64,000 bases of DNA from Bacteroidota bacterium (lineage in GTDB: Bacteria > Bacteroidota > JABWAT01), in the NCBI GenBank assembly GCA_017303995.1, contig JAFLBE010000004.1, forward strand, positions 62,001 through 126,000, written 5' to 3'. This document shows, one piece after another, positions 1-64,000 of this stretch. The notes under the pieces are model-generated. The model searched no databases, had not been told where the DNA came from, and saw nothing but the letters and a program-made list of their open reading frames with translations. The position numbers and the translations under genes were made by a program. The first letter of the stretch is position 1, and each line of letters begins with the position of its first letter.

Positions 1-699
1 TGGATTACGGGTTGCAATTGTATTTGTTCCCTGGTGAAAATCATCATAAACGTCAAAAATATCATCAATCAGCTGGAAGGTCCCCGATTGATAATAAATG
101 GCCATTTCTTCACCCTGCATCAACTGATGGTCAAGTAATGCTCTCACACAAAGAGCAGAAAATGCCGATTTTTCCCAGGTGATCCGCTCAATATCAGCAT
201 CAGAAATGGACTCAGAACTTTGAAACTGGCTTTCACGTTTCGCTTCAAACAGCTTCAAAAACCAGGATCTGAATAAGGTCGGATCAGGAACACTTTGAAT
301 CAGTTCAGTTATCAACTGGATGAATAAAGATTCGTCGGGTGTTTCGGGAATAATTGTTTCCGGGTGATTCATCAATCTCAGGATGCGGGAAAAATCTCTT
401 GACTCCAGATCAAAAAAATCATCAAAAACCGGAAGAGATGCACTGAAGTAGAGAATTCGCTTCTCTTCAGCTGGCGTCATTGGCGTATTTCTGAGCAGGC
501 AAAAATTATTTCCAATGTACAAAGCCAATAAGGCATAATTCTGAATGCGATCTGCCAACCCTTTTCTTGATTTGGATGATTCAGAAACCCAACGTCTCAA
601 TGGCGGATATTCCAGCACCAAAGAGCGGGTAATTTTTCTGTAACGGATCTGATTCCGAACAGCTTTTATCAACGTTTTTGTAAAAAGAAGTCTTTTCAT
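1..699 (-). CDS. Class 1 isoprenoid synthase-like protein, 5' part only
   Basis: The reading frame starts at an ATG at 699 and runs open through base 1, giving the first 233 residues of a protein whose C-terminus lies outside the window. AGGAG sits 5 nt upstream of this ATG, so I prefer it to the in-frame ATG at 714. Two aspartate-rich motifs are visible: PVFDDFFD near residue 90 and LIDDIFDVYDD near residue 220. They resemble the paired Mg2+-diphosphate-binding motifs of all-alpha trans-isoprenoid synthases (polyprenyl, squalene or phytoene synthases). The spacing and surrounding sequence do not match a standard polyprenyl synthase, so I assign only the fold class. The substrate is unknown. 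No isoprenoid gene is adjacent in the window; dxr lies 21 kb away. Confidence 0.6.
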   Translation of the reverse strand, partial: MKRLLFTKTLIKAVRNQIRYRKITRSLVLEYPPLRRWVSESSKSRKGLADRIQNYALLALYIGNNFCLLRNTPMTPAEEKRILYFSASLPVFDDFFDLESRDFSRILRLMNHPETIIPETPDESLFIQLITELIQSVPDPTLFRSWFLKLFEAKRESQFQSSESISDADIERITWEKSAFSALCVRALLDHQLMQGEEMAIYYQSGTFQLIDDIFDVYDDFHQGTNTIATRNP

Positions 700-744
700 T
701 ATGGCTCCTGTCATGAATGTAACATTTTTTTCTTCGGAATGCCA

Positions 745-880
745 TAGGGGACGGTAAGTCATAAGTTATAAGTTAAAAGTTATACGTGATAAGTGGCCAG
801 TGGTAAGCTCCCCTCCCCCGATAAAATCGGATTTCAAAAAATTTTCACTTATAACTTACCACTTACCACTTGCAACCTTT
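745..880. repeat. Low-complexity TAAGTTATAAGTT / TTATAACTTACC words, inverted
   Basis: The left part carries ATAAGTTATAAGTTAAAAG and AGTGGCCAGTGGTAAG. The right part carries TTATAACTTACC and ACTTACCACTTGC, so the two halves are roughly inverted copies and could fold on each other. The same words recur near 11000, 18650, 38530, 38840, 53210 and 59390, always outside genes. It lies just upstream of smpB. Confidence 0.6.
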
Positions 881-900
881 TTTTAGTCCGATTTAATTTT

Positions 901-908
901 TACCTTTG
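901..908 (+). promoter_or_regulatory. Candidate -7 box TACCTTTG for smpB
   Basis: TACCTTTG matches the Bacteroidetes -7 consensus TANNTTTG and ends 7 nt before the smpB ATG, implying a very short leader. No convincing TTG -33 element lies 19-21 nt upstream, so this is weaker than the rpsT and mnmA promoters. Confidence 0.4.
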
Positions 909-915
909 GCACCTT

Positions 916-1380
916 ATGTCAAAAGAAAACCGACCCGTCCATATCGATAACCGCCGTGCCCGTCATGAATATTCCATTGAAGATACGCTTGAGGCCGGAC
1001 TCGTTCTTCAGGGAACAGAAGTTAAATCTCTCCGTGACGGCAAAGCCAATCTGAGTGACGCTTACGCCAGAATTATCAACGGTGAAGTGTTTATCATCGG
1101 CATGCACGTTTCAATTTATGAAATGGGAAGTTACAGCAACCATGACCCGCTTCGAAGCAGAAAATGTTTACTCCATTCAAAAGAAATCACCAAGATAAAA
1201 TCCAAAATTGAAAAAGAAGGATTTACTTTGGTTCCCCTTAAGATTTATTTCAACTCGAAGGGAATTGCCAAAGTTGAACTGGGAATTTGCAAAGGTAAAA
1301 AGCTGCATGATAAACGGGATGACATCAAGGATCGTGAAGTAAAACGTGAACTAGACCGTGCAAGACGGGAAAAAGGCTGA
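916..1380 (+). CDS. smpB: SsrA-binding protein SmpB
   Basis: SmpB binds tmRNA and delivers it to stalled ribosomes for trans-translation. The 154-residue product has the family length. It carries the conserved core GTEVKSLRDGKANLSDAYA near residues 34-52 and a basic C-terminal tail (KGKKLHDKRDDIKDREVKRE) that inserts into the decoding centre. The frame is open upstream to 793, but those 41 extra codons read through the low-complexity intergenic words, and homologues begin close to MSKENRP, so I start at 916. The stop codon shares one base with the tyrS start (TGATG), suggesting translational coupling. No tmRNA gene is visible in this window. Confidence 0.95.
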   Translation: MSKENRPVHIDNRRARHEYSIEDTLEAGLVLQGTEVKSLRDGKANLSDAYARIINGEVFIIGMHVSIYEMGSYSNHDPLRSRKCLLHSKEITKIKSKIEKEGFTLVPLKIYFNSKGIAKVELGICKGKKLHDKRDDIKDREVKRELDRARREKG

Positions 1381-2594
1381 TGAATTTAAAATTTCCTTCA
1401 ATCAACGAACAAATGGATCTGATCCGCCGTGGCGTTTCAGAAATTATTCCTGAAGAAGAACTGGTTAAAAAACTGGAACGGTCACTTTCAACGGGTAAAC
1501 CGATTGTTGTAAAACTCGGTTGTGATCCCTCACGGCCAGATCTGCATATCGGTCATGCCGTTATTCTTCGCAAAATGCGCCAGTTTCAGGATTTGGGTCA
1601 TCACGCTATCCTGATCATTGGTGATTTTACAGGGATGATTGGTGATCCTTCAGGAAAAAGTAAAACCCGTCCGCCGTTAACTCTTGAAGAAACCCGGATC
1701 AACGGGAAAAGTTACACCGAACAGGCGACGAAAATTCTCGATTCATCCAAACTTGAGATCATCCATAATTCTGACTGGCTCGGGAAAATGTCGTTTGAGG
1801 ATGTGATTAAACTTTCGGCAAAATTTACTGTTTCGCAAATGATGGAACGGGATGATTTTCATAAGCGGTTTAACGCCGAACAACCCATTTCTCTTCATGA
1901 ATTCCTTTATCCGTTAGCACAGGCTCAGGATTCTGTCGCCATCAAATCGGATATCGAACTTGGCGGAACTGATCAGAAATTTAATCTGCTTGTCGGCCGG
2001 GAACTTCAGCGGGCAAACGGACAGGAACCTCAGTGTATCCTAACCATGCCAATTCTTGAAGGGACTGACGGCGTTGAGAAAATGTCAAAGTCGCTGAATA
2101 ATTATATAGGCATCACCGAAGAACCGTTTGATATGTACGGCAAAACCCTTTCCATTCCCGATGCATCAATTTACAATTGGTTTGTGCTTTGCTCAAATTA
2201 CCCAACAGCAAAACTGGATGAACTGAAATCGATGATTTCATCAGACCCCAGAAATGCAAAACGGTTGCTTGCCCGTGAAATTGTGAAAGTGTATTACAAT
2301 GAAGAAACGTCGGTAAAAGCTGAAGAAAAATTTGACACCCTCTTCATCAAAAAAGATGTTCCTGATGATATTGCTGAAATGGATCTGGTTTATGAAAACG
2401 GAGTTTTTTCGCTGACACAACTTCTGGTTGACTGTGGATTTGTTCCCTCAAAGGGTGAAGCAAAAAGACTGATTCAGGGTGGTGGGGTTACGGTCAACGG
2501 TGAGAAAATTTCAGATGCGAATTTTCAGTTGACTGAAGGCGGAGAAAAGATCATCAAAGCCGGGAAACGGAATTTTGTTAAAATCAGAAGATAG
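1380..2594 (+). CDS. tyrS: Tyrosine--tRNA ligase
   Basis: A class I aminoacyl-tRNA synthetase that charges tRNA-Tyr, cytoplasmic. The 404-residue protein has the HIGH motif at residues 56-59, the KMSKS loop at 234-238 and a C-terminal S4-type RNA-binding domain from about residue 345 (PSKGEAKRLIQGGGVTVNG). Length and the form of the catalytic domain fit the roughly 400-residue TyrS/TyrZ class. The start overlaps the smpB stop by one base, so the two genes are probably one transcript. Downstream are only repeat words, with no obvious hairpin terminator. Confidence 0.95.
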   Translation: MNLKFPSINEQMDLIRRGVSEIIPEEELVKKLERSLSTGKPIVVKLGCDPSRPDLHIGHAVILRKMRQFQDLGHHAILIIGDFTGMIGDPSGKSKTRPPLTLEETRINGKSYTEQATKILDSSKLEIIHNSDWLGKMSFEDVIKLSAKFTVSQMMERDDFHKRFNAEQPISLHEFLYPLAQAQDSVAIKSDIELGGTDQKFNLLVGRELQRANGQEPQCILTMPILEGTDGVEKMSKSLNNYIGITEEPFDMYGKTLSIPDASIYNWFVLCSNYPTAKLDELKSMISSDPRNAKRLLAREIVKVYYNEETSVKAEEKFDTLFIKKDVPDDIAEMDLVYENGVFSLTQLLVDCGFVPSKGEAKRLIQGGGVTVNGEKISDANFQLTEGGEKIIKAGKRNFVKIRR

Positions 2595-2924
2595 AAGCTT
2601 AGAAGTTGGAAGTTAGACGAATTAGCAGGAAGTGTGATTTGTAAATGGTTACTAATGAAATGGCCGTTTGTTTTTAGGTAATTTCATATAAATTCCCCTC
2701 ATTTTTAAGGAGGGGTGCCGTAGGCGGGGTGGTTTGGTATTTTGAAAATCTCCAACCTGAAATTCCGGGCGGAACAAGACGGTTCTCCCGCGGATTGCAC
2801 GGATTAACACGGATTAGAAAAACGGTTTTAACAGGAATGTTCAGGATATACAGGATAAATACATCAATTTAAGTTTAATTAAATCCCCCATTAACCATTA
2901 ATCCTTCACCATTAACCATTAATT
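2595..2924. repeat. Gene-free stretch filled with dispersed repeat words
   Basis: No gene is visible in these 330 bases. From left to right they hold AGAAGTTGGAAGTTAG words (2595-2618), a half copy of the GGAGGGG/GGTGGTTT element (2693-2738), the phrase GCGGATTGCACGGATTAACA (from about 2790), a TGTTCAGGATATACAGGAT phrase (about 2838-2858), and CCATTAACCATTAAT words (2886-2924). Similar phrases recur elsewhere in this window. Confidence 0.65.
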
Positions 2925-3971
2925 CTACCCCTTAAACTTCACATCCTGCCAGGTTCCGGTCTCGGCAGATTGCATCGCCAGTTCCATCAGATAAACCTGA
3001 AAATGTCCGTCAGTGAAAGTGGCAGCAGCGCCACTTGTACCGCCATCAATCCAGTCAATAAAGCTTTTAAAAACTTCAAACTGACCGTGAGTATTATAAA
3101 GCGATGGGTCAACAAGGATTACTTCATCTTCATCATTATACTTTTTCAGAATAATTTTATCTTCTTCCCTTTCGCGCCACAACAGACCTTTGCGTGTTCC
3201 TGAGATTTCAACCCACATATCAGAACCAATATGTCCGGCGGAGGTTTGACAGAACGTGAAAACCCCCTGAGCACCGTTGGTAAAGCGCATCATCAGAGTT
3301 CCATAATCTTCATTTTCAATTTTGATCCATTCACCGCTGGGTTTTTTCCGCATGGGAATCAAGGTTTGTTTTTCATAAAAGACAGATCTCGGGGTTAAAC
3401 CGGTTACAAAAAGCGACATATCAATCAGGTGAGAACCAATATCTGCAAGAGCACGTGAAACTTCTCCGTTTGCCGGATCGACACGCCAGTTCCAGGTTTG
3501 GGGGAAAAGAAGCCAATCCTGAAGATAATTCCCTCTGATGAGTAAAATATCACCGAGTTCACCTGATTCAATCATTGATTTAATTTGCTGAACAGCCGGG
3601 AATCCACGCCGGTTATAATTGACAACATTCGGTACATGTTTCTTTTTAAGGGAATCCACCATGGCCCGTGTTTCCTGGGTGGAACGGCCCAGTGGCTTTT
3701 CCGCATAGATAGGCTTACCCAGTTTCAGGCATTCCATGTTCACATCAAAGTGAAGATGATTAGGTGTGTTGTTGATGACAATATCAATAGCAGGAGAATT
3801 GACGAGTTCATTCCAGCTTTGAAATGGTTTTGTATCATACAGATCAGCATAAACAGTGGAAGAATGGGCAGAGGATCCGGCAACTCCGGCAAGCTGATGT
3901 CCGCTCTTGAGAACAATATCAATGTATCGCTGGCCGATGATTCCCATTCCGATTAATCCAATCCGATACAT
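2925..3971 (-). CDS. Gfo/Idh/MocA family oxidoreductase
   Basis: A predicted NAD(P)-dependent sugar or cyclitol dehydrogenase, cytoplasmic, 348 residues. The N-terminal Rossmann fold has GMGIIG at residues 8-13. The family motif EKPLG is at 91-95, and the C-terminal half carries DIGSHLID at 177-184, which supplies the conserved Asp and His near the active site. The substrate cannot be read from the sequence. The gene stands alone between two stretches of dispersed repeats, with tyrS ending on the other strand, so it gives no operon context. It has no paralogue in the window. Confidence 0.88.
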   Translation of the reverse strand: MYRIGLIGMGIIGQRYIDIVLKSGHQLAGVAGSSAHSSTVYADLYDTKPFQSWNELVNSPAIDIVINNTPNHLHFDVNMECLKLGKPIYAEKPLGRSTQETRAMVDSLKKKHVPNVVNYNRRGFPAVQQIKSMIESGELGDILLIRGNYLQDWLLFPQTWNWRVDPANGEVSRALADIGSHLIDMSLFVTGLTPRSVFYEKQTLIPMRKKPSGEWIKIENEDYGTLMMRFTNGAQGVFTFCQTSAGHIGSDMWVEISGTRKGLLWREREEDKIILKKYNDEDEVILVDPSLYNTHGQFEVFKSFIDWIDGGTSGAAATFTDGHFQVYLMELAMQSAETGTWQDVKFKG

Positions 3972-4295
3972 AACCTCTCCGATCCGATTTTTGTGGAAAA
4001 TATTATAAAGGCAAATTACACCACTGTACGTTTAATATCAATAGGTATCTTAATCTTTTTAGGGGGGAAGAAGTTAGAAGTTAGAATTTAGAAGTTAGAA
4101 TTTAGAAGATAGAAGGTAGAGGATTGAAGTCGAGGTCTATTAAAAGCAGGAAATAAACAAACCACCCCTTGCCCCTCCTTTAAAAAAGGAGGGGAATTAT
4201 TCAAAAAGCCGGTATAATAAAAAATAAAACAGCGTGGAATGGTGGTAGCTCCTGAATTTTATTCATCAAAAATAATTTTTTAAACCCATTTTTTG
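3972..4295. repeat. Gene-free stretch with AGAAGTTAGAAGTT words and a half palindromic element
   Basis: Between the oxidoreductase start and the glutamine synthetase stop I see no gene. GAAGTTAGAAGTTAGAATTT words fill 4068-4126. An inverted half copy of the GGAGGGG element (AACCACCCCTTGCCCCTCC and its hairpin partner) lies at 4159-4195. The remainder is AT-rich. The same two word families lie on the other side of the oxidoreductase gene. Confidence 0.6.
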
Positions 4296-5828
4296 TCAGT
4301 GAAGGTGTAAATCTTTATGCAACACTTTTCTGGTTTCTCTGAGCCGTTCATCTGGCGGAAGTGAAGCCAGCTGCCGATTTAGTTGTTCATCATATTCAGT
4401 GGCCAGTTGTTTTGACAGATAGTCAATCATACTCGGCGGAAAGATACCGTCTTTTTCGTACTGCTCCCGTATTTCAACGAGCAATTTTGACGATTCGACA
4501 CAACATTTCGGCAAAGGGGTGAGACGGTTCCAGGTTTCCTTATCCTCAAAAATATTTCCTTTGACGTAAAGCTTTTCAGCTGTTTTTACGCCATCCGGAT
4601 CTGCAAGGCCAGATTCAGCAGCCATCGTAATTCCTGCCAGCAACAGATGGACAAATGCACTTCCGTCACCGGTTCTGAGTTCAACGGTTTGCCGGCTGTC
4701 GGTATCATGAAAAGCTTCAGTTTGTGCCGGATTCACCAGTTTGGATAAATCCCTCACGTTTGACCAACCTAACGGGACCCGAACCATCGCACTCCGGTTC
4801 ATATCACTCCAGCAAACCCGGGTTGGTGCCTCCTGATCGGGAACCAGCCTGAGGTAAGAAGAAGAAACCGTGTTCCCGAAAGCCGTCAGGGAATTGGCGT
4901 ATCGGCAAAGTCCGCCCATGACTTTCATTGCCTCGTCAGACAGAGCACCATCAGGTTTCACCATTTTGTTTTTGCCGTTTTTCATGAGTGCCATATGAAC
5001 ATGAAGGCCGGAGCCAGCCACACCCTCTTCCAGTTTAGGTGTAAATGTAGCCACCATACCATGTTTATAGGCCACATTTCTGATGATCCACCGGGCAAGA
5101 ACCAAATGATCGCCCATTTCATCAACAGGAACCGGAAGAAATTCGATCTCAACCTGTTCGGCCTGTTTACCGTCAATTTCAGGATTGTCGCTGGCTAACT
5201 TTTCAACATAACCCACTTCATAATGTCCGTATTTCACTGCACCGGTAATGGCGGAAATATAGTTCAGCATTTCATTCAGCACATCACCCGATTTTGCAAA
5301 GGGCGAAGTTGCATGATAACCCCGCTGTTTCGGATTCGGATACAAATGCTGAGGTTCATCCCGAAGCAGAAAAAATTCGAGTTCACCCAGAGCGTGGAGT
5401 TCAAAACCGGTATTCTTTTTGAAAGTTTCGTGGGCTTTGAAGCAAATATTATCCAGAGCAAAGGGAACCCGTTCACCATTCCGGTTGATGAATCTGCAGA
5501 TAAAATCGAGACTGCCCGAATCGAAAGGATTCAGAAAAGCAGTTTTATAATCCGGAATGACATAAAGATCAGAAACAGCCGTATCGACCAGACCTTTAAA
5601 CAAGGAAGAACCGTCAACTCTTTCTCCGCTTGCTAAAATCCGTTCTGCCTGTTTCCGGTTTTGCACCGGGATTTTTAATTCTTTGAGTTTCCCGTCGAGA
5701 GCTGTGTAATGAAAGGTTATTCTTTCAATCTGACGGGATGCCAGAATATTGAGGAAATCCTGACGGTTGAATTCGTGGGGTTCTTTCCCTGTGAGCAGGG
5801 TTAGCGGATTTGTTAAAGCAAAAGACAT
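4296..5828 (-). CDS. glnA: Glutamine synthetase (type I-like)
   Basis: ATP-dependent ligation of ammonia to glutamate, cytoplasmic, probably a dodecamer. The 510-residue protein shows DGSS at residues 72-75, the metal-binding strand GELEFFL at 148-154, the catalytic segment GSGLHVHM at 272-279, the substrate/ATP segment SYLRLVPDQEAPT near 324-336 and NRSAMVRVP at 344-352. I do not find the NLYDLP adenylylation loop of GSI-beta, so control by adenylylation is unlikely. I use the ATG at 5828 with GGAG about 8 nt upstream; an in-frame GTG at 5837 would add three residues. Some family members act on other amines or acids, so the physiological substrate is inferred. Confidence 0.85.
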   Translation of the reverse strand: MSFALTNPLTLLTGKEPHEFNRQDFLNILASRQIERITFHYTALDGKLKELKIPVQNRKQAERILASGERVDGSSLFKGLVDTAVSDLYVIPDYKTAFLNPFDSGSLDFICRFINRNGERVPFALDNICFKAHETFKKNTGFELHALGELEFFLLRDEPQHLYPNPKQRGYHATSPFAKSGDVLNEMLNYISAITGAVKYGHYEVGYVEKLASDNPEIDGKQAEQVEIEFLPVPVDEMGDHLVLARWIIRNVAYKHGMVATFTPKLEEGVAGSGLHVHMALMKNGKNKMVKPDGALSDEAMKVMGGLCRYANSLTAFGNTVSSSYLRLVPDQEAPTRVCWSDMNRSAMVRVPLGWSNVRDLSKLVNPAQTEAFHDTDSRQTVELRTGDGSAFVHLLLAGITMAAESGLADPDGVKTAEKLYVKGNIFEDKETWNRLTPLPKCCVESSKLLVEIREQYEKDGIFPPSMIDYLSKQLATEYDEQLNRQLASLPPDERLRETRKVLHKDLHLH

Positions 5829-5926
5829 GGTGGTCACTCCATGGTTTGTCGGTTTGGTAAGAAAATAAACCCGATCTGGTCAGAATCGGGTAAGCTAAAC
5901 AGGATGGAAAATTCAAAGGGCTTCGA

Positions 5927-6010
5927 TAAGTCCGTCAAAAGACGGACAACTCAGCCTGACAATTGTCACACTGAGTGCCGAACGAAGTGAGGTGTATCGA
6001 AGTGTTACAA
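5927..6010. repeat. Dispersed hairpin / TCACACTGAGTGCC phrase
   Basis: GTCCGTCAAAAGACGGAC is a perfect hairpin of 7-bp arms. It is followed by CTGACAATTGTCACACTGAG and CGAAGTGAGGTGTATCGAAG. Related phrases (CCCTTCGATA, GGTGACACGCTCAGTGACC) occur at 18588-18640 and 11029-11071. It lies between glnA and the hppA stop and may form an end-of-transcript structure. Confidence 0.5.
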
Positions 6011-6039
6011 TTCCTTTGGATAAAATCCACTTTCAAAAA

Positions 6040-8463
6040 TCAGGCTTCAATTCTCATTGCATAGAAAGAACGCCAGACAAAGACAACCGAAATAAGGAAG
6101 AAGACAGCAGCAATTGCTGTAGTAATTCCCGATCCGCTTTCTTTCGTCATATTAACTGCCAGTTCAACAGCCAGCAATCCGAATAGGGTGGTAAATTTGA
6201 TCACCGGGTTCATGGCAACTGAAGAAGTGTCTTTAAACGGATCACCAACTGTATCTCCGACCACCGTTGCAGCATGGAGTTCAGTTCCCTTTTCATGAAG
6301 TTCAGTTTCCACAATTTTCTTGGCATTATCCCAGGCACCACCGGCATCCGCCATGAAAATGGCCTGAAAAAGTCCGAAAAGCGCAATTGAAATCAGGTAA
6401 CCGATAAAGAAATACGGTTCGAGAAACGCAAATGATAACGTACTGAAAAGGACGACAAGGAAAATATTGAACATTCCCTTTTGAGCATATTTCGTGCAGA
6501 TTTCAACCACTTTCTTACTGTCTTCAACCGAGGCTTTTGCATCGCTGTTGACGTTCATGTTTCGTTTGATGAATTCAACGGCACGATAAGCACCGGTAGA
6601 AACTGCCTGAGTCGCAGCTCCCGTAAACCAGTAAATCACAGCGCCGCCGGCAATCAAGCCAAGTAAAAATGGCGCATGAAGTATGGAGAGTTTGTCAATA
6701 TTAACCGTTAATCCGTCGGTAAGGAGAACTACAATGGTAAAAATCATTGTCGTTGCGCCCACAACTGCAGTTCCGATAAGAACCGGTTTGGCCGTCGCTT
6801 TAAACGTGTTTCCGCAACCATCATTTTCTTCAAGGAAAAGTTTAGATTTCTCGAAATCGACATCATATCCATAATCTTTTTTCAGTTCGGCTTTGATTCC
6901 GGGGAGAGTTTCAATCATCGACAATTCAAAAATGGATTGTGCATTATCAGTTACTGGTCCGTATGAATCAACGGCAATCGTAACCGGACCCATCCCGAGG
7001 AATCCGAACGCAACCAGACCGAACGCAAAAACGGCAGGGGCAATCATGAGCTGTCCAAATCCGAAAGAACTGATGAAATAGGCAATTCCCATCAATGAAA
7101 TAATGGTAAAGCCCAGCCAGTAGGCACTAAAGTTTCCCGCAACAAATCCCGAAAGAATGTTTAGCGAGGCCCCGCCTTCTCTTGAAGCCTGAACCACTTC
7201 CTGAACGTGACGGGAGTGAGTTGATGTGAACACTTTTACGAGTTCGGGAATCAAAGCGCCGGCAATCGTTCCGCAGGTAATCACACAGGAGAGTTTCCAC
7301 CAGAGCGTTCCGTCACCCAGATCAGGAATTAAAATCATTGAAATAAGGAAGGTGACAACAATTGATAAGATGGAAGTGAGCCAAACCAGACTGGTCAATG
7401 GTTTTTCATAATCAACTTTGGTGTGGTTTTTATAAATGGCCATGGTGATCCAATGATTGAGTCCATAAGCCAAACCAGAAGTCATGACCATAAGGATCCG
7501 CATAACGAACAACCAAACAAGCAGAGAAACCTGATTCATCGCATCAGGAACGGCCAGCATGATAAAAGTAATCAGTGCAACACCGGTTACGCCGTAAGTT
7601 TCAAATCCGTCTGCGGTCGGTCCGACAGAATCACCGGCATTATCACCGGTACAATCGGCAATCACACCGGGATTTCTCACGTCGTCTTCTTTGGCGTTGA
7701 AGACAATTTTCATCAAGTCAGAACCGATGTCAGCAATTTTTGTAAAAATCCCGCCGGCGATACGAAGCGCAGCAGCCGCCAGAGATTCACCAATTGCAAA
7801 TCCGATAAAGCACGGTCCTGCATATTCATTCGGGACAAACAGTAAAATACAGAGCATCATAAACAGTTCAACACTGATCAGCATCATGCCAATACTCATT
7901 CCCGATTTCAAAGGAATAAGGAAAACCGGGAGCGGATCACCTTTTAAGGATGCAAAAGCAGTACGGGAGTTGGCATAAGTATTTACGCGGATTCCGAACC
8001 AGGCAACGCCATAACTTCCTGCGATTCCAACCAGCGTAAATGCCAGAATGATGAGCACACGTTCTGCCGGGAATTCCCTCAGATAGCCAAAATAAAATAC
8101 GATGACAACGGCAATAAATGCTTCGAGAATCAGAATAAACTTACCCTGAGTAATCAGATAAGTTTTACAGGTTTCATAGATCAGTTCAGAAACTTCACGC
8201 ATCGACTGATGAACAGGAGCTTCACGAAGCTGACGGAAAATGATGAAGCCGAATAAATATCCGCCGATACAAATCAGAATCCCCCAGGAGAGTAACGTCC
8301 ATCCATCAATTCCAAGAAAAGAAACCGAGCTCAGATCAGGAATAACCAGATTGGCTTCACCACCTTCGGGGTTAGCCCATGCCGGCAAGGTTCCGGTAAG
8401 TAAAAGAAGGAAAGTCAGAAGCCCGGGAATCGAAAACAGACGACGAATTGATCGGAATAACAT
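6040..8463 (-). CDS. hppA: Membrane-bound proton-translocating pyrophosphatase, divergent type
   Basis: An integral membrane pyrophosphatase that couples PPi hydrolysis to ion pumping. The 807-residue protein has about 16 hydrophobic segments and the paired acidic PPi/Mg2+ motifs: DCTGDNAGDSVGPTADGFE at residues 270-288, DSYGPVTDNAQ at 499-509, and late motifs DAGGAWDNAKK and GDTVGDPFKD. The usual DNVGDNVGD-type motif is replaced by TGDNAGDSVGP, which points to the divergent subfamily described from Chlorobium limicola and Cellulomonas fimi. Lys555 in GNTFKATAK occupies the position that makes family members K+-independent. H+ rather than Na+ pumping is inferred from that subfamily. The unknown gene at 8518-9264 lies 54 bp upstream on the same strand. 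Confidence 0.88.
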   Translation of the reverse strand: MLFRSIRRLFSIPGLLTFLLLLTGTLPAWANPEGGEANLVIPDLSSVSFLGIDGWTLLSWGILICIGGYLFGFIIFRQLREAPVHQSMREVSELIYETCKTYLITQGKFILILEAFIAVVIVFYFGYLREFPAERVLIILAFTLVGIAGSYGVAWFGIRVNTYANSRTAFASLKGDPLPVFLIPLKSGMSIGMMLISVELFMMLCILLFVPNEYAGPCFIGFAIGESLAAAALRIAGGIFTKIADIGSDLMKIVFNAKEDDVRNPGVIADCTGDNAGDSVGPTADGFETYGVTGVALITFIMLAVPDAMNQVSLLVWLFVMRILMVMTSGLAYGLNHWITMAIYKNHTKVDYEKPLTSLVWLTSILSIVVTFLISMILIPDLGDGTLWWKLSCVITCGTIAGALIPELVKVFTSTHSRHVQEVVQASREGGASLNILSGFVAGNFSAYWLGFTIISLMGIAYFISSFGFGQLMIAPAVFAFGLVAFGFLGMGPVTIAVDSYGPVTDNAQSIFELSMIETLPGIKAELKKDYGYDVDFEKSKLFLEENDGCGNTFKATAKPVLIGTAVVGATTMIFTIVVLLTDGLTVNIDKLSILHAPFLLGLIAGGAVIYWFTGAATQAVSTGAYRAVEFIKRNMNVNSDAKASVEDSKKVVEICTKYAQKGMFNIFLVVLFSTLSFAFLEPYFFIGYLISIALFGLFQAIFMADAGGAWDNAKKIVETELHEKGTELHAATVVGDTVGDPFKDTSSVAMNPVIKFTTLFGLLAVELAVNMTKESGSGITTAIAAVFFLISVVFVWRSFYAMRIEA

Positions 8464-8517
8464 ATCTTTTTCTCCTGTTATAGTGTTACAGAGGCGTTTT
8501 CATGATACTTTAAAGTC

Positions 8518-9264
8518 TCATTTCGGAGCGAGATGCCTTGGGAGCAAATGCCCTTCCATTGACCGGATGTGGTGCTTCATTACATGTTCAATATTGGTCT
8601 GATCGGTTAAACCAAGAATGGAACTTTCTTTCACCAACTGTACCACCACCACCTTCCACTCACCAGAACCCGACAAAATCAGATGATTCTTTTCAAGTTC
8701 AAGTGTTTCGGGATGAAATCTTGACTTGATGTAACCGTTAACAACTTCCCAAACAAAGGGTTTGTAGCAAAAAATGAGATTGGGAAGCAGTTTTTGATCA
8801 TGAAGCATATCAAACTCTTCCCAGGTTTGCTTTTTCGCCAGGTCCTTAACCTGCTTTGCAACCGAAAAATCTTTTTGTCCGACCGAACTGCCCAGATAAA
8901 TTTTAATCACATTGGTGCGGAATTCAGCAGGTTCAAAGAAATATTTTTTAACGATCTGGTTAACATGATTCATCTGATGATGATGATGCCAGATTTTCTC
9001 GTTGATGTGTTCCTTCCACCAATCTTCATGTTCCATGAACTCATATTTGACGAACTCAGGCGGGTATTCCTTTTTACTCAAATAGGAATTCATGCCCAGA
9101 TGCATCACCCTGAAGGATCCCGGTTTAAAATAATTGGGATCAATATGGGGCAGACAGGGAATAATATTTTTTGTGACTTCTGGATTTTGACTGCGAAATG
9201 ATTCAAGTACATCTTCGTACAATTGAACCTGGTCTTCGTACCATTTTTCAAGTTCGGTTAACAT
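8518..9264 (-). CDS. Unrecognised protein, possibly uracil-DNA-glycosylase-like fold
   Basis: A soluble-looking protein of 248 residues with no signal peptide or membrane segment and many aromatic and histidine residues (including IWHHHHQMNH near residue 90). I do not recognise the family. Three segments faintly resemble the uracil-DNA glycosylase superfamily: VMHLGMNSYLSKKEYPP near residue 53 (compare the GxNPS loop), LPNLIFCYKPFVWEVV near residue 160, and a late NHLILSGSGEWKVVVVQL. The catalytic residues are not clearly present, so this is only a suggestion. It lies directly upstream of hppA on the same strand and could share its transcript. Confidence 0.55.
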   Translation of the reverse strand: MLTELEKWYEDQVQLYEDVLESFRSQNPEVTKNIIPCLPHIDPNYFKPGSFRVMHLGMNSYLSKKEYPPEFVKYEFMEHEDWWKEHINEKIWHHHHQMNHVNQIVKKYFFEPAEFRTNVIKIYLGSSVGQKDFSVAKQVKDLAKKQTWEEFDMLHDQKLLPNLIFCYKPFVWEVVNGYIKSRFHPETLELEKNHLILSGSGEWKVVVVQLVKESSILGLTDQTNIEHVMKHHIRSMEGHLLPRHLAPK

Positions 9265-9469
9265 AACTGCCTCCGGGTTTGAACTGAATGCGTACGAATG
9301 TAAAGTAGGAAAAAAATTGTTCCGGAGTAATTAAGAATTGGTTATAAAGGGTGGGAAAATGGCGGATGGCGGACTTCGAATTTTGAAACGATAGTTCTGC
9401 GAAGCAAATTTTTAATTTTGAATTGAAGGCAATAGCTTACACAACTTAATTACCATCTGACTTCTGACT

Positions 9470-10591
9470 TCAAAACTCCCCCATGATCTTAATCATCAGT
9501 TTGAATGATTCATCCGGGCTTGCAACCTGATTTACCGTTCCGGTCATGTATAAATCCTTTTCCGGACAGTAAAAGGCAAATGCTCCAGATAAACCGGAAT
9601 GACCCATGATTTCAGGGATAGGGCTAAAAGGTGAGAAAAACCACGGAAGCTTAAATCTTGAAATTCCAATTCCATATTCCAGCGGAAAGAAAATGTCATT
9701 CCATTGCTGTATATCTTTCAAATCCTTTGCCGGGAAAAACTTTCCTGAGAAAAATGCCCGTAGAAAAATCATAGTTTCGGTTGAAGTTGAAACTATTCCC
9801 CCATCCGGACCAAATGAAACCATCGCTTTGGGAATGTTTAATTCCCGGTTTTCAAAATACAAATTTGCAGGAAGCGTATCTGAACTATCCGAATAAAGAT
9901 AAGTTTGTTTCAAGTTGAGTGGTTTAAACAGAAATTCTGAAAAAACGGTTTTAATCGGAAGCCCAGTTACATTTTCAATTATTTTCCCCAATAACTGATA
10001 ATTTGTATCCGAATAAAAAGCCTTTCCCTTCTCACCCGGTTTAAAATGCGGACTCATTTTTTTTGATTCTGCCAAAACGGTTTCAATAGTCCAGGATTGA
10101 TCTTTGCCGGCAGACAGTTCTTTGACCAGACTGGTGCCATCTGTTTTTTCCTGTTCAAAATAATCGGGCAGGCCAGACGTTTGTGCCATCAGTTGGCCGA
10201 TCGTGATTGAATCTGAATATTCAACGCCATTCAGAACATGCAACCCAAATAGGGCTTCAGGACGGAGATATTTAGATATCTTATCGTCAAGTGAAATTTT
10301 TCCTTCAGAACGAAGCTTTAGAAGAACCGCAGTGATGTATAATTTTGTGGTACTGGCAATAAAATAAGGCTTTTCTGCAGTAAGATTTCCCGCAGAACCA
10401 GTCCAGGAAAAAGAATTGTCCCCTTTTTCAACAGTTGCAACAACGCCGAAGATTTCTTCATTATCCACTGTTTCGCTGAGCAGTTTCTGTAGTTTTATTT
10501 CAGCAGGAATTTCTTTTGTTGAACTGCAGGAAGTAATATAAAGACCGAGGATAAGGGCGGGGAAAATATATTTTTTCAATTTGAATCCCAT
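9470..10591 (-). CDS. Serine hydrolase lipoprotein, beta-lactamase/PBP family
   Basis: A 373-residue member of the class C beta-lactamase / penicillin-binding-protein-like serine hydrolases. The N-terminus is a lipoprotein signal ending LGLYITSC, so the enzyme is probably anchored in a membrane facing the periplasm or outside. The SxxK catalytic motif is STTK near residues 80-83, the YxN motif is YSDTN near 193-197, and a C-terminal HSG triad (MGHSGLSG) is present. Members include D-aminopeptidases, esterases and peptidoglycan hydrolases, so the substrate is open. The gene is isolated, with repeats on both sides. Confidence 0.85.
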   Translation of the reverse strand: MGFKLKKYIFPALILGLYITSCSSTKEIPAEIKLQKLLSETVDNEEIFGVVATVEKGDNSFSWTGSAGNLTAEKPYFIASTTKLYITAVLLKLRSEGKISLDDKISKYLRPEALFGLHVLNGVEYSDSITIGQLMAQTSGLPDYFEQEKTDGTSLVKELSAGKDQSWTIETVLAESKKMSPHFKPGEKGKAFYSDTNYQLLGKIIENVTGLPIKTVFSEFLFKPLNLKQTYLYSDSSDTLPANLYFENRELNIPKAMVSFGPDGGIVSTSTETMIFLRAFFSGKFFPAKDLKDIQQWNDIFFPLEYGIGISRFKLPWFFSPFSPIPEIMGHSGLSGAFAFYCPEKDLYMTGTVNQVASPDESFKLMIKIMGEF

Positions 10592-10597
10592 TTTTCA

Positions 10598-10605
10598 CAA
10601 AACTA
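10598..10605 (-). promoter_or_regulatory. Candidate -7 box TAGTTTTG for the serine hydrolase
   Basis: Read on the minus strand this is TAGTTTTG, matching TANNTTTG, ending 6 nt before the ATG at 10591. A good -33 TTG is not visible, so the call is tentative. Confidence 0.3.
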
Positions 10606-10740
10606 GGAATTGGATTCCAGATATTGATTATGAAATGGATGAAAAGAATATTGAAGGGAATGAATTAATTGATTTACAGTATAAAATGACGAATGGCGGA
10701 TGGAGGATATCGAGTTGCTGATAGCGAATTTTGACTGGAA

Positions 10741-10818
10741 TATAATGTCACCCCTTCGGGGTTTTTATTACTTTGTTATTGGTTTGCTATAATCATGTCA
10801 GCCCGTTGGGCTTTTAAG
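10741..10818. repeat. Dispersed repeat F, copy 1 (CACCCCTTCGGGG ... CTATAATCATGTCAGCC)
   Basis: The unit has a CCCCTTCGGGG hairpin, a variable middle, then GCTATAATCATGTCAGCCC and a GCCCGTTGGGC hairpin. Copies 2 and 3 are at 16865-16938 and 38631-38733. All three lie between genes and next to TTTTGAATT-type text. Confidence 0.75.
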
Positions 10819-10835
10819 GTAAATTTGAGTTTTAT

Positions 10836-10960
10836 TTCCCTTCCTTTTCACAAAGGAGGGGTGGCGAAGCCGGGTTGGTTTGGCTGTTAACTTAAATCCA
10901 AACGAAAACCACCCCATCAGTCTTACGACTGATTTCCCCTCCTTAAAAAGGAGGGGAAAT
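10836..10960. repeat. Dispersed palindromic element E, full copy 1
   Basis: About 125 bp made of four hairpins: an AAAGGAGGGG hairpin, GGCGAAGCC, then GGTTGGTTTGG paired across a 20-nt middle with AAAACCACCCC, then CAGTCTTACGACTG, and a closing CCCCTCCTTAAAAAGGAGGGG hairpin. The whole unit is present in the opposite orientation at 53012-53140. Half copies lie at 2693-2738 and 4159-4195. It resembles REP/BIME-type elements; no transposase is linked. Confidence 0.75.
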
Positions 10961-10993
10961 CAATTCTTCCATGAAACAAATTTGCTTTATTTA

Positions 10994-11075
10994 CAGGATT
11001 TCTCTTATAACTCATAACATGTAACTTGTCACCCCGAAAGCGCTCGGGATCATCGCTTCGCTCGACTTTCCACTG
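10994..11075. repeat. TAACTCATAACATGTAACTT text plus CACCCCGAAAGCGCTCGGG phrase
   Basis: This closes the 489-bp gene-free stretch 10592-11080 between the serine hydrolase and uvrA. Besides the two elements listed separately it holds TAACTCATAACATGTAACTT and the phrase CCCGAAAGCGCTCGGGATC, which is close to CCCGAACGCTTTCGGGATC at about 18600. No gene is visible. Confidence 0.5.
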
Positions 11076-11080
11076 TCAAC

Positions 11081-13879
11081 CTATTTCCCCAAATAGTCCC
11101 GAAGGTATTTTCCGGTGAAACTTGCGGGATTTTCAGCGACTTGCTCTGGAGTTCCTATTGCTACAATTTGTCCGCCTTCGTCGCCACCTTCCGGACCCAG
11201 ATCAATAATCCAGTCAGCACATTTAATAACTTCAAGATTATGTTCAATCACAATTACGCCGTGTCCATGCTCGATTAATCGCTGGAAACAATCGATGAGT
11301 TTACCAATGTCTTCAAAATGAAGTCCGGTTGTGGGTTCATCGAAAAAGAAAAGTGTAGGTTCATCGCGTTCTTCGGTGAGATGGCTTGCCAGTTTTAAAC
11401 GTTGAGCTTCACCACCCGAAAGTGTTGAGGCACTTTGTCCGAGTCTGAGGTACCCCAATCCAACATCCATCAGAATCTGAAGTTTCTGCTTTGTTCGCTT
11501 ATGTTTGGTGAAAAACCCGAGACTTTCTTCAACCGTCATGTTCAAAATGTCGGCGATATTCTTTCCGTTCAGCCTGACTTCCAGAACTTCCTTTTTAAAC
11601 CGTTTTCCGTTGCAGGATTCACAAATCAGCTGAACATCAGCCAAAAACTGCATTTCAATGGTTTGGATTCCGTCACCAGAACAGGCTTCACAACGGCCAC
11701 CGGGCACATTGAAACTGAACGTTCCGGGCGTATAATTTCTGAGTTCTGCCTGTGGAAGCGAGGCAAATGTATTCCGGATGTCATCGTAAATCTTGAGATA
11801 CGTTACCGGATTTGATCTTGGTGTTTTACCAATCGGCGACTGATCAACCATTTCAACATGCTGAATATGTTCAGTGCCGAACATGGTCTGATACCGGCCT
11901 ATTTTATCGTTGTAACCGCCACGTTCCTTTTTCAGCGCAGCATAGACAATCGAATGAACCAAGGTTGATTTTCCGGAACCTGAAACGCCTGTCACACAGA
12001 CAAAATTTCTCAGCGGAATGTCAACGGTTAACCGTTTCAGATTATTCTGCATGGCACCCTGAACGGTTAAAACCAGGGGTGAAGGTGGTCTTCTGACTTC
12101 AGGAACGGGAATTTTTTTTCTGCCGGAAAGATACAAACCGGTCAGGGAGGTTTCATGCTTCAGCAACTCCGGCAGCGTTCCAGAAAAAACAACTTCACCA
12201 CCATGTTCGCCTGCTTTTGGACCCATATCCACAATGTGATCGGCAGCCATCATGATTTCAGAGTCGTGTTCTACGACTAAAACCGTATTTCCGATTTTCT
12301 GCAAAGCTTTCAAAATCGTAATCAGACGTTCACTGTCACGCTGATGAAGACCGATAGACGGTTCATCGAGAATATATAAAGACCCGACAAGAGAACTTCC
12401 CAGACTCGTGGCCAGATTGATCCGTTGTGATTCACCACCTGAAAGCGAGTTGGAGAGCCGGTTCAGTGTGAGGTAATGCAACCCAACATCATTCAGATAC
12501 TTCAACCGTTTTTTCAGTTCGTATAGAATCGTTTTTGCGATTTCATTTTCATACTCTGATAAGTGAAGCTCAGTTACCCAGGTGAAGGCAGTTCTGATTG
12601 TTTTTTGGGTAATATCGTGAATCGTTTTTTCGTGGATGCGGATGTAAAGCGCATCAGGGCGCACACGGCTTCCCTGACAGGTTGGGCAGGTTGTAAATCC
12701 TCTGTAGCGGCTTAGTAAAACCCGGTAATGAATTTTGTATGCTTTTTCTTTCAGTTCATTGAAAAACCCGTCAATACCAATAAAGCCTTTCCCACCTTTT
12801 TTCACCTTTTGTTTCTGGTCTTCATCCAGCAAAAACCACGGCGTTGAAAGTGAAATGCCTTCTTTCCGGCAAAAATCAAGAAGTTGAGTCTGATAATGGA
12901 AGTGAACCGGAGTTGTAAACGGGTGAATGGTTCCTTCAGATAACGATTTTGTTGTATCCGGAATTACCAGATCAAGATCGATGCCCATGGTATTTCCAAA
13001 ACCCTGACATTCAGGGCAGGCACCATACGGATTATTGAAACTGAACATCTGCGGCTCAGGTTCAACGTAAGTAAGCTTACACGAGGCACACTCAAATAAT
13101 TCAGAAAATAAAACCGTTTCTCCGCCTAAAACACGAACCGCACAACGACCCATTCCTTCACGCATTGCTGTTTCGGCAGAATCTGTAAAACGGGAATCAT
13201 CAAAACTATCATCACTGACTTTAATTCTGTCAACCAGGACGAAAATGTCATCCTTTTTGGATTTCACCTTTTTCGTTTCATTGAGATCAATGACTTCTTC
13301 ACCAACAACAATTCTGAAAAAACCACGGTCTCGCAACACATCAAGTTCAGCATCAAGATTCTTACCTTTATGCTCATGCAGCGGAAACATAAGATAGGCT
13401 TTTGCTTCCATCGGAAGTGTTTTCAGAAAATCAACTACATGTTTGGGAGAGTTTTTGATCACTTCCTTTCCGCAACCGGTACAGAATGTATGTCCGATCC
13501 GGGAAAAAAGAAGTCTGAGGTAGTCGTAAATTTCAGTGGTTGTACCAACTGTTGAACGGGGATTCCGGGTATTCGTTTTTTGCTGGATAGCCATTGCCGG
13601 AGAAATACCCTGAATGAAATCGACATCGGGCTTTTCCATTCTCGAAAGAAATTGGCGGGCATAAGCACTCAAGGATTCAACATACCGGCGGTGACCTTCG
13701 GCATATAAGGTGTCAAAAGCAAGCGAAGATTTGCCTGATCCTGAAACTCCCGTCACCACAATAAATTTATTTCTCGGAAGTTCGAGATCAATATTCTTTA
13801 AATTATGAACCCGAGCACCATGAATAATGATGTTGGATTTCTTTACCGGGGATTTTTGGGGTTCAGTCGTCGTATTCAT
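11081..13879 (-). CDS. uvrA: Excinuclease ABC subunit UvrA
   Basis: The damage-recognition ATPase of nucleotide excision repair; as a dimer it loads UvrB on lesions. The 932-residue protein has two ABC ATPase halves. The first has Walker A GVSGSGKSS at residues 44-52 and signature LSGGESQRI; the second repeats GVSGSGKST and LSGGEAQRL. Both structural zinc modules are present: CASCKLTY with CPECQGFG in the first half and CEACSGDG with CESCNGKRF in the second. DEPSIGLH and DEPTTGLH are the Walker B/D-loop segments. Length is typical. It is a single gene with no uvrB or uvrC nearby. Confidence 0.97.
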   Translation of the reverse strand: MNTTTEPQKSPVKKSNIIIHGARVHNLKNIDLELPRNKFIVVTGVSGSGKSSLAFDTLYAEGHRRYVESLSAYARQFLSRMEKPDVDFIQGISPAMAIQQKTNTRNPRSTVGTTTEIYDYLRLLFSRIGHTFCTGCGKEVIKNSPKHVVDFLKTLPMEAKAYLMFPLHEHKGKNLDAELDVLRDRGFFRIVVGEEVIDLNETKKVKSKKDDIFVLVDRIKVSDDSFDDSRFTDSAETAMREGMGRCAVRVLGGETVLFSELFECASCKLTYVEPEPQMFSFNNPYGACPECQGFGNTMGIDLDLVIPDTTKSLSEGTIHPFTTPVHFHYQTQLLDFCRKEGISLSTPWFLLDEDQKQKVKKGGKGFIGIDGFFNELKEKAYKIHYRVLLSRYRGFTTCPTCQGSRVRPDALYIRIHEKTIHDITQKTIRTAFTWVTELHLSEYENEIAKTILYELKKRLKYLNDVGLHYLTLNRLSNSLSGGESQRINLATSLGSSLVGSLYILDEPSIGLHQRDSERLITILKALQKIGNTVLVVEHDSEIMMAADHIVDMGPKAGEHGGEVVFSGTLPELLKHETSLTGLYLSGRKKIPVPEVRRPPSPLVLTVQGAMQNNLKRLTVDIPLRNFVCVTGVSGSGKSTLVHSIVYAALKKERGGYNDKIGRYQTMFGTEHIQHVEMVDQSPIGKTPRSNPVTYLKIYDDIRNTFASLPQAELRNYTPGTFSFNVPGGRCEACSGDGIQTIEMQFLADVQLICESCNGKRFKKEVLEVRLNGKNIADILNMTVEESLGFFTKHKRTKQKLQILMDVGLGYLRLGQSASTLSGGEAQRLKLASHLTEERDEPTLFFFDEPTTGLHFEDIGKLIDCFQRLIEHGHGVIVIEHNLEVIKCADWIIDLGPEGGDEGGQIVAIGTPEQVAENPASFTGKYLRDYLGK

Positions 13880-14072
13880 AGCTCACTAAAACGTAATCCG
13901 GTGAAGATAGGTTTCTGAACTCACAATAAAAAGACGAACAGAAGAAAAGGAAACTTCAAAAGGATTGCAAATAATCACCATCAGAAATCAAGATCATGGA
14001 TTCTTACTGTTGACAGTTTAGGTAAATTAAACCACTTTGGTATTTTATTTCTTCAAGCCAACAGGTCGTCAC

Positions 14073-15434
14073 ATGAAATCCCGGCAAATAATTTTCCTTC
14101 TTTTGCTCATCTCTGCCCTTTCTGCAGTTTCATGCAAGGAAAGCTCCAACCCTGCGGGGTCGGAACCGTTTGTATTCATTCCGGGTCCGGTTATCCCAAC
14201 CGAAAATATCATCATGTATGAAATTCTGGTGAGGAACTTCAGTCAGGCCGGTACTTTTAGTGGAATCATACCCAGACTTGATACTCTTAAAGCCATGGGA
14301 ATCAATACCGTTTGGCTGATGCCGATCCACCCGGTCGGACAAATCAAAAAGAATGGAACTTATGGTTCACCCTATGCAGTGAAAAATTATACGGCTGTTA
14401 ATTCTGAGTTCGGAACCCTGACCGATTTTAAAATTCTGGTGAATGAATGCCACAAAAGAGATATGGCTCTGGTCATAGACTGGGTTGCCAATCATACCGC
14501 CTGGGATAATCCCTGGATTACTGCCCACAAAAATTGGTACACACAAGATGGAGCCGGAAATATTATCATCCCGGCCGGAACAAACTGGGCAGATGTTGCA
14601 GATTTAAATTTTTCAAATGCAGACATGCGCCGTGAAATGATCAGCTCAATGAAATACTGGATCACCAACGCTGGCATTGACGGATTCAGGTGCGATGCGG
14701 CAGACATGGTTCCTGATGATTTCTGGAAACAAGCCATTGACTCATTAAAAAAGGTAAAAAACAATCTTATTCTCCTGGCGGAAGGTGCTAATTCAACCCA
14801 TTTTTTAAGCGGATTTAAACTGAATTACAGTTGGGATTTTTATGGTAATCTGAAAAATGTTTTCAAAAACGGTTATTCTGCTACCAATTTAACCAGTTCC
14901 GACAAAAATGAACGTTCAGCTCTACCATTGGACTGTTTCAAACTCAGATTCACAACCAATCATGATGAAACGTCATGGGACGCACCACCACCGTTCCTTT
15001 TTGGAGGGATTCCGGGTGCTCAGGCTGCATCTGCTGCAACACTGGCTTATGGCAGTGTTCCATTATTATATAACGGCCAGGAAACGGGTGTTTCAGTAAC
15101 CCAGAATATTTTCGAGAAAAGTGTTATCGACTGGACGAAAAACCGATCCATGCAAACTTACTACCGGCAACTTTTAAGCTTTTACAAAAACAGTACGGCG
15201 GTAAAATCCGGCACGATTGAAAGTTTTTCAACCACACATGTTCTGCGCATAAAACGAACAACATCAGCTGAAACCGTCATTTTCATAGTTAATGTTCGGA
15301 ATTCAACCCAACCCATTTCATTTCCGGCCGGACTTCGGTCAATAGCCTGGAAAAACGTGTTGACCGACCAGAATTTTTCTGATTTTGACGGAAATTTAAG
15401 TCCGTACGGCGTGATGATTTTGCAGGCAGAATAA
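14073..15434 (+). CDS. Exported GH13 alpha-amylase family lipoprotein
   Basis: A glycoside hydrolase family 13 enzyme expected to cleave alpha-glucans outside the cytoplasm, 453 residues. I start at the ATG at 14073 because it gives a clean lipoprotein signal ending LSAVSC (Cys21); the frame is open 12 codons further upstream but those residues spoil the signal. All four GH13 regions are visible: DWVANHT (136-142), GFRCDAAD (204-211, nucleophile Asp208), LAEGA (acid/base Glu237) and FTTNHDE (293-299, Asp298). A small C-terminal beta domain follows from about residue 375. Activity (amylase, cyclomaltodextrinase or other) cannot be settled. It is not linked to the LacI/TonB cluster 20 kb away. 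Confidence 0.87.
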   Translation: MKSRQIIFLLLLISALSAVSCKESSNPAGSEPFVFIPGPVIPTENIIMYEILVRNFSQAGTFSGIIPRLDTLKAMGINTVWLMPIHPVGQIKKNGTYGSPYAVKNYTAVNSEFGTLTDFKILVNECHKRDMALVIDWVANHTAWDNPWITAHKNWYTQDGAGNIIIPAGTNWADVADLNFSNADMRREMISSMKYWITNAGIDGFRCDAADMVPDDFWKQAIDSLKKVKNNLILLAEGANSTHFLSGFKLNYSWDFYGNLKNVFKNGYSATNLTSSDKNERSALPLDCFKLRFTTNHDETSWDAPPPFLFGGIPGAQAASAATLAYGSVPLLYNGQETGVSVTQNIFEKSVIDWTKNRSMQTYYRQLLSFYKNSTAVKSGTIESFSTTHVLRIKRTTSAETVIFIVNVRNSTQPISFPAGLRSIAWKNVLTDQNFSDFDGNLSPYGVMILQAE

Positions 15435-15473
15435 AACAAACCAAATCTTGTTACATTTTTCGCATGCACGATC

Positions 15474-15504
15474 TTGCTTTAGGGTAAAAACGGGTCTATA
15501 TTTG
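15474..15504 (+). promoter_or_regulatory. Bacteroidetes-type promoter of rpsT
   Basis: TTG at 15474-15476 and TATATTTG at 15497-15504 are separated by exactly 20 nt, matching the -33 TTG / -7 TANNTTTG promoter of Bacteroidetes. The rpsT ATG lies 34 nt after the -7 box. Confidence 0.7.
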
Positions 15505-15538
15505 CAGTTCATTTTTCGGAACGAAGCAGGAAACACAA

Positions 15539-15790
15539 ATGCCAAGTCATAAATCAGCAAAAAAACGCATGCGCCAAACCATTAAGCGGAACGAAGCAAA
15601 CCGTTCTGATATTGGCGAAATGAGAACAGCGATTAAAAAGGTTCTTACCCTTGAAGATAAAGCTAAGGGACCTGAGATTCTCAGTTCAACCTTTTCAGTA
15701 ATCGACAAGCTGGCCAAAAAAGGTTTGATCCATAAGAACAATGCGGCTCATAAAAAAGCCCGGATTGCTTCCCACGTCAACAGTCTTTAA
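15539..15790 (+). CDS. rpsT: 30S ribosomal protein S20
   Basis: A primary 16S rRNA-binding protein of the small subunit, 83 residues, the usual size. The N-terminus MPSHKSAKKRMRQTIKRNEANRS and the late HKNNAAHKKARIAS are characteristic. AGGAAAC lies upstream of the ATG as a weak ribosome binding site. It is a one-gene unit bounded by its own promoter and a strong terminator. Confidence 0.97.
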   Translation: MPSHKSAKKRMRQTIKRNEANRSDIGEMRTAIKKVLTLEDKAKGPEILSSTFSVIDKLAKKGLIHKNNAAHKKARIASHVNSL

Positions 15791-15805
15791 TTGATTTTTC
15801 AATAG

Positions 15806-15843
15806 TAAAAAAAGACTTGCTGCATGCAGCAAGTCTTTTTTTA
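15806..15843 (+). terminator. Rho-independent terminator after rpsT
   Basis: GACTTGCTGCATGCAGCAAG is the core of a 22-bp perfect palindrome (15814-15835) flanked by an A-run on the left and T-run on the right, so it can work in both directions. It separates rpsT from the EamA gene. Confidence 0.9.
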
Positions 15844-15868
15844 TTTTTAGCCCTTTCCCCTTTTCCCC

Positions 15869-16780
15869 ATGACAACACCATCTGTTAACTCATACCGGGG
15901 AGTCCTTTACGTTTTGCTGGCAGCCTTTTTCTGGGGCATCAGCGGAACCGTTGCTCAATTTCTTTTTTCCCAAAACATTAAAGTCATGCAGGTTGTCCAA
16001 ACCCGGTCAACTTTTGCGTTTTTATTCTTTCTGTTGGTTTTGGCCGTTGTTCGTCCGGTTTCATTGAAGCCCGATTTTAAGAAGATAGGCTGGTATCTGG
16101 CAGCAGGAATCATCGGGGTTGGATTTTCAAACTTCACCTATTACTACACGATTAATGTGTCATCTGTCGGAACTGCAATTATTCTGCAGTACACAGCGCC
16201 CGTCATTGTCATGGTCTATGGTATTCTTAGCCGTGATGAACAGGCAAGCTGGATGAAATGGGCCGCTTTGGCTGTAAGTTTGGCTGGATGTATTTTGGCA
16301 GTAGGAGCCGGTTCGTCTGATTTGCTGAATGCAGGTCCGCTTGCAGTTACGATTGGGATTGCTTCGGCGTTTTGCTTTGCGGCAATGGGTGTTATCGGGA
16401 GACAATTAAACCGCCATTCCGGTTCTGATTTGTGGCAAAATTTGGTTTATACCATGATGTTTGCTGCACTTTTCTGGGCAATTCTTCAACCGCCTACTGA
16501 TTGGCCGTCCTGGAATCTTACCCCTTCTGACTGGGGAATTCTTGGGGTTTTCAGTTTAATTTCTGTCGTACTCCCGTATCTTTTTTTCTACCTCGGACTC
16601 AAATTCCTTCCACCGTCAACGGTTCTTATTATTTCAACGTTTGAACCGGTTACGGCAATCATCAGCGCATGGATTTTTCTCGGGGAAGCAATGTCTGGGA
16701 TTCAAATAGTTGGCGCAGGATTTGTAATTTCTGCCATCGTAATTCTAGGCATCGAAAACCGGCAAGCAAGCAGAGGGTAA
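15869..16780 (+). CDS. EamA-family (DMT superfamily) transporter
   Basis: A 303-residue inner membrane protein with ten hydrophobic segments in two EamA repeats (about residues 10-140 and 155-295). This is the drug/metabolite transporter layout of amino acid, nucleobase or sugar exporters. The first repeat has the usual FWGISG and TRSTFAFLF; the second ends with FEPVTAIISAWIFLGE, a typical EamA segment. The substrate is unknown. The ATG follows the rpsT terminator by only 25 bases and has no clear ribosome binding site, so it may be read from a very short leader. Confidence 0.87.
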   Translation: MTTPSVNSYRGVLYVLLAAFFWGISGTVAQFLFSQNIKVMQVVQTRSTFAFLFFLLVLAVVRPVSLKPDFKKIGWYLAAGIIGVGFSNFTYYYTINVSSVGTAIILQYTAPVIVMVYGILSRDEQASWMKWAALAVSLAGCILAVGAGSSDLLNAGPLAVTIGIASAFCFAAMGVIGRQLNRHSGSDLWQNLVYTMMFAALFWAILQPPTDWPSWNLTPSDWGILGVFSLISVVLPYLFFYLGLKFLPPSTVLIISTFEPVTAIISAWIFLGEAMSGIQIVGAGFVISAIVILGIENRQASRG

Positions 16781-16785
16781 GTTCT

Positions 16786-16985
16786 GAATTTTGAATTATG
16801 AATTTTAAATTTCGAGTATTGTTTTTATTCGGCTTGTAAAATACCCTTAAATAATCCCATTGCATCATGTCACCCCTTCGGGGTTTTAATCCGGTTCCGA
16901 TACTGATTTTCTATAATCATGCCAGCCTTACAGGCTTAACATACATAATTCCAATTTTGACTTAATTTGTCTAGATTTCAATTCT
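16786..16985. repeat. TTTTGAATTATGAATTTT text and dispersed repeat F, copy 2
   Basis: GAATTTTGAATTATGAATTT words start at 16787. Copy 2 of element F (CACCCCTTCGGGG, CTATAATCATGCCAGCC, then a CCTTACAGG hairpin) is at 16865-16938. No gene is visible between the transporter and the convergent oxidoreductase. Confidence 0.65.
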
Positions 16986-17007
16986 AAAATCCACGTACCA
17001 CATACCA

Positions 17008-18492
17008 CTAATCCCCCATTATCCTCAAAAATGTATTGATTCCGCTTTGTGCAACTGCCGATATACCTTGTCCCGGGAAAGTCGTATCTCCCACCATATA
17101 TAAATTCTTCATTGGTGTTCGTGGACTTGCCATCCTGAAAATGGTTTTCAATCCGTCTGATGGAATTCCACCAACCCGGCCATGTTTTCTCCCAATCCAC
17201 TCATCAAATGATCTGGCTGTTGCTGAAAAGTGAATTCTAATGTCTTCGTCCTTTAACGGAAGCATGATTTTAATCCTATCAAGGATGGCATCTTCAATCA
17301 CTTTTTTACGGGCTTCGTAAGCCTCATCTGTCAACCCGAACCAAATTTGAGGGTGCGGATCATGGGTGGAAATATTCAATGCCCTCCATCCGTCAGGTGC
17401 CCTTGAGGTATCCTTCCGGTCACTTGCAGATACAAAAACTGAAACGGAATCGAGGTAAGGCAGCGGGTTTTTAAAAATGACCTGATGATGTAAGTTATCA
17501 AGTGAGCCAAACCTGTCTTTTATGCCCAGGTTGACAATGAAAGCTCCCCATCCAAACTGAAACCGGTCACTCAATTTTTTGAAATAGGTGCACTGTTCCT
17601 TTTCAACAATTTCAGCCATATTCCAGATGGTACTGTTTGAAATGACCTTTTCTGAATGATAAACTGAACCATCCGAACAGGAAAGTGAGAACCGGTCATT
17701 TTCCTTCCGGATGTGAGAAACTTCCTTCCGGTAATGAATTGCGCCTCCATATTGGCGGATAACTCCGATTAACTGATCAGGAAGCTGAATCAGGCCACCA
17801 TTAAGATAGTAATTGGGTGAGTTGGTATAAGTTAAAACCGGAGCCCCAACCAAAAATTGGGTTGAGTCAGAATAAGCCTGACTTGCAATCAGCATCTGTT
17901 GATTTATAAAGGACATAAACCGTTCGTTTCGGGTTAGTCCGAACGACTCCAATACATCCCGGGTTGACTTCATAAGCCAAGGGAAGGATTTCAGAAATCT
18001 TAAATTATGGGGTTTTGCAAGGTGAAGCCAGTCTTTAAAGTTACCGGGCGGAAAATAGGGCATCGAATATGAAATTTCCCAGGCATCTGCGGCAACCTGG
18101 TAGCTAAGTTCCCAGAAATCTCGCTGGGCATAACTGCCAAATTGATTCTCTGCTTCCGTAATCCAATCATTCAGATTTTCATGCCGGTTAATTTTGGTTC
18201 CGTCTAACCAAACGGTCATTGGGATTTCAAGTTTTGTCTTCGTTAGTTTAAGTCCGAGATCACGTTCAAGACGTTCCATTGGCTGGTAACGGTCAAAACC
18301 CATTAAGGTTGTGGCACCCGCTTCAAACCGAAAACCATATCTGGGGTAGGTGGAGACACAACCGCCGGGTAAATGGTTTTTTTCAAGAACAAGAACCTTC
18401 CTGCCTGTTTTTGCAAGAAGAGCAGCAGTAGTTAATCCGCCAATTCCCGAACCAATTACTAAAACATCATAATGAGGAGATAAAGCATTCAT
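17008..18492 (-). CDS. Phytoene-desaturase/carotenoid-isomerase-like FAD oxidoreductase
   Basis: An FAD-dependent oxidoreductase of 494 residues in the CrtI/CrtISO group. GSGIGG at residues 14-19 with the following LVLEKNHLPGG is the FAD-binding dinucleotide fold. The C-terminal VGDTTFPGQGISAVAQSG is the second FAD segment seen in carotenoid desaturases and isomerases. The frame is open 31 codons further upstream, but that extension has no similarity to flavoproteins and lies over the dispersed repeat, so I use the ATG at 18492. Whether it acts on carotenoids or another polyene or prenyl chain is not shown; no crtB or crtY is in the window. Confidence 0.78.
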   Translation of the reverse strand: MNALSPHYDVLVIGSGIGGLTTAALLAKTGRKVLVLEKNHLPGGCVSTYPRYGFRFEAGATTLMGFDRYQPMERLERDLGLKLTKTKLEIPMTVWLDGTKINRHENLNDWITEAENQFGSYAQRDFWELSYQVAADAWEISYSMPYFPPGNFKDWLHLAKPHNLRFLKSFPWLMKSTRDVLESFGLTRNERFMSFINQQMLIASQAYSDSTQFLVGAPVLTYTNSPNYYLNGGLIQLPDQLIGVIRQYGGAIHYRKEVSHIRKENDRFSLSCSDGSVYHSEKVISNSTIWNMAEIVEKEQCTYFKKLSDRFQFGWGAFIVNLGIKDRFGSLDNLHHQVIFKNPLPYLDSVSVFVSASDRKDTSRAPDGWRALNISTHDPHPQIWFGLTDEAYEARKKVIEDAILDRIKIMLPLKDEDIRIHFSATARSFDEWIGRKHGRVGGIPSDGLKTIFRMASPRTPMKNLYMVGDTTFPGQGISAVAQSGINTFLRIMGD

Positions 18493-18587
18493 GAAAGATA
18501 AAACGAAAAAGCAGTTACAGGTCGTTCCTGAAAAGGTGGAATCAAGAAAAAACGTGCACTTTCCCGAAGGTCCGGGGCGCGGCACCC

Positions 18588-18685
18588 TTCGATATAATCC
18601 CGAACGCTTTCGGGATCATTCAGGGTGACACGCTCAGTGACCGTGTTTACCACTTACCACGTATCACTTACAACATATCACTGAT
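18588..18685. repeat. CCCTTCGATA / GGTGACACGCTCAGTGACC phrase and ACTTACC words
   Basis: A short gap upstream of the oxidoreductase start. It contains CCCGAACGCTTTCGGGATC, a 6-bp-arm hairpin phrase also found near 11035, then GGGTGACACGCTCAGTGACC and ACCACTTACCACGTATCAC. Confidence 0.5.
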
Positions 18686-19954
18686 TTACGTTTTATGCTT
18701 TTTCTTTTTTGCTGCAGGAAACAGAATATTGTTGAGAATAAGCCGGTAACCGGGTGAGTTTTTATGAAGAGATAAATCGGTTGGCGGATCACCAACGGCA
18801 TGCTGAAAGTCTTCGGGATCATGTCCGCCAAAAAAAGTAAACGTACCTTTTGCGTAAGTTCCAGTCAGGTATTTCACTTCATCACGTCCTTCATACTCAC
18901 CCATGACCAACACATTTGGCTTCACAAATCGTTTTTTATAAATGGTTGTCTGACCCAAAAAGCCTTTGATAACCTTCCGGTGATTTTGGGTAAGCATGGT
19001 AGGAATGGGATCCCATTTTGCAGAAAACTCAAATAGTGTAAAAAAATCTGAAGCCTGATTTTGAATTCTCTGCTGGATTTCTTCAGGCTGAATATCAATG
19101 TCAGAATATTCATACACATAGGCATTCATATTCAACGTGAAGTTCTGAAAGGCAAGCGTTCTTTTAAAATTCAATTTTTTATTGGCATCCTGGTCAGCTG
19201 GTGTGCCGTCAAATTCGGGAGGCGCAATATCCAAACCCAATGCCGACAATGCGATGTCATAAGAATCTGTTGCAGAACACATGGCGAACATGAAGCCACC
19301 TTCGCCAACGTATTCTCTTATTTTTTCAGCTACCGCTTTTTTTTCTTCTGAGACAGTTGGGAATCCCATTTCTTTTGCGAAGGCTTCATACTCGGCCTGT
19401 TGCCTGATGTACCAGGGAACGGTTGCAAAATTCGCATAAAATTTTCCGTACTGACCTGTAAAATCTTCATGGTGAAGGTGAAGCCAGTCATATTCCTTCA
19501 ACTTTCCTTCAAGAACAGCTTTATCCCAGATTTTGTCATACTTGATTTCAGCGTAGGTAAGCGCCAACGTAACTGCATCATCCCATGGAAGTGTATTGGG
19601 AGGCGAATAAACCGCAATCTTAGGTGCCTTTTCAAGTTTGATCACATCAGCATTTACATCTTCCCTGGCAATTTCCTGTTTGATTGAGGCTTCTTCCCCC
19701 GTTGAAACCGGATTAAACGAAACGTCACGTAATTGACATTCCTGACGGGTGACAGGATTGTCATCCACCAGAAAACTGCCGCCACGATAATTTAACAGCC
19801 ACTCAATGGTAAGTCCTTGTTCAAGCTGCCAGAACGCAATTCCGTACGCTTTGAGATGATTGGTTTGACTGTCATCCATCTGGATCAGCAACTTCTGAGC
19901 AGAAATAAATGAGGAAAACAAACAAAGCAGAGAAAGTAAAACCACTTTTTTCAT
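18686..19954 (-). CDS. Exported Bacteroidota protein often mislabelled asparagine synthetase B
   Basis: A 422-residue protein with a signal peptide ending near FISAQ (residues 1-19), so it acts outside the cytoplasm. As I recall, close relatives are widespread in Bacteroidota and are called asparagine synthetase B in databases. I see no N-terminal Cys glutaminase, no PP-loop SGGxDS and none of the AsnB layout, so I reject that name. Segments such as YDWLHLHHEDFTGQYG, EGGFMFAMCSATDSYD and TFFGGHDPEDF suggest a class I glutamine-amidotransferase-like (ThuA-like) fold; this is a weak inference. The basic tail AAKKKKHKT is unusual for an exported protein. The start directly abuts the stop of the upstream TPR gene, so they are one operon. 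Confidence 0.7.
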   Translation of the reverse strand: MKKVVLLSLLCLFSSFISAQKLLIQMDDSQTNHLKAYGIAFWQLEQGLTIEWLLNYRGGSFLVDDNPVTRQECQLRDVSFNPVSTGEEASIKQEIAREDVNADVIKLEKAPKIAVYSPPNTLPWDDAVTLALTYAEIKYDKIWDKAVLEGKLKEYDWLHLHHEDFTGQYGKFYANFATVPWYIRQQAEYEAFAKEMGFPTVSEEKKAVAEKIREYVGEGGFMFAMCSATDSYDIALSALGLDIAPPEFDGTPADQDANKKLNFKRTLAFQNFTLNMNAYVYEYSDIDIQPEEIQQRIQNQASDFFTLFEFSAKWDPIPTMLTQNHRKVIKGFLGQTTIYKKRFVKPNVLVMGEYEGRDEVKYLTGTYAKGTFTFFGGHDPEDFQHAVGDPPTDLSLHKNSPGYRLILNNILFPAAKKKKHKT

Positions 19955-21708
19955 CAGGAATTCCTTTTTCTGATTTCATTGAGATAGTCTCTTGCCATGG
20001 CGGTGTAGGCAGAAACCGGTGCCTCCCTGACTATCAATTCAAATAACTCCTGCGCTTTCATTAAATTTCCGCGCTTGTAAAAAAAGACCCCGGTCTTAAA
20101 AACAGATTCATCCAAACCGATAAGACCAGCAGGATTTGAAGTTAATCTTGCCGAGAGATTTAATATTTCAAGTTCATTTTCCATTTCAAGCTGAACCAAC
20201 CAATACTCATTGGCTGCAATGGCCCGTACAACTGAATCGGTTGCCGCTTCCTGAGCAATCCTGTATTGTTCAGATGCCTGAACAAACAATCCCAACTGAT
20301 GAAAGATGGTTGCTTTGGCTATCCCTGAAAATTCGTTAAAATTAAAAGCAGGGACAGGTACAGATTGAATCAGAAGATAAAGAAATTTTGGCGTTTCAGT
20401 TGATTTCAAATCTCTTGCAAATGAAAACAAACTTGAGCGGAGTGAATCGATTGGTGTATTCAGAGCCAATGAAGTCAGGATAAATTCCCACTTGTTATTG
20501 GTTTTAAAAGCCTGATTTGAGAAGGATTTTTGAGCCCAGTTAAAATCTGCGTCAAGTACAGCCAGAACCCAATCCCAGTATTGCCGGTTCCCTACCCGGG
20601 ATGATGCTAAAAGATTTTCAATACGTGTTTTTTTTCTTGAAGGAGTGTCCTGCGATTTGAGAATTGCTTTTAAATAAACATCTCTTATCAATCCGGCATC
20701 CCGCTCATTGGTCTGGCGCTGATACACTTTTTCAATTTTTCCGAGGTTATCAATATTGAACCAGACACCGTCAGCATAGCAAGAAACAAGTTTGAGCTCT
20801 GTCTGACCACGAAACTGACTTGCAGGAAATACAACGTTAAATCGCTCTGCCAACCGGATAACAACCTCCCGGTCATCCTGCTGGGAAAGAGAATTGACAA
20901 GGTAAAAACTGGTTGAACCGCCATTTTTTAAAAACGCGTCGTATCTGGAAGTAAAAGAAAAAGCCAAATCAAACTTACCCGATTGTTTTGCAAGTGTTCC
21001 TTTTATCCGGAGAATCGAGGGAGGTAAAGAAGCAGAATCCTGATTTTCAAAGACTGCCAACATTTTTGATGAAAGCAGACTATCTGAAAAATATTGAACT
21101 ATTCTTGATTCTACAAATCCATCCTGATCGGGGCGTTGTTTAAGAAATAGAAGAAATTCGGTTGCTGCACCTTGTGCATCGATTGTTTGGGTATAGATTT
21201 GAATCAATTCCTGATTGAAAGCATAAGGATCGGTTGGTTTTCGCTGAGATAAATATAGTGCTTTTGCAAGATCATATCGTCTGAGTCCGCTCATCGTTAT
21301 TCCAACAGAACGAACGACATTCTGATTATAATTAAATCCTTCAAGTAACTGTTTCCATTCACTTTCAGCACGAAGAGGTTCACCGGTAAGAACACTGATA
21401 CGCGCCATTTCATCGAGTAAACTCAAATCGTTTGATTTAATAAATTTGGATTTCAGAACTTTGTGGGCCTCATTATACCTGCCCAACTGATAAAGACAGG
21501 ACCAATGACGGTCAAAGAAAAAATCAATCTCAGGGTTTCTGGAATGGAGGTCTTCAAACAAGGGCAACGCCTGGCTGAAATCTTTTACAGAAAAATAGTG
21601 TTCTGCCAGTTTAGATAGGTTTTCATCCTGATTGACCTGTGCTTGTATCACTTGAAAACTGATAAGGGTAAACAGAATCAAAACTGGTATCTTCAATTTT
21701 TTTTCCAA
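19954..21708 (-). CDS. Exported TPR-like protein
   Basis: A signal peptide (KIPVLILFTLISFQVIQAQ) is followed by about 560 residues of helical repeats. The clearest TPR units are near the start (AEHYFSVKDFSQALPLFEDL) and the end (GVFFYKRGNLMKAQELFELI), the pattern of periplasmic scaffold proteins. No ATG fits: the frame's candidate starts are TTG codons at 21768, 21708 and 21696. I choose 21708, which places a lysine pair just before the hydrophobic core; 21696 is equally possible. Its last base is shared with the start of the next gene (asparagine-synthetase-B-mislabelled protein), which supports a functional pair. It is divergent from dxr. Confidence 0.72.
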   Translation of the reverse strand: MEKKLKIPVLILFTLISFQVIQAQVNQDENLSKLAEHYFSVKDFSQALPLFEDLHSRNPEIDFFFDRHWSCLYQLGRYNEAHKVLKSKFIKSNDLSLLDEMARISVLTGEPLRAESEWKQLLEGFNYNQNVVRSVGITMSGLRRYDLAKALYLSQRKPTDPYAFNQELIQIYTQTIDAQGAATEFLLFLKQRPDQDGFVESRIVQYFSDSLLSSKMLAVFENQDSASLPPSILRIKGTLAKQSGKFDLAFSFTSRYDAFLKNGGSTSFYLVNSLSQQDDREVVIRLAERFNVVFPASQFRGQTELKLVSCYADGVWFNIDNLGKIEKVYQRQTNERDAGLIRDVYLKAILKSQDTPSRKKTRIENLLASSRVGNRQYWDWVLAVLDADFNWAQKSFSNQAFKTNNKWEFILTSLALNTPIDSLRSSLFSFARDLKSTETPKFLYLLIQSVPVPAFNFNEFSGIAKATIFHQLGLFVQASEQYRIAQEAATDSVVRAIAANEYWLVQLEMENELEILNLSARLTSNPAGLIGLDESVFKTGVFFYKRGNLMKAQELFELIVREAPVSAYTAMARDYLNEIRKRNS

Positions 21709-21767
21709 TTCTCTTTTTGTAACTTGTTGTATTATATGAAAATACGGCTTACCACCTGAAAGTTCCA

Positions 21768-22928
21768 ATGAAAAAACGGGTTGTTATTCTGGGGTCGACG
21801 GGAAGTATTGGTGTTAACACCCTTCACGTCATTGACAATCTAAAAGATCAGTTTGAAGTTGCAGGATTAATTACCTACTCCAACCATCAGATTTTAAACG
21901 AACAGGTCGAAAAATACAAGCCTGCGTTTGCCTGTTTGATCTCAGATGATAACAAGCTTCAGCTCACAGGAACGAATACAAAATTTTATCATGGCCGTCA
22001 GGCAGCTCTTGATCTTTGTGCTTCAGGCGACTATGATATTCTTGTTAGTGCTTTAGTCGGATTTGCAGGTTTTGAACCCACGGTTGCTGCAATCAGAGCC
22101 GGTAAACACATTGCACTTGCCAACAAGGAAACCCTGATTGTTGGCGGGCACATAATTAAAGACGAGCTCGCACAAAACAAGGTTCCGCTTTCACCCATTG
22201 ATTCGGAACATTCGGCAATTCTTCAGTGTTTAACCGGTGAAGCTCATTCATCAATTGAAACGATTATTCTTACCGCTTCCGGCGGACCGTTTCTTCATTT
22301 GGATGCGAATGAATTTGGTAAGATAACCGTTGAACGTGCACTCAACCATCCAAACTGGAAGATGGGCAGAAAAATTACAATTGATTCTGCCACGTTAATG
22401 AACAAAGGACTTGAAGTCATCGAAGCCAGATGGCTTTTTGATGTGAATCCAGATCAGATTTCGGTTGTAGTTCATCCGCAAAGTATCATTCACAGCATGG
22501 TTCAGTTTACTGACGGAAGTGTAAAAGCTCAGCTTGGTGTACCGGATATGAAAATTCCGATTCAGTATGCCCTTACCTATCCGGAACGGTCATATGCACC
22601 ATACGAACGAGTTAAGTTTTCGGCTTTAAAGTCTCTGACATTTTTTGAGCCGGATCTGATCAAATTCCCGTGTCTGCGAATTGCTTTTACTGCAATGAAA
22701 CAGGCTGGAAATAGTCCTTGTGTGATGAATGCTGCAAACGAAGTCGCCGTTGATTTGTTTCTGAACGAAAAAATCGGGTTTATGGATATCCCGGTCATTA
22801 TTGAAGAAACCATGAATCGTGTCCCCTATCATCCGTTCCCCGGTTTTCTGGACGTGATCGAGTTTGATCGGGTTGCCAGACAGGAAGCCTTAACCATTTT
22901 TGAAAAACTAAAAAGTGTGGTAGTATGA
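21768..22928 (+). CDS. dxr: 1-deoxy-D-xylulose 5-phosphate reductoisomerase
   Basis: The second enzyme of the MEP isoprenoid pathway; converts DXP to MEP with NADPH and a divalent metal. The 386-residue protein has the NADPH-binding GSTGSIG at residues 9-15, ANKETLIVGG near 120, the metal/substrate segment DSEHSAI near 146-152, TASGGPF, the MGRKITIDSATLMNKG loop and NAANEVAV late in the protein. Its last four bases overlap the rseP start (ATGA), a common dxr-rseP arrangement. The gap to the divergent TPR gene is about 60 bp, so both promoters share it. Confidence 0.97.
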   Translation: MKKRVVILGSTGSIGVNTLHVIDNLKDQFEVAGLITYSNHQILNEQVEKYKPAFACLISDDNKLQLTGTNTKFYHGRQAALDLCASGDYDILVSALVGFAGFEPTVAAIRAGKHIALANKETLIVGGHIIKDELAQNKVPLSPIDSEHSAILQCLTGEAHSSIETIILTASGGPFLHLDANEFGKITVERALNHPNWKMGRKITIDSATLMNKGLEVIEARWLFDVNPDQISVVVHPQSIIHSMVQFTDGSVKAQLGVPDMKIPIQYALTYPERSYAPYERVKFSALKSLTFFEPDLIKFPCLRIAFTAMKQAGNSPCVMNAANEVAVDLFLNEKIGFMDIPVIIEETMNRVPYHPFPGFLDVIEFDRVARQEALTIFEKLKSVVV

Positions 22929-24229
22929 TTTTTGAAAGTCTTTTTTATTTCATCGTTGTCATTGGTGTACTTGTATTTGTACATGAACTGGGCCATTTTC
23001 TTGCTGCCAAATTTTTTGGTATGCGGGTTGATGTGTTCAGTCTCGGAATGGGACCAAGAGCTGCCGGTTTTAAACGGGGGGAAACCGATTATCGTATTTC
23101 GTGGTTTCCGTTGGGCGGATATGTTAAAATTGCTGGCATGATTGATGAAAGTCTGGATACCGAATTTACCAACAATGAACCTGAACCGTGGGAATACCGT
23201 TCTAAGCCACGGTGGCAACGGATGATTGTGATTTCTGCCGGTGTTATCATGAATCTTTTTATCGCCGGAATCATTTTCTCATTCCTCAATCTTTCAAACG
23301 GAAAAATGCTGTTCCCCTTTGATACAGCCAAACCGCTTGTTGTTGAAGAAAATTCTCTCGCATGGGATACCGGTCTCAGAACAGGTGACCTTTTACTCAA
23401 AGTAAACGAACAACCTGTAAAATACTGGAATGATCTTGCAAATCTTGAGCAAATCAGTAAATCCAATCTCAATTTCACAGTCCAGAGAGAAGGAAAAGAA
23501 CTCATTTTCCCTGCTCCTGACAACTTCCAAACTGATCTCGGCAAGAAATCCTTTGGAATCGGACTAACCAGAGAACCTGTTATTGGAACCATCATGCCTG
23601 GAAGTGCAGCAGAAAAATCTGGACTCCGTCTTGGTGATCGTATCCTTTCTATCGATGGAAATCCAATCGCAAAGTTTGAGGATATACCTGCTTATTTATC
23701 TTCACTGAAAACGGATCTGGTTACGCTTTCAATTGAAAGAAACCAAACTATTTTCGAACAGTCTCTCACTCTTCAAGGGAAAAAAATCGGGATTTCACCA
23801 GTAAACCCTGAAGCAGAAATGATTGAATATGGATTTTTTGAAGGTGTAGGCCACGGGTTTGCCCAAACCATCACAGGTATTGGTGCTATGATCAATAGCT
23901 TTACCCGCATTTTCCAGGGTAAGGAAGACGCATCTCAGGCACTCGGCGGCCCCATCAAAATTTTCCAGCTCTCCGGTCAAATGGGTTCTATGGGAATCGA
24001 TACGTTACTTAACTTTATCGCTATGCTGTCCCTCTCACTGGCGTTGCTGAACATTTTACCCATTCCTGCACTCGATGGCGGACATCTCCTGATTTTGCTG
24101 GTTGAATCGCTTACCCGCAAAGATCTGCCAAATAAAATCAAAATCGGAATTCAGCAGGTTGGTTTTGCCCTTTTAATTACGCTGATGGTTTTCACTGTTT
24201 ACAATGATATTTCAAATATTTTCTTCTGA
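22925..24229 (+). CDS. rseP: RIP metalloprotease RseP (site-2 protease)
   Basis: An intramembrane zinc protease that cleaves anti-sigma factors or signal peptides within the inner membrane. The 434-residue protein has HELGH at residues 20-24 in the first membrane segment, two PDZ domains (around LAWDTGLRTGDLLLKV and SAAEKSGLRLGDRILSI), and the C-terminal LPIPALDGGH motif whose Asp is the third zinc ligand. It overlaps dxr by 4 bp and ends at a terminator. Its substrates are not identifiable here. Confidence 0.95.
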   Translation: MIFESLFYFIVVIGVLVFVHELGHFLAAKFFGMRVDVFSLGMGPRAAGFKRGETDYRISWFPLGGYVKIAGMIDESLDTEFTNNEPEPWEYRSKPRWQRMIVISAGVIMNLFIAGIIFSFLNLSNGKMLFPFDTAKPLVVEENSLAWDTGLRTGDLLLKVNEQPVKYWNDLANLEQISKSNLNFTVQREGKELIFPAPDNFQTDLGKKSFGIGLTREPVIGTIMPGSAAEKSGLRLGDRILSIDGNPIAKFEDIPAYLSSLKTDLVTLSIERNQTIFEQSLTLQGKKIGISPVNPEAEMIEYGFFEGVGHGFAQTITGIGAMINSFTRIFQGKEDASQALGGPIKIFQLSGQMGSMGIDTLLNFIAMLSLSLALLNILPIPALDGGHLLILLVESLTRKDLPNKIKIGIQQVGFALLITLMVFTVYNDISNIFF

Positions 24230-24251
24230 GTTATGTCTTTTTAAAAGGAAA

Positions 24252-24287
24252 ACAAAAAAGCCAGTCAAACGACTGGCTTTTTTGTTT
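24252..24287. terminator. Bidirectional terminator between rseP and the convergent type IX cargo gene
   Basis: AAAAAAGCCAGTC, loop AAAC, GACTGGCTTTTTT. The stem is flanked by A-run and T-run, so it can end transcription from both rseP (plus) and the minus-strand gene ending at 24305. Confidence 0.9.
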
Positions 24288-24304
24288 ACTCACAATTTAG
24301 CTTT

Positions 24305-27300
24305 CTACTTAATCAGTATCATCTTTCGTGTTTCAGAATAAGTGCCTGCATCGATTTTGTAAAGGTAAACTCCTGATGCCAAATGATCAGCCCTAAACCT
24401 TATCTGATGAGTTCCTGCCCGTCTGGTTTCATCCAGCAGAATTCCTATTTTCTGACCCGTTACTGAATACAAAGTAAGTTTTACTCGTTCCTGTTCCGGC
24501 ATTGTAAATCTAATCATGGTTTCAGGGTTAAACGGATTTGGGTAGTTCTGCTCAAGGGAAAATGGCATAATTTTACTTTCAACCTGACTTACCTCCGTAT
24601 AGATCTCACCAGTCAAAGCTTTTATCACCACAATCGTATCCCATTCCGATTCTTCTTCCCTGAATTCAATAAACCAATATTCGGTTTCCGGATCAGTCGG
24701 AAACGTATATTCAGGGAATTCTCCAGTTAAAAGTGTTGCAGAAACCCGGTCAATATTTTTGTTTATTGGGTTGGTTTGCATCCAATTCATTAAAGCTGCA
24801 GCAGTTTCTTCCGATCCCATCCAACCGGGTTTCAATTCAGGTATAGAAGAAACATACTGTACCATTTCTGATTCCAGATTTTCTTCCAGAACCGGAACTT
24901 CCATATTTCCATGAGTTAGCACCATCATGACGCCACCAGTCTCCAAACTCCAGATATACCGCCAAACCCTTGCTAATCCGGTTGAATCGATATTCTCAGC
25001 TCTGATGACTTTCAAACTTTTTCCTATCATCAAGCCAGCTATATTTCCAAATGCAGCACGGATTCCAGCTTTTTCATTAAATAACATATCCAGAGAATCA
25101 ATGAGTCTTCCCGTTTTTCCATCCAGATAAATGAAAAACTCATCTTCAACTAACACCGGCGGACCTTCTCTTTTGTTAAAATCATAGGATTCAAAATCGG
25201 GTTTTAAAACCCAGACGGGTTGTCCGTTGTAAGCAAAAAGTCCTACAGCAGAAACAGGAAAATCGATCTCATTGTATATGCTTTGAACCACATTTACTGA
25301 GTCATCCCCGATAAAATCAGTTGTGAGCGATTCATTTTCAGTCTTGATTCCAACCGGGATATTAACCGGGACTGTGAGCAGATCTGTTGCTGAGACAAAT
25401 ATTCGCAGATAATCATTGATTAGTGGCCGTTTGAAATCATAAACCCAGGCTGTTGTTCCTTTTTGATTTTTCAACCCCACGGCTTCAATATTAAATAAGT
25501 CTGCATTTGGACTCCATTTTTTTGCCTCTGAAATAGCCTCATCCAACCGGGTTCTGACATGAATAATTGAATCTTTTCGCACCTCGCCAGTTCTGGCATT
25601 CAAAGCTATCTGGTAATTAAGTAGTTCGGTAACTTTGGAATTAACCCTCTGTTCAATTGACAAATGGCTTGGTTCCCGATCGAAATAATCATAATAGGTG
25701 GCATACCAGTAAAGTGACGTATCCTTCGGGAAAAACTGGGTTTCATGCATTAATGTGAGGTTTCTGCCTATCATGTTTGGATTTCCTATCAACATTTCTC
25801 CATCTGCAAGTTCAACTGCAACCGGAGAATCCAGCCAGTTGCCCCGGATCGGTTTTACAAGAATACCCGGTACCTGAATAGGGTAGTTCATTGAAATGGG
25901 GATAATCACGTTTCCAATAGAAAAATAAGCTTTATAAACGAATTTGAGTTTATCGTAGGTAATCTGACCCCATTCGGAAGTTCCTGTATCAGAGAGATCC
26001 ATCGAAAAGATGGCCACTATTTCTTCCTTCGCTTCTTTCCAGTTTAATTCCATATCCAATTCAGTAAATGAAACAGATGCTGAGGCCATATTAAAATTTA
26101 AAATATGTGAGGTAAACCCGCTTACAAGAAATTCTTCAACCTTTCCCGGACCACTCTTACATTTTCTATCGGTAGAATAAACTTCAGAATACCAAACTGG
26201 TTTAATCAGGTCAGATTCGGAGACGATTTCGGGGATGGCAATTTGGTTTAATTCAAAGTTCTTTTTTGTCAATCTATTAAATGATCCTTCCAAAAAACGC
26301 TTCTCCATTCCACCGTAATCTGACATGAACGGTAGTAAAGCCATAGACATTTTAGGCGGGAAACCAGTTTTATAATAGGGTCTAGTTTTTACTTCCTTCC
26401 AAATTACAGCTGCAACTTCAGCTGACCCCTTCCAAACCGGAAAAAGCCCTTCAAATTCTTTTTTACGTGCAATAGGCATCATGTCTTCAATGGCAAGCAA
26501 TAAATTCGTTCCTGAAAACATGACACTCAGCATTTTCCCTGATGACTGGGAAAAATAGGTATACCCCCAGGAATCAGAAACCCCCACGGAATCAACCAAT
26601 CTAAAACTCTGAACATTCCATAACCGTGAATCTGCTGCCCAATTCAAGGCATACTGTGCAGCTAAATTCTGATTTATTTCTGTCGGCGATGGCGAATTTA
26701 TAAAAAAGGACAATTCAAGCCCCGAAACTATTCCCCCGCCTGAGATTAAAACAGCATCGGGTATTCCATTCTTATCCTGATCATAAACTCCAATATCATC
26801 TCCTTCAGTGTAATCAAAAAAGGGATCACCAACCCGGTTTCCAATCAAGATCACCTGATAAGATCCATCTTCAACATCGGTAAAAGTAAATGATCCATTC
26901 GGTGCAATCGCTGCCATCCGGTAGGCGTCAATTAATACATCCAAATCTGTGTTAAATAACGAGACCTCAGACGGCAGAAGTATCAGGTAATCATTTTCCA
27001 CTGAAAAATCACTGGTAACCAAACCGTTTATTTTTCCGGTTGGAAAAATGCTTGCAGTGGTTATTCCAATTGAAAAGTAATCAAGATCAACCAGAGATAA
27101 ACTTCGCCCTCCCCAGATTCTAAGCTCATAGGCACTTTCTGATTGTAACTGGAGATTTAAAGTCAGAACAGTTGCAGAATCATTAATTTGGAAAGATAAA
27201 ACAGGTTGTTCATTTTGATTTTTACTTTTAAAAATCAGATTCACAAATGGAACCGGTGAGGCACCATTGTGTTCATTCCAATCTGCTTGTTTTGTAATAT

Positions 27301-27454
27301 CAATGGGTTCAGAAAATCGAATTGCAAATTGATTCGAAAGTGGAACATTGGTTTTCTTATCAGGTATTGAGGTTGATTTTACATAAAAACTTTGTGCATT
27401 TGCAGTCATAACCTGCAGAATGGTGATCATAATATAAATAACCAGCGTTTTCAT
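24305..27454 (-). CDS. Type IX secretion cargo with Big_5-like and PepSY-like repeats
   Basis: A 1049-residue exported protein. The start at 27454 is set by a strong ribosome binding site (GGAGGAG) and gives a signal peptide ending ANAQ. Residues about 30-130 look like a bacterial Ig-like (Big_5) domain (NVPLSNQFAIRFSEPID). The middle holds several related units in which a helix is followed by GKMLS, GEVRKD, GRLIDS or GEIYTE, the ending pattern of PepSY domains. The last 80 residues (from NYPNPFNPET) are a type A sorting domain, so the protein should cross the outer membrane by the type IX system. It is the last gene of the minus-strand block after the PorV-like gene, but a terminator lies between them. 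Ligand or activity unknown. Confidence 0.75.
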   Translation of the reverse strand: MKTLVIYIMITILQVMTANAQSFYVKSTSIPDKKTNVPLSNQFAIRFSEPIDITKQADWNEHNGASPVPFVNLIFKSKNQNEQPVLSFQINDSATVLTLNLQLQSESAYELRIWGGRSLSLVDLDYFSIGITTASIFPTGKINGLVTSDFSVENDYLILLPSEVSLFNTDLDVLIDAYRMAAIAPNGSFTFTDVEDGSYQVILIGNRVGDPFFDYTEGDDIGVYDQDKNGIPDAVLISGGGIVSGLELSFFINSPSPTEINQNLAAQYALNWAADSRLWNVQSFRLVDSVGVSDSWGYTYFSQSSGKMLSVMFSGTNLLLAIEDMMPIARKKEFEGLFPVWKGSAEVAAVIWKEVKTRPYYKTGFPPKMSMALLPFMSDYGGMEKRFLEGSFNRLTKKNFELNQIAIPEIVSESDLIKPVWYSEVYSTDRKCKSGPGKVEEFLVSGFTSHILNFNMASASVSFTELDMELNWKEAKEEIVAIFSMDLSDTGTSEWGQITYDKLKFVYKAYFSIGNVIIPISMNYPIQVPGILVKPIRGNWLDSPVAVELADGEMLIGNPNMIGRNLTLMHETQFFPKDTSLYWYATYYDYFDREPSHLSIEQRVNSKVTELLNYQIALNARTGEVRKDSIIHVRTRLDEAISEAKKWSPNADLFNIEAVGLKNQKGTTAWVYDFKRPLINDYLRIFVSATDLLTVPVNIPVGIKTENESLTTDFIGDDSVNVVQSIYNEIDFPVSAVGLFAYNGQPVWVLKPDFESYDFNKREGPPVLVEDEFFIYLDGKTGRLIDSLDMLFNEKAGIRAAFGNIAGLMIGKSLKVIRAENIDSTGLARVWRYIWSLETGGVMMVLTHGNMEVPVLEENLESEMVQYVSSIPELKPGWMGSEETAAALMNWMQTNPINKNIDRVSATLLTGEFPEYTFPTDPETEYWFIEFREEESEWDTIVVIKALTGEIYTEVSQVESKIMPFSLEQNYPNPFNPETMIRFTMPEQERVKLTLYSVTGQKIGILLDETRRAGTHQIRFRADHLASGVYLYKIDAGTYSETRKMILIK

Positions 27455-27567
27455 AACTCCTCCAGTATTTCTACCCAATATTATGACTTTCAGCTCTTAT
27501 TATCTGTGACAAAAAACACACCAGTTACCCAGACCTCAAACCTGCAAATAATACCAGGTCTGGAATT

Positions 27568-27600
27568 TTCAAAAAAAAAGGGGGCAAAAGCCCCCTTTAA
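27568..27600 (-). terminator. Terminator after the PorV/PorQ-like gene
   Basis: On the minus strand the stem AAAGGGGGC, loop TTTT, GCCCCCTTT is followed by a run of nine T. It ends the transcript containing the PorV-like gene before the downstream type IX cargo. Confidence 0.88.
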
Positions 27601-27622
27601 AAAACAAGTCACGATAACAAGA

Positions 27623-28636
27623 TCAGAATTGAATACTTACCGAATAAATCATGACATCATCCAGAATATCCCGTTGGGAATAGGAACCGTCAAATTTGAC
27701 CCGGTATCCCATAATCGGGTATGAAATCCCAAATCCGGCTGCAAAGCCTTCATCGGTTTCGCCTCTGAACATATCTTTGTAACCGGCACGAAGCGCAAAC
27801 ATGTCATTCCAGACATATTCAGTACCTACATTAAGGGATTCGTTGTGATTACTTGGACGAAGTGCATCTGTTGAAATAACCAGAGCATTCATATCATCAC
27901 GATAGACATCCATCGAAACACCGACTCTGAAAAATATTGGCAGTTGCCATTGGTCAGTTTTCAGCAATGCAGCGATTTTGGGATCGTTGCCTGTTGAACC
28001 CTGATCGTAATCATAGGATCTGTAAATGTCTTTTCCTTCGTACTGAATATCGAGTCCAAAATTTGAAACCGACATACCCAGTTTTAATCCGTTCCACTGT
28101 GAATTATACAGAAGTCCAAGGTCAACGGCGAATGAGTTTGCAACTTCATGCCAGATCTGGGATCTGATATATTTCACAGTTCCACCCATCGAAAACTGAT
28201 CGGTAAGCGCCTGCGAATAAGTTAACCCCATATACAAATCACGGGCATCAAACTTTTCACCGGTTCCCTCTGGTTGTTCGGGTGTAGTTACGTTGATTTC
28301 TCCATAATACAAACTACCAAATTGCAAACCGATTACAGAAACGTCTGAAACCGCGAGCGTTACACCCACCCAGTCATACTGAGTACCGAGCAACCAGTAA
28401 TTTTTGGAAAAAGCAACTTCATTTTTAGGTTTGGCGCCTAGTGCACCCGGATTCCAATATAAGGCTGAAGCATCCTGTTTATAGGAAACAACAGCACCAC
28501 CCATACCAACAGCATCAGGACCAACCCCAATGCCAAGGAAGGATACGCCATTTGTTCCATATTTTGCCTGGGCCAGGGCCAGAGAAGCCGACAACACCAA
28601 CGTGCCGACGATAATAGCTACTATTTTGGCTTTCAT
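27623..28636 (-). CDS. PorV/PorQ-family outer membrane protein
   Basis: A predicted beta-barrel of about 337 residues. The signal peptide (MKAKIVAIIVGTLVLSASLALAQ) is followed by the family opening GVSFLGIGVGPDAVGMGGAV and ASALYWNPGAL, typical of PorV/PorQ and UPF0164 proteins. PorV helps type IX cargo leave the outer membrane pore; many FCB paralogues sit beside TonB receptors. The frame is open to an ATG at 28663 that overlaps the upstream stop (ATGA). I prefer 28636 because the signal peptide is cleaner, but the upstream start would be translationally coupled. A role as a specific shuttle for the neighbouring cargo is inference from position. Confidence 0.82.
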   Translation of the reverse strand: MKAKIVAIIVGTLVLSASLALAQAKYGTNGVSFLGIGVGPDAVGMGGAVVSYKQDASALYWNPGALGAKPKNEVAFSKNYWLLGTQYDWVGVTLAVSDVSVIGLQFGSLYYGEINVTTPEQPEGTGEKFDARDLYMGLTYSQALTDQFSMGGTVKYIRSQIWHEVANSFAVDLGLLYNSQWNGLKLGMSVSNFGLDIQYEGKDIYRSYDYDQGSTGNDPKIAALLKTDQWQLPIFFRVGVSMDVYRDDMNALVISTDALRPSNHNESLNVGTEYVWNDMFALRAGYKDMFRGETDEGFAAGFGISYPIMGYRVKFDGSYSQRDILDDVMIYSVSIQF

Positions 28637-28659
28637 TTTGTTATTCACTTTCCTGACTA

Positions 28660-31600
28660 TCATTTAATAATTCCAATTTTGCCTTCTTTTCTGCCATACT
28701 TGGATTCAAGTACGTAGAAATACATTCCGGCAGCAACATCAAGATTTTCCTTGGTTTTCAAATCCCATCTGATGGTACCATTCATAAGTCCGCCATCAGC
28801 ATAGAGCGTTCTGATCATATCCCCTGCTGAAGTAAACAAATAAATTTTGGCATCATTAGGTACATTTCTGAATTCAATTCTACGTTCCCTGCCACCACTG
28901 GTAATATTGGAAGGCGGAGGAATTTCAATTGAAGACATAACAACATAAGGATTCGGAACTACCTGAATGTTAAGCATGTCTTGCTTTACAGTTGCGGCTG
29001 CTTCAATTTTCCCAACCTTGGTTGTGAATTCAAAAGCATCATTGGCTGCAAATGGTTTGGATGATTTAACAGTCAGCTTCATTGGACGGTTTAAAGACAA
29101 CTCCAACAATTTCAAATGCCCGATTTCAAGTTGATATCCAAAAAGATATTTTCCATCTGCGGTATTATGAATCACTGTGTAGTTTTTACCGTTAATAGTT
29201 TCAATTCCGGTAAAATCTCTGGTAGTTGGCTCAAGTAAAACAAGATTGTCACCAAAACTTAGAGCTCCGTCGTTATCATCGTAATTATAAGGTACGTAGA
29301 TATATTTAACAGGTTTTCCGGTAGTCAGGTTTGTTACTTTAAATTTGGTTTTATAGCTGGATTCCCCAAATACTCCCGAACCCTCATAACTTGAATCTAC
29401 TTTTGTTGAAAAGGTTTCAATTTGATAGTCGTAGGGGAAAACTGAATACTGCAGCTTTGTTGTCGCGTCAGCATCAAAATAAAAGTAATTAAATCTCGCA
29501 ACCAAAGAAGTTGTGTCACCACTAAACCTTACAGTTGAATCTATACGTTCAATGGTCCAGAAATTATCAAATTTCAATCTGACACCATCAAAGATGATAT
29601 CATCTGAATCTTTTCTGTCTTTAGTCTCTGCATATCCTGGGTTATTAGGAATGTATGGACTCTTGTAAACCACATAAGGTTTATACTCAATGGAATAGAT
29701 TTTATCTTCAACAAGCGGAAGAGGAACTCCCTTTCTTGATATAATCTTACCATTGTTTTTATCAACCCGGTAGGTGGCAGGTGAAATTGTATTTCCTGAT
29801 GCATCCTTTAAAACAACTTCTGCTGAATCAACATATTCCGGCCGGCTTAACATTGAGTATCCACCACTGCCATCATAAGTAAAGATTTCTGTAACTCCGG
29901 AAAGGTTTTTTACAGAATAACTCACAGTCTTCGGACCTGTTTTTTCATAGAAGTCCAGCGTATCAATTTTTCCGTTATTGTTATTATCAGCTCCATCAGT
30001 ACGGGTATCAGTAAAAGTAACCTGATACTTGATGTTATCTCTGAGTTTGGATGGATCTTCAACAACAACTGCAACCTTGGAATTCGATGTTGTACCTGCA
30101 AGAGGCGTTAATGGGAATGAGGATTCAACCCTGAAACCGGCAGCAAAATCAGTTGGTGTTACCACTGCTGTATTTTGGTCAGTTACGAATTCTCCTGTTA
30201 ATTCCTGAGTAATGGAATGCGTATTTTCAGATGGGAAGATACCGCTGGTATCAACACCTCTGTCATAAGCAGTTACAGCATAGAAATACCGTTGACCATT
30301 GATGACATCATTATCAACATATTTATGCGCTAAGCCAATGACGTCGTTACCCAAATAGAAAGTATATCCACCAGAGGTCTGATAAATTTCAGACAGTGAT
30401 TCGTAATACCCTTTAATACCATTCAAGGGGATGTCGTATTGGGCAATTGGGATGTAGCCTACTTTAAGACCATCGGCATCCGTTATATTCCGTACATCTT
30501 CAAAGTTCATGTCCTTTGATTTGTAAACTTTATAACCTTCAAAATCCTTAACCAATTTACCGTTGCTATCCTTTATTGCAGGATCAACTGATTCTTCAGA
30601 TTCACGTCCCCAATAAAGGATAACTTGTTTGTCGCCGGCAACTGCTTTCAGGAAAGGCATATCTGGAGCCTGTGGGAACCGGTAGTTGTTGTCATATATA
30701 TTCTGAACAACTTTACGGTTTTTGTAAAAATCGACCAGGTTTTCACCATAGAGCAATCCAAAACTGAAAGATTCAGTCTGTTTGGAAAGTAGGGGAAAGA
30801 AACCGGAACCAAAGGTAAAGTCACCATCGGCTCCACCTTGCGCAACACCGTTAACGATGTTGGAAGGAGTTGAAAAACCTCCTGGCGTCAACCGTGTCCA
30901 GAGTGCTTCATCATCAATGAAATCAATTTCATTTGACGGTGCGAAGTAATCAAAAGAAGTCAACCCGATCTGATCAGATTCATCAATATCTTTGGCATCA
31001 AAATTAGGTTCACCTGGACTAGCATCGCCACTGTTCTCACCATCAGACAAATCACCGCTGTTGGGAAGGCCATCTTTACCTACGTCATCATTTGCCGGAT
31101 CCCAGTCACCATCATTGTCAACATTGTCAATACGGGATTCATCAATCATTTTGTCAGAATTCGCAATTCCGGCTTTATAATTGATGTAACTGGTTGGAGA
31201 AAGGATGTCAAACAATATAATTGTTGGATCCAGTTTATCCTTTTTGACCTGACGGTAGTGAACATAATAGTTTTCATCAATCAGACCATCAAAGTCGTTG
31301 TCAATTCCATCAAGTGCATTCGGGTTTACAGCATCCTGTAATGCGGTAACTCCTGCAACCTTTACTTTTACAATATTACCTTCGGCAAGTGTATCACCTA
31401 CATGAACCCATTTCGGAGCCATTCCAAGTGTTCCAATTAAAATAGAGTCGGATCCGATTTGAACACGATCTCTTTTATAGTAAACTTGTTTTGGATAACT
31501 TCCGATTAGGGTATCCCTTCTGGTAATAGTAACCAGATAATCGAGGGGTTTTACAACTACAGGCAAGAAGTCAGTTTCTAAGAATTTTGTTGAGGCAACT

Positions 31601-32613
31601 CCGGCATCACGGTCATTGTCGATACCATCGTAGGCATTGCCTGGTGATTCCAGGAATGCATAACCAACATAACCCACTTTAGTTCCAACCCAGTCAGGAT
31701 TTCTGCTGTTATTCTGTGGGAAATCCCATGAATAAACAAGACTGTTCTGAACATCAAAAAATGAGGCGTCATCATCAGATTCACCCACATGTCTGTCACC
31801 GGTTACACCCACATAGGTACCGCAGACGAGACCAAAAATTGCTTTATTGTAATCTAAATCACTGGTATTTGTGATTTCGTATAACCAAAAAATACAATCC
31901 TGTGCAAGAAACTGAGCCCATTGCAGTCCTCTTACCTTAACATCAAGACCCAGACCACCTCTGGTTTTATCAGTAGAATCAGGAGTAACATTGAATGGAG
32001 CTCTGTTAAACTCTACATCCATATTATCATCCATCACATAAAAGGATTCCTGATCAGATCTGGCTACTTTTCCGAAATAACCATTCCAGAAACCATTCCA
32101 GTCACTTCCCTGATCTGGCCAGTTAGGAGGCCAGGAACTTCTATTGTTTGATGTAGCAACATATTGCTGGTCTGCCTTTGCATATCCACCCTTGGGTTCA
32201 AAAGTCAGATAACCATCAACACCACCCGGCAAATAATCTTTTGAAGAAGGCCTTGCAAAGTCAGAAATCTGTACCGAGTGAAATACCTTACCACCATTTT
32301 TGGTGATCAGATTTTTAATTATCGGGCTATTAAAATCGGTGGTAGCTGGCATTTGAACTTCCAAACCTACCATCAGACTGATATCACCGATGTAACCATT
32401 GTTGTTGTAAACCCAGGATCCGCGGGGACCCTTATCTGCAGGTTGCCCTACAACGCCAGCATTGTTAAAAACAGTTTTAACAAGATTTCCGGAGTGAATT
32501 CCAAACTTTTTATTTGCAGGATTGCCGTATGACTTAGTAGTCGTCTGGGCAAAAAGGGTCTGTCCTGTAAATAAAAGCATGAACCCCGTTATTAGGAAAA
32601 GCTTTGATTTCAT
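28660..32613 (-). CDS. Large exported protein with Asp-rich calcium-binding-like motifs and FlgD-like C-terminus
   Basis: A 1317-residue protein with a signal peptide ending TLFAQ. Four segments rich in Asp and Asn (DGIDNDRDAG, DGIDNDFDGLIDE, NVDNDGDWDPANDD, GADNNNNGKID) resemble the calcium loops of thrombospondin type 3 or EF-hand-like repeats. A fibronectin-like unit with KVYKSKDMNFEDV lies in the middle. The last 110 residues (VVPNPYVV, then GDMIRTLYADGG and GMYFYVLESKYGRKEGK) form the FlgD/type IX C-terminal fold without the usual YPNPFNP start. It lies 18 bp after the TonB receptor and overlaps the PorV-like gene, which suggests the three act together at the outer membrane. Function unknown; a surface lipid- or glycan-binding partner of the receptor is one possibility. 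Confidence 0.7.
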   Translation of the reverse strand: MKSKLFLITGFMLLFTGQTLFAQTTTKSYGNPANKKFGIHSGNLVKTVFNNAGVVGQPADKGPRGSWVYNNNGYIGDISLMVGLEVQMPATTDFNSPIIKNLITKNGGKVFHSVQISDFARPSSKDYLPGGVDGYLTFEPKGGYAKADQQYVATSNNRSSWPPNWPDQGSDWNGFWNGYFGKVARSDQESFYVMDDNMDVEFNRAPFNVTPDSTDKTRGGLGLDVKVRGLQWAQFLAQDCIFWLYEITNTSDLDYNKAIFGLVCGTYVGVTGDRHVGESDDDASFFDVQNSLVYSWDFPQNNSRNPDWVGTKVGYVGYAFLESPGNAYDGIDNDRDAGVASTKFLETDFLPVVVKPLDYLVTITRRDTLIGSYPKQVYYKRDRVQIGSDSILIGTLGMAPKWVHVGDTLAEGNIVKVKVAGVTALQDAVNPNALDGIDNDFDGLIDENYYVHYRQVKKDKLDPTIILFDILSPTSYINYKAGIANSDKMIDESRIDNVDNDGDWDPANDDVGKDGLPNSGDLSDGENSGDASPGEPNFDAKDIDESDQIGLTSFDYFAPSNEIDFIDDEALWTRLTPGGFSTPSNIVNGVAQGGADGDFTFGSGFFPLLSKQTESFSFGLLYGENLVDFYKNRKVVQNIYDNNYRFPQAPDMPFLKAVAGDKQVILYWGRESEESVDPAIKDSNGKLVKDFEGYKVYKSKDMNFEDVRNITDADGLKVGYIPIAQYDIPLNGIKGYYESLSEIYQTSGGYTFYLGNDVIGLAHKYVDNDVINGQRYFYAVTAYDRGVDTSGIFPSENTHSITQELTGEFVTDQNTAVVTPTDFAAGFRVESSFPLTPLAGTTSNSKVAVVVEDPSKLRDNIKYQVTFTDTRTDGADNNNNGKIDTLDFYEKTGPKTVSYSVKNLSGVTEIFTYDGSGGYSMLSRPEYVDSAEVVLKDASGNTISPATYRVDKNNGKIISRKGVPLPLVEDKIYSIEYKPYVVYKSPYIPNNPGYAETKDRKDSDDIIFDGVRLKFDNFWTIERIDSTVRFSGDTTSLVARFNYFYFDADATTKLQYSVFPYDYQIETFSTKVDSSYEGSGVFGESSYKTKFKVTNLTTGKPVKYIYVPYNYDDNDGALSFGDNLVLLEPTTRDFTGIETINGKNYTVIHNTADGKYLFGYQLEIGHLKLLELSLNRPMKLTVKSSKPFAANDAFEFTTKVGKIEAAATVKQDMLNIQVVPNPYVVMSSIEIPPPSNITSGGRERRIEFRNVPNDAKIYLFTSAGDMIRTLYADGGLMNGTIRWDLKTKENLDVAAGMYFYVLESKYGRKEGKIGIIK

Positions 32614-32631
32614 ATATCTTTTCGCTCCAAT

Positions 32632-35415
32632 TTAAAAATTATAGGTTACGCCGAACTCAAGTCGCCTTGGTTCAGAATAATTCTGTGGGTTCGTATAGAT
32701 TTCCTTCAGGGTATTGATCCCTTTCAGGTCTGCATCATTTACGATTTTAGAGTTTGTAAAGAAATCCTTTGTATACCCTGTACGGCCAGAATCATCAAAA
32801 ACATCTTCCTCGTTCAGCGTATCAAACAAATTATAAATTCTGGCATACAAAGAAAGACTACCCGAAGGAAGCTCAATATTGTAATACCCTCTCAGGTCGA
32901 CATTTACAGCTGATGGTTTGGTTTCACTGTTATCAGATAAAGTTGATACATCTTGTGACAGTCTTGGTGTGTAAGGCTGACCAGAACCAAAAGTCATAAT
33001 TGAAGAAACGCCCCAGTCTTTCTGGCTGTAGTTAATGGTGGTGTTAACTGTGTGAGTCTGATCCCAGCTAAGCGGAACAAGAGTCAGTTCAGGTTTTCTT
33101 CCACTATTAAGTGCGTTGCTTGCAGCGTAAGGATCGGAAGCCGTTCCCTTTGCAATTTGGAAGGTGTAATCCAGAGTAATAGCCAATCCATCTGTCATTC
33201 TCTGATTTACCGATAAAATGAACCCTCTGATAAACGCAAAGTCAGCGTTAACTACTTTACCATAAGTATTACCAATGTAGGTAGAAATAACACTGCTTGC
33301 AGTTCCAGACAGGTTACGGTAATCGCGGAAATAAAGGGTTGCATCAATTGCGGTATTATCAGTAATCTGCTGATTTAAACCCAATTCCATGGATACGTTT
33401 TGTTCTGGCTTCAGATCAGGGTTACCCACATTTCCAACATTTCCGGAACCTTGAGATAATTTGTAATTGGCATTACTATATAATAATTCGAAGTTTGGAA
33501 ACTGGTAAAAGTGGCCATACGAGAAATAAATTTTACCCCGATCAGTGATTGGGAAGGCAGCACCAATACGTGGAGAAAACTGATATTTTGGTTTTGATTT
33601 TTTCCACCAGAATTTTTCAAGTTCAGAAATTGGACGTCTGTTATTGTTCACATCCTGTTCTGCCAGATCAATTTTACCATTTCCGTTGGTATCGTTAAAC
33701 CGGTTACTTTCTTTTCCTGGTAGGTAAATATTCGGATCAGTAGGATCAGCAGGTGATTTACCAGCTGCATCAAACCAGTCAAACCGTACCCCAAGGTTCA
33801 GGATAAAGTTGGTAAACTCAATTTTATCCTGAATATAGGCAGCAAACTCGGTAGGTTTTCTAACGTAGCTGTCATTACTGCTCGACTCTGAAGACGCATA
33901 CATTGGAACAATGTAGGGTTCTTTTATAGTGGCATCAATGACGTTAATATTTTCCTGAACAGTTCTTGACAGATAATCGATATTGTGAATTTTATATTCA
34001 ACACCGGTTTTAATCTGGTGTTCATTGGTAACCTGGCTCCACAAATCTGCTTTGGCAGAGTAGCTGTTGGTTTCACGTCTGAACTGGCTCATATCAACGC
34101 CACCGACTGAAAAAGTAAACTGTGGTTTACTGCTGTTGGCAAGCGGATCAACATATTTCGAGCTTAATCCATCATATACATAGTGTTCATAAAAGTTGGT
34201 AAATCCAGACAATGAAACGGTATAAAATGTATTTGCTGAAATGGTATGGGTCAAACTGGCAATAGCCGTGTAGGAATCTTTGAACCGGTTTAAAGTTCCA
34301 TCAGGATTATAAACATATCCTCTGTCATACTCTTTCCATTCCCGTGATTCATACATCAGGTTCAGTGTTGATTTCAAGCTCGTAGAAATCGGCCAGGTTA
34401 ATTTGTTCTGTATGGATATTTTGCTGGAATTGTTCATCTGAACCAACTCATTATCACCCAGGCTTGAAAAGGTAACATCTTTTGTAACCGGATCTGTTCC
34501 AATTACGTTATCAACGTTATACTTACGTTTTCCGTAGAGATAACCACCAAAATCAACATAACGGGCTACGAAGAAGAAATAAAGATTATCTTTTATAATC
34601 GGGCCGCTGACGGTTCCTTCATAACTTTGAATATTTAATGGATTATAAGTTGATGGCCGGGGAAAAAGGTCATCATTTCCGGTCATATAATCACCAAAAT
34701 AGGTACCTAAGGCACCTTCATATTTATTGTTACCATCTTTGGTTGACACGTTAATAATGGCAGACATGGCCTGACCATATTCAGCGTTGAAGGCACCAGA
34801 AATAACCTGGAGCTCAGAAACGCTGCTTTTATTAACTTCAACCGGAGAAGAGCCGTCATATTTGTCTGTAACAGGCACACCATCGATCATGTAGCCAACT
34901 TCACCGGAACGACCACCACGAAAGTGACCTCCGACGTTACCGGCCTGGAGAGAAACGACCTGTGAAATTTCAGTAACCGGCAGGGCAGCAATTTGGTCAC
35001 CTGAAACGGTAGCTGTACTGGCAGTCTGATCTTTCTGAACCATGGGTCGTTCGGCTGTAATGGTGATTTCTTCGCCGAGAGTCAAAACTTCTGCGGAAAG
35101 AGGAACGTCGATACGGGCAGTGAGTCCGGTAGCTACCCGAACGTTACTGATCGTTTTGTTGGTATATCCGACGTACGAAATCCGGATGGTGTAAACCCCC
35201 GGCGGTACATTCAGAATGTTATAGTTGCCATCAAAATCGGTTGCGGCACCTAGAGAGGTTCCGATTACCAGCACGCTGGCTCCGATTAATGCTTCACCGT
35301 TCTCCTGGTCGGTAACCTTACCGGCAATTTTACCGGATTGGGCAAATACAGCCGACGAGGTTAGCATTGCAAGCAATGCAGTTAAGAACAGACGTCCTAT
35401 CAGTTTTGTCATCAT
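32632..35415 (-). CDS. TonB-dependent receptor with carboxypeptidase-regulatory domain
   Basis: An outer membrane transporter of 927 residues. After the signal peptide (ending AVFAQ) comes a carboxypeptidase-regulatory-like domain (GKIAGKVTDQENGEALIGA to about residue 105), then a plug domain (about 120-230; YMIDGVPV, SELQVISGAFNAEYG) and a 22-strand barrel ending in Phe (LEFGVTYNF). I start at the ATG at 35415; the frame is open 25 codons further upstream across the regulator's end. The layout resembles SusC, but no SusD follows; instead a 1317-residue exported protein and a PorV-like protein do. The LacI regulator directly upstream suggests a sugar-responsive cargo. Confidence 0.9.
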   Translation of the reverse strand: MMTKLIGRLFLTALLAMLTSSAVFAQSGKIAGKVTDQENGEALIGASVLVIGTSLGAATDFDGNYNILNVPPGVYTIRISYVGYTNKTISNVRVATGLTARIDVPLSAEVLTLGEEITITAERPMVQKDQTASTATVSGDQIAALPVTEISQVVSLQAGNVGGHFRGGRSGEVGYMIDGVPVTDKYDGSSPVEVNKSSVSELQVISGAFNAEYGQAMSAIINVSTKDGNNKYEGALGTYFGDYMTGNDDLFPRPSTYNPLNIQSYEGTVSGPIIKDNLYFFFVARYVDFGGYLYGKRKYNVDNVIGTDPVTKDVTFSSLGDNELVQMNNSSKISIQNKLTWPISTSLKSTLNLMYESREWKEYDRGYVYNPDGTLNRFKDSYTAIASLTHTISANTFYTVSLSGFTNFYEHYVYDGLSSKYVDPLANSSKPQFTFSVGGVDMSQFRRETNSYSAKADLWSQVTNEHQIKTGVEYKIHNIDYLSRTVQENINVIDATIKEPYIVPMYASSESSSNDSYVRKPTEFAAYIQDKIEFTNFILNLGVRFDWFDAAGKSPADPTDPNIYLPGKESNRFNDTNGNGKIDLAEQDVNNNRRPISELEKFWWKKSKPKYQFSPRIGAAFPITDRGKIYFSYGHFYQFPNFELLYSNANYKLSQGSGNVGNVGNPDLKPEQNVSMELGLNQQITDNTAIDATLYFRDYRNLSGTASSVISTYIGNTYGKVVNADFAFIRGFILSVNQRMTDGLAITLDYTFQIAKGTASDPYAASNALNSGRKPELTLVPLSWDQTHTVNTTINYSQKDWGVSSIMTFGSGQPYTPRLSQDVSTLSDNSETKPSAVNVDLRGYYNIELPSGSLSLYARIYNLFDTLNEEDVFDDSGRTGYTKDFFTNSKIVNDADLKGINTLKEIYTNPQNYSEPRRLEFGVTYNF

Positions 35416-35443
35416 ATGACGATCACTCCACGTATGGTTTTGT

Positions 35444-36475
35444 CTACGATTTTGTTTGTTGTTTTTCCGTGCCGCACGTTTCCCTAACAATCAAGGTAGG
35501 GGAAAATGTGGTATGTGAAGGCGGAAAGTCGTTGTTTTGGATTCTGTGGAACAGTTTTTCAACCGCCAGAACCCCCATTTGGTACATCGGTTGTCTCATG
35601 GTGGTGAGTCCGATGTGTTTAGCAAGTTCAATATCATCAAAGCCCAGGATAGCAATATCATCAGGGGCAGTTAATTTCCGGTCTTTCATAGCATTCAGAG
35701 CACCAATAGCCTGAATGTCAGAAGAGATAAAAAAGGCTTCCGGTAAATCTTCCCGGTTTTTGTCAATGACTTCAGACATGGCCTGATAACCGGCTTCACG
35801 GTTAAATCCGTCTGCTTTTGAATGTTTACTGATTCTGAAATATCGTTCGTAAAAGGGTAATTTTGCTTCTTCTAAAGCCCGGCGATAGCCATTGTAACGC
35901 ATTCTTGCCGGTTCAGAATCCAATGAAGCATTGATCATTCCGATTTTTTTATATCCTAATTTAACCAGATACCGGGTCGCAACATAGGCGCCCTCTTCAT
36001 TTTGGACGGTAATCGAATCAAAATCAGGGTGGAAAGTATCAACAAGAATGGTAGGAAGCTGAAGCTCTTTAAGACGGGTATCAAAACCATCAGGAAGTTT
36101 CATTGAAAAGAAAAGAATTCCGTCAACTTTTCCCTTTTGGATGGCACGTTTGAGGTATTCTTCAACCTGATTTGTTTGGTTAACACCATAAAGCATGATG
36201 TCATAGCCCAAATCAGTGATTTTATCCTGAATACCCTGCAACACTTCAACAAAGAAATAGTTGGTAAAAAATGGCATGATCAGGGCAATGGTGTTGGTTT
36301 TGCGTTTTGCAAGACCCTGAGCGTAGGCGTGTGGCTGATAGCTCATCCGGCGTGAAATCTCAAGAATTCTGTTCTTGGTTTTTGCCGCAATCTTGGGGTG
36401 ATTATTCAACGCACGGGAAACAGTGCCAATTCCAACGTTGGCTTCCCTGGCGATGTCATAAATCGTAACACCCAT
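35444..36475 (-). CDS. LacI-family transcriptional regulator
   Basis: A 343-residue repressor. Residues 4-48 are the LacI helix-turn-helix and hinge (DIAREANVGIGTVSRAL, then RILEISRRMSYQPHAYAQGL), and residues 60-335 are the periplasmic-binding-protein-like sensor domain (MPFFTNYFFVEVLQGI, ILGFDDIELAKHIGLTT). It lies 28 bp before the TonB receptor in the same direction and is probably co-transcribed with it. Control of the receptor operon in response to a sugar or derivative is inferred from family and position. A 26-bp inverted repeat upstream (36528-36553) is a candidate self-operator. Confidence 0.92.
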   Translation of the reverse strand: MGVTIYDIAREANVGIGTVSRALNNHPKIAAKTKNRILEISRRMSYQPHAYAQGLAKRKTNTIALIMPFFTNYFFVEVLQGIQDKITDLGYDIMLYGVNQTNQVEEYLKRAIQKGKVDGILFFSMKLPDGFDTRLKELQLPTILVDTFHPDFDSITVQNEEGAYVATRYLVKLGYKKIGMINASLDSEPARMRYNGYRRALEEAKLPFYERYFRISKHSKADGFNREAGYQAMSEVIDKNREDLPEAFFISSDIQAIGALNAMKDRKLTAPDDIAILGFDDIELAKHIGLTTMRQPMYQMGVLAVEKLFHRIQNNDFPPSHTTFSPTLIVRETCGTEKQQTKS

Positions 36476-36527
36476 TTTTTCCTCTGACTTTAAGTATTGG
36501 AACTGCTATGGAAAGGCTTCCACAATA

Positions 36528-36553
36528 TTGACAAATATTTTAACGATTGTCAA
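36528..36553. promoter_or_regulatory. Inverted repeat TTGACAA-N12-TTGTCAA, candidate operator
   Basis: Perfect 7-bp arms separated by 12 nt, 53 bp upstream of the LacI-family ATG. LacI proteins usually bind shorter, contiguous palindromes, so another regulator or chance is possible. Confidence 0.35.
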
Positions 36554-37044
36554 CCGGACTTTCCTGTCTTCTGAATAAAACTTTTCGTTCCAATCAAATT
36601 CTAAGGTGACCAATTATGTGATTTGGTAGTCAAATTAAGGTGGAAATTTCCATTTTGCAATAGGAAATGAGAATATTTGACATAATAATTGAATTAATTT
36701 CTTGACTTTTTGATCCAATATCTCACCGATTAATGGAAGAAGACAGGATGGAAGAAGGTAACAATCCTTATAACTGAACGCCAAATACTCATATTGCCTT
36801 AATTATTAAAGAAAAAGGGCTTCCGCTTTTTACCAAATAATGATGGTCTTTTGACCACTAAAATTTGAATTCAAAAAAGAAGAATATTATTTAATTTGAT
36901 TGAACGGGAAAAAAGCAGCTAAAAATGGAAGAAGGGCGGATTGGAATTGGAAAAAATCAGTTTTCTTTTAAATTTTTTAGAAGGATAAAATATAATCTGC
37001 AGGAAGCAGACTAATTTTAAGATTTCAGGAATTTGGATAAAAAT

Positions 37045-37080
37045 CAGGCGTTATCCCCACGAAGGCGGGGATAACGCCTG
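37045..37080 (-). terminator. Hairpin CAGGCGTTATCCCC/GGGGATAACGCCTG, likely terminator of the mnmA unit
   Basis: Perfect 14-bp arms with an 8-nt loop. On the minus strand it is followed by ATTTTTAT, so it can end the mnmA-small membrane protein transcript. The text is a form of the widespread dispersed phrase ATCCCC-CGAAGGC-GGGGAT; a decayed relative lies at about 43562-43583. Confidence 0.6.
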
Positions 37081-37128
37081 TCGCCGGAAGCAGCGGGGAG
37101 TTTAACCCATAGGATTAAAAAAACTCGT

Positions 37129-37338
37129 TTATTCTGAACTTCTGTAAACAATCAGCCGAATGATAATCCGCCCAAGCATCAGAACCATTACCGAGCCAAT
37201 AATTGACAACGAGAGGGCGTCTGCCATTGGAATGACGCCTGCAGAGCCCGAAAGCCCCAGAATTGCAAGAACAATAATAACCAGATAGGCTTTCCAGCCC
37301 AACATAAAAATGACAAACGGATTTTCTCGAAGATTCAT
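37129..37338 (-). CDS. Small two-segment membrane protein
   Basis: A 69-residue protein with two hydrophobic segments (about residues 16-36 and 41-62) joined by a short turn. I do not recognise the family. Its ATG overlaps the mnmA stop in an ATGA arrangement, so it is translated with mnmA. A longer overlapping frame in the same region lacks this coupling and reads as a shadow. The role is unknown. Confidence 0.6.
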   Translation of the reverse strand: MNLRENPFVIFMLGWKAYLVIIVLAILGLSGSAGVIPMADALSLSIIGSVMVLMLGRIIIRLIVYRSSE

Positions 37339-38447
37339 GATAAAAATGCCCTTTCAATAATACCGCCACCAACAAGATCGTTCCCTTCATAGAAAACGAC
37401 CGATTGCCCTGGTGTAACAGCACGTTTGGGTTGTTCGAAAATAATTTCTGTCAATCCGTCCTGACCAATTTTGATCAGGGCCGGATCAGCTGAGTCTTTA
37501 TACCTGATTTTGGCTTCAACATGAAGTCCCTTCTCAGGGATTTCAGGATACGCGATCAGATTCACCTGACCGGCAAGCAAACGGGTGGTCAGGAGTCCGG
37601 TATCATCACCAACGACGACCACATTTTCTTCCGGAATTATCCGGGTGACGTAAACAGGTTTTCCGACTGCAATATTCAGTCCGCGTCGTTGTCCGACTGT
37701 GTAAAATGGGTAACCATCATGTTCACCGATAACTTCGCCGTCTTCGGTCATAATTTTCCCGCCTTTGACCTTGCTTTCAAGACCAGGAATATAATCTTTC
37801 AAAAAACGATTATAATCATTGTCGGGAATGAAGCATATTTCGTAGGATTCAGACTTTTCTGCTGTTCGCAGACCAAATTGCCTGGCCATTTCCCTGACTT
37901 CAGGCTTTGTAAGTTCTGAAAGCGGAAAAAGGGTTCTGGACAGAGCCGCCTGTGAGATCCCCCAAAGAACATAAGTCTGATCTTTTTTCGGATCATTTCC
38001 TTTTGACAGGATGTGTCTTTGACGGATTTCATCAAAACGGACTTTGGCATAATGTCCGGTTGCAATGTAATCAGCACCTAGTGCAAGTCCCTTTTTAAGC
38101 ATGGAACTCCACTTAACCTTTGTATTGCATAGCACACATGGATTCGGGGTTCTGCCGGTCATATATTCACCGACAAAATTTGAAATCACCTCGTCACCGA
38201 AATCATCACGGAAATCAACAATATAATGAGGAAATCCATGTTTAACGGCAATACTTCTTGCATCGTTAATCGACTCGAGTGAACAGCAGCCGGTTTCTTT
38301 ATTGGTATTGCCGCCCGAAATCTGGTAATCCCAGGTTTTCATGGTGATTCCGATTACATCATAACCCTGCTCTTTCAGCATAACGGCAGCTACACTGCTG
38401 TCTACCCCGCCACTCATACCCACAACTACGGTTCCGTGCCTGCTCAT
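37335..38447 (-). CDS. mnmA: tRNA-specific 2-thiouridylase MnmA
   Basis: Transfers sulfur to U34 of tRNA-Lys, -Glu and -Gln. The 370-residue protein has the PP-loop GMSGGVDSS at residues 10-18, the first catalytic cysteine in NPCVLCN near residue 102, and the second in SYEICFIPDND near residue 200. GHYAKV, YVLWG and VGQRRGLN are further family segments. The C-terminal beta domain ends at residue 370. It has a clear Bacteroidetes-type promoter and is followed by an overlapping small membrane protein gene. Confidence 0.96.
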   Translation of the reverse strand: MSRHGTVVVGMSGGVDSSVAAVMLKEQGYDVIGITMKTWDYQISGGNTNKETGCCSLESINDARSIAVKHGFPHYIVDFRDDFGDEVISNFVGEYMTGRTPNPCVLCNTKVKWSSMLKKGLALGADYIATGHYAKVRFDEIRQRHILSKGNDPKKDQTYVLWGISQAALSRTLFPLSELTKPEVREMARQFGLRTAEKSESYEICFIPDNDYNRFLKDYIPGLESKVKGGKIMTEDGEVIGEHDGYPFYTVGQRRGLNIAVGKPVYVTRIIPEENVVVVGDDTGLLTTRLLAGQVNLIAYPEIPEKGLHVEAKIRYKDSADPALIKIGQDGLTEIIFEQPKRAVTPGQSVVFYEGNDLVGGGIIERAFLS

Positions 38448-38466
38448 ACGCTCTCTTTTAATTATT

Positions 38467-38498
38467 CAAAGGTACCAAAAATGGATAAACGAACCAAA
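38467..38498 (-). promoter_or_regulatory. Bacteroidetes-type promoter of mnmA
   Basis: On the minus strand TTTG (38498-38495), 20 nt, TACCTTTG (38474-38467), then 19 nt to the ATG. Both boxes and the spacing match the -33/-7 consensus. Confidence 0.78.
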
Positions 38499-38872
38499 CG
38501 GGCCGGGAATTCCCGGGAGGGGGGGATCAGTTATAAGTTACAAAGTTATAAGTTACAATTGGTACTTGGTGTCACCAATTTAATTTTGAATTTTGAGTTT
38601 TAAATTATGAATTGAAGACTTTAATGCAATATATAATGTCACCCTTTTAACCCGCGGCGAGGCCTTGGGCTTCGGGGTTTGAATCCGGTTTTAACTATGA
38701 TTATCTATAATCCTGTCAGCCTTTCAGGCTTTTAATGCAAATTTCAATTTTGAGTTTTAAATTATGAATTGAAGTTTCTAAATTCCCACTCAATTTTCCC
38801 CGCACCCCGTAAAACTTACCCAGTACACCGATTTCTCCTTGTCACTTGTCCCATGTAACTTGTCACCTGCTT
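38499..38872. repeat. Gene-free stretch with dispersed repeat F, copy 3, and low-complexity text
   Basis: Between the divergent mnmA and mutL promoters. It holds AGTTATAAGTTACAAAGTTA text (from 38529), TTTTGAATTTTGAGTTTTAA text (38583-38615 and 38742-38775), and copy 3 of element F (38631-38733). Here the CACCC...TTCGGGG part is interrupted by about 25 extra bases including CCCGCGGCGAGGCC. ACTTGTCCCATGTAACTTGT text follows at 38845-38865. Confidence 0.65.
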
Positions 38873-38904
38873 TTTGATAACTGCCAAAAAATTCAGTACA
38901 TTTG
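38873..38904 (+). promoter_or_regulatory. Bacteroidetes-type promoter of the small gene and mutL
   Basis: TTTG at 38873-38876, 20 nt spacer, TACATTTG at 38897-38904. Identical spacing to the mnmA promoter on the other strand. The ATG at 38935 lies 30 nt downstream. Confidence 0.78.
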
Positions 38905-38934
38905 AAATTAGAGAATCAATCCGGGAAAAAGGAT

Positions 38935-39132
38935 ATGCTATTCAAACGCCCCAATTATAAACGATTTGATCCGCCATTACGGTATCACGATCCATCAAAA
39001 GAAGAACGGCAAAAAACTAAAATCCGGTTCTCGAAGAGCAGAGTCCGGTCAAAAAAATCAAACATTATGGTAAGTGCCCTTCTTTTTGCAGCGGTTCTTT
39101 ACGTCATCTTTTATCTATCCCAACGGTTTTAA
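38935..39132 (+). CDS. Small basic membrane protein upstream of mutL
   Basis: A 65-residue protein: a very basic N-terminal part (MLFKRPNYKRFDPPLRYHDP, then many Lys and Arg) and one C-terminal membrane segment (about residues 46-62). I start at the ATG at 38935; a TTG at 38902 is in frame but lies inside the -7 promoter box. It ends 9 bp before mutL and is probably co-transcribed with it. The pattern is like the short proteins encoded beside mutL in Flavobacteriia that databases sometimes mislabel as riboflavin synthase subunit beta; that link is from memory. Function unknown. Confidence 0.65.
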   Translation: MLFKRPNYKRFDPPLRYHDPSKEERQKTKIRFSKSRVRSKKSNIMVSALLFAAVLYVIFYLSQRF

Positions 39133-39141
39133 AACACAGTT

Positions 39142-41019
39142 ATGCCCAATATTATCAGAATTCTGACCGATCAGATTGCAAACCAGATTGCAGCCGGGGA
39201 AGTGGTTCAGCGTCCTGAATCGGTAGTCAAAGAACTTATTGAAAATTGTGTGGATGCCGGTGCTACCCATATAACGGTTGTACTTAAAGATTCAGGTAAA
39301 ACCCTGATCCAGATATTGGATAATGGTTGCGGCATGTCACCCGATGATGCCAGACTTGCTTTTGAGCGTCATGCAACAAGCAAAATTGAAAAAGCAGAAG
39401 ACTTACAAGATATCAGAACACTCGGATTCAGAGGTGAAGCTCTTGCTTCCATTGCATCCGTTTCACAATCTGAGCTTAAAACCCGTGAACACGATGCCAA
39501 AACCGGAACTTTGGTTCGGGTTGAAGGTGGGATTTTCAAAGCAATGGAACCGGTCAGTTGTGCAGCCGGAACCAATATTACCATTAAAAATCTATTTTTT
39601 AACACGCCAGGCAGACGCAATTTTCTAAAATCTGAGCAGGTCGAATTTCGCCATATTTTAGATACGGTTCAGAAATATGCCCTCTTTTATTCAGATTTGA
39701 GATGGACATTAATCAGCGATGACAGTCAGGTTTTTGATGTTTTACCGGCAACACCACTCGAGCGGGTGGGTCAGCTATTCGGAGAAAAAGTAAAAAGCCA
39801 TGTGATTGAGATAAAGGAAGACACAGATCTTGTTTCGATTTCAGGATTTGTTGCTCACCCGACAATCGCAAGAAAAAGCCGGGGCGATCAGTACCTGTTT
39901 ATCAATGGCCGGGCCATTATCCACAAATCGATTCAGCACGCCGTTTTCAATGCTTATGGTGCTTCCCTTGCCGCCGGAACTTATCCGTTTTATGTGATCT
40001 TTTTTTCAATCGATCCGAAACGGGTAGATATCAACGTACATCCGACCAAACAGGAAGTGAAGTTTGACGATGAACGGTCTGTTTATGCAATCACCATGGC
40101 CGTTATCCGGAAATTTTTATCCAAACACGATCTGACGCCACAAGTTTCAGGCGGAATGACGCACGTTATTAAAGAAGATGTGGTTTTTGACCCTAACCGC
40201 GGATTTGTTGACCAGACCCGGTTTGTTGAACGACCATCCTCCCCAATCAGCAATTTCCCGTACATTGATCCGGCTCAACGGATCGTTTCCCTTCCTTTTG
40301 GTTCCGGAACTATTCCGTCCGGCGGAACACACCAACGAACTGAATTTCAGGATTCCAGATTGGCTGATATTCCACGAAGTGTGGGTTCTCCGCTTGAAGT
40401 TCTGAGAAGTTTTGCTTCTGAAGTTGATAACTCCGCAATCGGTGAACGGCGGATCTGGCAGGTTCATAATAAATACGTTTTTTCACAAATTGTAACCGGA
40501 CTCATGATCATTGATCAGCACGTTGCCCATGAACGTATTCTGTATGAAAAAGCCATGAAGGTCATGCAAAGCAGTTCGGCATTTACCCAACAGCTTTTAT
40601 TTCCGTACACAATGGATTTAACTCCGCTCGATTTTGAACTGATCAAATCACTCAAAGATGATTTGCAGCGGCTCGGATTTGATTTCAAATTTTACAGCGG
40701 AAAAACTGTTGTGGTCGAAGGCGTCCCGGCAGATGTAAAACCCGGAGCAGAACAAAGAATCCTTCAGGATATACTGACCCAATACCGGGATTATGAATCT
40801 GAATTTCAGTGGAAGGGCCGCCAGAATCTGGCTGCATCATACGCCTGCCGGTCTTCAATCAAAGCCGGTGACCCGTTAAGTCTAGCTGAAATGAATGAAT
40901 TGATTGATTCCCTTTTTGCCTGTGAAAACCCTTATACCTGTCCGCACGGCAGACCGGTTGTTGTTAAAATGACGGTTGATGATCTGGATTCCCGTTTCGG
41001 CAGAAAACATCCCTGGTAA
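39142..41019 (+). CDS. mutL: DNA mismatch repair protein MutL (endonuclease type)
   Basis: Couples mismatch recognition by MutS to strand incision. The 625-residue protein has the GHKL ATPase motifs: ELIENCVDAGA near residue 31, DNGCGM near 60, and TLGFRGEALASI near 94. The C-terminal dimerisation domain carries the metal-dependent nicking site, DQHVAHERILYE at residues 458-469 (the consensus DQHA has Val instead of Ala), an ACRSS segment, and CPHGRP at 600-605. So this MutL is expected to nick DNA itself, as in bacteria without MutH. The gene lies 9 bp after a small membrane protein gene. Confidence 0.96.
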   Translation: MPNIIRILTDQIANQIAAGEVVQRPESVVKELIENCVDAGATHITVVLKDSGKTLIQILDNGCGMSPDDARLAFERHATSKIEKAEDLQDIRTLGFRGEALASIASVSQSELKTREHDAKTGTLVRVEGGIFKAMEPVSCAAGTNITIKNLFFNTPGRRNFLKSEQVEFRHILDTVQKYALFYSDLRWTLISDDSQVFDVLPATPLERVGQLFGEKVKSHVIEIKEDTDLVSISGFVAHPTIARKSRGDQYLFINGRAIIHKSIQHAVFNAYGASLAAGTYPFYVIFFSIDPKRVDINVHPTKQEVKFDDERSVYAITMAVIRKFLSKHDLTPQVSGGMTHVIKEDVVFDPNRGFVDQTRFVERPSSPISNFPYIDPAQRIVSLPFGSGTIPSGGTHQRTEFQDSRLADIPRSVGSPLEVLRSFASEVDNSAIGERRIWQVHNKYVFSQIVTGLMIIDQHVAHERILYEKAMKVMQSSSAFTQQLLFPYTMDLTPLDFELIKSLKDDLQRLGFDFKFYSGKTVVVEGVPADVKPGAEQRILQDILTQYRDYESEFQWKGRQNLAASYACRSSIKAGDPLSLAEMNELIDSLFACENPYTCPHGRPVVVKMTVDDLDSRFGRKHPW

Positions 41020-41118
41020 ATGAACCTCAAGTTCTAATCACGATTTCATGGAATCAGTTTTGAGTTTTACTCAGGAATTTCTGAGTTTTGAGTTTTTACT
41101 GATTTAAACCCATTTTTT

Positions 41119-41652
41119 ATGAAAATCGAAACTTTTACTTTCTTCCGCACCCACCTGATGATCGGTGAAAAACGTGAGTTATTCCCTGTTGTCAATCTCG
41201 TTCTAGACAAAGACTATCCGGAACTTAGCCAGACAGACGGACTCAGCGTTCAGATATCAACAGAAAGAACCAACTTTGACGGTGCACCTGTCGTACTTTT
41301 TCATATTCAACTTGAACTCGCCGGCAAATTCATCATCAGAAAAACGAAAACCATCGATTATACCGATGAAGATACCGTTCATTTTTTCGAGGATATTTTT
41401 TCTGGTGATCCCTTTCTTTTCGCTTTCACTGCACCTGAATTCCTGAATGGTAAATCCAAAAACTTCCAGTATATTTCTGCTTCAGTTGAAGAGGAACAAG
41501 GCCGTCTTTTCATCTGGGATATTGAACTTGCCTATACCGATTCTACATCGGCAAGTCTGACCCAGGATCAGGTTGCTGAAAAACTAAAAAAATGGTGGGA
41601 AATTGAAGGCAAAAAACTCAATGCTCTTCAGGACACAGTTTCAGCAGAATAA
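41119..41652 (+). CDS. Unrecognised protein between mutL and folB
   Basis: A 177-residue soluble protein, acidic, no signal peptide or membrane segment. Alternating hydrophobic pattern (LSVQISTERTNFDGAPVVLF, YTDEDTVHFFEDIF) suggests mostly beta structure with helices at the C-terminus. I do not recognise a family. It ends 11 bp before folB in the same direction, so it likely belongs to that transcript. The 99 bases before it contain TTTTGAGTTTT text and no clear promoter. Confidence 0.6.
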   Translation: MKIETFTFFRTHLMIGEKRELFPVVNLVLDKDYPELSQTDGLSVQISTERTNFDGAPVVLFHIQLELAGKFIIRKTKTIDYTDEDTVHFFEDIFSGDPFLFAFTAPEFLNGKSKNFQYISASVEEEQGRLFIWDIELAYTDSTSASLTQDQVAEKLKKWWEIEGKKLNALQDTVSAE

Positions 41653-41663
41653 AGAGGTCAATT

Positions 41664-42023
41664 TTGCATACAGTTAAACTTATCAATTGTGAATTTTATG
41701 CACACCATGGTGTCATGAAAGAAGAACACCGGGTTGGCGGAAGATACTCAGTTGATGCAGAAATGAAACTCGATTTCGAAAAAGCTGCCCTGACAGATGA
41801 TCTCAATGAAACGGTGGATTATGAAACCGTTTACAAACTGATGCGTGAAGTCATCGTTTCACAAAAAGTTTATCTGATTGAAGCCCTTTCCAGACAAATT
41901 GCCCAAACCATTCTCGATAGATTCCCGATTGTTCAGTCGGTCATCACCCGGGTGAGGAAAATAAATCCGCCGGTGGGTGGCGTTTGCGATTATGCTGAAG
42001 TTGAATATCAGGCATTCAGGTAA
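41664..42023 (+). CDS. folB: Dihydroneopterin aldolase
   Basis: Converts dihydroneopterin to 6-hydroxymethyl-dihydropterin in folate synthesis. The 119-residue protein has FYAHHGVMKEEHRVGGRYSV near residues 11-30 and the late conserved VRKINPPVGG. The active-site Glu and Lys of the family map to E21 and K98. The start is TTG at 41664 with GAGG 7 nt upstream; no ATG is available near the conserved N-terminus. Its stop abuts the folK ATG, giving a folB-folK unit. Confidence 0.92.
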   Translation: MHTVKLINCEFYAHHGVMKEEHRVGGRYSVDAEMKLDFEKAALTDDLNETVDYETVYKLMREVIVSQKVYLIEALSRQIAQTILDRFPIVQSVITRVRKINPPVGGVCDYAEVEYQAFR

Positions 42024-42536
42024 ATGAATTCAACCCTGACTCAGGTTTATGTTGGAATCGGGTCAAATCTCGGAAACCGGCTTGAGCATTTGAAATCTGC
42101 AGTTTTTTTATTCAGGCAACACGGTGAAGTTTATAAAGTAGAATCAAGTCCGGTTTATGAATCAGATCCGGTTGATCACTCCGATCAGCCAGCTTATTTG
42201 AATGCAGCTTTAAGAATTGAAACCAATCTGGATGTTTATTCCTTTTTTCGGTTATCCCAGGAAATTGAAAAAGAGAACGGCAGAACCCGTGACGAAGGAA
42301 AACGCTGGATGGCACGACCGCTGGATATTGATATTTTATTTTGGGGCAGCTCAGTTATTCAGGATAAAGACCTGAGAATCCCCCATCCGGAAATAGAAAA
42401 CAGAAGTTTTGTACTGGTTCCGCTAACTGATTTGGATTCAGAAATCAGGCATCCCGGAACCGGTGAACTTTTAAAAAACAGAATAGAATCCTTACCGGAT
42501 AAACTCAGTCTTCACCTTTTTTCAGATCCGTTATGA
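42024..42536 (+). CDS. folK: 2-amino-4-hydroxy-6-hydroxymethyldihydropteridine pyrophosphokinase
   Basis: Transfers pyrophosphate from ATP to 6-hydroxymethyl-dihydropterin. The 170-residue protein has YVGIGSNLGNR near residue 9, and the signature RWMARPLDIDILFWG (about 98-112) with the two metal-binding Asp residues, followed by IPHPEIENRSFVLVPL. It begins immediately after folB and overlaps the next kinase gene by ATGA. Together with folB and folP (13 kb downstream) it covers the middle of the folate pathway. Confidence 0.95.
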   Translation: MNSTLTQVYVGIGSNLGNRLEHLKSAVFLFRQHGEVYKVESSPVYESDPVDHSDQPAYLNAALRIETNLDVYSFFRLSQEIEKENGRTRDEGKRWMARPLDIDILFWGSSVIQDKDLRIPHPEIENRSFVLVPLTDLDSEIRHPGTGELLKNRIESLPDKLSLHLFSDPL

Positions 42537-43198
42537 ACTCAATAAAACCACCAGCTGAACTTCATTATCTTGCCATTGAAGGGGTTATCGGCGCAGGGAA
42601 AACCAGCCTTGCACAGATGCTCGCCAACCGGATCAATGCCCGGCTCGTACTCGAAGCTTTTGAGGATAATCCGTTTCTTGAACGATTCTATGATGATCCG
42701 GAACGGTTTGCCTTCCCAACCCAGGTTCAATTTCTGATTTCCCGTGTCAGGCAGCAGCAAAAAATTGGTGAATACGATTTATTCCACGATTATGTGGTCT
42801 CTGATTACATTTTTGACAAAGACCGGATTTTTGCAACCACGACATTAAAAGCTGAAGAACTTGACCTGTATGACCGGATTGCCTCAACGCTTGAAAGCTA
42901 TGTGGTTTCACCCGATCTCGTCATTTACCTTCAGTCATCGGTTGACCGGCTGCTCGATAATATCAAATCAAGAAACCGGCTGAATGAATTTAAAATCACC
43001 CGGCATTATCTTGAGGAACTTTCTGAATCTTATACGCATTTCTTTTTCAGGTATCAACGGTCACCTGTTCTCATTATCAATACAACTGAAATTGATTTTG
43101 TTAACGAACACGATCACTTTGAAGAATTGGTACAGCAGATTTTACACAGGCCTCACTACGGAATTGAATATTATTTACCAAGCGGAGGAAGAAAATGA
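42533..43198 (+). CDS. Deoxynucleoside kinase
   Basis: Phosphorylates deoxynucleosides in salvage (deoxyadenosine/deoxyguanosine/deoxycytidine kinase family), 221 residues. P-loop IEGVIGAGKTSLA at about residues 15-27, the substrate segment LEAFEDNPFLERFY, DRIFATTTL containing the DR pair, and the lid RSRNRLNEFK-like segment KSRNRLNEFKIT. The placement after folK with overlapping codons is a recurring arrangement in Bacteroidota and Chlorobi, as far as I recall. Base specificity is not readable here. Confidence 0.9.
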   Translation: MNSIKPPAELHYLAIEGVIGAGKTSLAQMLANRINARLVLEAFEDNPFLERFYDDPERFAFPTQVQFLISRVRQQQKIGEYDLFHDYVVSDYIFDKDRIFATTTLKAEELDLYDRIASTLESYVVSPDLVIYLQSSVDRLLDNIKSRNRLNEFKITRHYLEELSESYTHFFFRYQRSPVLIINTTEIDFVNEHDHFEELVQQILHRPHYGIEYYLPSGGRK

Positions 43199-43356
43199 TA
43201 CGGATTGCCATTTTTGTCATTTGCCTGATTGCAGTCATTTTTATTTTATTTTATGCCATAAAGAAAAGACAACGGGAAAACGGAGAAAAATTCAGAAAAC
43301 CGTATGACATAAAAGACCGTGAAAAAGTTGAAGATGCCAAAATCAAGGAAGATTGA
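43195..43356 (+). CDS. 53-residue single-span membrane protein
   Basis: A short gene whose ATG overlaps the stop of the kinase gene (ATGA). A strong ribosome binding site, GGAGGA, lies 6 nt upstream. The product starts MIRIAIFVICLIAVIFILFY, one membrane segment, then a highly charged tail of about 30 residues ending IKEDR-free KIKED. The tight coupling and clean ribosome binding site support that it is real. I know no family for it. Confidence 0.62.
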   Translation: MIRIAIFVICLIAVIFILFYAIKKRQRENGEKFRKPYDIKDREKVEDAKIKED

Positions 43357-43798
43357 CCCTCCCCAGGGTAAGGAGTAAGCTCTTCCCATATTTGGCTCAG
43401 ACCCCTTATTTAAATATGTTTTCTTACTCATTCTGCTCTTTACCTTCAGTTCCCTTCCTATCTGCAAAATGCAACGTTTTAATCCTGAAATGTTTTACTT
43501 TTATGTAAATTAAAAAACATGCCGCAAGCAGCAGGATATTTTTTTCTTACCGTAATTTAGGTGTCATCCACGCGAAGGCAGGATGTTAATTACAAACATT
43601 TACAGAAAAAAAAGGATACCGTTTCCCAATTTCTGTAAGTATAAAGTTTCCTTACACTTTTTCTGATGTGCCCTTACACTTTCAGAAAATGCATTAATTG
43701 CATAAACCATTATTATTACATGATTTAACTTTCTGGCACGATATTCACAATAGATTGCAGCAACCGAAAAGGTAAAATCCGTTCGGTTCAGAACAACC
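43357..43798. other. AT-rich gene-free region; decayed hairpin phrase and a -24-like TGGCACG
   Basis: No gene is visible in 442 bases. GTGTCATCCACGCGAAGGCA at 43560 is a decayed relative of the hairpin at 37045. CCTTACACTTTTTCTG and CCCTTACACTTTCAGA (about 43650-43686) form an imperfect direct repeat. TGGCACG at 43734-43740 matches the sigma-54 -24 element, but the -12 part reads TCACA instead of TTGCA, so it is not a convincing promoter. Confidence 0.4.
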
Positions 43799-44749
43799 AT
43801 GACAAAAGTAAATTCTAAATTTCTGTTTCTTTTTCTTTTTGCAGCCGGGTTTTCCGGATGTAATCAGGATCCGGTTTCTGTTGAAAGTACTGATAATACT
43901 TTCCAGAATCTGATCATCAGGCACGAACAGATTGATCCGGCCAGAAATCATAACCGTGAGGAAATTGATCCGAACGGAAGCATGATTATCACCGTCAATC
44001 AGACACTTGGTGTAACTGGTTCAGAAACACGGGAAGTTATTTATTCACTGCGCCACCGGTTGCCGGCACTCACCGGAAGTAAATCAGTAAGGGACTTGAA
44101 TTTTGGAGATGTTTTTATCAATAGTATCCGGCTAAACCGGTATAACAGTATCATCATTTTACCTGATAGTCTTCAGCAATCGGGTAAACCTGATACTTTG
44201 GAGACCACTACCTACTATAGTAAATTCAATCTGAACGCAATCACAAATTCCCTTTCGACTGAAATTACCTTCAGGGCAACCGGATCTGAACGGATCACGG
44301 GTTTTACACAAACACTTTCGGTTCCTGAACCAGTCAGAATTTTAAATCTGCCGCAGGATGCTCTGATATCAACCCAACAACCGTTAACGTTACAGTTCAA
44401 TCAGGATCTGTATGCTGGTTTTTCGGGAATTTATCTGTATCCATCGGGAATTTCAAGTGCTGACAGTGTACATGCAGACACAAGCGGGTTAACGTATCTC
44501 TTTACTGATTTACGTCCAACCCAAAAAACCAGAACGATAGTGATCCCGGCAGAATTGCTGAAAAAAATGGTCCAAGCTTTTTCAGCAACTTTTCCAGGAA
44601 CAGCAGTCAGGTTTGGGATTTCTGTTTATGGCGTTCAGTCAACTTCCTCTGATAAAATACATTCCGGGAAAGAAAACGGAGCCAATTACGAAACGCCTGT
44701 TCACATTGTCAGCAATTACAGTTCAACATTCAGACTGATTTCAAATTAA
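43799..44749 (+). CDS. Unrecognised lipoprotein
   Basis: A 316-residue protein with a lipoprotein signal (FLFLFLFAAGFSGC, Cys21) and no membrane segment after it. The rest is beta-rich. A segment VRILNLPQDALISTQQPLTL followed by QFNQDLYAGFSGIYLYPS resembles a bacterial Ig-like domain. I do not recognise the full family. It lies 30 bp before the type IX cargo gene and the two are probably transcribed together, which suggests a surface role. Confidence 0.65.
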   Translation: MTKVNSKFLFLFLFAAGFSGCNQDPVSVESTDNTFQNLIIRHEQIDPARNHNREEIDPNGSMIITVNQTLGVTGSETREVIYSLRHRLPALTGSKSVRDLNFGDVFINSIRLNRYNSIIILPDSLQQSGKPDTLETTTYYSKFNLNAITNSLSTEITFRATGSERITGFTQTLSVPEPVRILNLPQDALISTQQPLTLQFNQDLYAGFSGIYLYPSGISSADSVHADTSGLTYLFTDLRPTQKTRTIVIPAELLKKMVQAFSATFPGTAVRFGISVYGVQSTSSDKIHSGKENGANYETPVHIVSNYSSTFRLISN

Positions 44750-44779
44750 TTTCAAACAACCGTAAATAAGGAGCTAACG

Positions 44780-47700
44780 ATGTTATCCCTAAAGGTTACA
44801 AAACGCTGGTGTGCAGCTTTGCTTTCCCTGGCTTTTATGCCGGTTTTTGCACTTGCCGGCCCTACTAACGATCCGGGCAGGATGCTTGCCAATATGCAGC
44901 AAATGAAAAATAAAATCCAATCCGGACTTCAGATTCGTGAGCAATTGCAAAAATCATCTACAACCCGACTGATGAAAGTTTCTGAAACCGGGTCGATCTC
45001 AGGTATCGTTTTCGGAGTTGATGATGCCGATATTCCGACTGGTTGGGTCATGGCCTGGGCTGATAAAAGTTCGGGAGATTCTTCTCTTGGCAATTTCGGA
45101 ATCAGTACCCTTCAACCAGATGGTTCTTACGAAATTTCTGGTTTGAACCCGGGGTCATTTTACGTTTATGCACAGGCTGACGGTTATATGTCACGGTTTT
45201 TCCCAAATGCTGAAGATGCAAATGAAGCAAAACCCGTTTTTGTACGGGATGGAAAAAACACACCGAATATTGACTTCAGGCTTAAGAAACTATTTGCTGG
45301 TGCCGGTGCGATTTCAGGAACGATACTTGATAACTCAACCAACCTGCCGATTAAGGGCGCAAGTATTTATGTCTGGTCGGGTCATTTTGGTCCGAATACC
45401 GGAACTGGAGGCTACGGATGGGCGACTTCAGATGAAAACGGAAATTATAAAATCCTGAATCTTCATGCAGGCAAATATATGGCTTCTGCCTGGGCAAATG
45501 GATATAAATATGAAACTTATGGCGGGATTCAAGATAGTATAAATGGATATTCGATACTTGTGGTTGACTCTGTCACAACCGAAAATATTAATTTCAGTTT
45601 GGTTAAAACTGCGTCCATTTCAGGCCGGGTAACCACTGGAACGGGTGAAATTCTTCAGTGGGCAGGGGTTTATGTCTCAACAGGTGATGACAATCCCGTT
45701 GATTCACTCACAGCAACTCTTGGTAACTATGGCGGGTATTCATATACAGACAGTGAAGGTTATTATATGGTTGATAATCTGCCGGATGGAGATTACACAG
45801 CCGTTGCCGAAAGTTATAGCCGGTGGGGCACAGTAACCGAATGGTACAATGAAAGTGCAACGAAAGAAGCCGCTCAAACCATTTCAATTTCAAATGGGAT
45901 TGGTGTTGAAAATATCAATTTCACCCTGGATTTCCCGGTTTATACCGGTTCTATATCCGGAAAAGTATTGAATTCAACGGGAAATGGAATGCCAAATTCG
46001 AGCGTTGTCATTTATACTCCATTTGACACCGACAGTTCTGATATGACTATGCCTCCAATGGGTAATCATTTCAAATTCTATACCACGACTGATCAGGATG
46101 GAAATTATAACTTTTCAGAAATTCCGGATGGCAGCTACTATGTCCGCAGTGACAGTTACAACACCTGGAGTTACGTTGTTACCTGGTATCCGGCATCCGA
46201 AACAGAAGAATCAGCTGAACTTGTTACGATTCTGAATGGAGCAAAGGTTACCGGAATTGACATCCAGACCACTTCCAGCCAAACCAACGGAACCATTTCA
46301 GGAACGGTGAAAAAGTCAGATGGAACTGCATTAGCCGGTGCTTACATCATGCTGAGTTCAGATTACCGTTCAGGATGGGAAGATGGCAGTGGACGCCCAA
46401 GAGGAAACCATCGTGATGGCGGAATGGGCGATCATGGAGATTCGTTGAAATGGAATCCGATCTGGGCAACAGCAGTTTCTGATTCATTTGGAAATTATTC
46501 AATCGGTTCCCTTCCAAAGGGAAGTTACCTGATTCAGGCTTATTACTACAATTATAATGACGGAAAAGCTGCAACGATCTGGTATAATCAGTCTGAAACA
46601 CCAGAAAATGCAACTGATGTTGTTATTACTGGCGATCAAACTGTTTCCGGCATTGATTTTATCCTGACACCAAAAAGTTTTTACGGTTCACTTTCAGGAA
46701 CGGTTAAAAATAATAGCGGTGAAATCATACCCAACGCCTATGTGGAATTGATTCCTTATTGGGAAGCAATTTCTCCTTCTGATAAATATCTTGGCCGCTG
46801 GAATCTGAATACATCGACCGATGCAGAAGGAAAATTCTCTTTTGGGCAACTTTATGAAGGATATTATACACTGGTTGCCTATACCAATGGTGGCTATGTT
46901 TACTATCCCGATGCTATTACACCTAATGAAGCAGATTCAATTGTTGTGCTGGCTGACCAAAACACCGACTTAACTGTTACCATTACCCTCAAAAATGCGG
47001 GTGCCGGTTCAATCTCTGGAGGCTTTAGTACCGATTTTGAAACGTTGATTCCGATTTCGGGTGTCGTTCTGGCCAAACCTGTTGTAACGATTCAATCCTA
47101 TCCGGAATCACAACTCGTCTTTTCTGGTGTTGCGAAAGAGGGGATGTATAAAATACCGGGTCTGCAAAACGGGGAATATTATCTCTACGCTTTCTCAGGA
47201 ATGGCAATTGGTGAATTCTACAATGATGTTTATGACCCGGCACTTGCTCAAAAAGTGGTTGTTGCTGACGGAAAAGAAACCACAGGAATAGATTTCACAC
47301 TTTCCGGACATTTCTGCGGTGATGGCGGAAACCCCAGTGATTCGCTGAATAATTTAAACGGCGGACGTGTTTATGGTAAAGTTAAAGACAATACAGAAAA
47401 AATACTCGGTGATGTTTCGGTTAACCTGATTGATGCAGATGGCGTTGTTATCACTTCAGCGAAATCAAACAGCAAAGGGTATTACGAACTAACCGGGCTT
47501 CCTGCCGGTCAATATTCGGTAAAGGCTAGTCATCTTGGAATGGAAATGGTAACTGTTGCTGAACCTATGACGATGAACAAAAACAGTGTTCAATTAGACA
47601 TTGTCATGAAACCTGCCGGTGCACCAACTAGTGTTGATGATGACTCTGCACTGCCATCCTCCATTCAACTGGTAAGCGTTTACCCGAATCCGTTCAACCC

Positions 47701-47935
47701 TGAAACGACTATTTCTTTCAGCTTACCTGCTTCAGGAAATGTAACGGTTCAGATTTATAACATGCTCGGTCAGCAGATTACTATTCTTTCTGCCACCAGT
47801 CTGAATGCCGGTTTGAATCAGATCAGATGGAGTGGTCGTTCCAATGACGGAACCCCTGCTTCCAGTGGAGTATATCTGTTCAGAATTCTGGCCGGAAATC
47901 AGGTCACAACCGGTAAGATGATTCTTGCCAAATAA
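44780..47935 (+). CDS. Type IX secretion cargo with eight carboxypeptidase-regulatory-like repeats
   Basis: A 1051-residue exported protein. AAGGAG precedes the ATG and the signal peptide ends VFALAG. From about residue 70 there are eight tandem units each opening with a G-x-I-S-G-x-V pattern: GSISGIV, GAISGTI, ASISGRV, GSISGKV, GTISGTV, GSLSGTV, GSISGGF, GRVYGKV. Each continues with D-x-x-GNY/KY and GxYxVxA, the carboxypeptidase-regulatory (prealbumin-like) fold. Between units are WYNESxT and EAxxV motifs. The last 85 residues (from VYPNPFNPETT) are the type A sorting domain. It is probably a surface or secreted adhesion/scaffold protein; no catalytic domain is visible. A strong terminator follows. 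Confidence 0.82.
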   Translation: MLSLKVTKRWCAALLSLAFMPVFALAGPTNDPGRMLANMQQMKNKIQSGLQIREQLQKSSTTRLMKVSETGSISGIVFGVDDADIPTGWVMAWADKSSGDSSLGNFGISTLQPDGSYEISGLNPGSFYVYAQADGYMSRFFPNAEDANEAKPVFVRDGKNTPNIDFRLKKLFAGAGAISGTILDNSTNLPIKGASIYVWSGHFGPNTGTGGYGWATSDENGNYKILNLHAGKYMASAWANGYKYETYGGIQDSINGYSILVVDSVTTENINFSLVKTASISGRVTTGTGEILQWAGVYVSTGDDNPVDSLTATLGNYGGYSYTDSEGYYMVDNLPDGDYTAVAESYSRWGTVTEWYNESATKEAAQTISISNGIGVENINFTLDFPVYTGSISGKVLNSTGNGMPNSSVVIYTPFDTDSSDMTMPPMGNHFKFYTTTDQDGNYNFSEIPDGSYYVRSDSYNTWSYVVTWYPASETEESAELVTILNGAKVTGIDIQTTSSQTNGTISGTVKKSDGTALAGAYIMLSSDYRSGWEDGSGRPRGNHRDGGMGDHGDSLKWNPIWATAVSDSFGNYSIGSLPKGSYLIQAYYYNYNDGKAATIWYNQSETPENATDVVITGDQTVSGIDFILTPKSFYGSLSGTVKNNSGEIIPNAYVELIPYWEAISPSDKYLGRWNLNTSTDAEGKFSFGQLYEGYYTLVAYTNGGYVYYPDAITPNEADSIVVLADQNTDLTVTITLKNAGAGSISGGFSTDFETLIPISGVVLAKPVVTIQSYPESQLVFSGVAKEGMYKIPGLQNGEYYLYAFSGMAIGEFYNDVYDPALAQKVVVADGKETTGIDFTLSGHFCGDGGNPSDSLNNLNGGRVYGKVKDNTEKILGDVSVNLIDADGVVITSAKSNSKGYYELTGLPAGQYSVKASHLGMEMVTVAEPMTMNKNSVQLDIVMKPAGAPTSVDDDSALPSSIQLVSVYPNPFNPETTISFSLPASGNVTVQIYNMLGQQITILSATSLNAGLNQIRWSGRSNDGTPASSGVYLFRILAGNQVTTGKMILAK

Positions 47936-47950
47936 CACTTAACTCTAACC

Positions 47951-47987
47951 AGCAACCTTTTCCTCACGGAAAAGGTTGCTTTTTTTC
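47951..47987 (+). terminator. Terminator after the eight-repeat cargo gene
   Basis: AGCAACCTTTTCC, loop TCAC, GGAAAAGGTTGCT, then seven T. A perfect 13-bp stem that separates this gene from the CHASE2 operon. Confidence 0.92.
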
Positions 47988-47994
47988 AGGCCGA

Positions 47995-48002
47995 TAACTT
48001 TG
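47995..48002 (+). promoter_or_regulatory. Candidate -7 box TAACTTTG before the CHASE2/AAA+ gene
   Basis: TAACTTTG matches TANNTTTG and ends 5 nt before the ATG at 48008. The nearest TTG (47976) lies in the terminator stem with a spacing of only 16 nt, so the call is weak. Confidence 0.3.
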
Positions 48003-48007
48003 AAATT

Positions 48008-50233
48008 ATGTTAAAGCCGTTCCTCTTTCTTACGTTTCTTTCCTGCCTGGCCACTTACCGGACTCAGGCACAGCCTCTGACACCGGTTGTTATTTCACAA
48101 TCTGATATTTCAACACTTGGTGGCTGGCCGCTTGACCGGAAATTCTATGGTCTTGTGATTGAAACGCTAACGGCTTCTGGTGCTGATGAAATATATTTCG
48201 AGCTGGCCTTTCCCACCCCCGATCTGCTTCACCCTGAATCTGATGATTATTTCGGGGAGCTTTTAAGTTCAAATCCATCCGTTTTTATTCTGAATCATCT
48301 GTCAGAGGCAGGCGATTCTGTTACAGTTCTGAAACAAATAAAGCTGCCTGCTTACCGGACGTTTCAACCCTTATCAACCCTTTTCGAAACCGGTCAATCA
48401 GGACTTTTTGTTTCTTCAGAAAACCTCTCTTTATTTTCTGGTTTGCTGCCATCCGGTTTTACCAGACCCGAACAGATTTTCATCCCTTTTCCTTCAGAAT
48501 CCATTCAAAAACCAATTTCATTTCTTGATTTACTCACTGGAAAAACAACGGTTTCTGCCGATAAGGTTTTCATCTATCTTGATCTTCCCGGCGTGACATC
48601 CTACGTGGGAAACAGTGCAACCAACAAACCGGCTCCAACCGGATTGCTTTATGTTTCCACTCTCAATGCAATGGCAAATGGCGACTATAAAACCGTTTTA
48701 CCAACTGGTTTCTGGCTGATCTTTTTTATTTCAACTCTGTTCCCTGCCGGTTTTTTCAAACCAGGAAAAAGAACATTCCTTCCTGCATTTACTACATTTT
48801 TAATTCCATTGCTAACCGGAGTATCCCTTTTCTTAACCGGATATTTCTTACCAAACTGGTTTTATTTTTCATTCCTTCTACCTCTTGTACTTATACTCTG
48901 GTCGGTTTGGCTAAAAATTCAAACCCAAATTCATCAACCTGTTCAGACAGCTGCCCCGGTTATTCAATCATCTGATACAACCCAGGAAGTTTCAGATCTG
49001 AAATACCGGCTGAATTTTTATGAAAACCTGTCATCAGTCATCCCGGACTCCCTTTCAAATGCCATTGTTTCTTCTGAAGGATTAATTTTTCACACTTCAT
49101 CTCCAGTTAATGAACTCCTGAAAAAAGCAAAAAAGGTTGCAGAAACCGACATTCCTATCATGCTTTTCGGAGAATCGGGAACAGGAAAAGAACGGCTTGC
49201 CCGGTTTATTCACAACCAGTCTTCCCGTGCAAAAAAACCATTTATTGCGATCAACTGCGGATCATTCAATGATAATCTGATTGAATCTGAACTTTTCGGT
49301 TATGAAAAAGGTGCATTTACAGGCGCTTTGCAATCAAAACCAGGCCGGTTTGAACTCGCAGACAGCGGAACCCTTTTCCTGGATGAAATCGGTGAAACCT
49401 CACCCGGATTTCAAGTCAAATTACTCAGAGTTTTACAGGAAGGTGTTTTTGAACGGGTCGGTGGTGTAACGCCAATCCGGGTTTCGGTCAGGGTTATTAC
49501 GGCAACCCACCAGGAAATTAACAAGCTGATCGAAGAGAAAAAATTCAGGGAAGACCTGTTTTACCGTCTGAACGGATTTGTCATTTCCATACCACCACTC
49601 AGAGAACGGCCAATGGACATTGAAGCCATTTTTGCCGATTTCCTCAGACAGCAAAAGCCAGACATGAAATATTCTGAGGCATTGGTTGCTTTTCTTTGTC
49701 GCCAGGAATGGAAAGGAAACGTCAGGCAATTGCTTTCTGCAGCCGAACGGGCAGTTGTTAACGCTGAACTTCGAAACCGGAAATTCCTGATTCCCGATGA
49801 TTTTGAACTTCCTGATCAGAACCACATGCAAACCGGTTCTGCAGACGGGAAAGCCCTTCAGGTTTTGGCTTCCTTCCGTACCCATCAATTCAAACACAGA
49901 AGTTTTTCTTTGGTTGCTTCTGAACTTGGCATGCACCGGGTTACAGTTACCGATTATTTCCGCGGCTGGCTCATCAGATTCTATGCTGAAACAGGTTCTG
50001 CAAAAGGAGTTTACAACCTTTTCAAAGCCGACAGACCCATTGAAGATGAGGAAAATTTTCTTGCACGGATTCAGGATTATCTGGATGGCATTCTTGAAAA
50101 AGTGGATGCCGGACTTTCATCCGGTGAAAGTGACACGCAGATTCTTCAATCACGTTTTAAAAATTTGCCATCTCAGTTTGGTTCGGATCTGATTTTTTTA
50201 ATTGAAAAACGAAGAAAGGATTCAAACCGGTGA
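48008..50233 (+). CDS. CHASE2-like membrane sensor fused to a sigma-54 activator (AAA+ and HTH)
   Basis: A 741-residue protein with an architecture I have not met. Residues 1-22 are a signal or anchor segment. Residues 25-230 resemble a CHASE2 sensor (GGWPLDRKFYGLVIETL, GADEIYFELAF, then SFLDLLTGKTTVSADKVFIY). Three hydrophobic segments follow at about 234-250, 257-280 and 284-302. Residues 350-585 are the sigma-54 interaction AAA+ domain: Walker A GESGTGK (388-394), GAFTGA (435-440), Walker B TLFLDE (455-460), arginine finger region REDLFYR (514-520). Residues 633-658 form a Fis-like HTH. So an extracytoplasmic signal should control transcription by RpoN from the membrane. CHASE2 is the least certain part. 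It opens an operon of three overlapping genes. Confidence 0.78.
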   Translation: MLKPFLFLTFLSCLATYRTQAQPLTPVVISQSDISTLGGWPLDRKFYGLVIETLTASGADEIYFELAFPTPDLLHPESDDYFGELLSSNPSVFILNHLSEAGDSVTVLKQIKLPAYRTFQPLSTLFETGQSGLFVSSENLSLFSGLLPSGFTRPEQIFIPFPSESIQKPISFLDLLTGKTTVSADKVFIYLDLPGVTSYVGNSATNKPAPTGLLYVSTLNAMANGDYKTVLPTGFWLIFFISTLFPAGFFKPGKRTFLPAFTTFLIPLLTGVSLFLTGYFLPNWFYFSFLLPLVLILWSVWLKIQTQIHQPVQTAAPVIQSSDTTQEVSDLKYRLNFYENLSSVIPDSLSNAIVSSEGLIFHTSSPVNELLKKAKKVAETDIPIMLFGESGTGKERLARFIHNQSSRAKKPFIAINCGSFNDNLIESELFGYEKGAFTGALQSKPGRFELADSGTLFLDEIGETSPGFQVKLLRVLQEGVFERVGGVTPIRVSVRVITATHQEINKLIEEKKFREDLFYRLNGFVISIPPLRERPMDIEAIFADFLRQQKPDMKYSEALVAFLCRQEWKGNVRQLLSAAERAVVNAELRNRKFLIPDDFELPDQNHMQTGSADGKALQVLASFRTHQFKHRSFSLVASELGMHRVTVTDYFRGWLIRFYAETGSAKGVYNLFKADRPIEDEENFLARIQDYLDGILEKVDAGLSSGESDTQILQSRFKNLPSQFGSDLIFLIEKRRKDSNR

Positions 50234-52218
50234 AAATTGGGATTTTTCTCTTTCTTTTCAGCTGGTCAACATCCTTCGGTCAGTCAACCGACCCGGATGT
50301 GACTTTTCTTAAAGGGAAATCTCCGGTCAGGTTATCTTTTACCCTTTTGCCATCCGTAACTTCCTTTCGCAATCAATCCCCCTTTGTCTGGACCGGGCTT
50401 TTTGGTCAGGTTTCATGGAATCAATTTGTTGTTGAAAGTCAGATTTTCCTGAATCATAACCAGTCGTTTTCTATTAAAAACCCGCCACTTCTGATTAACC
50501 TTCCAGCACAGGGAACTATTGCAAATCCGTCTTCAATTGTCAATCCGCCCAATTCTCTGGATTTCCAGTTTCCTTTATCACTTGGTGCAAAATGGACGTC
50601 TGGTCAGTTTTCCCTTGCCGGATCGATGGCTTTACTTTCAAAAAAAACAGTGATTCAAAATCCGCAGATCATCAATCTGGAAGAAAATATTTACAGTGTG
50701 AGCTGGAAACCTGAAAATAAATCGGCTGTATCCGGAATTTTTTCTTTTTCGGGATCGTGGAACTTGAATTTGCTAACTTTCACAGCCGGAGTTAATGGAC
50801 TCACCGTTCCGTTTTCATCAAAAACCGATACGAGTTATCAGATGAAACCGAAACTGAGTCCCCTTTTCGGAATTGTATTTGGAACCAACGGAATTCAGGC
50901 AGAAGCAAAATGGATGTCGTCCAGACTGGGATTTTCCATAAAATCAAAAGAATCGTTACAGGTATTTGGGGATGTAAGACCTGAAATAAAACTGGGTTAT
51001 GAAACCGGAACTTCCCGGTTTTCCTGGAAGCGAGCTGGATTCGAACTTTCATTACCCCTGACCCGGATCATTACCTTGGTCACTGCAGGAGATTGGGTTT
51101 TCGGAAATAAACAGTCACTTTCTGATCAGAATTTCAGAGATTTTCTCACGCTTCAGGCAGCAAACCAAAAACCCATTCTTGCAGCCTCAACACTTTCGAT
51201 TGGTTTTACTTTTTCTTTTGATGCGTCTGAACGGAACATTCCGGTCAGATTAATGGATTCCCGTTTTTACCAGAGTTCAGTTTATACTGCCAAACGTTCC
51301 TTCTATACCTACAATCCGGTTGGAACGGTTGATTTGTATAATACCAGTGAAGATCCTGCCGAATTTGAACTGGTGATCCGTTCAAAAAACAAACTGGCTT
51401 CTTATCAATCTGGAAAAGTGACATTAGCCCCATCGGAACTCAAATCGGTTCCGGTTTTTCTTTATTTGCCCGACACTTCACTTTCCGGAATTCCGGTCAA
51501 TGATCAAATGGAAGTTTCCGCAGAAACAGAAAATCTTCAAAAACGACTCACAACCTTCCCAATCACGGTTTATGACCGAAATTCGTGGGATGGCGATACT
51601 TACAGTCTGAAATATTTCCTGTCGACTCAGGATCCTGATCTGCTCTCTTTTTCCAAGTCAGCTTACCTGTCGGCTCTGAATGATTCTGAGGCTGATTCTT
51701 CCCTTAATCCATCCCTGAAAATTCTGGAACGGTTTCTATCGGAAGCCGGCGAAAAATTGCGGTACATTCCTGATCCAACCACAACATTTGTTACAGACCG
51801 GGTTCAATATCCTGCTGAAACGTTACGGCGCAGGAGCGGCGATTGCGAAGATTTGGTTGTTTTTGCAGCAACAAGTCTGATGACGGTTGGGTTTAATTGT
51901 GCTGTGGTTGATATCCGACCAAAATTACCGGAAAAAATTCCAGCGCCAACGGCAGCCTCCGGTTCTATCGGCCATGTTTTTTTACTTGTTGATACCCAGA
52001 TTCCTGTCGTTCAGGCAGGACATACGGGTTTGGGCGAATTCCAGTTTGTGACACGCCGGAATAAGACGGGTGAGTTCACGATCTGGATTCCGATTGAAAC
52101 GACGATTCTTTCTGAAGGATTTAAAAAAGCTTTCACTGAAGGAGTCCGCCAGTATTATGATGAAGTTATCGTTAATAGCGGGGTTGAAAAAGGCCATGTG
52201 CAAATCTATGATTTATAA
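50230..52218 (+). CDS. Exported beta-barrel-like protein with transglutaminase-like C-terminal domain
   Basis: A 662-residue protein starting at GTG, overlapping the sensor gene by 4 bases. Signal peptide MKIGIFLFLFSWSTSFGQ. Residues about 30-340 are rich in alternating short strands (FVVESQIFLNHNQSF, LSLGAKWTSGQFSLAGSM), as in an outer membrane barrel. An Ig-like unit (VGTVDLYNTSEDPAEFELVI) lies near 370-450. The C-terminal part has the transglutaminase-like triad RSGDCEDLVVFA (Cys539), GHVFLL (His582) and IPIETT (Glu623 in the Asp position). Such domains act as cysteine proteases or cross-linkers; substitution of Asp by Glu needs care. Position implies a link to the CHASE2 sensor. Confidence 0.7.
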   Translation: MKIGIFLFLFSWSTSFGQSTDPDVTFLKGKSPVRLSFTLLPSVTSFRNQSPFVWTGLFGQVSWNQFVVESQIFLNHNQSFSIKNPPLLINLPAQGTIANPSSIVNPPNSLDFQFPLSLGAKWTSGQFSLAGSMALLSKKTVIQNPQIINLEENIYSVSWKPENKSAVSGIFSFSGSWNLNLLTFTAGVNGLTVPFSSKTDTSYQMKPKLSPLFGIVFGTNGIQAEAKWMSSRLGFSIKSKESLQVFGDVRPEIKLGYETGTSRFSWKRAGFELSLPLTRIITLVTAGDWVFGNKQSLSDQNFRDFLTLQAANQKPILAASTLSIGFTFSFDASERNIPVRLMDSRFYQSSVYTAKRSFYTYNPVGTVDLYNTSEDPAEFELVIRSKNKLASYQSGKVTLAPSELKSVPVFLYLPDTSLSGIPVNDQMEVSAETENLQKRLTTFPITVYDRNSWDGDTYSLKYFLSTQDPDLLSFSKSAYLSALNDSEADSSLNPSLKILERFLSEAGEKLRYIPDPTTTFVTDRVQYPAETLRRRSGDCEDLVVFAATSLMTVGFNCAVVDIRPKLPEKIPAPTAASGSIGHVFLLVDTQIPVVQAGHTGLGEFQFVTRRNKTGEFTIWIPIETTILSEGFKKAFTEGVRQYYDEVIVNSGVEKGHVQIYDL

Positions 52219-52924
52219 AACAATCGTCTTTCTGTTTACTTTGGTGCTTTCAGGATTTTATTCTGAAAATCTGTCTGCCCAGGAAAAACTCTGGATCAAA
52301 CTTGAAAAGGGATCGGCTCTGGTTTTGAATCCGACCACATCAGAATGGATTCCTCTTTCAGCAAAAGATCAAATACCAGCTAAAACGGTTTTGTTAACCA
52401 AGCCAGATTCAAAATTGCTGGTTTTCAGGGAAACCACGGTATCAGAAACACCTGCAAACGGGTATTTTTTCGCAGAAGATTTGTTTCCCAAAACACGGAA
52501 TGAACTCGTGAGTGCTCTGGTTCGGATTGAAACGTCTCAACTTCCGGCCGGTACCCAACCCGGAACCGATAAACCGGTTGTGGGTTTAACCTATGGCAAA
52601 GAAACAGAAGCTGAAGGTCAAAAACCTGAAATTCCTTTTCTTTCGGAAAGATTAAATGCCGTTTCCTGGTTCACCAAACAGAAAAAGTACGATAGTGCCC
52701 TGCTTTCCATCAAACGGATTCTCATCAAATATCCCGACCTGTATAAAAACCCGGATCTGGTTAATGGTTTGCTTGAACTTTATGAAAAGCTCGAATTATA
52801 CGGATATCTGTATGATGAAAGCAGCCGGCTGATGACTAAAAAGACAGCAGCCTCATTTGACCAGATGGTTATAAAATGGAATGACCTGGCGAAGAAAAAA
52901 CTGACGGGCCGGGGGGAACAGTGA
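52208..52924 (+). CDS. Exported FecR-like protein
   Basis: A 238-residue protein whose start overlaps the preceding gene by 11 bases. An in-frame ATG at 52196 is an alternative; neither has a good ribosome binding site. Signal peptide ends NLSAQ. Residues 29-78 (KLEKGSALVLNPTTSEWIPL, KDQIPAKTVLLTKPDSKLLV) follow the FecR pattern of a glycine start, tryptophan mid and thr-rich turn. Residues 150-230 are helical, TPR-like (FTKQKKYDSALLSIKRIL). FecR domains are common partners of CHASE2 proteins and act as periplasmic signal modules. It closes the three-gene operon. Confidence 0.62.
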   Translation: MIYKTIVFLFTLVLSGFYSENLSAQEKLWIKLEKGSALVLNPTTSEWIPLSAKDQIPAKTVLLTKPDSKLLVFRETTVSETPANGYFFAEDLFPKTRNELVSALVRIETSQLPAGTQPGTDKPVVGLTYGKETEAEGQKPEIPFLSERLNAVSWFTKQKKYDSALLSIKRILIKYPDLYKNPDLVNGLLELYEKLELYGYLYDESSRLMTKKTAASFDQMVIKWNDLAKKKLTGRGEQ

Positions 52925-53011
52925 TACGCTATTCGGGTTACGTGGTACGCGAAACCTAGATACCGAAATGGTCACTGAATTTTAATATTGCCAGGATTTT
53001 ATTTGAATTAA

Positions 53012-53140
53012 AAACTCCCCTCCTTTTGTAAAGGAGGGGAAATCAGTCGAAAGACTGATGGGGTGGTTTTCTTTGGATTCTGCGATAACCGCCAAACCAC
53101 CCCGGCTTCGCCACCCCTCCTTTAAAAAAGGAGGGGAACT
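53012..53140. repeat. Dispersed palindromic element E, full copy 2 (opposite orientation)
   Basis: CCCCTCCTTTTGTAAAGGAG opens the unit (53017-), then CAGTCGAAAGACTG, GGGGTGGTTTT, a 20-nt middle, CCAAACCACCCCGGCTTCG, and the closing CCCCTCC hairpin. It is the reverse-complement arrangement of copy 1 at 10836-10960 and keeps pairing in every stem. Confidence 0.78.
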
Positions 53141-53317
53141 TTATTCCTATTATTCTTCCCACTGACCATTTATCACTGACCAAGTACCACGATAGCATAC
53201 CACGTTTAACTTCCAACACATAACTTATCCCATTTAACATACCGTGTAGTTCTTATAACTTTTAACTTTGTAACTTATAACTTCCTCCGGCCTTTTCCCT
53301 TCCTGCGGAACTAACCT

Positions 53318-53325
53318 TATCTTTG
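53318..53325 (+). promoter_or_regulatory. Candidate -7 box TATCTTTG for the TolB/TPR-folP operon
   Basis: TATCTTTG fits TANNTTTG, 35 nt before the ATG at 53361. A TTTT at the -33 position (53293-53296) is only a partial match. Confidence 0.4.
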
Positions 53326-53360
53326 AGGGTATAAGTATCGAATAATTCAAGGATTAAGTC

Positions 53361-55013
53361 ATGATTGACTTCCGTATGATGATCAATGGTTCTATTCCCG
53401 GTGGAATCTGGGCCTTTTTTATCACCTATTTTGTCATAATTGGTATAATAACCTACATTTTTTACAGCAGTGACCTGATGACCCGGTCACGGTATATCAA
53501 AAACGTAGTGTTATCAACAATTGCAAGTTTTTTCCTATATAGTGTGCTTTTGCTGCTTTTTCCGGCAAAACCGATCATCCCAAATGTGATTATTGCACCT
53601 GTTTTTTCTGAGAATTTAACTCCTGTGCAGGAAGCTTACCCTTATTTTCTGAATGAAATTCTCAGAAAATCCTACCCGGGAAAGTACCACGCTGTCGATA
53701 ATGAATCGGTTGACCGGTATATCAATTCCCATGGCTGGACGACTCAGGATTCAATTCTCGAGCATGTGAGATATCACAACACTCATTTTGTTGTTTTTCC
53801 TTCCATCCGACCTGATGGTGGTTGGGATTTTGATATGTACGACACCCGGTATGGCGATATAGAAAAATATGCCTCCTTTTCTGTAAATGCTGACCCTAGC
53901 TTTGAGCTTCAACTTGCTGATGGGGCGAATCAGATTTTACAGCAACTTTATCCCAAACTCACGATTTCGCAATCCAAATTAATTGAAGGACTAACCGCTT
54001 CTTTTCCTCAGGAAAAATCGCGACTGGCCAATTTCCTGAAAATTAAAAAGTGGATGAGTACAGGTCAGTATGAAAAAACAGCATCTTTTGCCGATTCTCT
54101 AACCAAACTGGATCCTGTTTTTGGGGTTTACGATTTTTACCTGGGCAAGGCAAGTTTTGAAATTGCGAAAGTGACTATTCTCGATCAGGCAAAACGACAG
54201 GAGCTGCTTTCAAAGGCAAATTTCTACCTGCTGGGTGCCGTAAAAAAAGATACACTCAATGCTGAATACATGAATCAGCTTGCCGATTTGTATTTGTTCA
54301 ACAGTGATTTTGAAAATGCCGACAATGCGGCAAAAGCCGGCTGGTTTATGGATCCGTACAATTATAAATCGTACCTGAATATTGGCCGGCTTCATAAAAG
54401 TCGTTGGCTCAAGTTTGAATTTTTAAATGGCGAATTGTTCAAAACTCAGGGCGGACTTATTCGCCGTTCTCTTGACTTGAATCCCTTTTCTTCAGAATCG
54501 TATTTTTTCCTTGGACTTTTACTTGAAGATGAACGGGACATAGAAGACATCAAGGGGGGCCGGGCTATTGAACATTATGAACAAGCCGTTGACCTCAATC
54601 CGAACTATCTCGATGCTATCACCAATCTTTGGAAACTTAAAATTCTCGGCCGGGATTTTAGTAACTTTCGTTTTTATTTCAACAAAATGCTGAGTTTATC
54701 GCCTGAAAATCCCGATGCGTTGTTCTACATGGGAATGAATTTCTATTACATGAACAATCAGGATTCTACCATTTATTATTTTACAGAGAATCTGAAATTA
54801 CGTGAAAACGGAAATGCTCACATGTATCTGGCTGCCGCCTATGAAAATGTGAGCGACACCGCCAATGCCGTGAAACATTACGTTGCCAGAGTGAAAAGCA
54901 GAGTCAGCGAGACGGACAGAATTGCTGCCAGCGCCTACAAACGGATCAGAGAACTTGACGCCAATACCTGGCGAAAACTGAATAAGGAAATTCCACCGGT
55001 AATTGAACAATGA
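53361..55013 (+). CDS. Membrane-anchored TolB-like/TPR protein
   Basis: A 550-residue protein with AAGGA 7 nt before its ATG. Two membrane segments at about residues 13-36 and 47-68 are followed by a TolB/FlgO-like domain (about 76-195: NVIIAPVFSENLTPVQEAYP, THFVVFPSIRPDGG). The rest, about 215-550, is TPR repeats (FYLGKASFEIAKVT, AIEHYEQAVDLNPNY, ALFYMGMNFYYMNNQ). TolB-like plus TPR is often seen behind adenylate cyclase or kinase domains in signalling proteins; here no output domain is present. It overlaps folP (ATGA) and starts the folP-pcm-dedA transcript. Function unknown. Confidence 0.65.
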   Translation: MIDFRMMINGSIPGGIWAFFITYFVIIGIITYIFYSSDLMTRSRYIKNVVLSTIASFFLYSVLLLLFPAKPIIPNVIIAPVFSENLTPVQEAYPYFLNEILRKSYPGKYHAVDNESVDRYINSHGWTTQDSILEHVRYHNTHFVVFPSIRPDGGWDFDMYDTRYGDIEKYASFSVNADPSFELQLADGANQILQQLYPKLTISQSKLIEGLTASFPQEKSRLANFLKIKKWMSTGQYEKTASFADSLTKLDPVFGVYDFYLGKASFEIAKVTILDQAKRQELLSKANFYLLGAVKKDTLNAEYMNQLADLYLFNSDFENADNAAKAGWFMDPYNYKSYLNIGRLHKSRWLKFEFLNGELFKTQGGLIRRSLDLNPFSSESYFFLGLLLEDERDIEDIKGGRAIEHYEQAVDLNPNYLDAITNLWKLKILGRDFSNFRFYFNKMLSLSPENPDALFYMGMNFYYMNNQDSTIYYFTENLKLRENGNAHMYLAAAYENVSDTANAVKHYVARVKSRVSETDRIAASAYKRIRELDANTWRKLNKEIPPVIEQ

Positions 55014-55852
55014 TCCTCACCGTTAACAGGAAATCATGGAATCTGGATTCAGAATTCATCATTCTCGGGATTCTGAATGTCACACCTGATTCTTTTTCGG
55101 ATGGGGGAAAATTTCTCGACTCTGAAAATGCGATTGAACATGGACTTCAGCTTATTGAACAAGGTGCAGATTGGATTGATATCGGTGCAGAAAGTACACG
55201 CCCGGGAAGTGATCCTGTATCAGCTGATGAGGAATGGAACCGTGTTGAACCTGTAATTTCAGGTTTACTTTTACGTAAACCTGAACTGATTCTCAGCATT
55301 GATACTACAAAAGCCATCATTGCGAAAAAAGCAGTACTTGCAGGATGTTCAGTTGTCAATGATATTTCTGGCGGCACTTTTGATCCTGAAATGCTCGCAA
55401 CAGTTTCAACCCTGAATGTTCCCTTTATTCTTATGCACACGGGTGGTCAGCCTAAGACCATGCAGGAGAAACCGGTTTACCAGAATGTGACTGCTGAAGT
55501 GAGAACCTTTTTACAAAAACAGGCAGAAAAGGCAAAATCCGCCGGAATAACATCGATTATTCTGGATCCCGGTTTTGGATTCGGAAAAACACTTGAACAT
55601 AACTATCAGCTTTTAAACGGACTCGATCAGATTTGCAGTTTGGGATTCCCTGTTCTGGCAGGCATTTCAAGGAAGAAAATGATTGGTGAAGTTACGGGCA
55701 AACGTCCGGAAGACCGGGTAACCGGTTCACGTACTGCCGAAACCATTGCTGCACTTAAAGGCGCACGCCTTTTTCGGGTTCACGATGTTGCTGAAACCCT
55801 TGACATGACCAAAGTCCTCTCTGCCTACCTGAAAGCAGGTCAGAACAAATGA
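55010..55852 (+). CDS. folP: Dihydropteroate synthase
   Basis: Condenses 6-hydroxymethyl-dihydropterin pyrophosphate with p-aminobenzoate; target of sulfonamides. The 280-residue TIM barrel has GILNVTPDSFSDGG near residues 20-33, the pABA/substrate loop GAESTRPGS near 60, and DPGFGFGKT near 188-196, then GISRKKMIGEV. It overlaps both the TPR gene before it and the glycosyltransferase after it (ATGA each time), so translation is coupled. Confidence 0.96.
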   Translation: MILTVNRKSWNLDSEFIILGILNVTPDSFSDGGKFLDSENAIEHGLQLIEQGADWIDIGAESTRPGSDPVSADEEWNRVEPVISGLLLRKPELILSIDTTKAIIAKKAVLAGCSVVNDISGGTFDPEMLATVSTLNVPFILMHTGGQPKTMQEKPVYQNVTAEVRTFLQKQAEKAKSAGITSIILDPGFGFGKTLEHNYQLLNGLDQICSLGFPVLAGISRKKMIGEVTGKRPEDRVTGSRTAETIAALKGARLFRVHDVAETLDMTKVLSAYLKAGQNK

Positions 55853-56529
55853 CCCCTTCAAATCTGAAAATTTCAGTTTTAATCCCAGCCTACCAATCGG
55901 CCGATTCACTTCCTGTTTTACTCCCCCTGATCAAAATGGAATTTCCGTTTAATGACATCCTGGTTGTGGATGATGGCAGCACTGACCGAACTGCTGAAAT
56001 GGCAAAGCTGGCCGGATGCCGTTTTTTCAGAATGGAAAAAAACCAGGGAAAAGGTGCAGCAATCAGTAAAGGGCTTACCCTTCTTTCGGGTTCTGATTGG
56101 GTAATCTGTATGGATTCTGATTTGCAACATGATCCGAAAGAACTTCACAATTTTATTTCAGCAATTCAGAAAAACGAATATGATCTTATCATCGGGCACC
56201 GGCATTTACATCACACGTCAATGCCAGTTACCCGTCAGATCAGTAATTTTTTAACCAGTAAACTGATCAGATTCCGGCTCGGACACAAAGTACCGGATTC
56301 ACAATGTGGATACCGGGCCATCAGAATGAGCAGCGATATTTCAAAAAGCTGCAAAGAAACCGGGTACATGTTTGAAACTGAATATCTCATCAAATCGTCA
56401 CTTTCGAAACGCCGAATCACCTGGATTCCAGTAAAAACAATCTATAATTCCAGTAAAAGTTACCTGCGTCCTTGGGTCAATACTCAAAAATTCATAACTT
56501 TGTGGTTTCGATCGTTTTTCTGGAATTGA
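55849..56529 (+). CDS. Family 2 glycosyltransferase
   Basis: A 226-residue GT-A enzyme of the dolichol-phosphate mannose synthase-like branch of GT2. The nucleotide-binding strand ISVLIPAYQSADSL begins at residue 9, VVDDGSTDRT at about 40-49, and the metal-binding DSD motif in CMDSDLQHDP near 86-95. GYRAIR and the HHTSMP loop are family features. No C-terminal membrane segments are present, so it is probably peripheral to the inner membrane. The acceptor is unknown. It overlaps folP and abuts pcm. Confidence 0.88.
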   Translation: MTPSNLKISVLIPAYQSADSLPVLLPLIKMEFPFNDILVVDDGSTDRTAEMAKLAGCRFFRMEKNQGKGAAISKGLTLLSGSDWVICMDSDLQHDPKELHNFISAIQKNEYDLIIGHRHLHHTSMPVTRQISNFLTSKLIRFRLGHKVPDSQCGYRAIRMSSDISKSCKETGYMFETEYLIKSSLSKRRITWIPVKTIYNSSKSYLRPWVNTQKFITLWFRSFFWN

Positions 56530-57177
56530 ATGGCAAATACCTTTTACACCAAAGCACGTACTGAACTGATTGCCATCCTGCGAAAAAAGGGCATTACCGA
56601 TGAACAGGTAATCGCCGCCGTCAATTCTGTTCCCCGTCATGAATTTGTTCAATCCAGCCTCATACACCGGGCGTACGAAGACGTTGCACTTCCCATCGGT
56701 TTAGCACAAACTATTTCCCAGCCGTTCACAGTTGCTATCATGAGCCAAAGCCTGCGGGCAAAACCGGGTTTCAAAATCCTCGAAATCGGTACGGGTTCCG
56801 GTTATCAGGCCGCCGTTCTGAAGGCCATGGGGTGTCAGGTTTTTTCAATTGAACGCCACCTCGACCTGATGAACAAAGCCAGAACTACCCTCGAACGTCT
56901 TGGCTACGGCATTGCCTGCCGGTGTGCTGATGGTACACTCGGGTGGAATCAATATGCTCCCTTTGACGGTATCATTGTAACGGCGGGCGGACCAACAGTT
57001 CCGCCAAGTCTCACCCGTCAATTAAAGATCGGCGCCCGTCTGGTAATTCCTATCGGAGATGATAAAGTTCAGAATTTGCATGTGATTACCCGTTTATCAG
57101 AAGAAGAATTCCAAACTGAAACTATTGAGGGATTCAAATTTGTTCCACTCATTGGCAAAGAAGGATGGGTTTCCTAA
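56530..57177 (+). CDS. pcm: Protein-L-isoaspartate O-methyltransferase
   Basis: Repairs isoaspartyl residues in damaged proteins using S-adenosylmethionine. The 215-residue protein has VPRHEFVQ near residue 34, the substrate loop LPIGLAQTISQPFTVA (about 55-70), and the SAM-binding LEIGTGSGYQAAVL (82-95). The later GRLVIPIGD-like segment GARLVIPIGDD is present. It starts right after the glycosyltransferase stop and ends 33 bp before dedA. Confidence 0.95.
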   Translation: MANTFYTKARTELIAILRKKGITDEQVIAAVNSVPRHEFVQSSLIHRAYEDVALPIGLAQTISQPFTVAIMSQSLRAKPGFKILEIGTGSGYQAAVLKAMGCQVFSIERHLDLMNKARTTLERLGYGIACRCADGTLGWNQYAPFDGIIVTAGGPTVPPSLTRQLKIGARLVIPIGDDKVQNLHVITRLSEEEFQTETIEGFKFVPLIGKEGWVS

Positions 57178-57209
57178 GTAAAACCCGGTTTATTTATATA
57201 AGGATTTGT

Positions 57210-57848
57210 ATGGAATTTATTCAGTATCTGATTGACCTTGTTCTCCACCTTGACGTTCACCTTAACGAACTTATTCTGATGTTCGGCGTGTGGACTTATG
57301 CCATTTTATTTCTAATCATTTTTGCGGAAACCGGCCTGGTAATAACCCCGTTTCTTCCCGGTGATTCCCTATTATTTGCCCTTGGTGCCCTGGCTGCCGG
57401 AGGTGCTTTTCACCTAGAGACCCTCATGATTTTGCTGACAATTGCCTCAATTGCAGGTGATACAACCAATTATTCCATCGGGAATTACCTTGGGCCGAAG
57501 GTTTTCCATTTTGAGAATTCCAGGTTTTTTAACAAAGATTATCTGATGAAAACTCACGGTTTTTATGAAAAACATGGCGGAAAGACCATTATTCTTGCAA
57601 AATTCCTGCCTATTTTCAGAACGTTTGCCCCGTTCGTCGCCGGAATCGGAAGTATGACCTATCCCAAATTTATCATGTTCAATGTCATTGGCGGATTGGT
57701 CTGGATAAACGGATTCCTTCTTCTTGGCTTCTTTTTCGGCAATATTCCGTTCGTAAAAGAGAACTTCGGGGTTGTTATTCTTGCTATCATTTTCATTTCG
57801 ATACTCCCTGCGGTTTATCAGGTTGTAAAGGCGAAAATGGCGAAATAA
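57210..57848 (+). CDS. DedA/VTT-family membrane protein
   Basis: A 212-residue inner membrane protein of the DedA family. These proteins affect membrane lipid scrambling and pH/envelope homeostasis; some recycle undecaprenyl phosphate. I start at 57210, where AAGGA lies 6 nt upstream; the frame is open 15 codons further but overlaps pcm. Diagnostic segments are FAETGLVITPFLPGDSLLFALG near residue 37-58, GDTTNYSIGNYLG, and FLPIFRTFAPFVAGIGSM near 135. Last gene of the operon. Confidence 0.92.
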   Translation: MEFIQYLIDLVLHLDVHLNELILMFGVWTYAILFLIIFAETGLVITPFLPGDSLLFALGALAAGGAFHLETLMILLTIASIAGDTTNYSIGNYLGPKVFHFENSRFFNKDYLMKTHGFYEKHGGKTIILAKFLPIFRTFAPFVAGIGSMTYPKFIMFNVIGGLVWINGFLLLGFFFGNIPFVKENFGVVILAIIFISILPAVYQVVKAKMAK

Positions 57849-57859
57849 GGAAAAATGCA

Positions 57860-58166
57860 TTAACCACAGAGAAACACGGAGTTAAACACAGAGGAACATA
57901 AAGTTTTTTCTGATTTTAAATTCCGGAACATTAAAAATGATTTTCTCTGTGAAACTCTGAGATAAACTCTGCTAACTCTCTTTAGACCCGTGCGATAGCT
58001 TGGGTGTGGAAAAATGCTTTTAACACAGAGGTCACAAAGTTTAAACACAGAGAACACGGAGTTTTTTTAAGGCTAATTCAAAAATAAAAAATCGAATTTC
58101 TCTGTGAAACTCTGTGAAAAATTCTGCTAACTCTCTTTAGACCCGTGCGATAGCTTGGGTGTGGTT
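57860..58166. repeat. Tandem pair of a CACAGAG/CACGGAG repeat ending AGACCCGTGCGATAGC
   Basis: Two related units about 155 bp apart fill the gap between dedA and the PfkB gene. Each has an ACACAGAG...CACGGAGTT stretch on the left, a CTCTGTGAAACTCTG stretch on the right (so each unit is roughly palindromic), and ends in an identical 41-bp block at 57969-58009 and 58124-58164 containing AGACCCGTGCGATAGCTTGG. No gene is visible. The CACAGAG phrase is a common dispersed intergenic text in environmental bacteria. Confidence 0.78.
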
Positions 58167-58202
58167 AAATAGTTTGATTTATAATTTAAAAAGGAAAATA
58201 AA

Positions 58203-59114
58203 ATGAGTCTTTTGGTTGTGGGTTCTGTCGCCCTGGATACCATCGAAACCCCATTCGGAAAAGCTGACGATGCACTTGGTGGTTCGGCTACCTTTATTTC
58301 AGCTGCTGCCTCTTTTTTCATGAAAGATATTTCTCTGGTAGGTGTTGTCGGAAGTGATTTTCCGAAGGAGCACATTGCTTTTCTTGCCGGAAAAGGAATT
58401 AACCTCGATGGACTCCAGATCATTGAAGGCGGAAAAACCTTTCGCTGGTCAGGCCGGTATCATTTCGATCTGAATACCCGCGATACGCTGGATACCCAAC
58501 TTAATGTATTCGAAAACTTCAATCCGATCATACCGGAAGCAGCAAAAAATGCAGAATATGTCGTTCTTGGGAATATCCACCCGGCACTTCAGCTTCAGGT
58601 TTTAGATCAGGTTAAAAATCCGAAATTAGTTATTGCCGACACCATGAATTTCTGGATCAGCGGTGCTTATGATCAGCTCGTAAAAACACTTGCCCGCGTT
58701 GATCTCCTTTCGATTAACGATTCAGAAGCCCGTGAACTGGCAAAAGAACATAATCTGGTGAAAGCTGCCCGAAAAATCATGGAAATGGGTCCACACACGC
58801 TGATCATCAAGAAAGGTGAACACGGCGCCCTCCTTTTCACCTCCGATTCCATTTTCAGTGCTCCTGCTTATCCGTTGGAAGATATTTTTGATCCGACCGG
58901 CGCCGGTGATACTTTCATGGGCGGATTCATCGGTTACCTTGCCAAACATGACAAACTCGATTTGGATCACCTGAAACGTGCAGTTATTTACGGTTCAACA
59001 CTGGCGTCCTATTCAGTTGAGAAATTCTCACTTGAAAGACTTCAGAACCTGACCAGTAAAGAAATTGAAAGCCGGTATCGGCAGTTTAAGAATTTGAGTC
59101 AGTTTGAGGAATAG
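58203..59114 (+). CDS. PfkB-family sugar/nucleoside kinase
   Basis: A ribokinase-fold kinase of 303 residues, cytoplasmic. The N-terminal GGSATFISAA (residues 26-35) and the C-terminal DPTGAGDTFMGGF (about 226-238) with the catalytic Asp are the two PfkB signatures. The conserved NDSEAREL segment near 175 and ending KEIESRYRQF fit a group of orthologues common in Bacteroidota/Ignavibacteria with no established substrate. AAAGGAAAA precedes the ATG. Single gene with its own terminator. Confidence 0.87.
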   Translation: MSLLVVGSVALDTIETPFGKADDALGGSATFISAAASFFMKDISLVGVVGSDFPKEHIAFLAGKGINLDGLQIIEGGKTFRWSGRYHFDLNTRDTLDTQLNVFENFNPIIPEAAKNAEYVVLGNIHPALQLQVLDQVKNPKLVIADTMNFWISGAYDQLVKTLARVDLLSINDSEARELAKEHNLVKAARKIMEMGPHTLIIKKGEHGALLFTSDSIFSAPAYPLEDIFDPTGAGDTFMGGFIGYLAKHDKLDLDHLKRAVIYGSTLASYSVEKFSLERLQNLTSKEIESRYRQFKNLSQFEE

Positions 59115-59156
59115 GAATTCTGGCAATGGTTAATTGTGAATGGTTAATGGTTAATG

Positions 59157-59194
59157 CGAAAAACCAAATCTGCAGTGCAGAATTGGTTTTTTGA
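59157..59194 (+). terminator. Terminator after the PfkB kinase gene
   Basis: AAAAACCAAATCTGCA pairs with TGCAGAATTGGTTTTTT (one mismatch) and ends in a T-run. The preceding 30 bases are GGTTAATGGTTAATG words. Confidence 0.75.
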
Positions 59195-59422
59195 AGGAAA
59201 GGTTTTCGACTTCCGTCCGGAATAAGAAGGTGCGAATAACAGGTTCAGTGGCCGGACGGGGTGTGCTCTTTACTCTCTTTTTCTACAAACAGGCCACCAC
59301 TACGTGGTTAAAAACCTCATTTTCCGCACTATACCGTATGCTTCGATACGTCCGTCGAACGATGGGCACTCAGCATGCCCCCCACTGACCACTTATAACT
59401 TGTAACTTATAACCTACTCCCC
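59195..59422. repeat. Repeat text between convergent genes
   Basis: With the terminator this makes a gene-free gap of 308 bases. It holds a TCCGTCCGG...CCGGACGG inverted pair (about 59213-59260), a CGATACGTCCGTCGAACG phrase related to the GTCCGTC hairpin near 5935, and CCACTTATAACTTGTAACTT text (59391-59411). Confidence 0.5.
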
Positions 59423-62400
59423 TCACATTTTCTTCGCTAAAATCACCACCGTTTTTCCTTCATGAATTTTCCCGCCAGCCGGATTCATAAATTCGGTTAG
59501 GAAAATATACGGTCCGATAGGGGCTATTTGTCCATCTTCTTTTTTTCCATCCCAGAAAATGACGCCTTCTGGTCCGGAAAGCGACCAGGGTTTTAGTTCT
59601 TTGATTTTTCTGCCCAGCCGGTCATAAATAGTGACGGATGCAGAACTGACCGGTTCTGAAAACCGGTAATGCAGTTCACAGACATCATCTCTGCCATCTT
59701 CATCCGGTGAAAAAGGATTTGGACTCACCCAAACTGATGATTTACTTCCCCCAGATTCCGGAAGTTTGACTGAATTGGATTTCCCGGGAGTGCCGCCAGC
59801 CGGATTTACCGATGATGACCAGTTCAGCGGATCGTTTGCATTGCTATTCAAATTCCGCCGTTCAAGAGCAATACTTTTCGTTGTTGCAAGTTCCTTTGAC
59901 TGCCATTTTGCGGAATAAAAAACCGAATCAACAACACTTCCCCACTGGTCTTTTAGTATCACAGCATCCCCATCTGCATTCAGATTCAGGGAAGATACAT
60001 TCAGAATGCAAACGCCCGGATTCCCCTTTAAATCTGAGAACTGATCGAATAATCCGGAATCGGCTGAAATCACGCCAAAATCGCTGGGCTGAATACTGAA
60101 TTTTGAATTTATTTTGACCATGTTTTGATTTCCGGTTTCGCTTGGTCTGTCTCTGATCGTCCAATTTTCAATGGAAACAGCTTCCGTGCCGGGATTGTAA
60201 ATCTCAACGTATTCTGAGTGGTCGGGTTTCCCGTCATTTCCATCCTGACGCGGATCAAACAGGATCTCCGAGATTTTTACAATTTCTCTTTTTACTGATG
60301 ACTTAACGTCAACTGCCTGAATATCATCATCCGGATTTTCATCTTCCGGCAAGGAAAGCTGAACCAGCAGGTGTCCGGTTTCTGTCCATGCCCACGATGC
60401 AGTAATCGAAATTTCGGCAAGCGCACCCATATCAAGTTGCTCATCTGAACCCGAAAAATGAGTTAATGGTGTTTCAGCATCCGGCAGTAAATCCTGATTG
60501 GTATCTGCCCAAACAGAAAGTTCTGGGAGGGCAATCGGGTTTTTCCCCCGGTTTTGAATCCTGAAAAAAACAGTTTTGGTCTCTCCCGGACGTAAAATAA
60601 CCGGTTCTGAGTTTAGAATAGCGACATTATTCTGAAAGGGAAACCGGGAATTCTTTTTGCCTGGTGTTCCCTGTTGATCCCAGGATTTCATCCAGTTTTC
60701 TTTTTGTGCTGATGGAAATTCAGGTTCGGTTTTTTCAACTGAAAAATCGGTCAATGGTTGACTAAACCAGGCAAACCGGTAAGTCAGACTATCAATCAGA
60801 ATTCCTCCGGGAGCAGAAATCTTAATGACATCACCGGTATCCTTCATGGCTGGGAGGGTTTTTATCCACCATGCTTTTCCCGATTTCAAGAAGGATGAAA
60901 CTCCGGTCGTATCTCTGAAAAGGACACCATAATTTCCTGGTTGAATTACCAGATCAGAACCACGAAGCGTAACTTTCCCTGCGGAAGAAGAATTGGCGAT
61001 CTGCCAGCCATCCAGATAAACCGGAAATGGAGATGGGTTAAAGAATTCAATAAATTCAGCCGACTTGTCACCAGCTGGAAGAAACTCATTGATCAGCAGG
61101 CATCCCGGTTCAAACGGAATCTGAAGTGAAAGTGTATCAGATCCTGCAGACAAATCGGGATTTTCAAACCGTGCAAAAAAGCGAGTTTCTCCCGGAATTG
61201 TGAGGTTGGAGACAAACTCAGTAACCAGTGAATCTCCAAACTCTAAAGTGATTCCAGCTCCAAGTGGCGTCATAGATAAAAGCTGTCCGGCGTGACCAGG
61301 TAAAATTTGGTAAACGGAAACATTTCCAGAGTCAATGCTTTTTCTTCCCTGATTCACAACTTTCATATTCAGGGTTACCGATTTGTTCTGCTGACCGGTA
61401 AGTTCAGAAATTCTCAAAAAAACCTGACTTTTATTTTCGGATGGAAGCAAACTGTTCTGCCATCCCGGGGTGCCGTGATGTTCCTTTGATTTTCCCCAAT
61501 TTTGAGACTTATTATTCACTTCCGGCAGGATTTTTTCTAAGCTGATGCCATTTCCAGGATCGGTTAACCAGATAAGTTTATCCAATGTATCACCAGAAAC
61601 GGAAAGTAAAACCACACTTTCTGACGAATTTTTCATCACCAGCGGAAGGTTACTGACTGCCTGAACGGAGTTAAGAGTATCCTCAATTCCGTCATATAAC
61701 TTTATCGTTTGGGTGTTGTAAAGCGGGTGGTGAACCAGAATCCGTTCTCCCGGTTGAATGAATCGTTTTCGTCCCGAAATCAGAAGGTCAGTTTTTCCGG
61801 AAATGAGCAGACGGATTTTACTCAAGTCGCCCGTCCGATTTGCTTTGGGATTGAAAAGTTCAACAAATTCATTCAACCCATCTGTTCCCTCCGGATTTGG
61901 CATGAGTTCAGACAAGGTCAAAGCTTCATCTGAAACCGGCCAGAAAACTTCAAATTGAAACGAAAGTGTGTCATTTTGTGGATTTGGATCTTTTGCCGAC
62001 TCCAGTTTTAAATCGATGCGGTAGTAACCCGGCTGGGATGGAATCACCGGAATTGAAATCTGCTTTTCACCGGTAAAAGGAGAAAAGGTCTGCAAAACTG
62101 TTTCAGAATTGAACTGCCAGTTGCCGGCATCCCAATAATAAATCCGCCCAAAAATTGAAATGTTCCCCGAAATCAAATCCCTGCTTTTCAGGTTGGCAAT
62201 GACCTTAAATTCAGTCTCGGTTTGTATAAAATCCGAATCCGTCAGAACAGAAAGTAACTGAACATCACCCGGAATTCCGGATTTAAGGTTTACCAAAACC
62301 GAAACGGAATCATTTACCGGATTTTCATCACCGGAAGTGATCAGTTTAAAAAGAAAGCTTGAAGTAGAAGAACCCGGGAAAACAGAAATCGTGATCGTGA

Positions 62401-63181
62401 GTGAGTCATCAGGTCCGGGTGGTGAAATTCCGGATTCTGTTTCACTGAGCGGATTTCCACCATCATCCAGTTCCAAAACTTTCAATGTGACCAGATTTGG
62501 ATGTTGCAAACCCGGATTACAAATTCTGAGTTCTGTAAAAATAGAATCTCCCAGCCAGGGATTTTCAGGTTTATAGCCAACAAGCTTCAACCCAAGATCT
62601 GTCAATGGAATGCCCGGAACGGAATTGAAATTTCCCGGCGATCCATAAAGCCAGTTGGATTGTTGCCAGTTTTTAGCTGGAAAATGATCGGATCCGGGTC
62701 CTGCAGAATTTCGCTTTTCGATGGAATAACCAGATGGAAAGTTGGTAGGTAAAGTCCATGATAACCAGGAAAGCGTATCTTTTCCATCCGCTGAAAGCAA
62801 AGCCAGATTGTCGGTTGAATTCCCGAGTCCGTTACCAATGGATGCATTACTGGTTTTGTAAACTGGAATCCCGGCTGGCAGAATATCATTGTACTGTCCT
62901 GAACCACCTGGCTCGAAATAATCACGGTCCAGAATAACCGCAAATCCGTTCGGTGCAAGTTTGCGTGGACCCCAGACATGAATCAGGCTGGAAAGGGAAA
63001 GATTATCCTTAAGTTTCAGGTCTGAAATATCAACAGAATCTGTTGGTGATAGATTATACAATTCAACAAACTCGGCATCAAATGAAACAGGTTTTGGCAT
63101 CACCTCCGTGATGACCGGCTGAGCAACCAAAACCGGGGAAATTCCGGTTGCCAAAAGGAACAAAAAAAAGGGGACTTTCAT
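59423..63181 (-). CDS. Exported lamin-tail-domain protein with FlgD-like C-terminus
   Basis: A 1252-residue exported protein. The start at 63181 lies 2 bp after the upstream stop and gives a signal peptide ending VLVAQ. Four lamin-tail-like domains are visible by the pattern I-x-E-x-x-P...EFVEL/EYVEIYNP: ITEVMPKPVSFDAEFVELYN, LSELMPNPEGTDGLNEFVEL, LINEFLPAGDKSAEFIEFFN and ISEILFDPRQDGND...EYVEIYNP. CARDB-like segments (NPLSE, NQGRKSIDSGNVSV) separate them. The last 100 residues (VSPNPFSPDEDGRDDVC, then TIYDRLGRKIKEL and WDGKKEDG) form a gliding-motility/type IX-like C-terminal fold. Function likely in surface binding or as a secreted scaffold; no catalytic residues seen. Confidence 0.78.
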   Translation of the reverse strand: MKVPFFLFLLATGISPVLVAQPVITEVMPKPVSFDAEFVELYNLSPTDSVDISDLKLKDNLSLSSLIHVWGPRKLAPNGFAVILDRDYFEPGGSGQYNDILPAGIPVYKTSNASIGNGLGNSTDNLALLSADGKDTLSWLSWTLPTNFPSGYSIEKRNSAGPGSDHFPAKNWQQSNWLYGSPGNFNSVPGIPLTDLGLKLVGYKPENPWLGDSIFTELRICNPGLQHPNLVTLKVLELDDGGNPLSETESGISPPGPDDSLTITISVFPGSSTSSFLFKLITSGDENPVNDSVSVLVNLKSGIPGDVQLLSVLTDSDFIQTETEFKVIANLKSRDLISGNISIFGRIYYWDAGNWQFNSETVLQTFSPFTGEKQISIPVIPSQPGYYRIDLKLESAKDPNPQNDTLSFQFEVFWPVSDEALTLSELMPNPEGTDGLNEFVELFNPKANRTGDLSKIRLLISGKTDLLISGRKRFIQPGERILVHHPLYNTQTIKLYDGIEDTLNSVQAVSNLPLVMKNSSESVVLLSVSGDTLDKLIWLTDPGNGISLEKILPEVNNKSQNWGKSKEHHGTPGWQNSLLPSENKSQVFLRISELTGQQNKSVTLNMKVVNQGRKSIDSGNVSVYQILPGHAGQLLSMTPLGAGITLEFGDSLVTEFVSNLTIPGETRFFARFENPDLSAGSDTLSLQIPFEPGCLLINEFLPAGDKSAEFIEFFNPSPFPVYLDGWQIANSSSAGKVTLRGSDLVIQPGNYGVLFRDTTGVSSFLKSGKAWWIKTLPAMKDTGDVIKISAPGGILIDSLTYRFAWFSQPLTDFSVEKTEPEFPSAQKENWMKSWDQQGTPGKKNSRFPFQNNVAILNSEPVILRPGETKTVFFRIQNRGKNPIALPELSVWADTNQDLLPDAETPLTHFSGSDEQLDMGALAEISITASWAWTETGHLLVQLSLPEDENPDDDIQAVDVKSSVKREIVKISEILFDPRQDGNDGKPDHSEYVEIYNPGTEAVSIENWTIRDRPSETGNQNMVKINSKFSIQPSDFGVISADSGLFDQFSDLKGNPGVCILNVSSLNLNADGDAVILKDQWGSVVDSVFYSAKWQSKELATTKSIALERRNLNSNANDPLNWSSSVNPAGGTPGKSNSVKLPESGGSKSSVWVSPNPFSPDEDGRDDVCELHYRFSEPVSSASVTIYDRLGRKIKELKPWSLSGPEGVIFWDGKKEDGQIAPIGPYIFLTEFMNPAGGKIHEGKTVVILAKKM

Positions 63182-63183
63182 AG

Positions 63184-64000
63184 TTACAAGGCTCCAAATC
63201 GCTTTCTGATTATCCATTCAATTGTTAAAAATGCAATGATCAGCAGAAACCAGGTAAGTGATTTCCAGGCATCGTGAGATGTTTGATGCCAGTTCAGTTG
63301 ACCGGTTTTTCCAAGCTGTAACCTGATGGAATCCAGGGGAGGAATTCCAACCCAGGTTTTACCGCCATGTCCCGCAATCCAGGGAGAAAGCGGATCAAGT
63401 TCGGCGGATTCAACTTCCTTTTCCTCATTTTCAGGCGGTTTCCGGTAACGACCTGATTGGAAAACCGGAGAAGATCCGGAACGGGTCACCGATAACGTCC
63501 AGGAAGATTCAAGAGAATCAGGAACCGGGAGACGGACTTCAAACCATCCATTTTCGAGAACTTCCATTTTCTGGAGATCCCCATTTTTCCATCCAAAATC
63601 CAACCGGAGGGAATCGGGTTCAGTTTGCAGCAACGGCGATTGAATCAATCCAGTCACCACGAGTTCACGGCTTACCGGATCGTTTCTAAATCGCACAGCA
63701 ACCAAATCTTCGTCTGTCGGCGTGAGCATCCAGGTGAGAAATTGTCTAAAATCGGAGGACACTGCCGGAACAGTCTGGCCGTTCACCGCCTGCCATCTTT
63801 CCCACTGATCAAAAGCTCCGTAAGCCATCCAGATTCGTTTGGGTTTTTCAGAAATCACCGATTGAACGGGAATATCAAAGTTCTGATCACGGATTCTGAG
63901 TGTTGCACTGATTTGGCGCTGAGGAAGCAGCGGAAACGAAAGTACCGGTGAAATTAACGGTGGTAATTCATTAAATCTGGTTGCCGTCCAACCCGACCAG
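63184..64000 (-). CDS. C-terminal part of a large membrane-anchored protein, 5' end outside the window
   Basis: The frame is open to the right edge of the window, with no stop from 64000 to 63187, so the 271 residues seen are the C-terminal part. A GTG at 63858 is in frame but there is no reason to start there. The region is beta-rich, has an acidic linker (PPENEEKEVESAELDP) and ends in one membrane segment WFLLIIAFLTIEWIIRKRFG. That ending (EW-x-x-RKR-x-GL) is typical of large Bacteroidota/Ignavibacteria inner membrane proteins with vWA or glutamine-amidotransferase-like domains upstream; those are not visible here. It lies 2 bp before the lamin-tail gene in the same operon. Confidence 0.6.
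   Translation of the reverse strand, partial: WSGWTATRFNELPPLISPVLSFPLLPQRQISATLRIRDQNFDIPVQSVISEKPKRIWMAYGAFDQWERWQAVNGQTVPAVSSDFRQFLTWMLTPTDEDLVAVRFRNDPVSRELVVTGLIQSPLLQTEPDSLRLDFGWKNGDLQKMEVLENGWFEVRLPVPDSLESSWTLSVTRSGSSPVFQSGRYRKPPENEEKEVESAELDPLSPWIAGHGGKTWVGIPPLDSIRLQLGKTGQLNWHQTSHDAWKSLTWFLLIIAFLTIEWIIRKRFGAL

Follow-up and report, generated by a model that had tools for sequence, protein, structure and literature searches.

The locus at positions 10836-10960 of the window (the whole 64,000-nt stretch analysed, from the 4.31-Mb genome of a Bacteroidota bacterium, G000) raises the question of what kind of repeat it holds and what has spread it. The initial annotation described a composite palindromic element there, present again in reverse at 53012-53140, with half copies at 2693-2738 and 4159-4195. 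The two full and the two half copies are all present at these coordinates in the window sequence, and they belong to a modular, dispersed and structured repeat that recurs in the genome. Their parts, with the triplex roles predicted below, are as follows (the congener is genome G002).

2695..2735, + strand: single half with hairpin, slot TGCCGTAGGC and arm GGGGTGGTTT; the congener orthologue has slot TACCGTAGGC
4159..4194, - strand: single half with arm, 3-nt slot and hairpin; absent from the orthologous place in the congener
10838..10861, + strand: copy 1, left outer hairpin CCCTTCC...GGAGGGG, the predicted Watson-Crick part of triplex unit 1 (from the sequence)
10862..10871, + strand: copy 1, slot 1, TGGCGAAGCC hairpin cassette (from the sequence)
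10872..10881, + strand: copy 1, G-arm 1 (predicted third strand) GGGTTGGTTT, differing by one base from the consensus GGGGTGGTTT
10882..10905, + strand: copy 1, middle of 24 nt, starting GGCTGTT
10906..10915, - strand: copy 1, G-arm 2, predicted third strand of unit 2
10916..10935, - strand: copy 1, slot 2, hairpin cassette ATCAGTC....GACTGAT (GGCTACGCCA in the congener)
10936..10956, - strand: copy 1, right outer hairpin
53017..53039, + strand: copy 2, outer hairpin of the ATCAGTC-type half
53040..53059, + strand: copy 2, slot AAATCAGTCGAAAGACTGAT
53060..53069, + strand: copy 2, G-arm GGGGTGGTTT
53070..53093, no strand: copy 2, middle
53094..53103, - strand: copy 2, second G-arm
53104..53113, - strand: copy 2, slot TGGCGAAGCC
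53114..53136, - strand: copy 2, second outer hairpin

The spread that had been proposed for this element is borne out by the genome. The 125-nt copy finds 46 places by BLAST, and the half-unit pattern GGAGGGGN{0,25}GGNGGTTT has 107 matches against none for the reversed pattern; the hairpin pattern CCCCTCCN{2,16}GGAGGGG has 139, again against none. From the window and 99 loci of the same genome (overlapping, 360 kb), 103 distinct halves could be read, as well as 27 complete inverted pairs ("composites") with middles of 18-29 nt. Four full copies stand in tandem on contig C83 at a spacing of about 169 bp. The 27 composites are inverted doublets of palindromes with a variable spacer, which is one criterion of REPIN/RAYT systems. 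Their middle, previously taken to be free, does differ between copies, but it is partly constant: GGCTGTT beside one arm and AAAGA beside the other recur among the composites. The left arm has no exact match in viral contigs. Adjoining copy 1, at 10740-10818 of the window, the palindromes ATAATGTCACCCCTTCGGGG and TATAATCATGTCAGCCCGTTGGGC resemble those near a Y1 gene (L036) and probably represent a second, RAYT-type repeat family. Around an element on a contig of an Accumulibacter metagenome-assembled genome (MAG; JAFLDO010000038.1, L072), the sequence is the same as at our locus L023, and this is likely a contamination of that MAG.

A half consists of an outer hairpin CCCCTCC-loop-GGAGGGG, a slot, and an arm GGGG(T/A)GGTTT. 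The base placed over the sole A.T pair of the stem is T in 101, A in seven and C in one of 109 halves of the genome, so that the triplet requirement (T or A over A.T) is satisfied in 108. Stem families co-vary with their third strands when the letters are paired by eye: GGAGGGG with GGGG(T,A)GG, GGGAGAGGG with GGGTGAGGG, GGAGAAGG with GGATGAGG, and AAAGGGGG with GGGGGATT. Among 233 mirror-asymmetric purine-arm hairpins near genes of the DUF559 family, to which we return below, 88 are followed by a third strand obeying the mirror rule (A read as A or T), compared with 26 for a direct-repeat rule and four for a mirror rule in which A is read as C or G. Because the arm obeys the purine-motif triplex code, and because stems and third strands change together, we group the half with the BoxC/PIT/TM_ECO repeats. 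Each half is, judged by its letters, a predicted intrastrand triplex unit of that type (purine code, G over G·C, T or A over A·T), and the G-arm is its putative third strand, not a stem partner of the other arm.

The slot measures 3-5 nt (TTA, TTG, CTG and others) in 28 of the 103 distinct halves. It is long in the remaining 75, and nearly all of these are hairpins. Unrelated stems occur among the 26 distinct long slots, for example GGCGAAGCC, GCCGTAGGC, GTCCCAACGGGAC, ATCAGTC..GACTGAT, ATCCCGAA..TTCGGGAT and ATCCGGGCACTTCGACTCC..CCGGAT. A stem of at least 3 bp is found in 24 of the 26, versus 35% of shuffles, and one of at least 4 bp in 17, versus 11%; the stem of one of the two exceptions starts deeper than the script permits, and the other has a single broken pair. 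At fixed points of the outer hairpin, one of two species can carry an additional hairpin unit (AGCCTGCCCCGAACGCTTTCGGGG; TTGTAAATCCCGAT..ATCGGG) that the other lacks (L021/L169, L051/L142, L064/L151, L050/L142).

The element folds strongly, with z-scores of -6.4 and -8.5 as RNA and -10.2 as DNA, and none of 200 shuffles was equally good. Its predicted minimum-energy form is not the expected row of four hairpins. In the computed secondary structure without triplex it is a cloverleaf, in which both outer hairpins together make one long stem that carries three arms. The cloverleaf lies below the serial four-hairpin fold by 4 to 15 kcal/mol in 14/14 copies (a count that leaves out L001 and L010, the cloverleaf of L001 being seen in a separate fold), and four serial hairpins were accordingly rejected as the main fold. 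The claim that both copies keep every stem is not strictly right: in the copy at 10836, the left stem reads CCCTTCC and the arm GGGTTGG, with one G-C pair broken. A compensated conservation of all stems did not survive the comparison of more copies. In 10 of the 27 composites the central stem, which the arms of the two halves could form with each other, is broken by a mismatch or an indel without compensation, precisely the kind of copy that had been named in advance as speaking against the claim. Six or more of the breaks fall at the one T/A position, which in the triplex reading faces the sole A.T pair and may be either base; a single copy shows compensation. With 10/27 composites broken, we discarded central-stem compensation as a proof of selection on RNA.

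A host regulatory structure, that is a bidirectional terminator or an mRNA-stabilising hairpin kept by selection on RNA, would agree with the strong folding and with a median distance of 82 nt to a gene 3' end. However, the 74 sites (47 tandem, 14 convergent, 6 divergent, 7 overlapping a called ORF) resemble the background of 14 gaps of at least 150 nt in the window (9, 3 and 2). Gene context being no different from these gaps, placement as terminators was rejected. No Rfam match exceeds the gathering score in the window, and a clear T-tract is lacking. Holder et al. (2015; PMC4666352) further describe PIT elements as devoid of promoter or terminator activity and purine-motif triplexes as not formed in RNA. 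We regard such a regulatory role as quite improbable.

The evolution of the slots can be followed in the congener, the public MAG BAC1 (G002, JAIUNL01; handle G099 gave identical matches), which is syntenic over almost the whole window with 71-88% identity. At the site orthologous to 53012 the congener has the whole element with the same modules. The half at 2693 is shared with one slot change, that at 4159 is absent, and one half of the congener has no counterpart in the window. At 10836 the right flank and the outer hairpin are common to the two genomes, and the congener exhibits slot GGCTACGCCA with AACAACC beside the arm, a layout that an inverted or swapped copy would give. Halves were matched automatically between the genomes through 120 nt of their outer flank, which yielded 28 rows. 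Two were removed as part of a stretch 100% identical between the genomes (L012/L166), and five for lack of a convincing orthologous partner (L083, L055, L088, L003, L087). Among the 21 orthologous slots retained, 11 are the same, four show a point change and six differ wholesale (L045, L064, L025, L022, L021 and the copy at window 10836, L001). Two more exchanges, L050 and L014, were seen in alignments read by eye. In L025/L139, TAA stands opposite GGCTTCACCA with the slot borders intact on both sides; in L064/L151 unrelated hairpins are opposed and the next 80 nt are identical; another slot passes from GTCCCAACGGGAC to GTCCGGCAACTGCCGGAC with an identical flank. The rule of the slot, which allows either some 3 nt or a hairpin of whatever sequence, is kept, and change occurs by wholesale exchange, not by paired substitutions. 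Such a hairpin-for-hairpin exchange in a fixed slot is an unusual kind of sequence change, in which the structural rule is kept and the sequence is swapped whole. Among the five window sites and 21 locus pairs aligned, there was no clean empty site defining ends or a target duplication. The identity of L012 and L166 extends over 3127 bp, while other orthologous stretches of the two genomes differ by several per cent or more; it likely reflects a shared or mis-binned contig, the other explanation being a recent transfer.

Which enzyme could move such a repeat? The initial annotation had pointed to a Y1 (RAYT/IS200-type) transposase acting on a REPIN/BIME element. The genome does contain seven Y1_Tnp genes, and doublets in inverted orientation around a variable spacer resemble REPINs (PMC3116915). 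The Y1 genes nevertheless keep other company: a unit lies within 400 nt of none of 16 Y1 loci in five genomes (G000, G001, G002, G022, G058). Their flanks hold different palindromes, which vary from gene to gene (own loci L031-L037), and inverted flank repeats occur at 8/16. The elements are also found in Y1-poor genomes (one Y1 gene in G022, one weak in G058). Mobilisation by Y1 is thus highly improbable.

The genes bracketed by the units are of a different sort. DUF559 proteins are small and widespread and have no assigned function; we take them to be nucleases of a Vsr-like PD-(D/E)XK fold. The Pfam entry of the family, PF04480, is likewise labelled "unknown function". There are four DUF559 genes in the genome, all bracketed by units. 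On contig C5, inverted GGAGGGG halves whose slots match (ATCCGGC..GCCGGAT) flank the DUF559 gene at 339-743. Inside the 3' arm of this gene-bearing unit stands GGCTGTTTTC, with which the middle of the miniatures also begins, a match of about 10 nt only. The gene on C83 lies within the tandem array of GGAGGGG units; that on C75 is bracketed by CCCCCTCC..GGAGGGGG units and that on C37 by GGAGAAGG..GGATGAGG units. Three of our proteins match PF04480 over the cut-off (E-values from 2.5e-28 to 2.1e-30), the DUF559 protein does so with an E-value of 1.6e-28, and it also matches the solved "Endonuclease-Like Protein" 3hrl (E-value = 3.6e-14). PADLOC gave only weak partial matches. The four genes contrast with about 100 halves in the genome, most copies being far from a DUF559 gene. 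A DUF559 copy present in the congener and absent in our genome has one end interrupted by another insertion. On our contig C75 (L290, 5102-5389), a 95-aa GIY-YIG gene (PF01541, E-value = 2.2e-14) is enclosed by GGATCCCGGATCAAGTCCGGGATGAC palindromes in inverted orientation, and the congener carries a second DUF559 copy at this site; such a gene between inverted GATCCCGGA-type palindromes may be a parallel case of nuclease and palindrome.

The association extends to other genomes. We searched PF04480 in 24 element-bearing genomes, in 249 genomes of the phylum of an Accumulibacter MAG (taken to be Pseudomonadota; 86 with a match) and in 394 genomes of our own phylum (221 with a match), and examined 30, 30 and 27 matching loci, respectively. 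A small DUF559 locus was defined as an open frame of under 300 codons, and units were sought within 400 nt. A triplex-type unit is present at 55 of the 59 small loci (both sides in 37, one side in 18, neither in four), compared with 11 of 226 control windows. The counts for both, one and neither side are 14, 5 and 3 of 22 in the element-bearing genomes, which were chosen as such, 13, 11 and 1 of 25 in Pseudomonadota, and 10, 2 and 0 of 12 in the own-phylum sample, the last two sets being top-scoring matches chosen regardless of units. At loci with long frames these counts are 12, 9 and 7 of 28 (control 4/108). As such loci are often near a unit, the link is not confined to stand-alone genes. 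The unit finder reports nothing at four of the 59 small loci (L202, L207, L210, L239), and L239 was rejected as a triplex-unit case, its flanks matching through a long repeat of a different kind.

Independently of the finder, the best inverted repeat from flank to flank was scored. It reaches at least 40 at 17/22, 15/25 and 5/12 small loci of the three sets and at 2/8, 1/5 and 2/15 long-frame loci, against 0/58 and 2/60 for pieces of the same loci and 0/60 for shuffled loci. The flanks in Pseudomonadota read CCCTCTCCC..GGGAGAGGG-TT-GGGGTGAGGG and similar, with a hairpin slot in some (L245, L247). At several DUF559 genes (L205, L213, L219, L247, L255) the stems of the two flanking units match each other, as their slots often do, and the type of unit goes with the gene. 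In Bacteroidota of other families, single halves adjoin reading frames resembling DUF559. Among 394 Bacteroidota genomes, DUF559 is found in 19 of the 22 with the unit pattern versus 202 of the 372 without it (Fisher p = 0.002, with weak domain matches counted and kinship ignored). One genome with seven pattern matches (G001) and three with the GGAGGGGTG pattern (G094, G162, G358) have no DUF559. Beside one unit (L185, G047) stands a reading frame that by eye resembles a four-helix-bundle (IVP/Avd-like) protein, a candidate for another partner of the unit.

A DUF559 gene is also found near a published triplex motif. In Escherichia coli K-12, about 170 bp separate ycjD (b1289, annotated DUF559) from TM_ECO no. 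9 (1351204-1351239), which is listed in the TM_ECO table of PMC4666352. The 3' end of ycjD is overlapped by a second, degenerate unit. Both units were recognised by eye; they score under the threshold of the finder, and it lists no unit at ycjD. The MG1655 fabI-ycjD-sapF stretch is present at a coverage of at least 80% in 3333 of 5426 E. coli genomes. The fabI-sapF gap is polymorphic (L289, 5164-5828 in MG1655; L299): one strain read through to sapF carries a TetR and efflux gene set, and two further strains show the first genes of this set in the gap. These strains therefore do not show a simple excision. A search for a clean empty site at ycjD gave none in the strains read.

That units surround most of the examined small DUF559 genes in two phyla suggests that the DUF559 nuclease, rather than a transposase, moves or rewrites the repeat. 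The inverted halves bracketing the DUF559 gene on our contig C5 lead us to read the element as an inverted pair of intrastrand triplex units, most likely a gene-less miniature of a DUF559-carrying unit with the same inverted ends; based on these shared ends and on the 10-nt interior match, we give this reading an even chance. In single-stranded DNA, on the lagging strand or during repair, the unit would fold into a hairpin plus third strand, joining both G-tracts regardless of what the slot contains. The DUF559 nuclease would recognise or cut the folded unit, and the break would be repaired from another dispersed copy under the guidance of the constant hairpin and arm, the repair copying a slot, a middle or a whole DUF559-bearing unit into the site. 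The action of the nuclease is proposed from its endonuclease-like fold, assigned by sequence, and from the exchanges in place. Cutting followed by repair from copies would explain a spread without transposase, the exchange of slots in place, the inversion at a site and the breakdown into halves.

The main rival to this nuclease account is that the triplex unit is only a landing site, free-standing homing-type DUF559 genes inserting between inverted units which themselves spread otherwise, by replication slippage or ectopic conversion. The gene does stand where the miniature has its 24-nt middle, start or stop codons touch or overlap units (L211, L213, L220), and the majority of units have no DUF559 gene nearby. 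Yet each DUF559 gene comes with its own type of unit, matching on both sides, and matching stems and often slots fit co-movement better than an invasion of existing sites; we consider the landing-site explanation rather unlikely. A purely passive instability, with replication stalling and template switching among copies, would need no dedicated enzyme, DUF559 being then a repair nuclease kept near hairpins or a gene sharing their preference for variable sites. Constant arms would suffice for the exchange of hairpin for hairpin, and Holder et al. (PMC4666352) tie the motifs to local genome variability. Such instability alone would nevertheless leave unexplained why DUF559, and not Y1, stands between inverted units in two phyla, and to this explanation we assign a low probability. 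A movement driven by the DUF559 nuclease remains our preferred reading.

To our knowledge, the BoxC/PIT/TM repeats, known since the 1990s and present in hundreds of genomes including E. coli K-12, have had neither a known function nor a known mover. If DUF559 serves them, two open questions merge into one that is testable with ycjD in a laboratory strain. In open-licence PubMed Central, with subscription journals and preprints outside the scope, we found no paper linking DUF559 to triplex repeats, and sequence words of our element occur in no paper there. By title and abstract, none of the papers naming DUF559 concerns such repeats, and a single paper that brings COG2852 together with palindromes is on phage defence.

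The closest known systems are the BoxC/PIT/TM_ECO intrastrand triplex motifs, which Holder et al. (2015; PMC4666352) report from E. coli and more than 260 genomes. In that account the TM_ECO triplex forms in isolated single-stranded DNA, footprinting saw no triplex in vivo, and no mobility genes were found near the E. coli copies. Like those motifs, our units combine a hairpin with a third strand of purines that follows it in mirror order and obeys the same triplet code, and they are intergenic, occurring as inverted pairs of two types in an unstable neighbourhood. The second loop is TTA or CCG in E. coli versus TTA, TTG or CTG here, the TTA of TM_ECO type A (PMC4666352) being shared. In contrast, the second loop is here often a hairpin of 10-45 nt. 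The published search covered loops of 1-6 nt; given this setting, our long-loop halves mark a variant. Unlike the motifs as published there, our units also exchange slots in place and bracket DUF559 genes.

The likeness to REP/BIME/REPIN sequences and their RAYT (TnpA_REP) lies in the small intergenic palindromes, occurring as singlets and as inverted doublets with a variable spacer, and in the single enzyme gene bracketed by its own repeats. The differences are an endonuclease-like DUF559 protein in place of an HUH/Y1 enzyme and a unit that follows the triplex code; moreover, a GTAG-type guide tetranucleotide was not noticed here on informal inspection. The inverted ends common to a gene-bearing unit of the same genome (C5, C83) recall MITEs, from which our elements differ in having no linked DDE or Y1 transposase. 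The GGAGAAGG...GGATGAGG layout around the DUF559 gene of C37 presumably resembles the RIME elements of rhizobia, which are mosaic and intergenic like our repeats (cited in PMC2573895). A small nuclease gene possibly spread by cutting (here proposed) and copying repair is also the trait of free-standing homing endonucleases, with the difference that the target would here be a dispersed structured repeat. It is a tentative proposal, to which we lend somewhat less than even belief, that BoxC/PIT repeats are the DNA ends of widespread mobile or homing units with a DUF559 enzyme. Such units would be to a nuclease and a triplex what RAYT-REP is to its transposase and palindrome, with hairpin cassettes exchanged in the triplex loop and gene-less miniatures like the present element.
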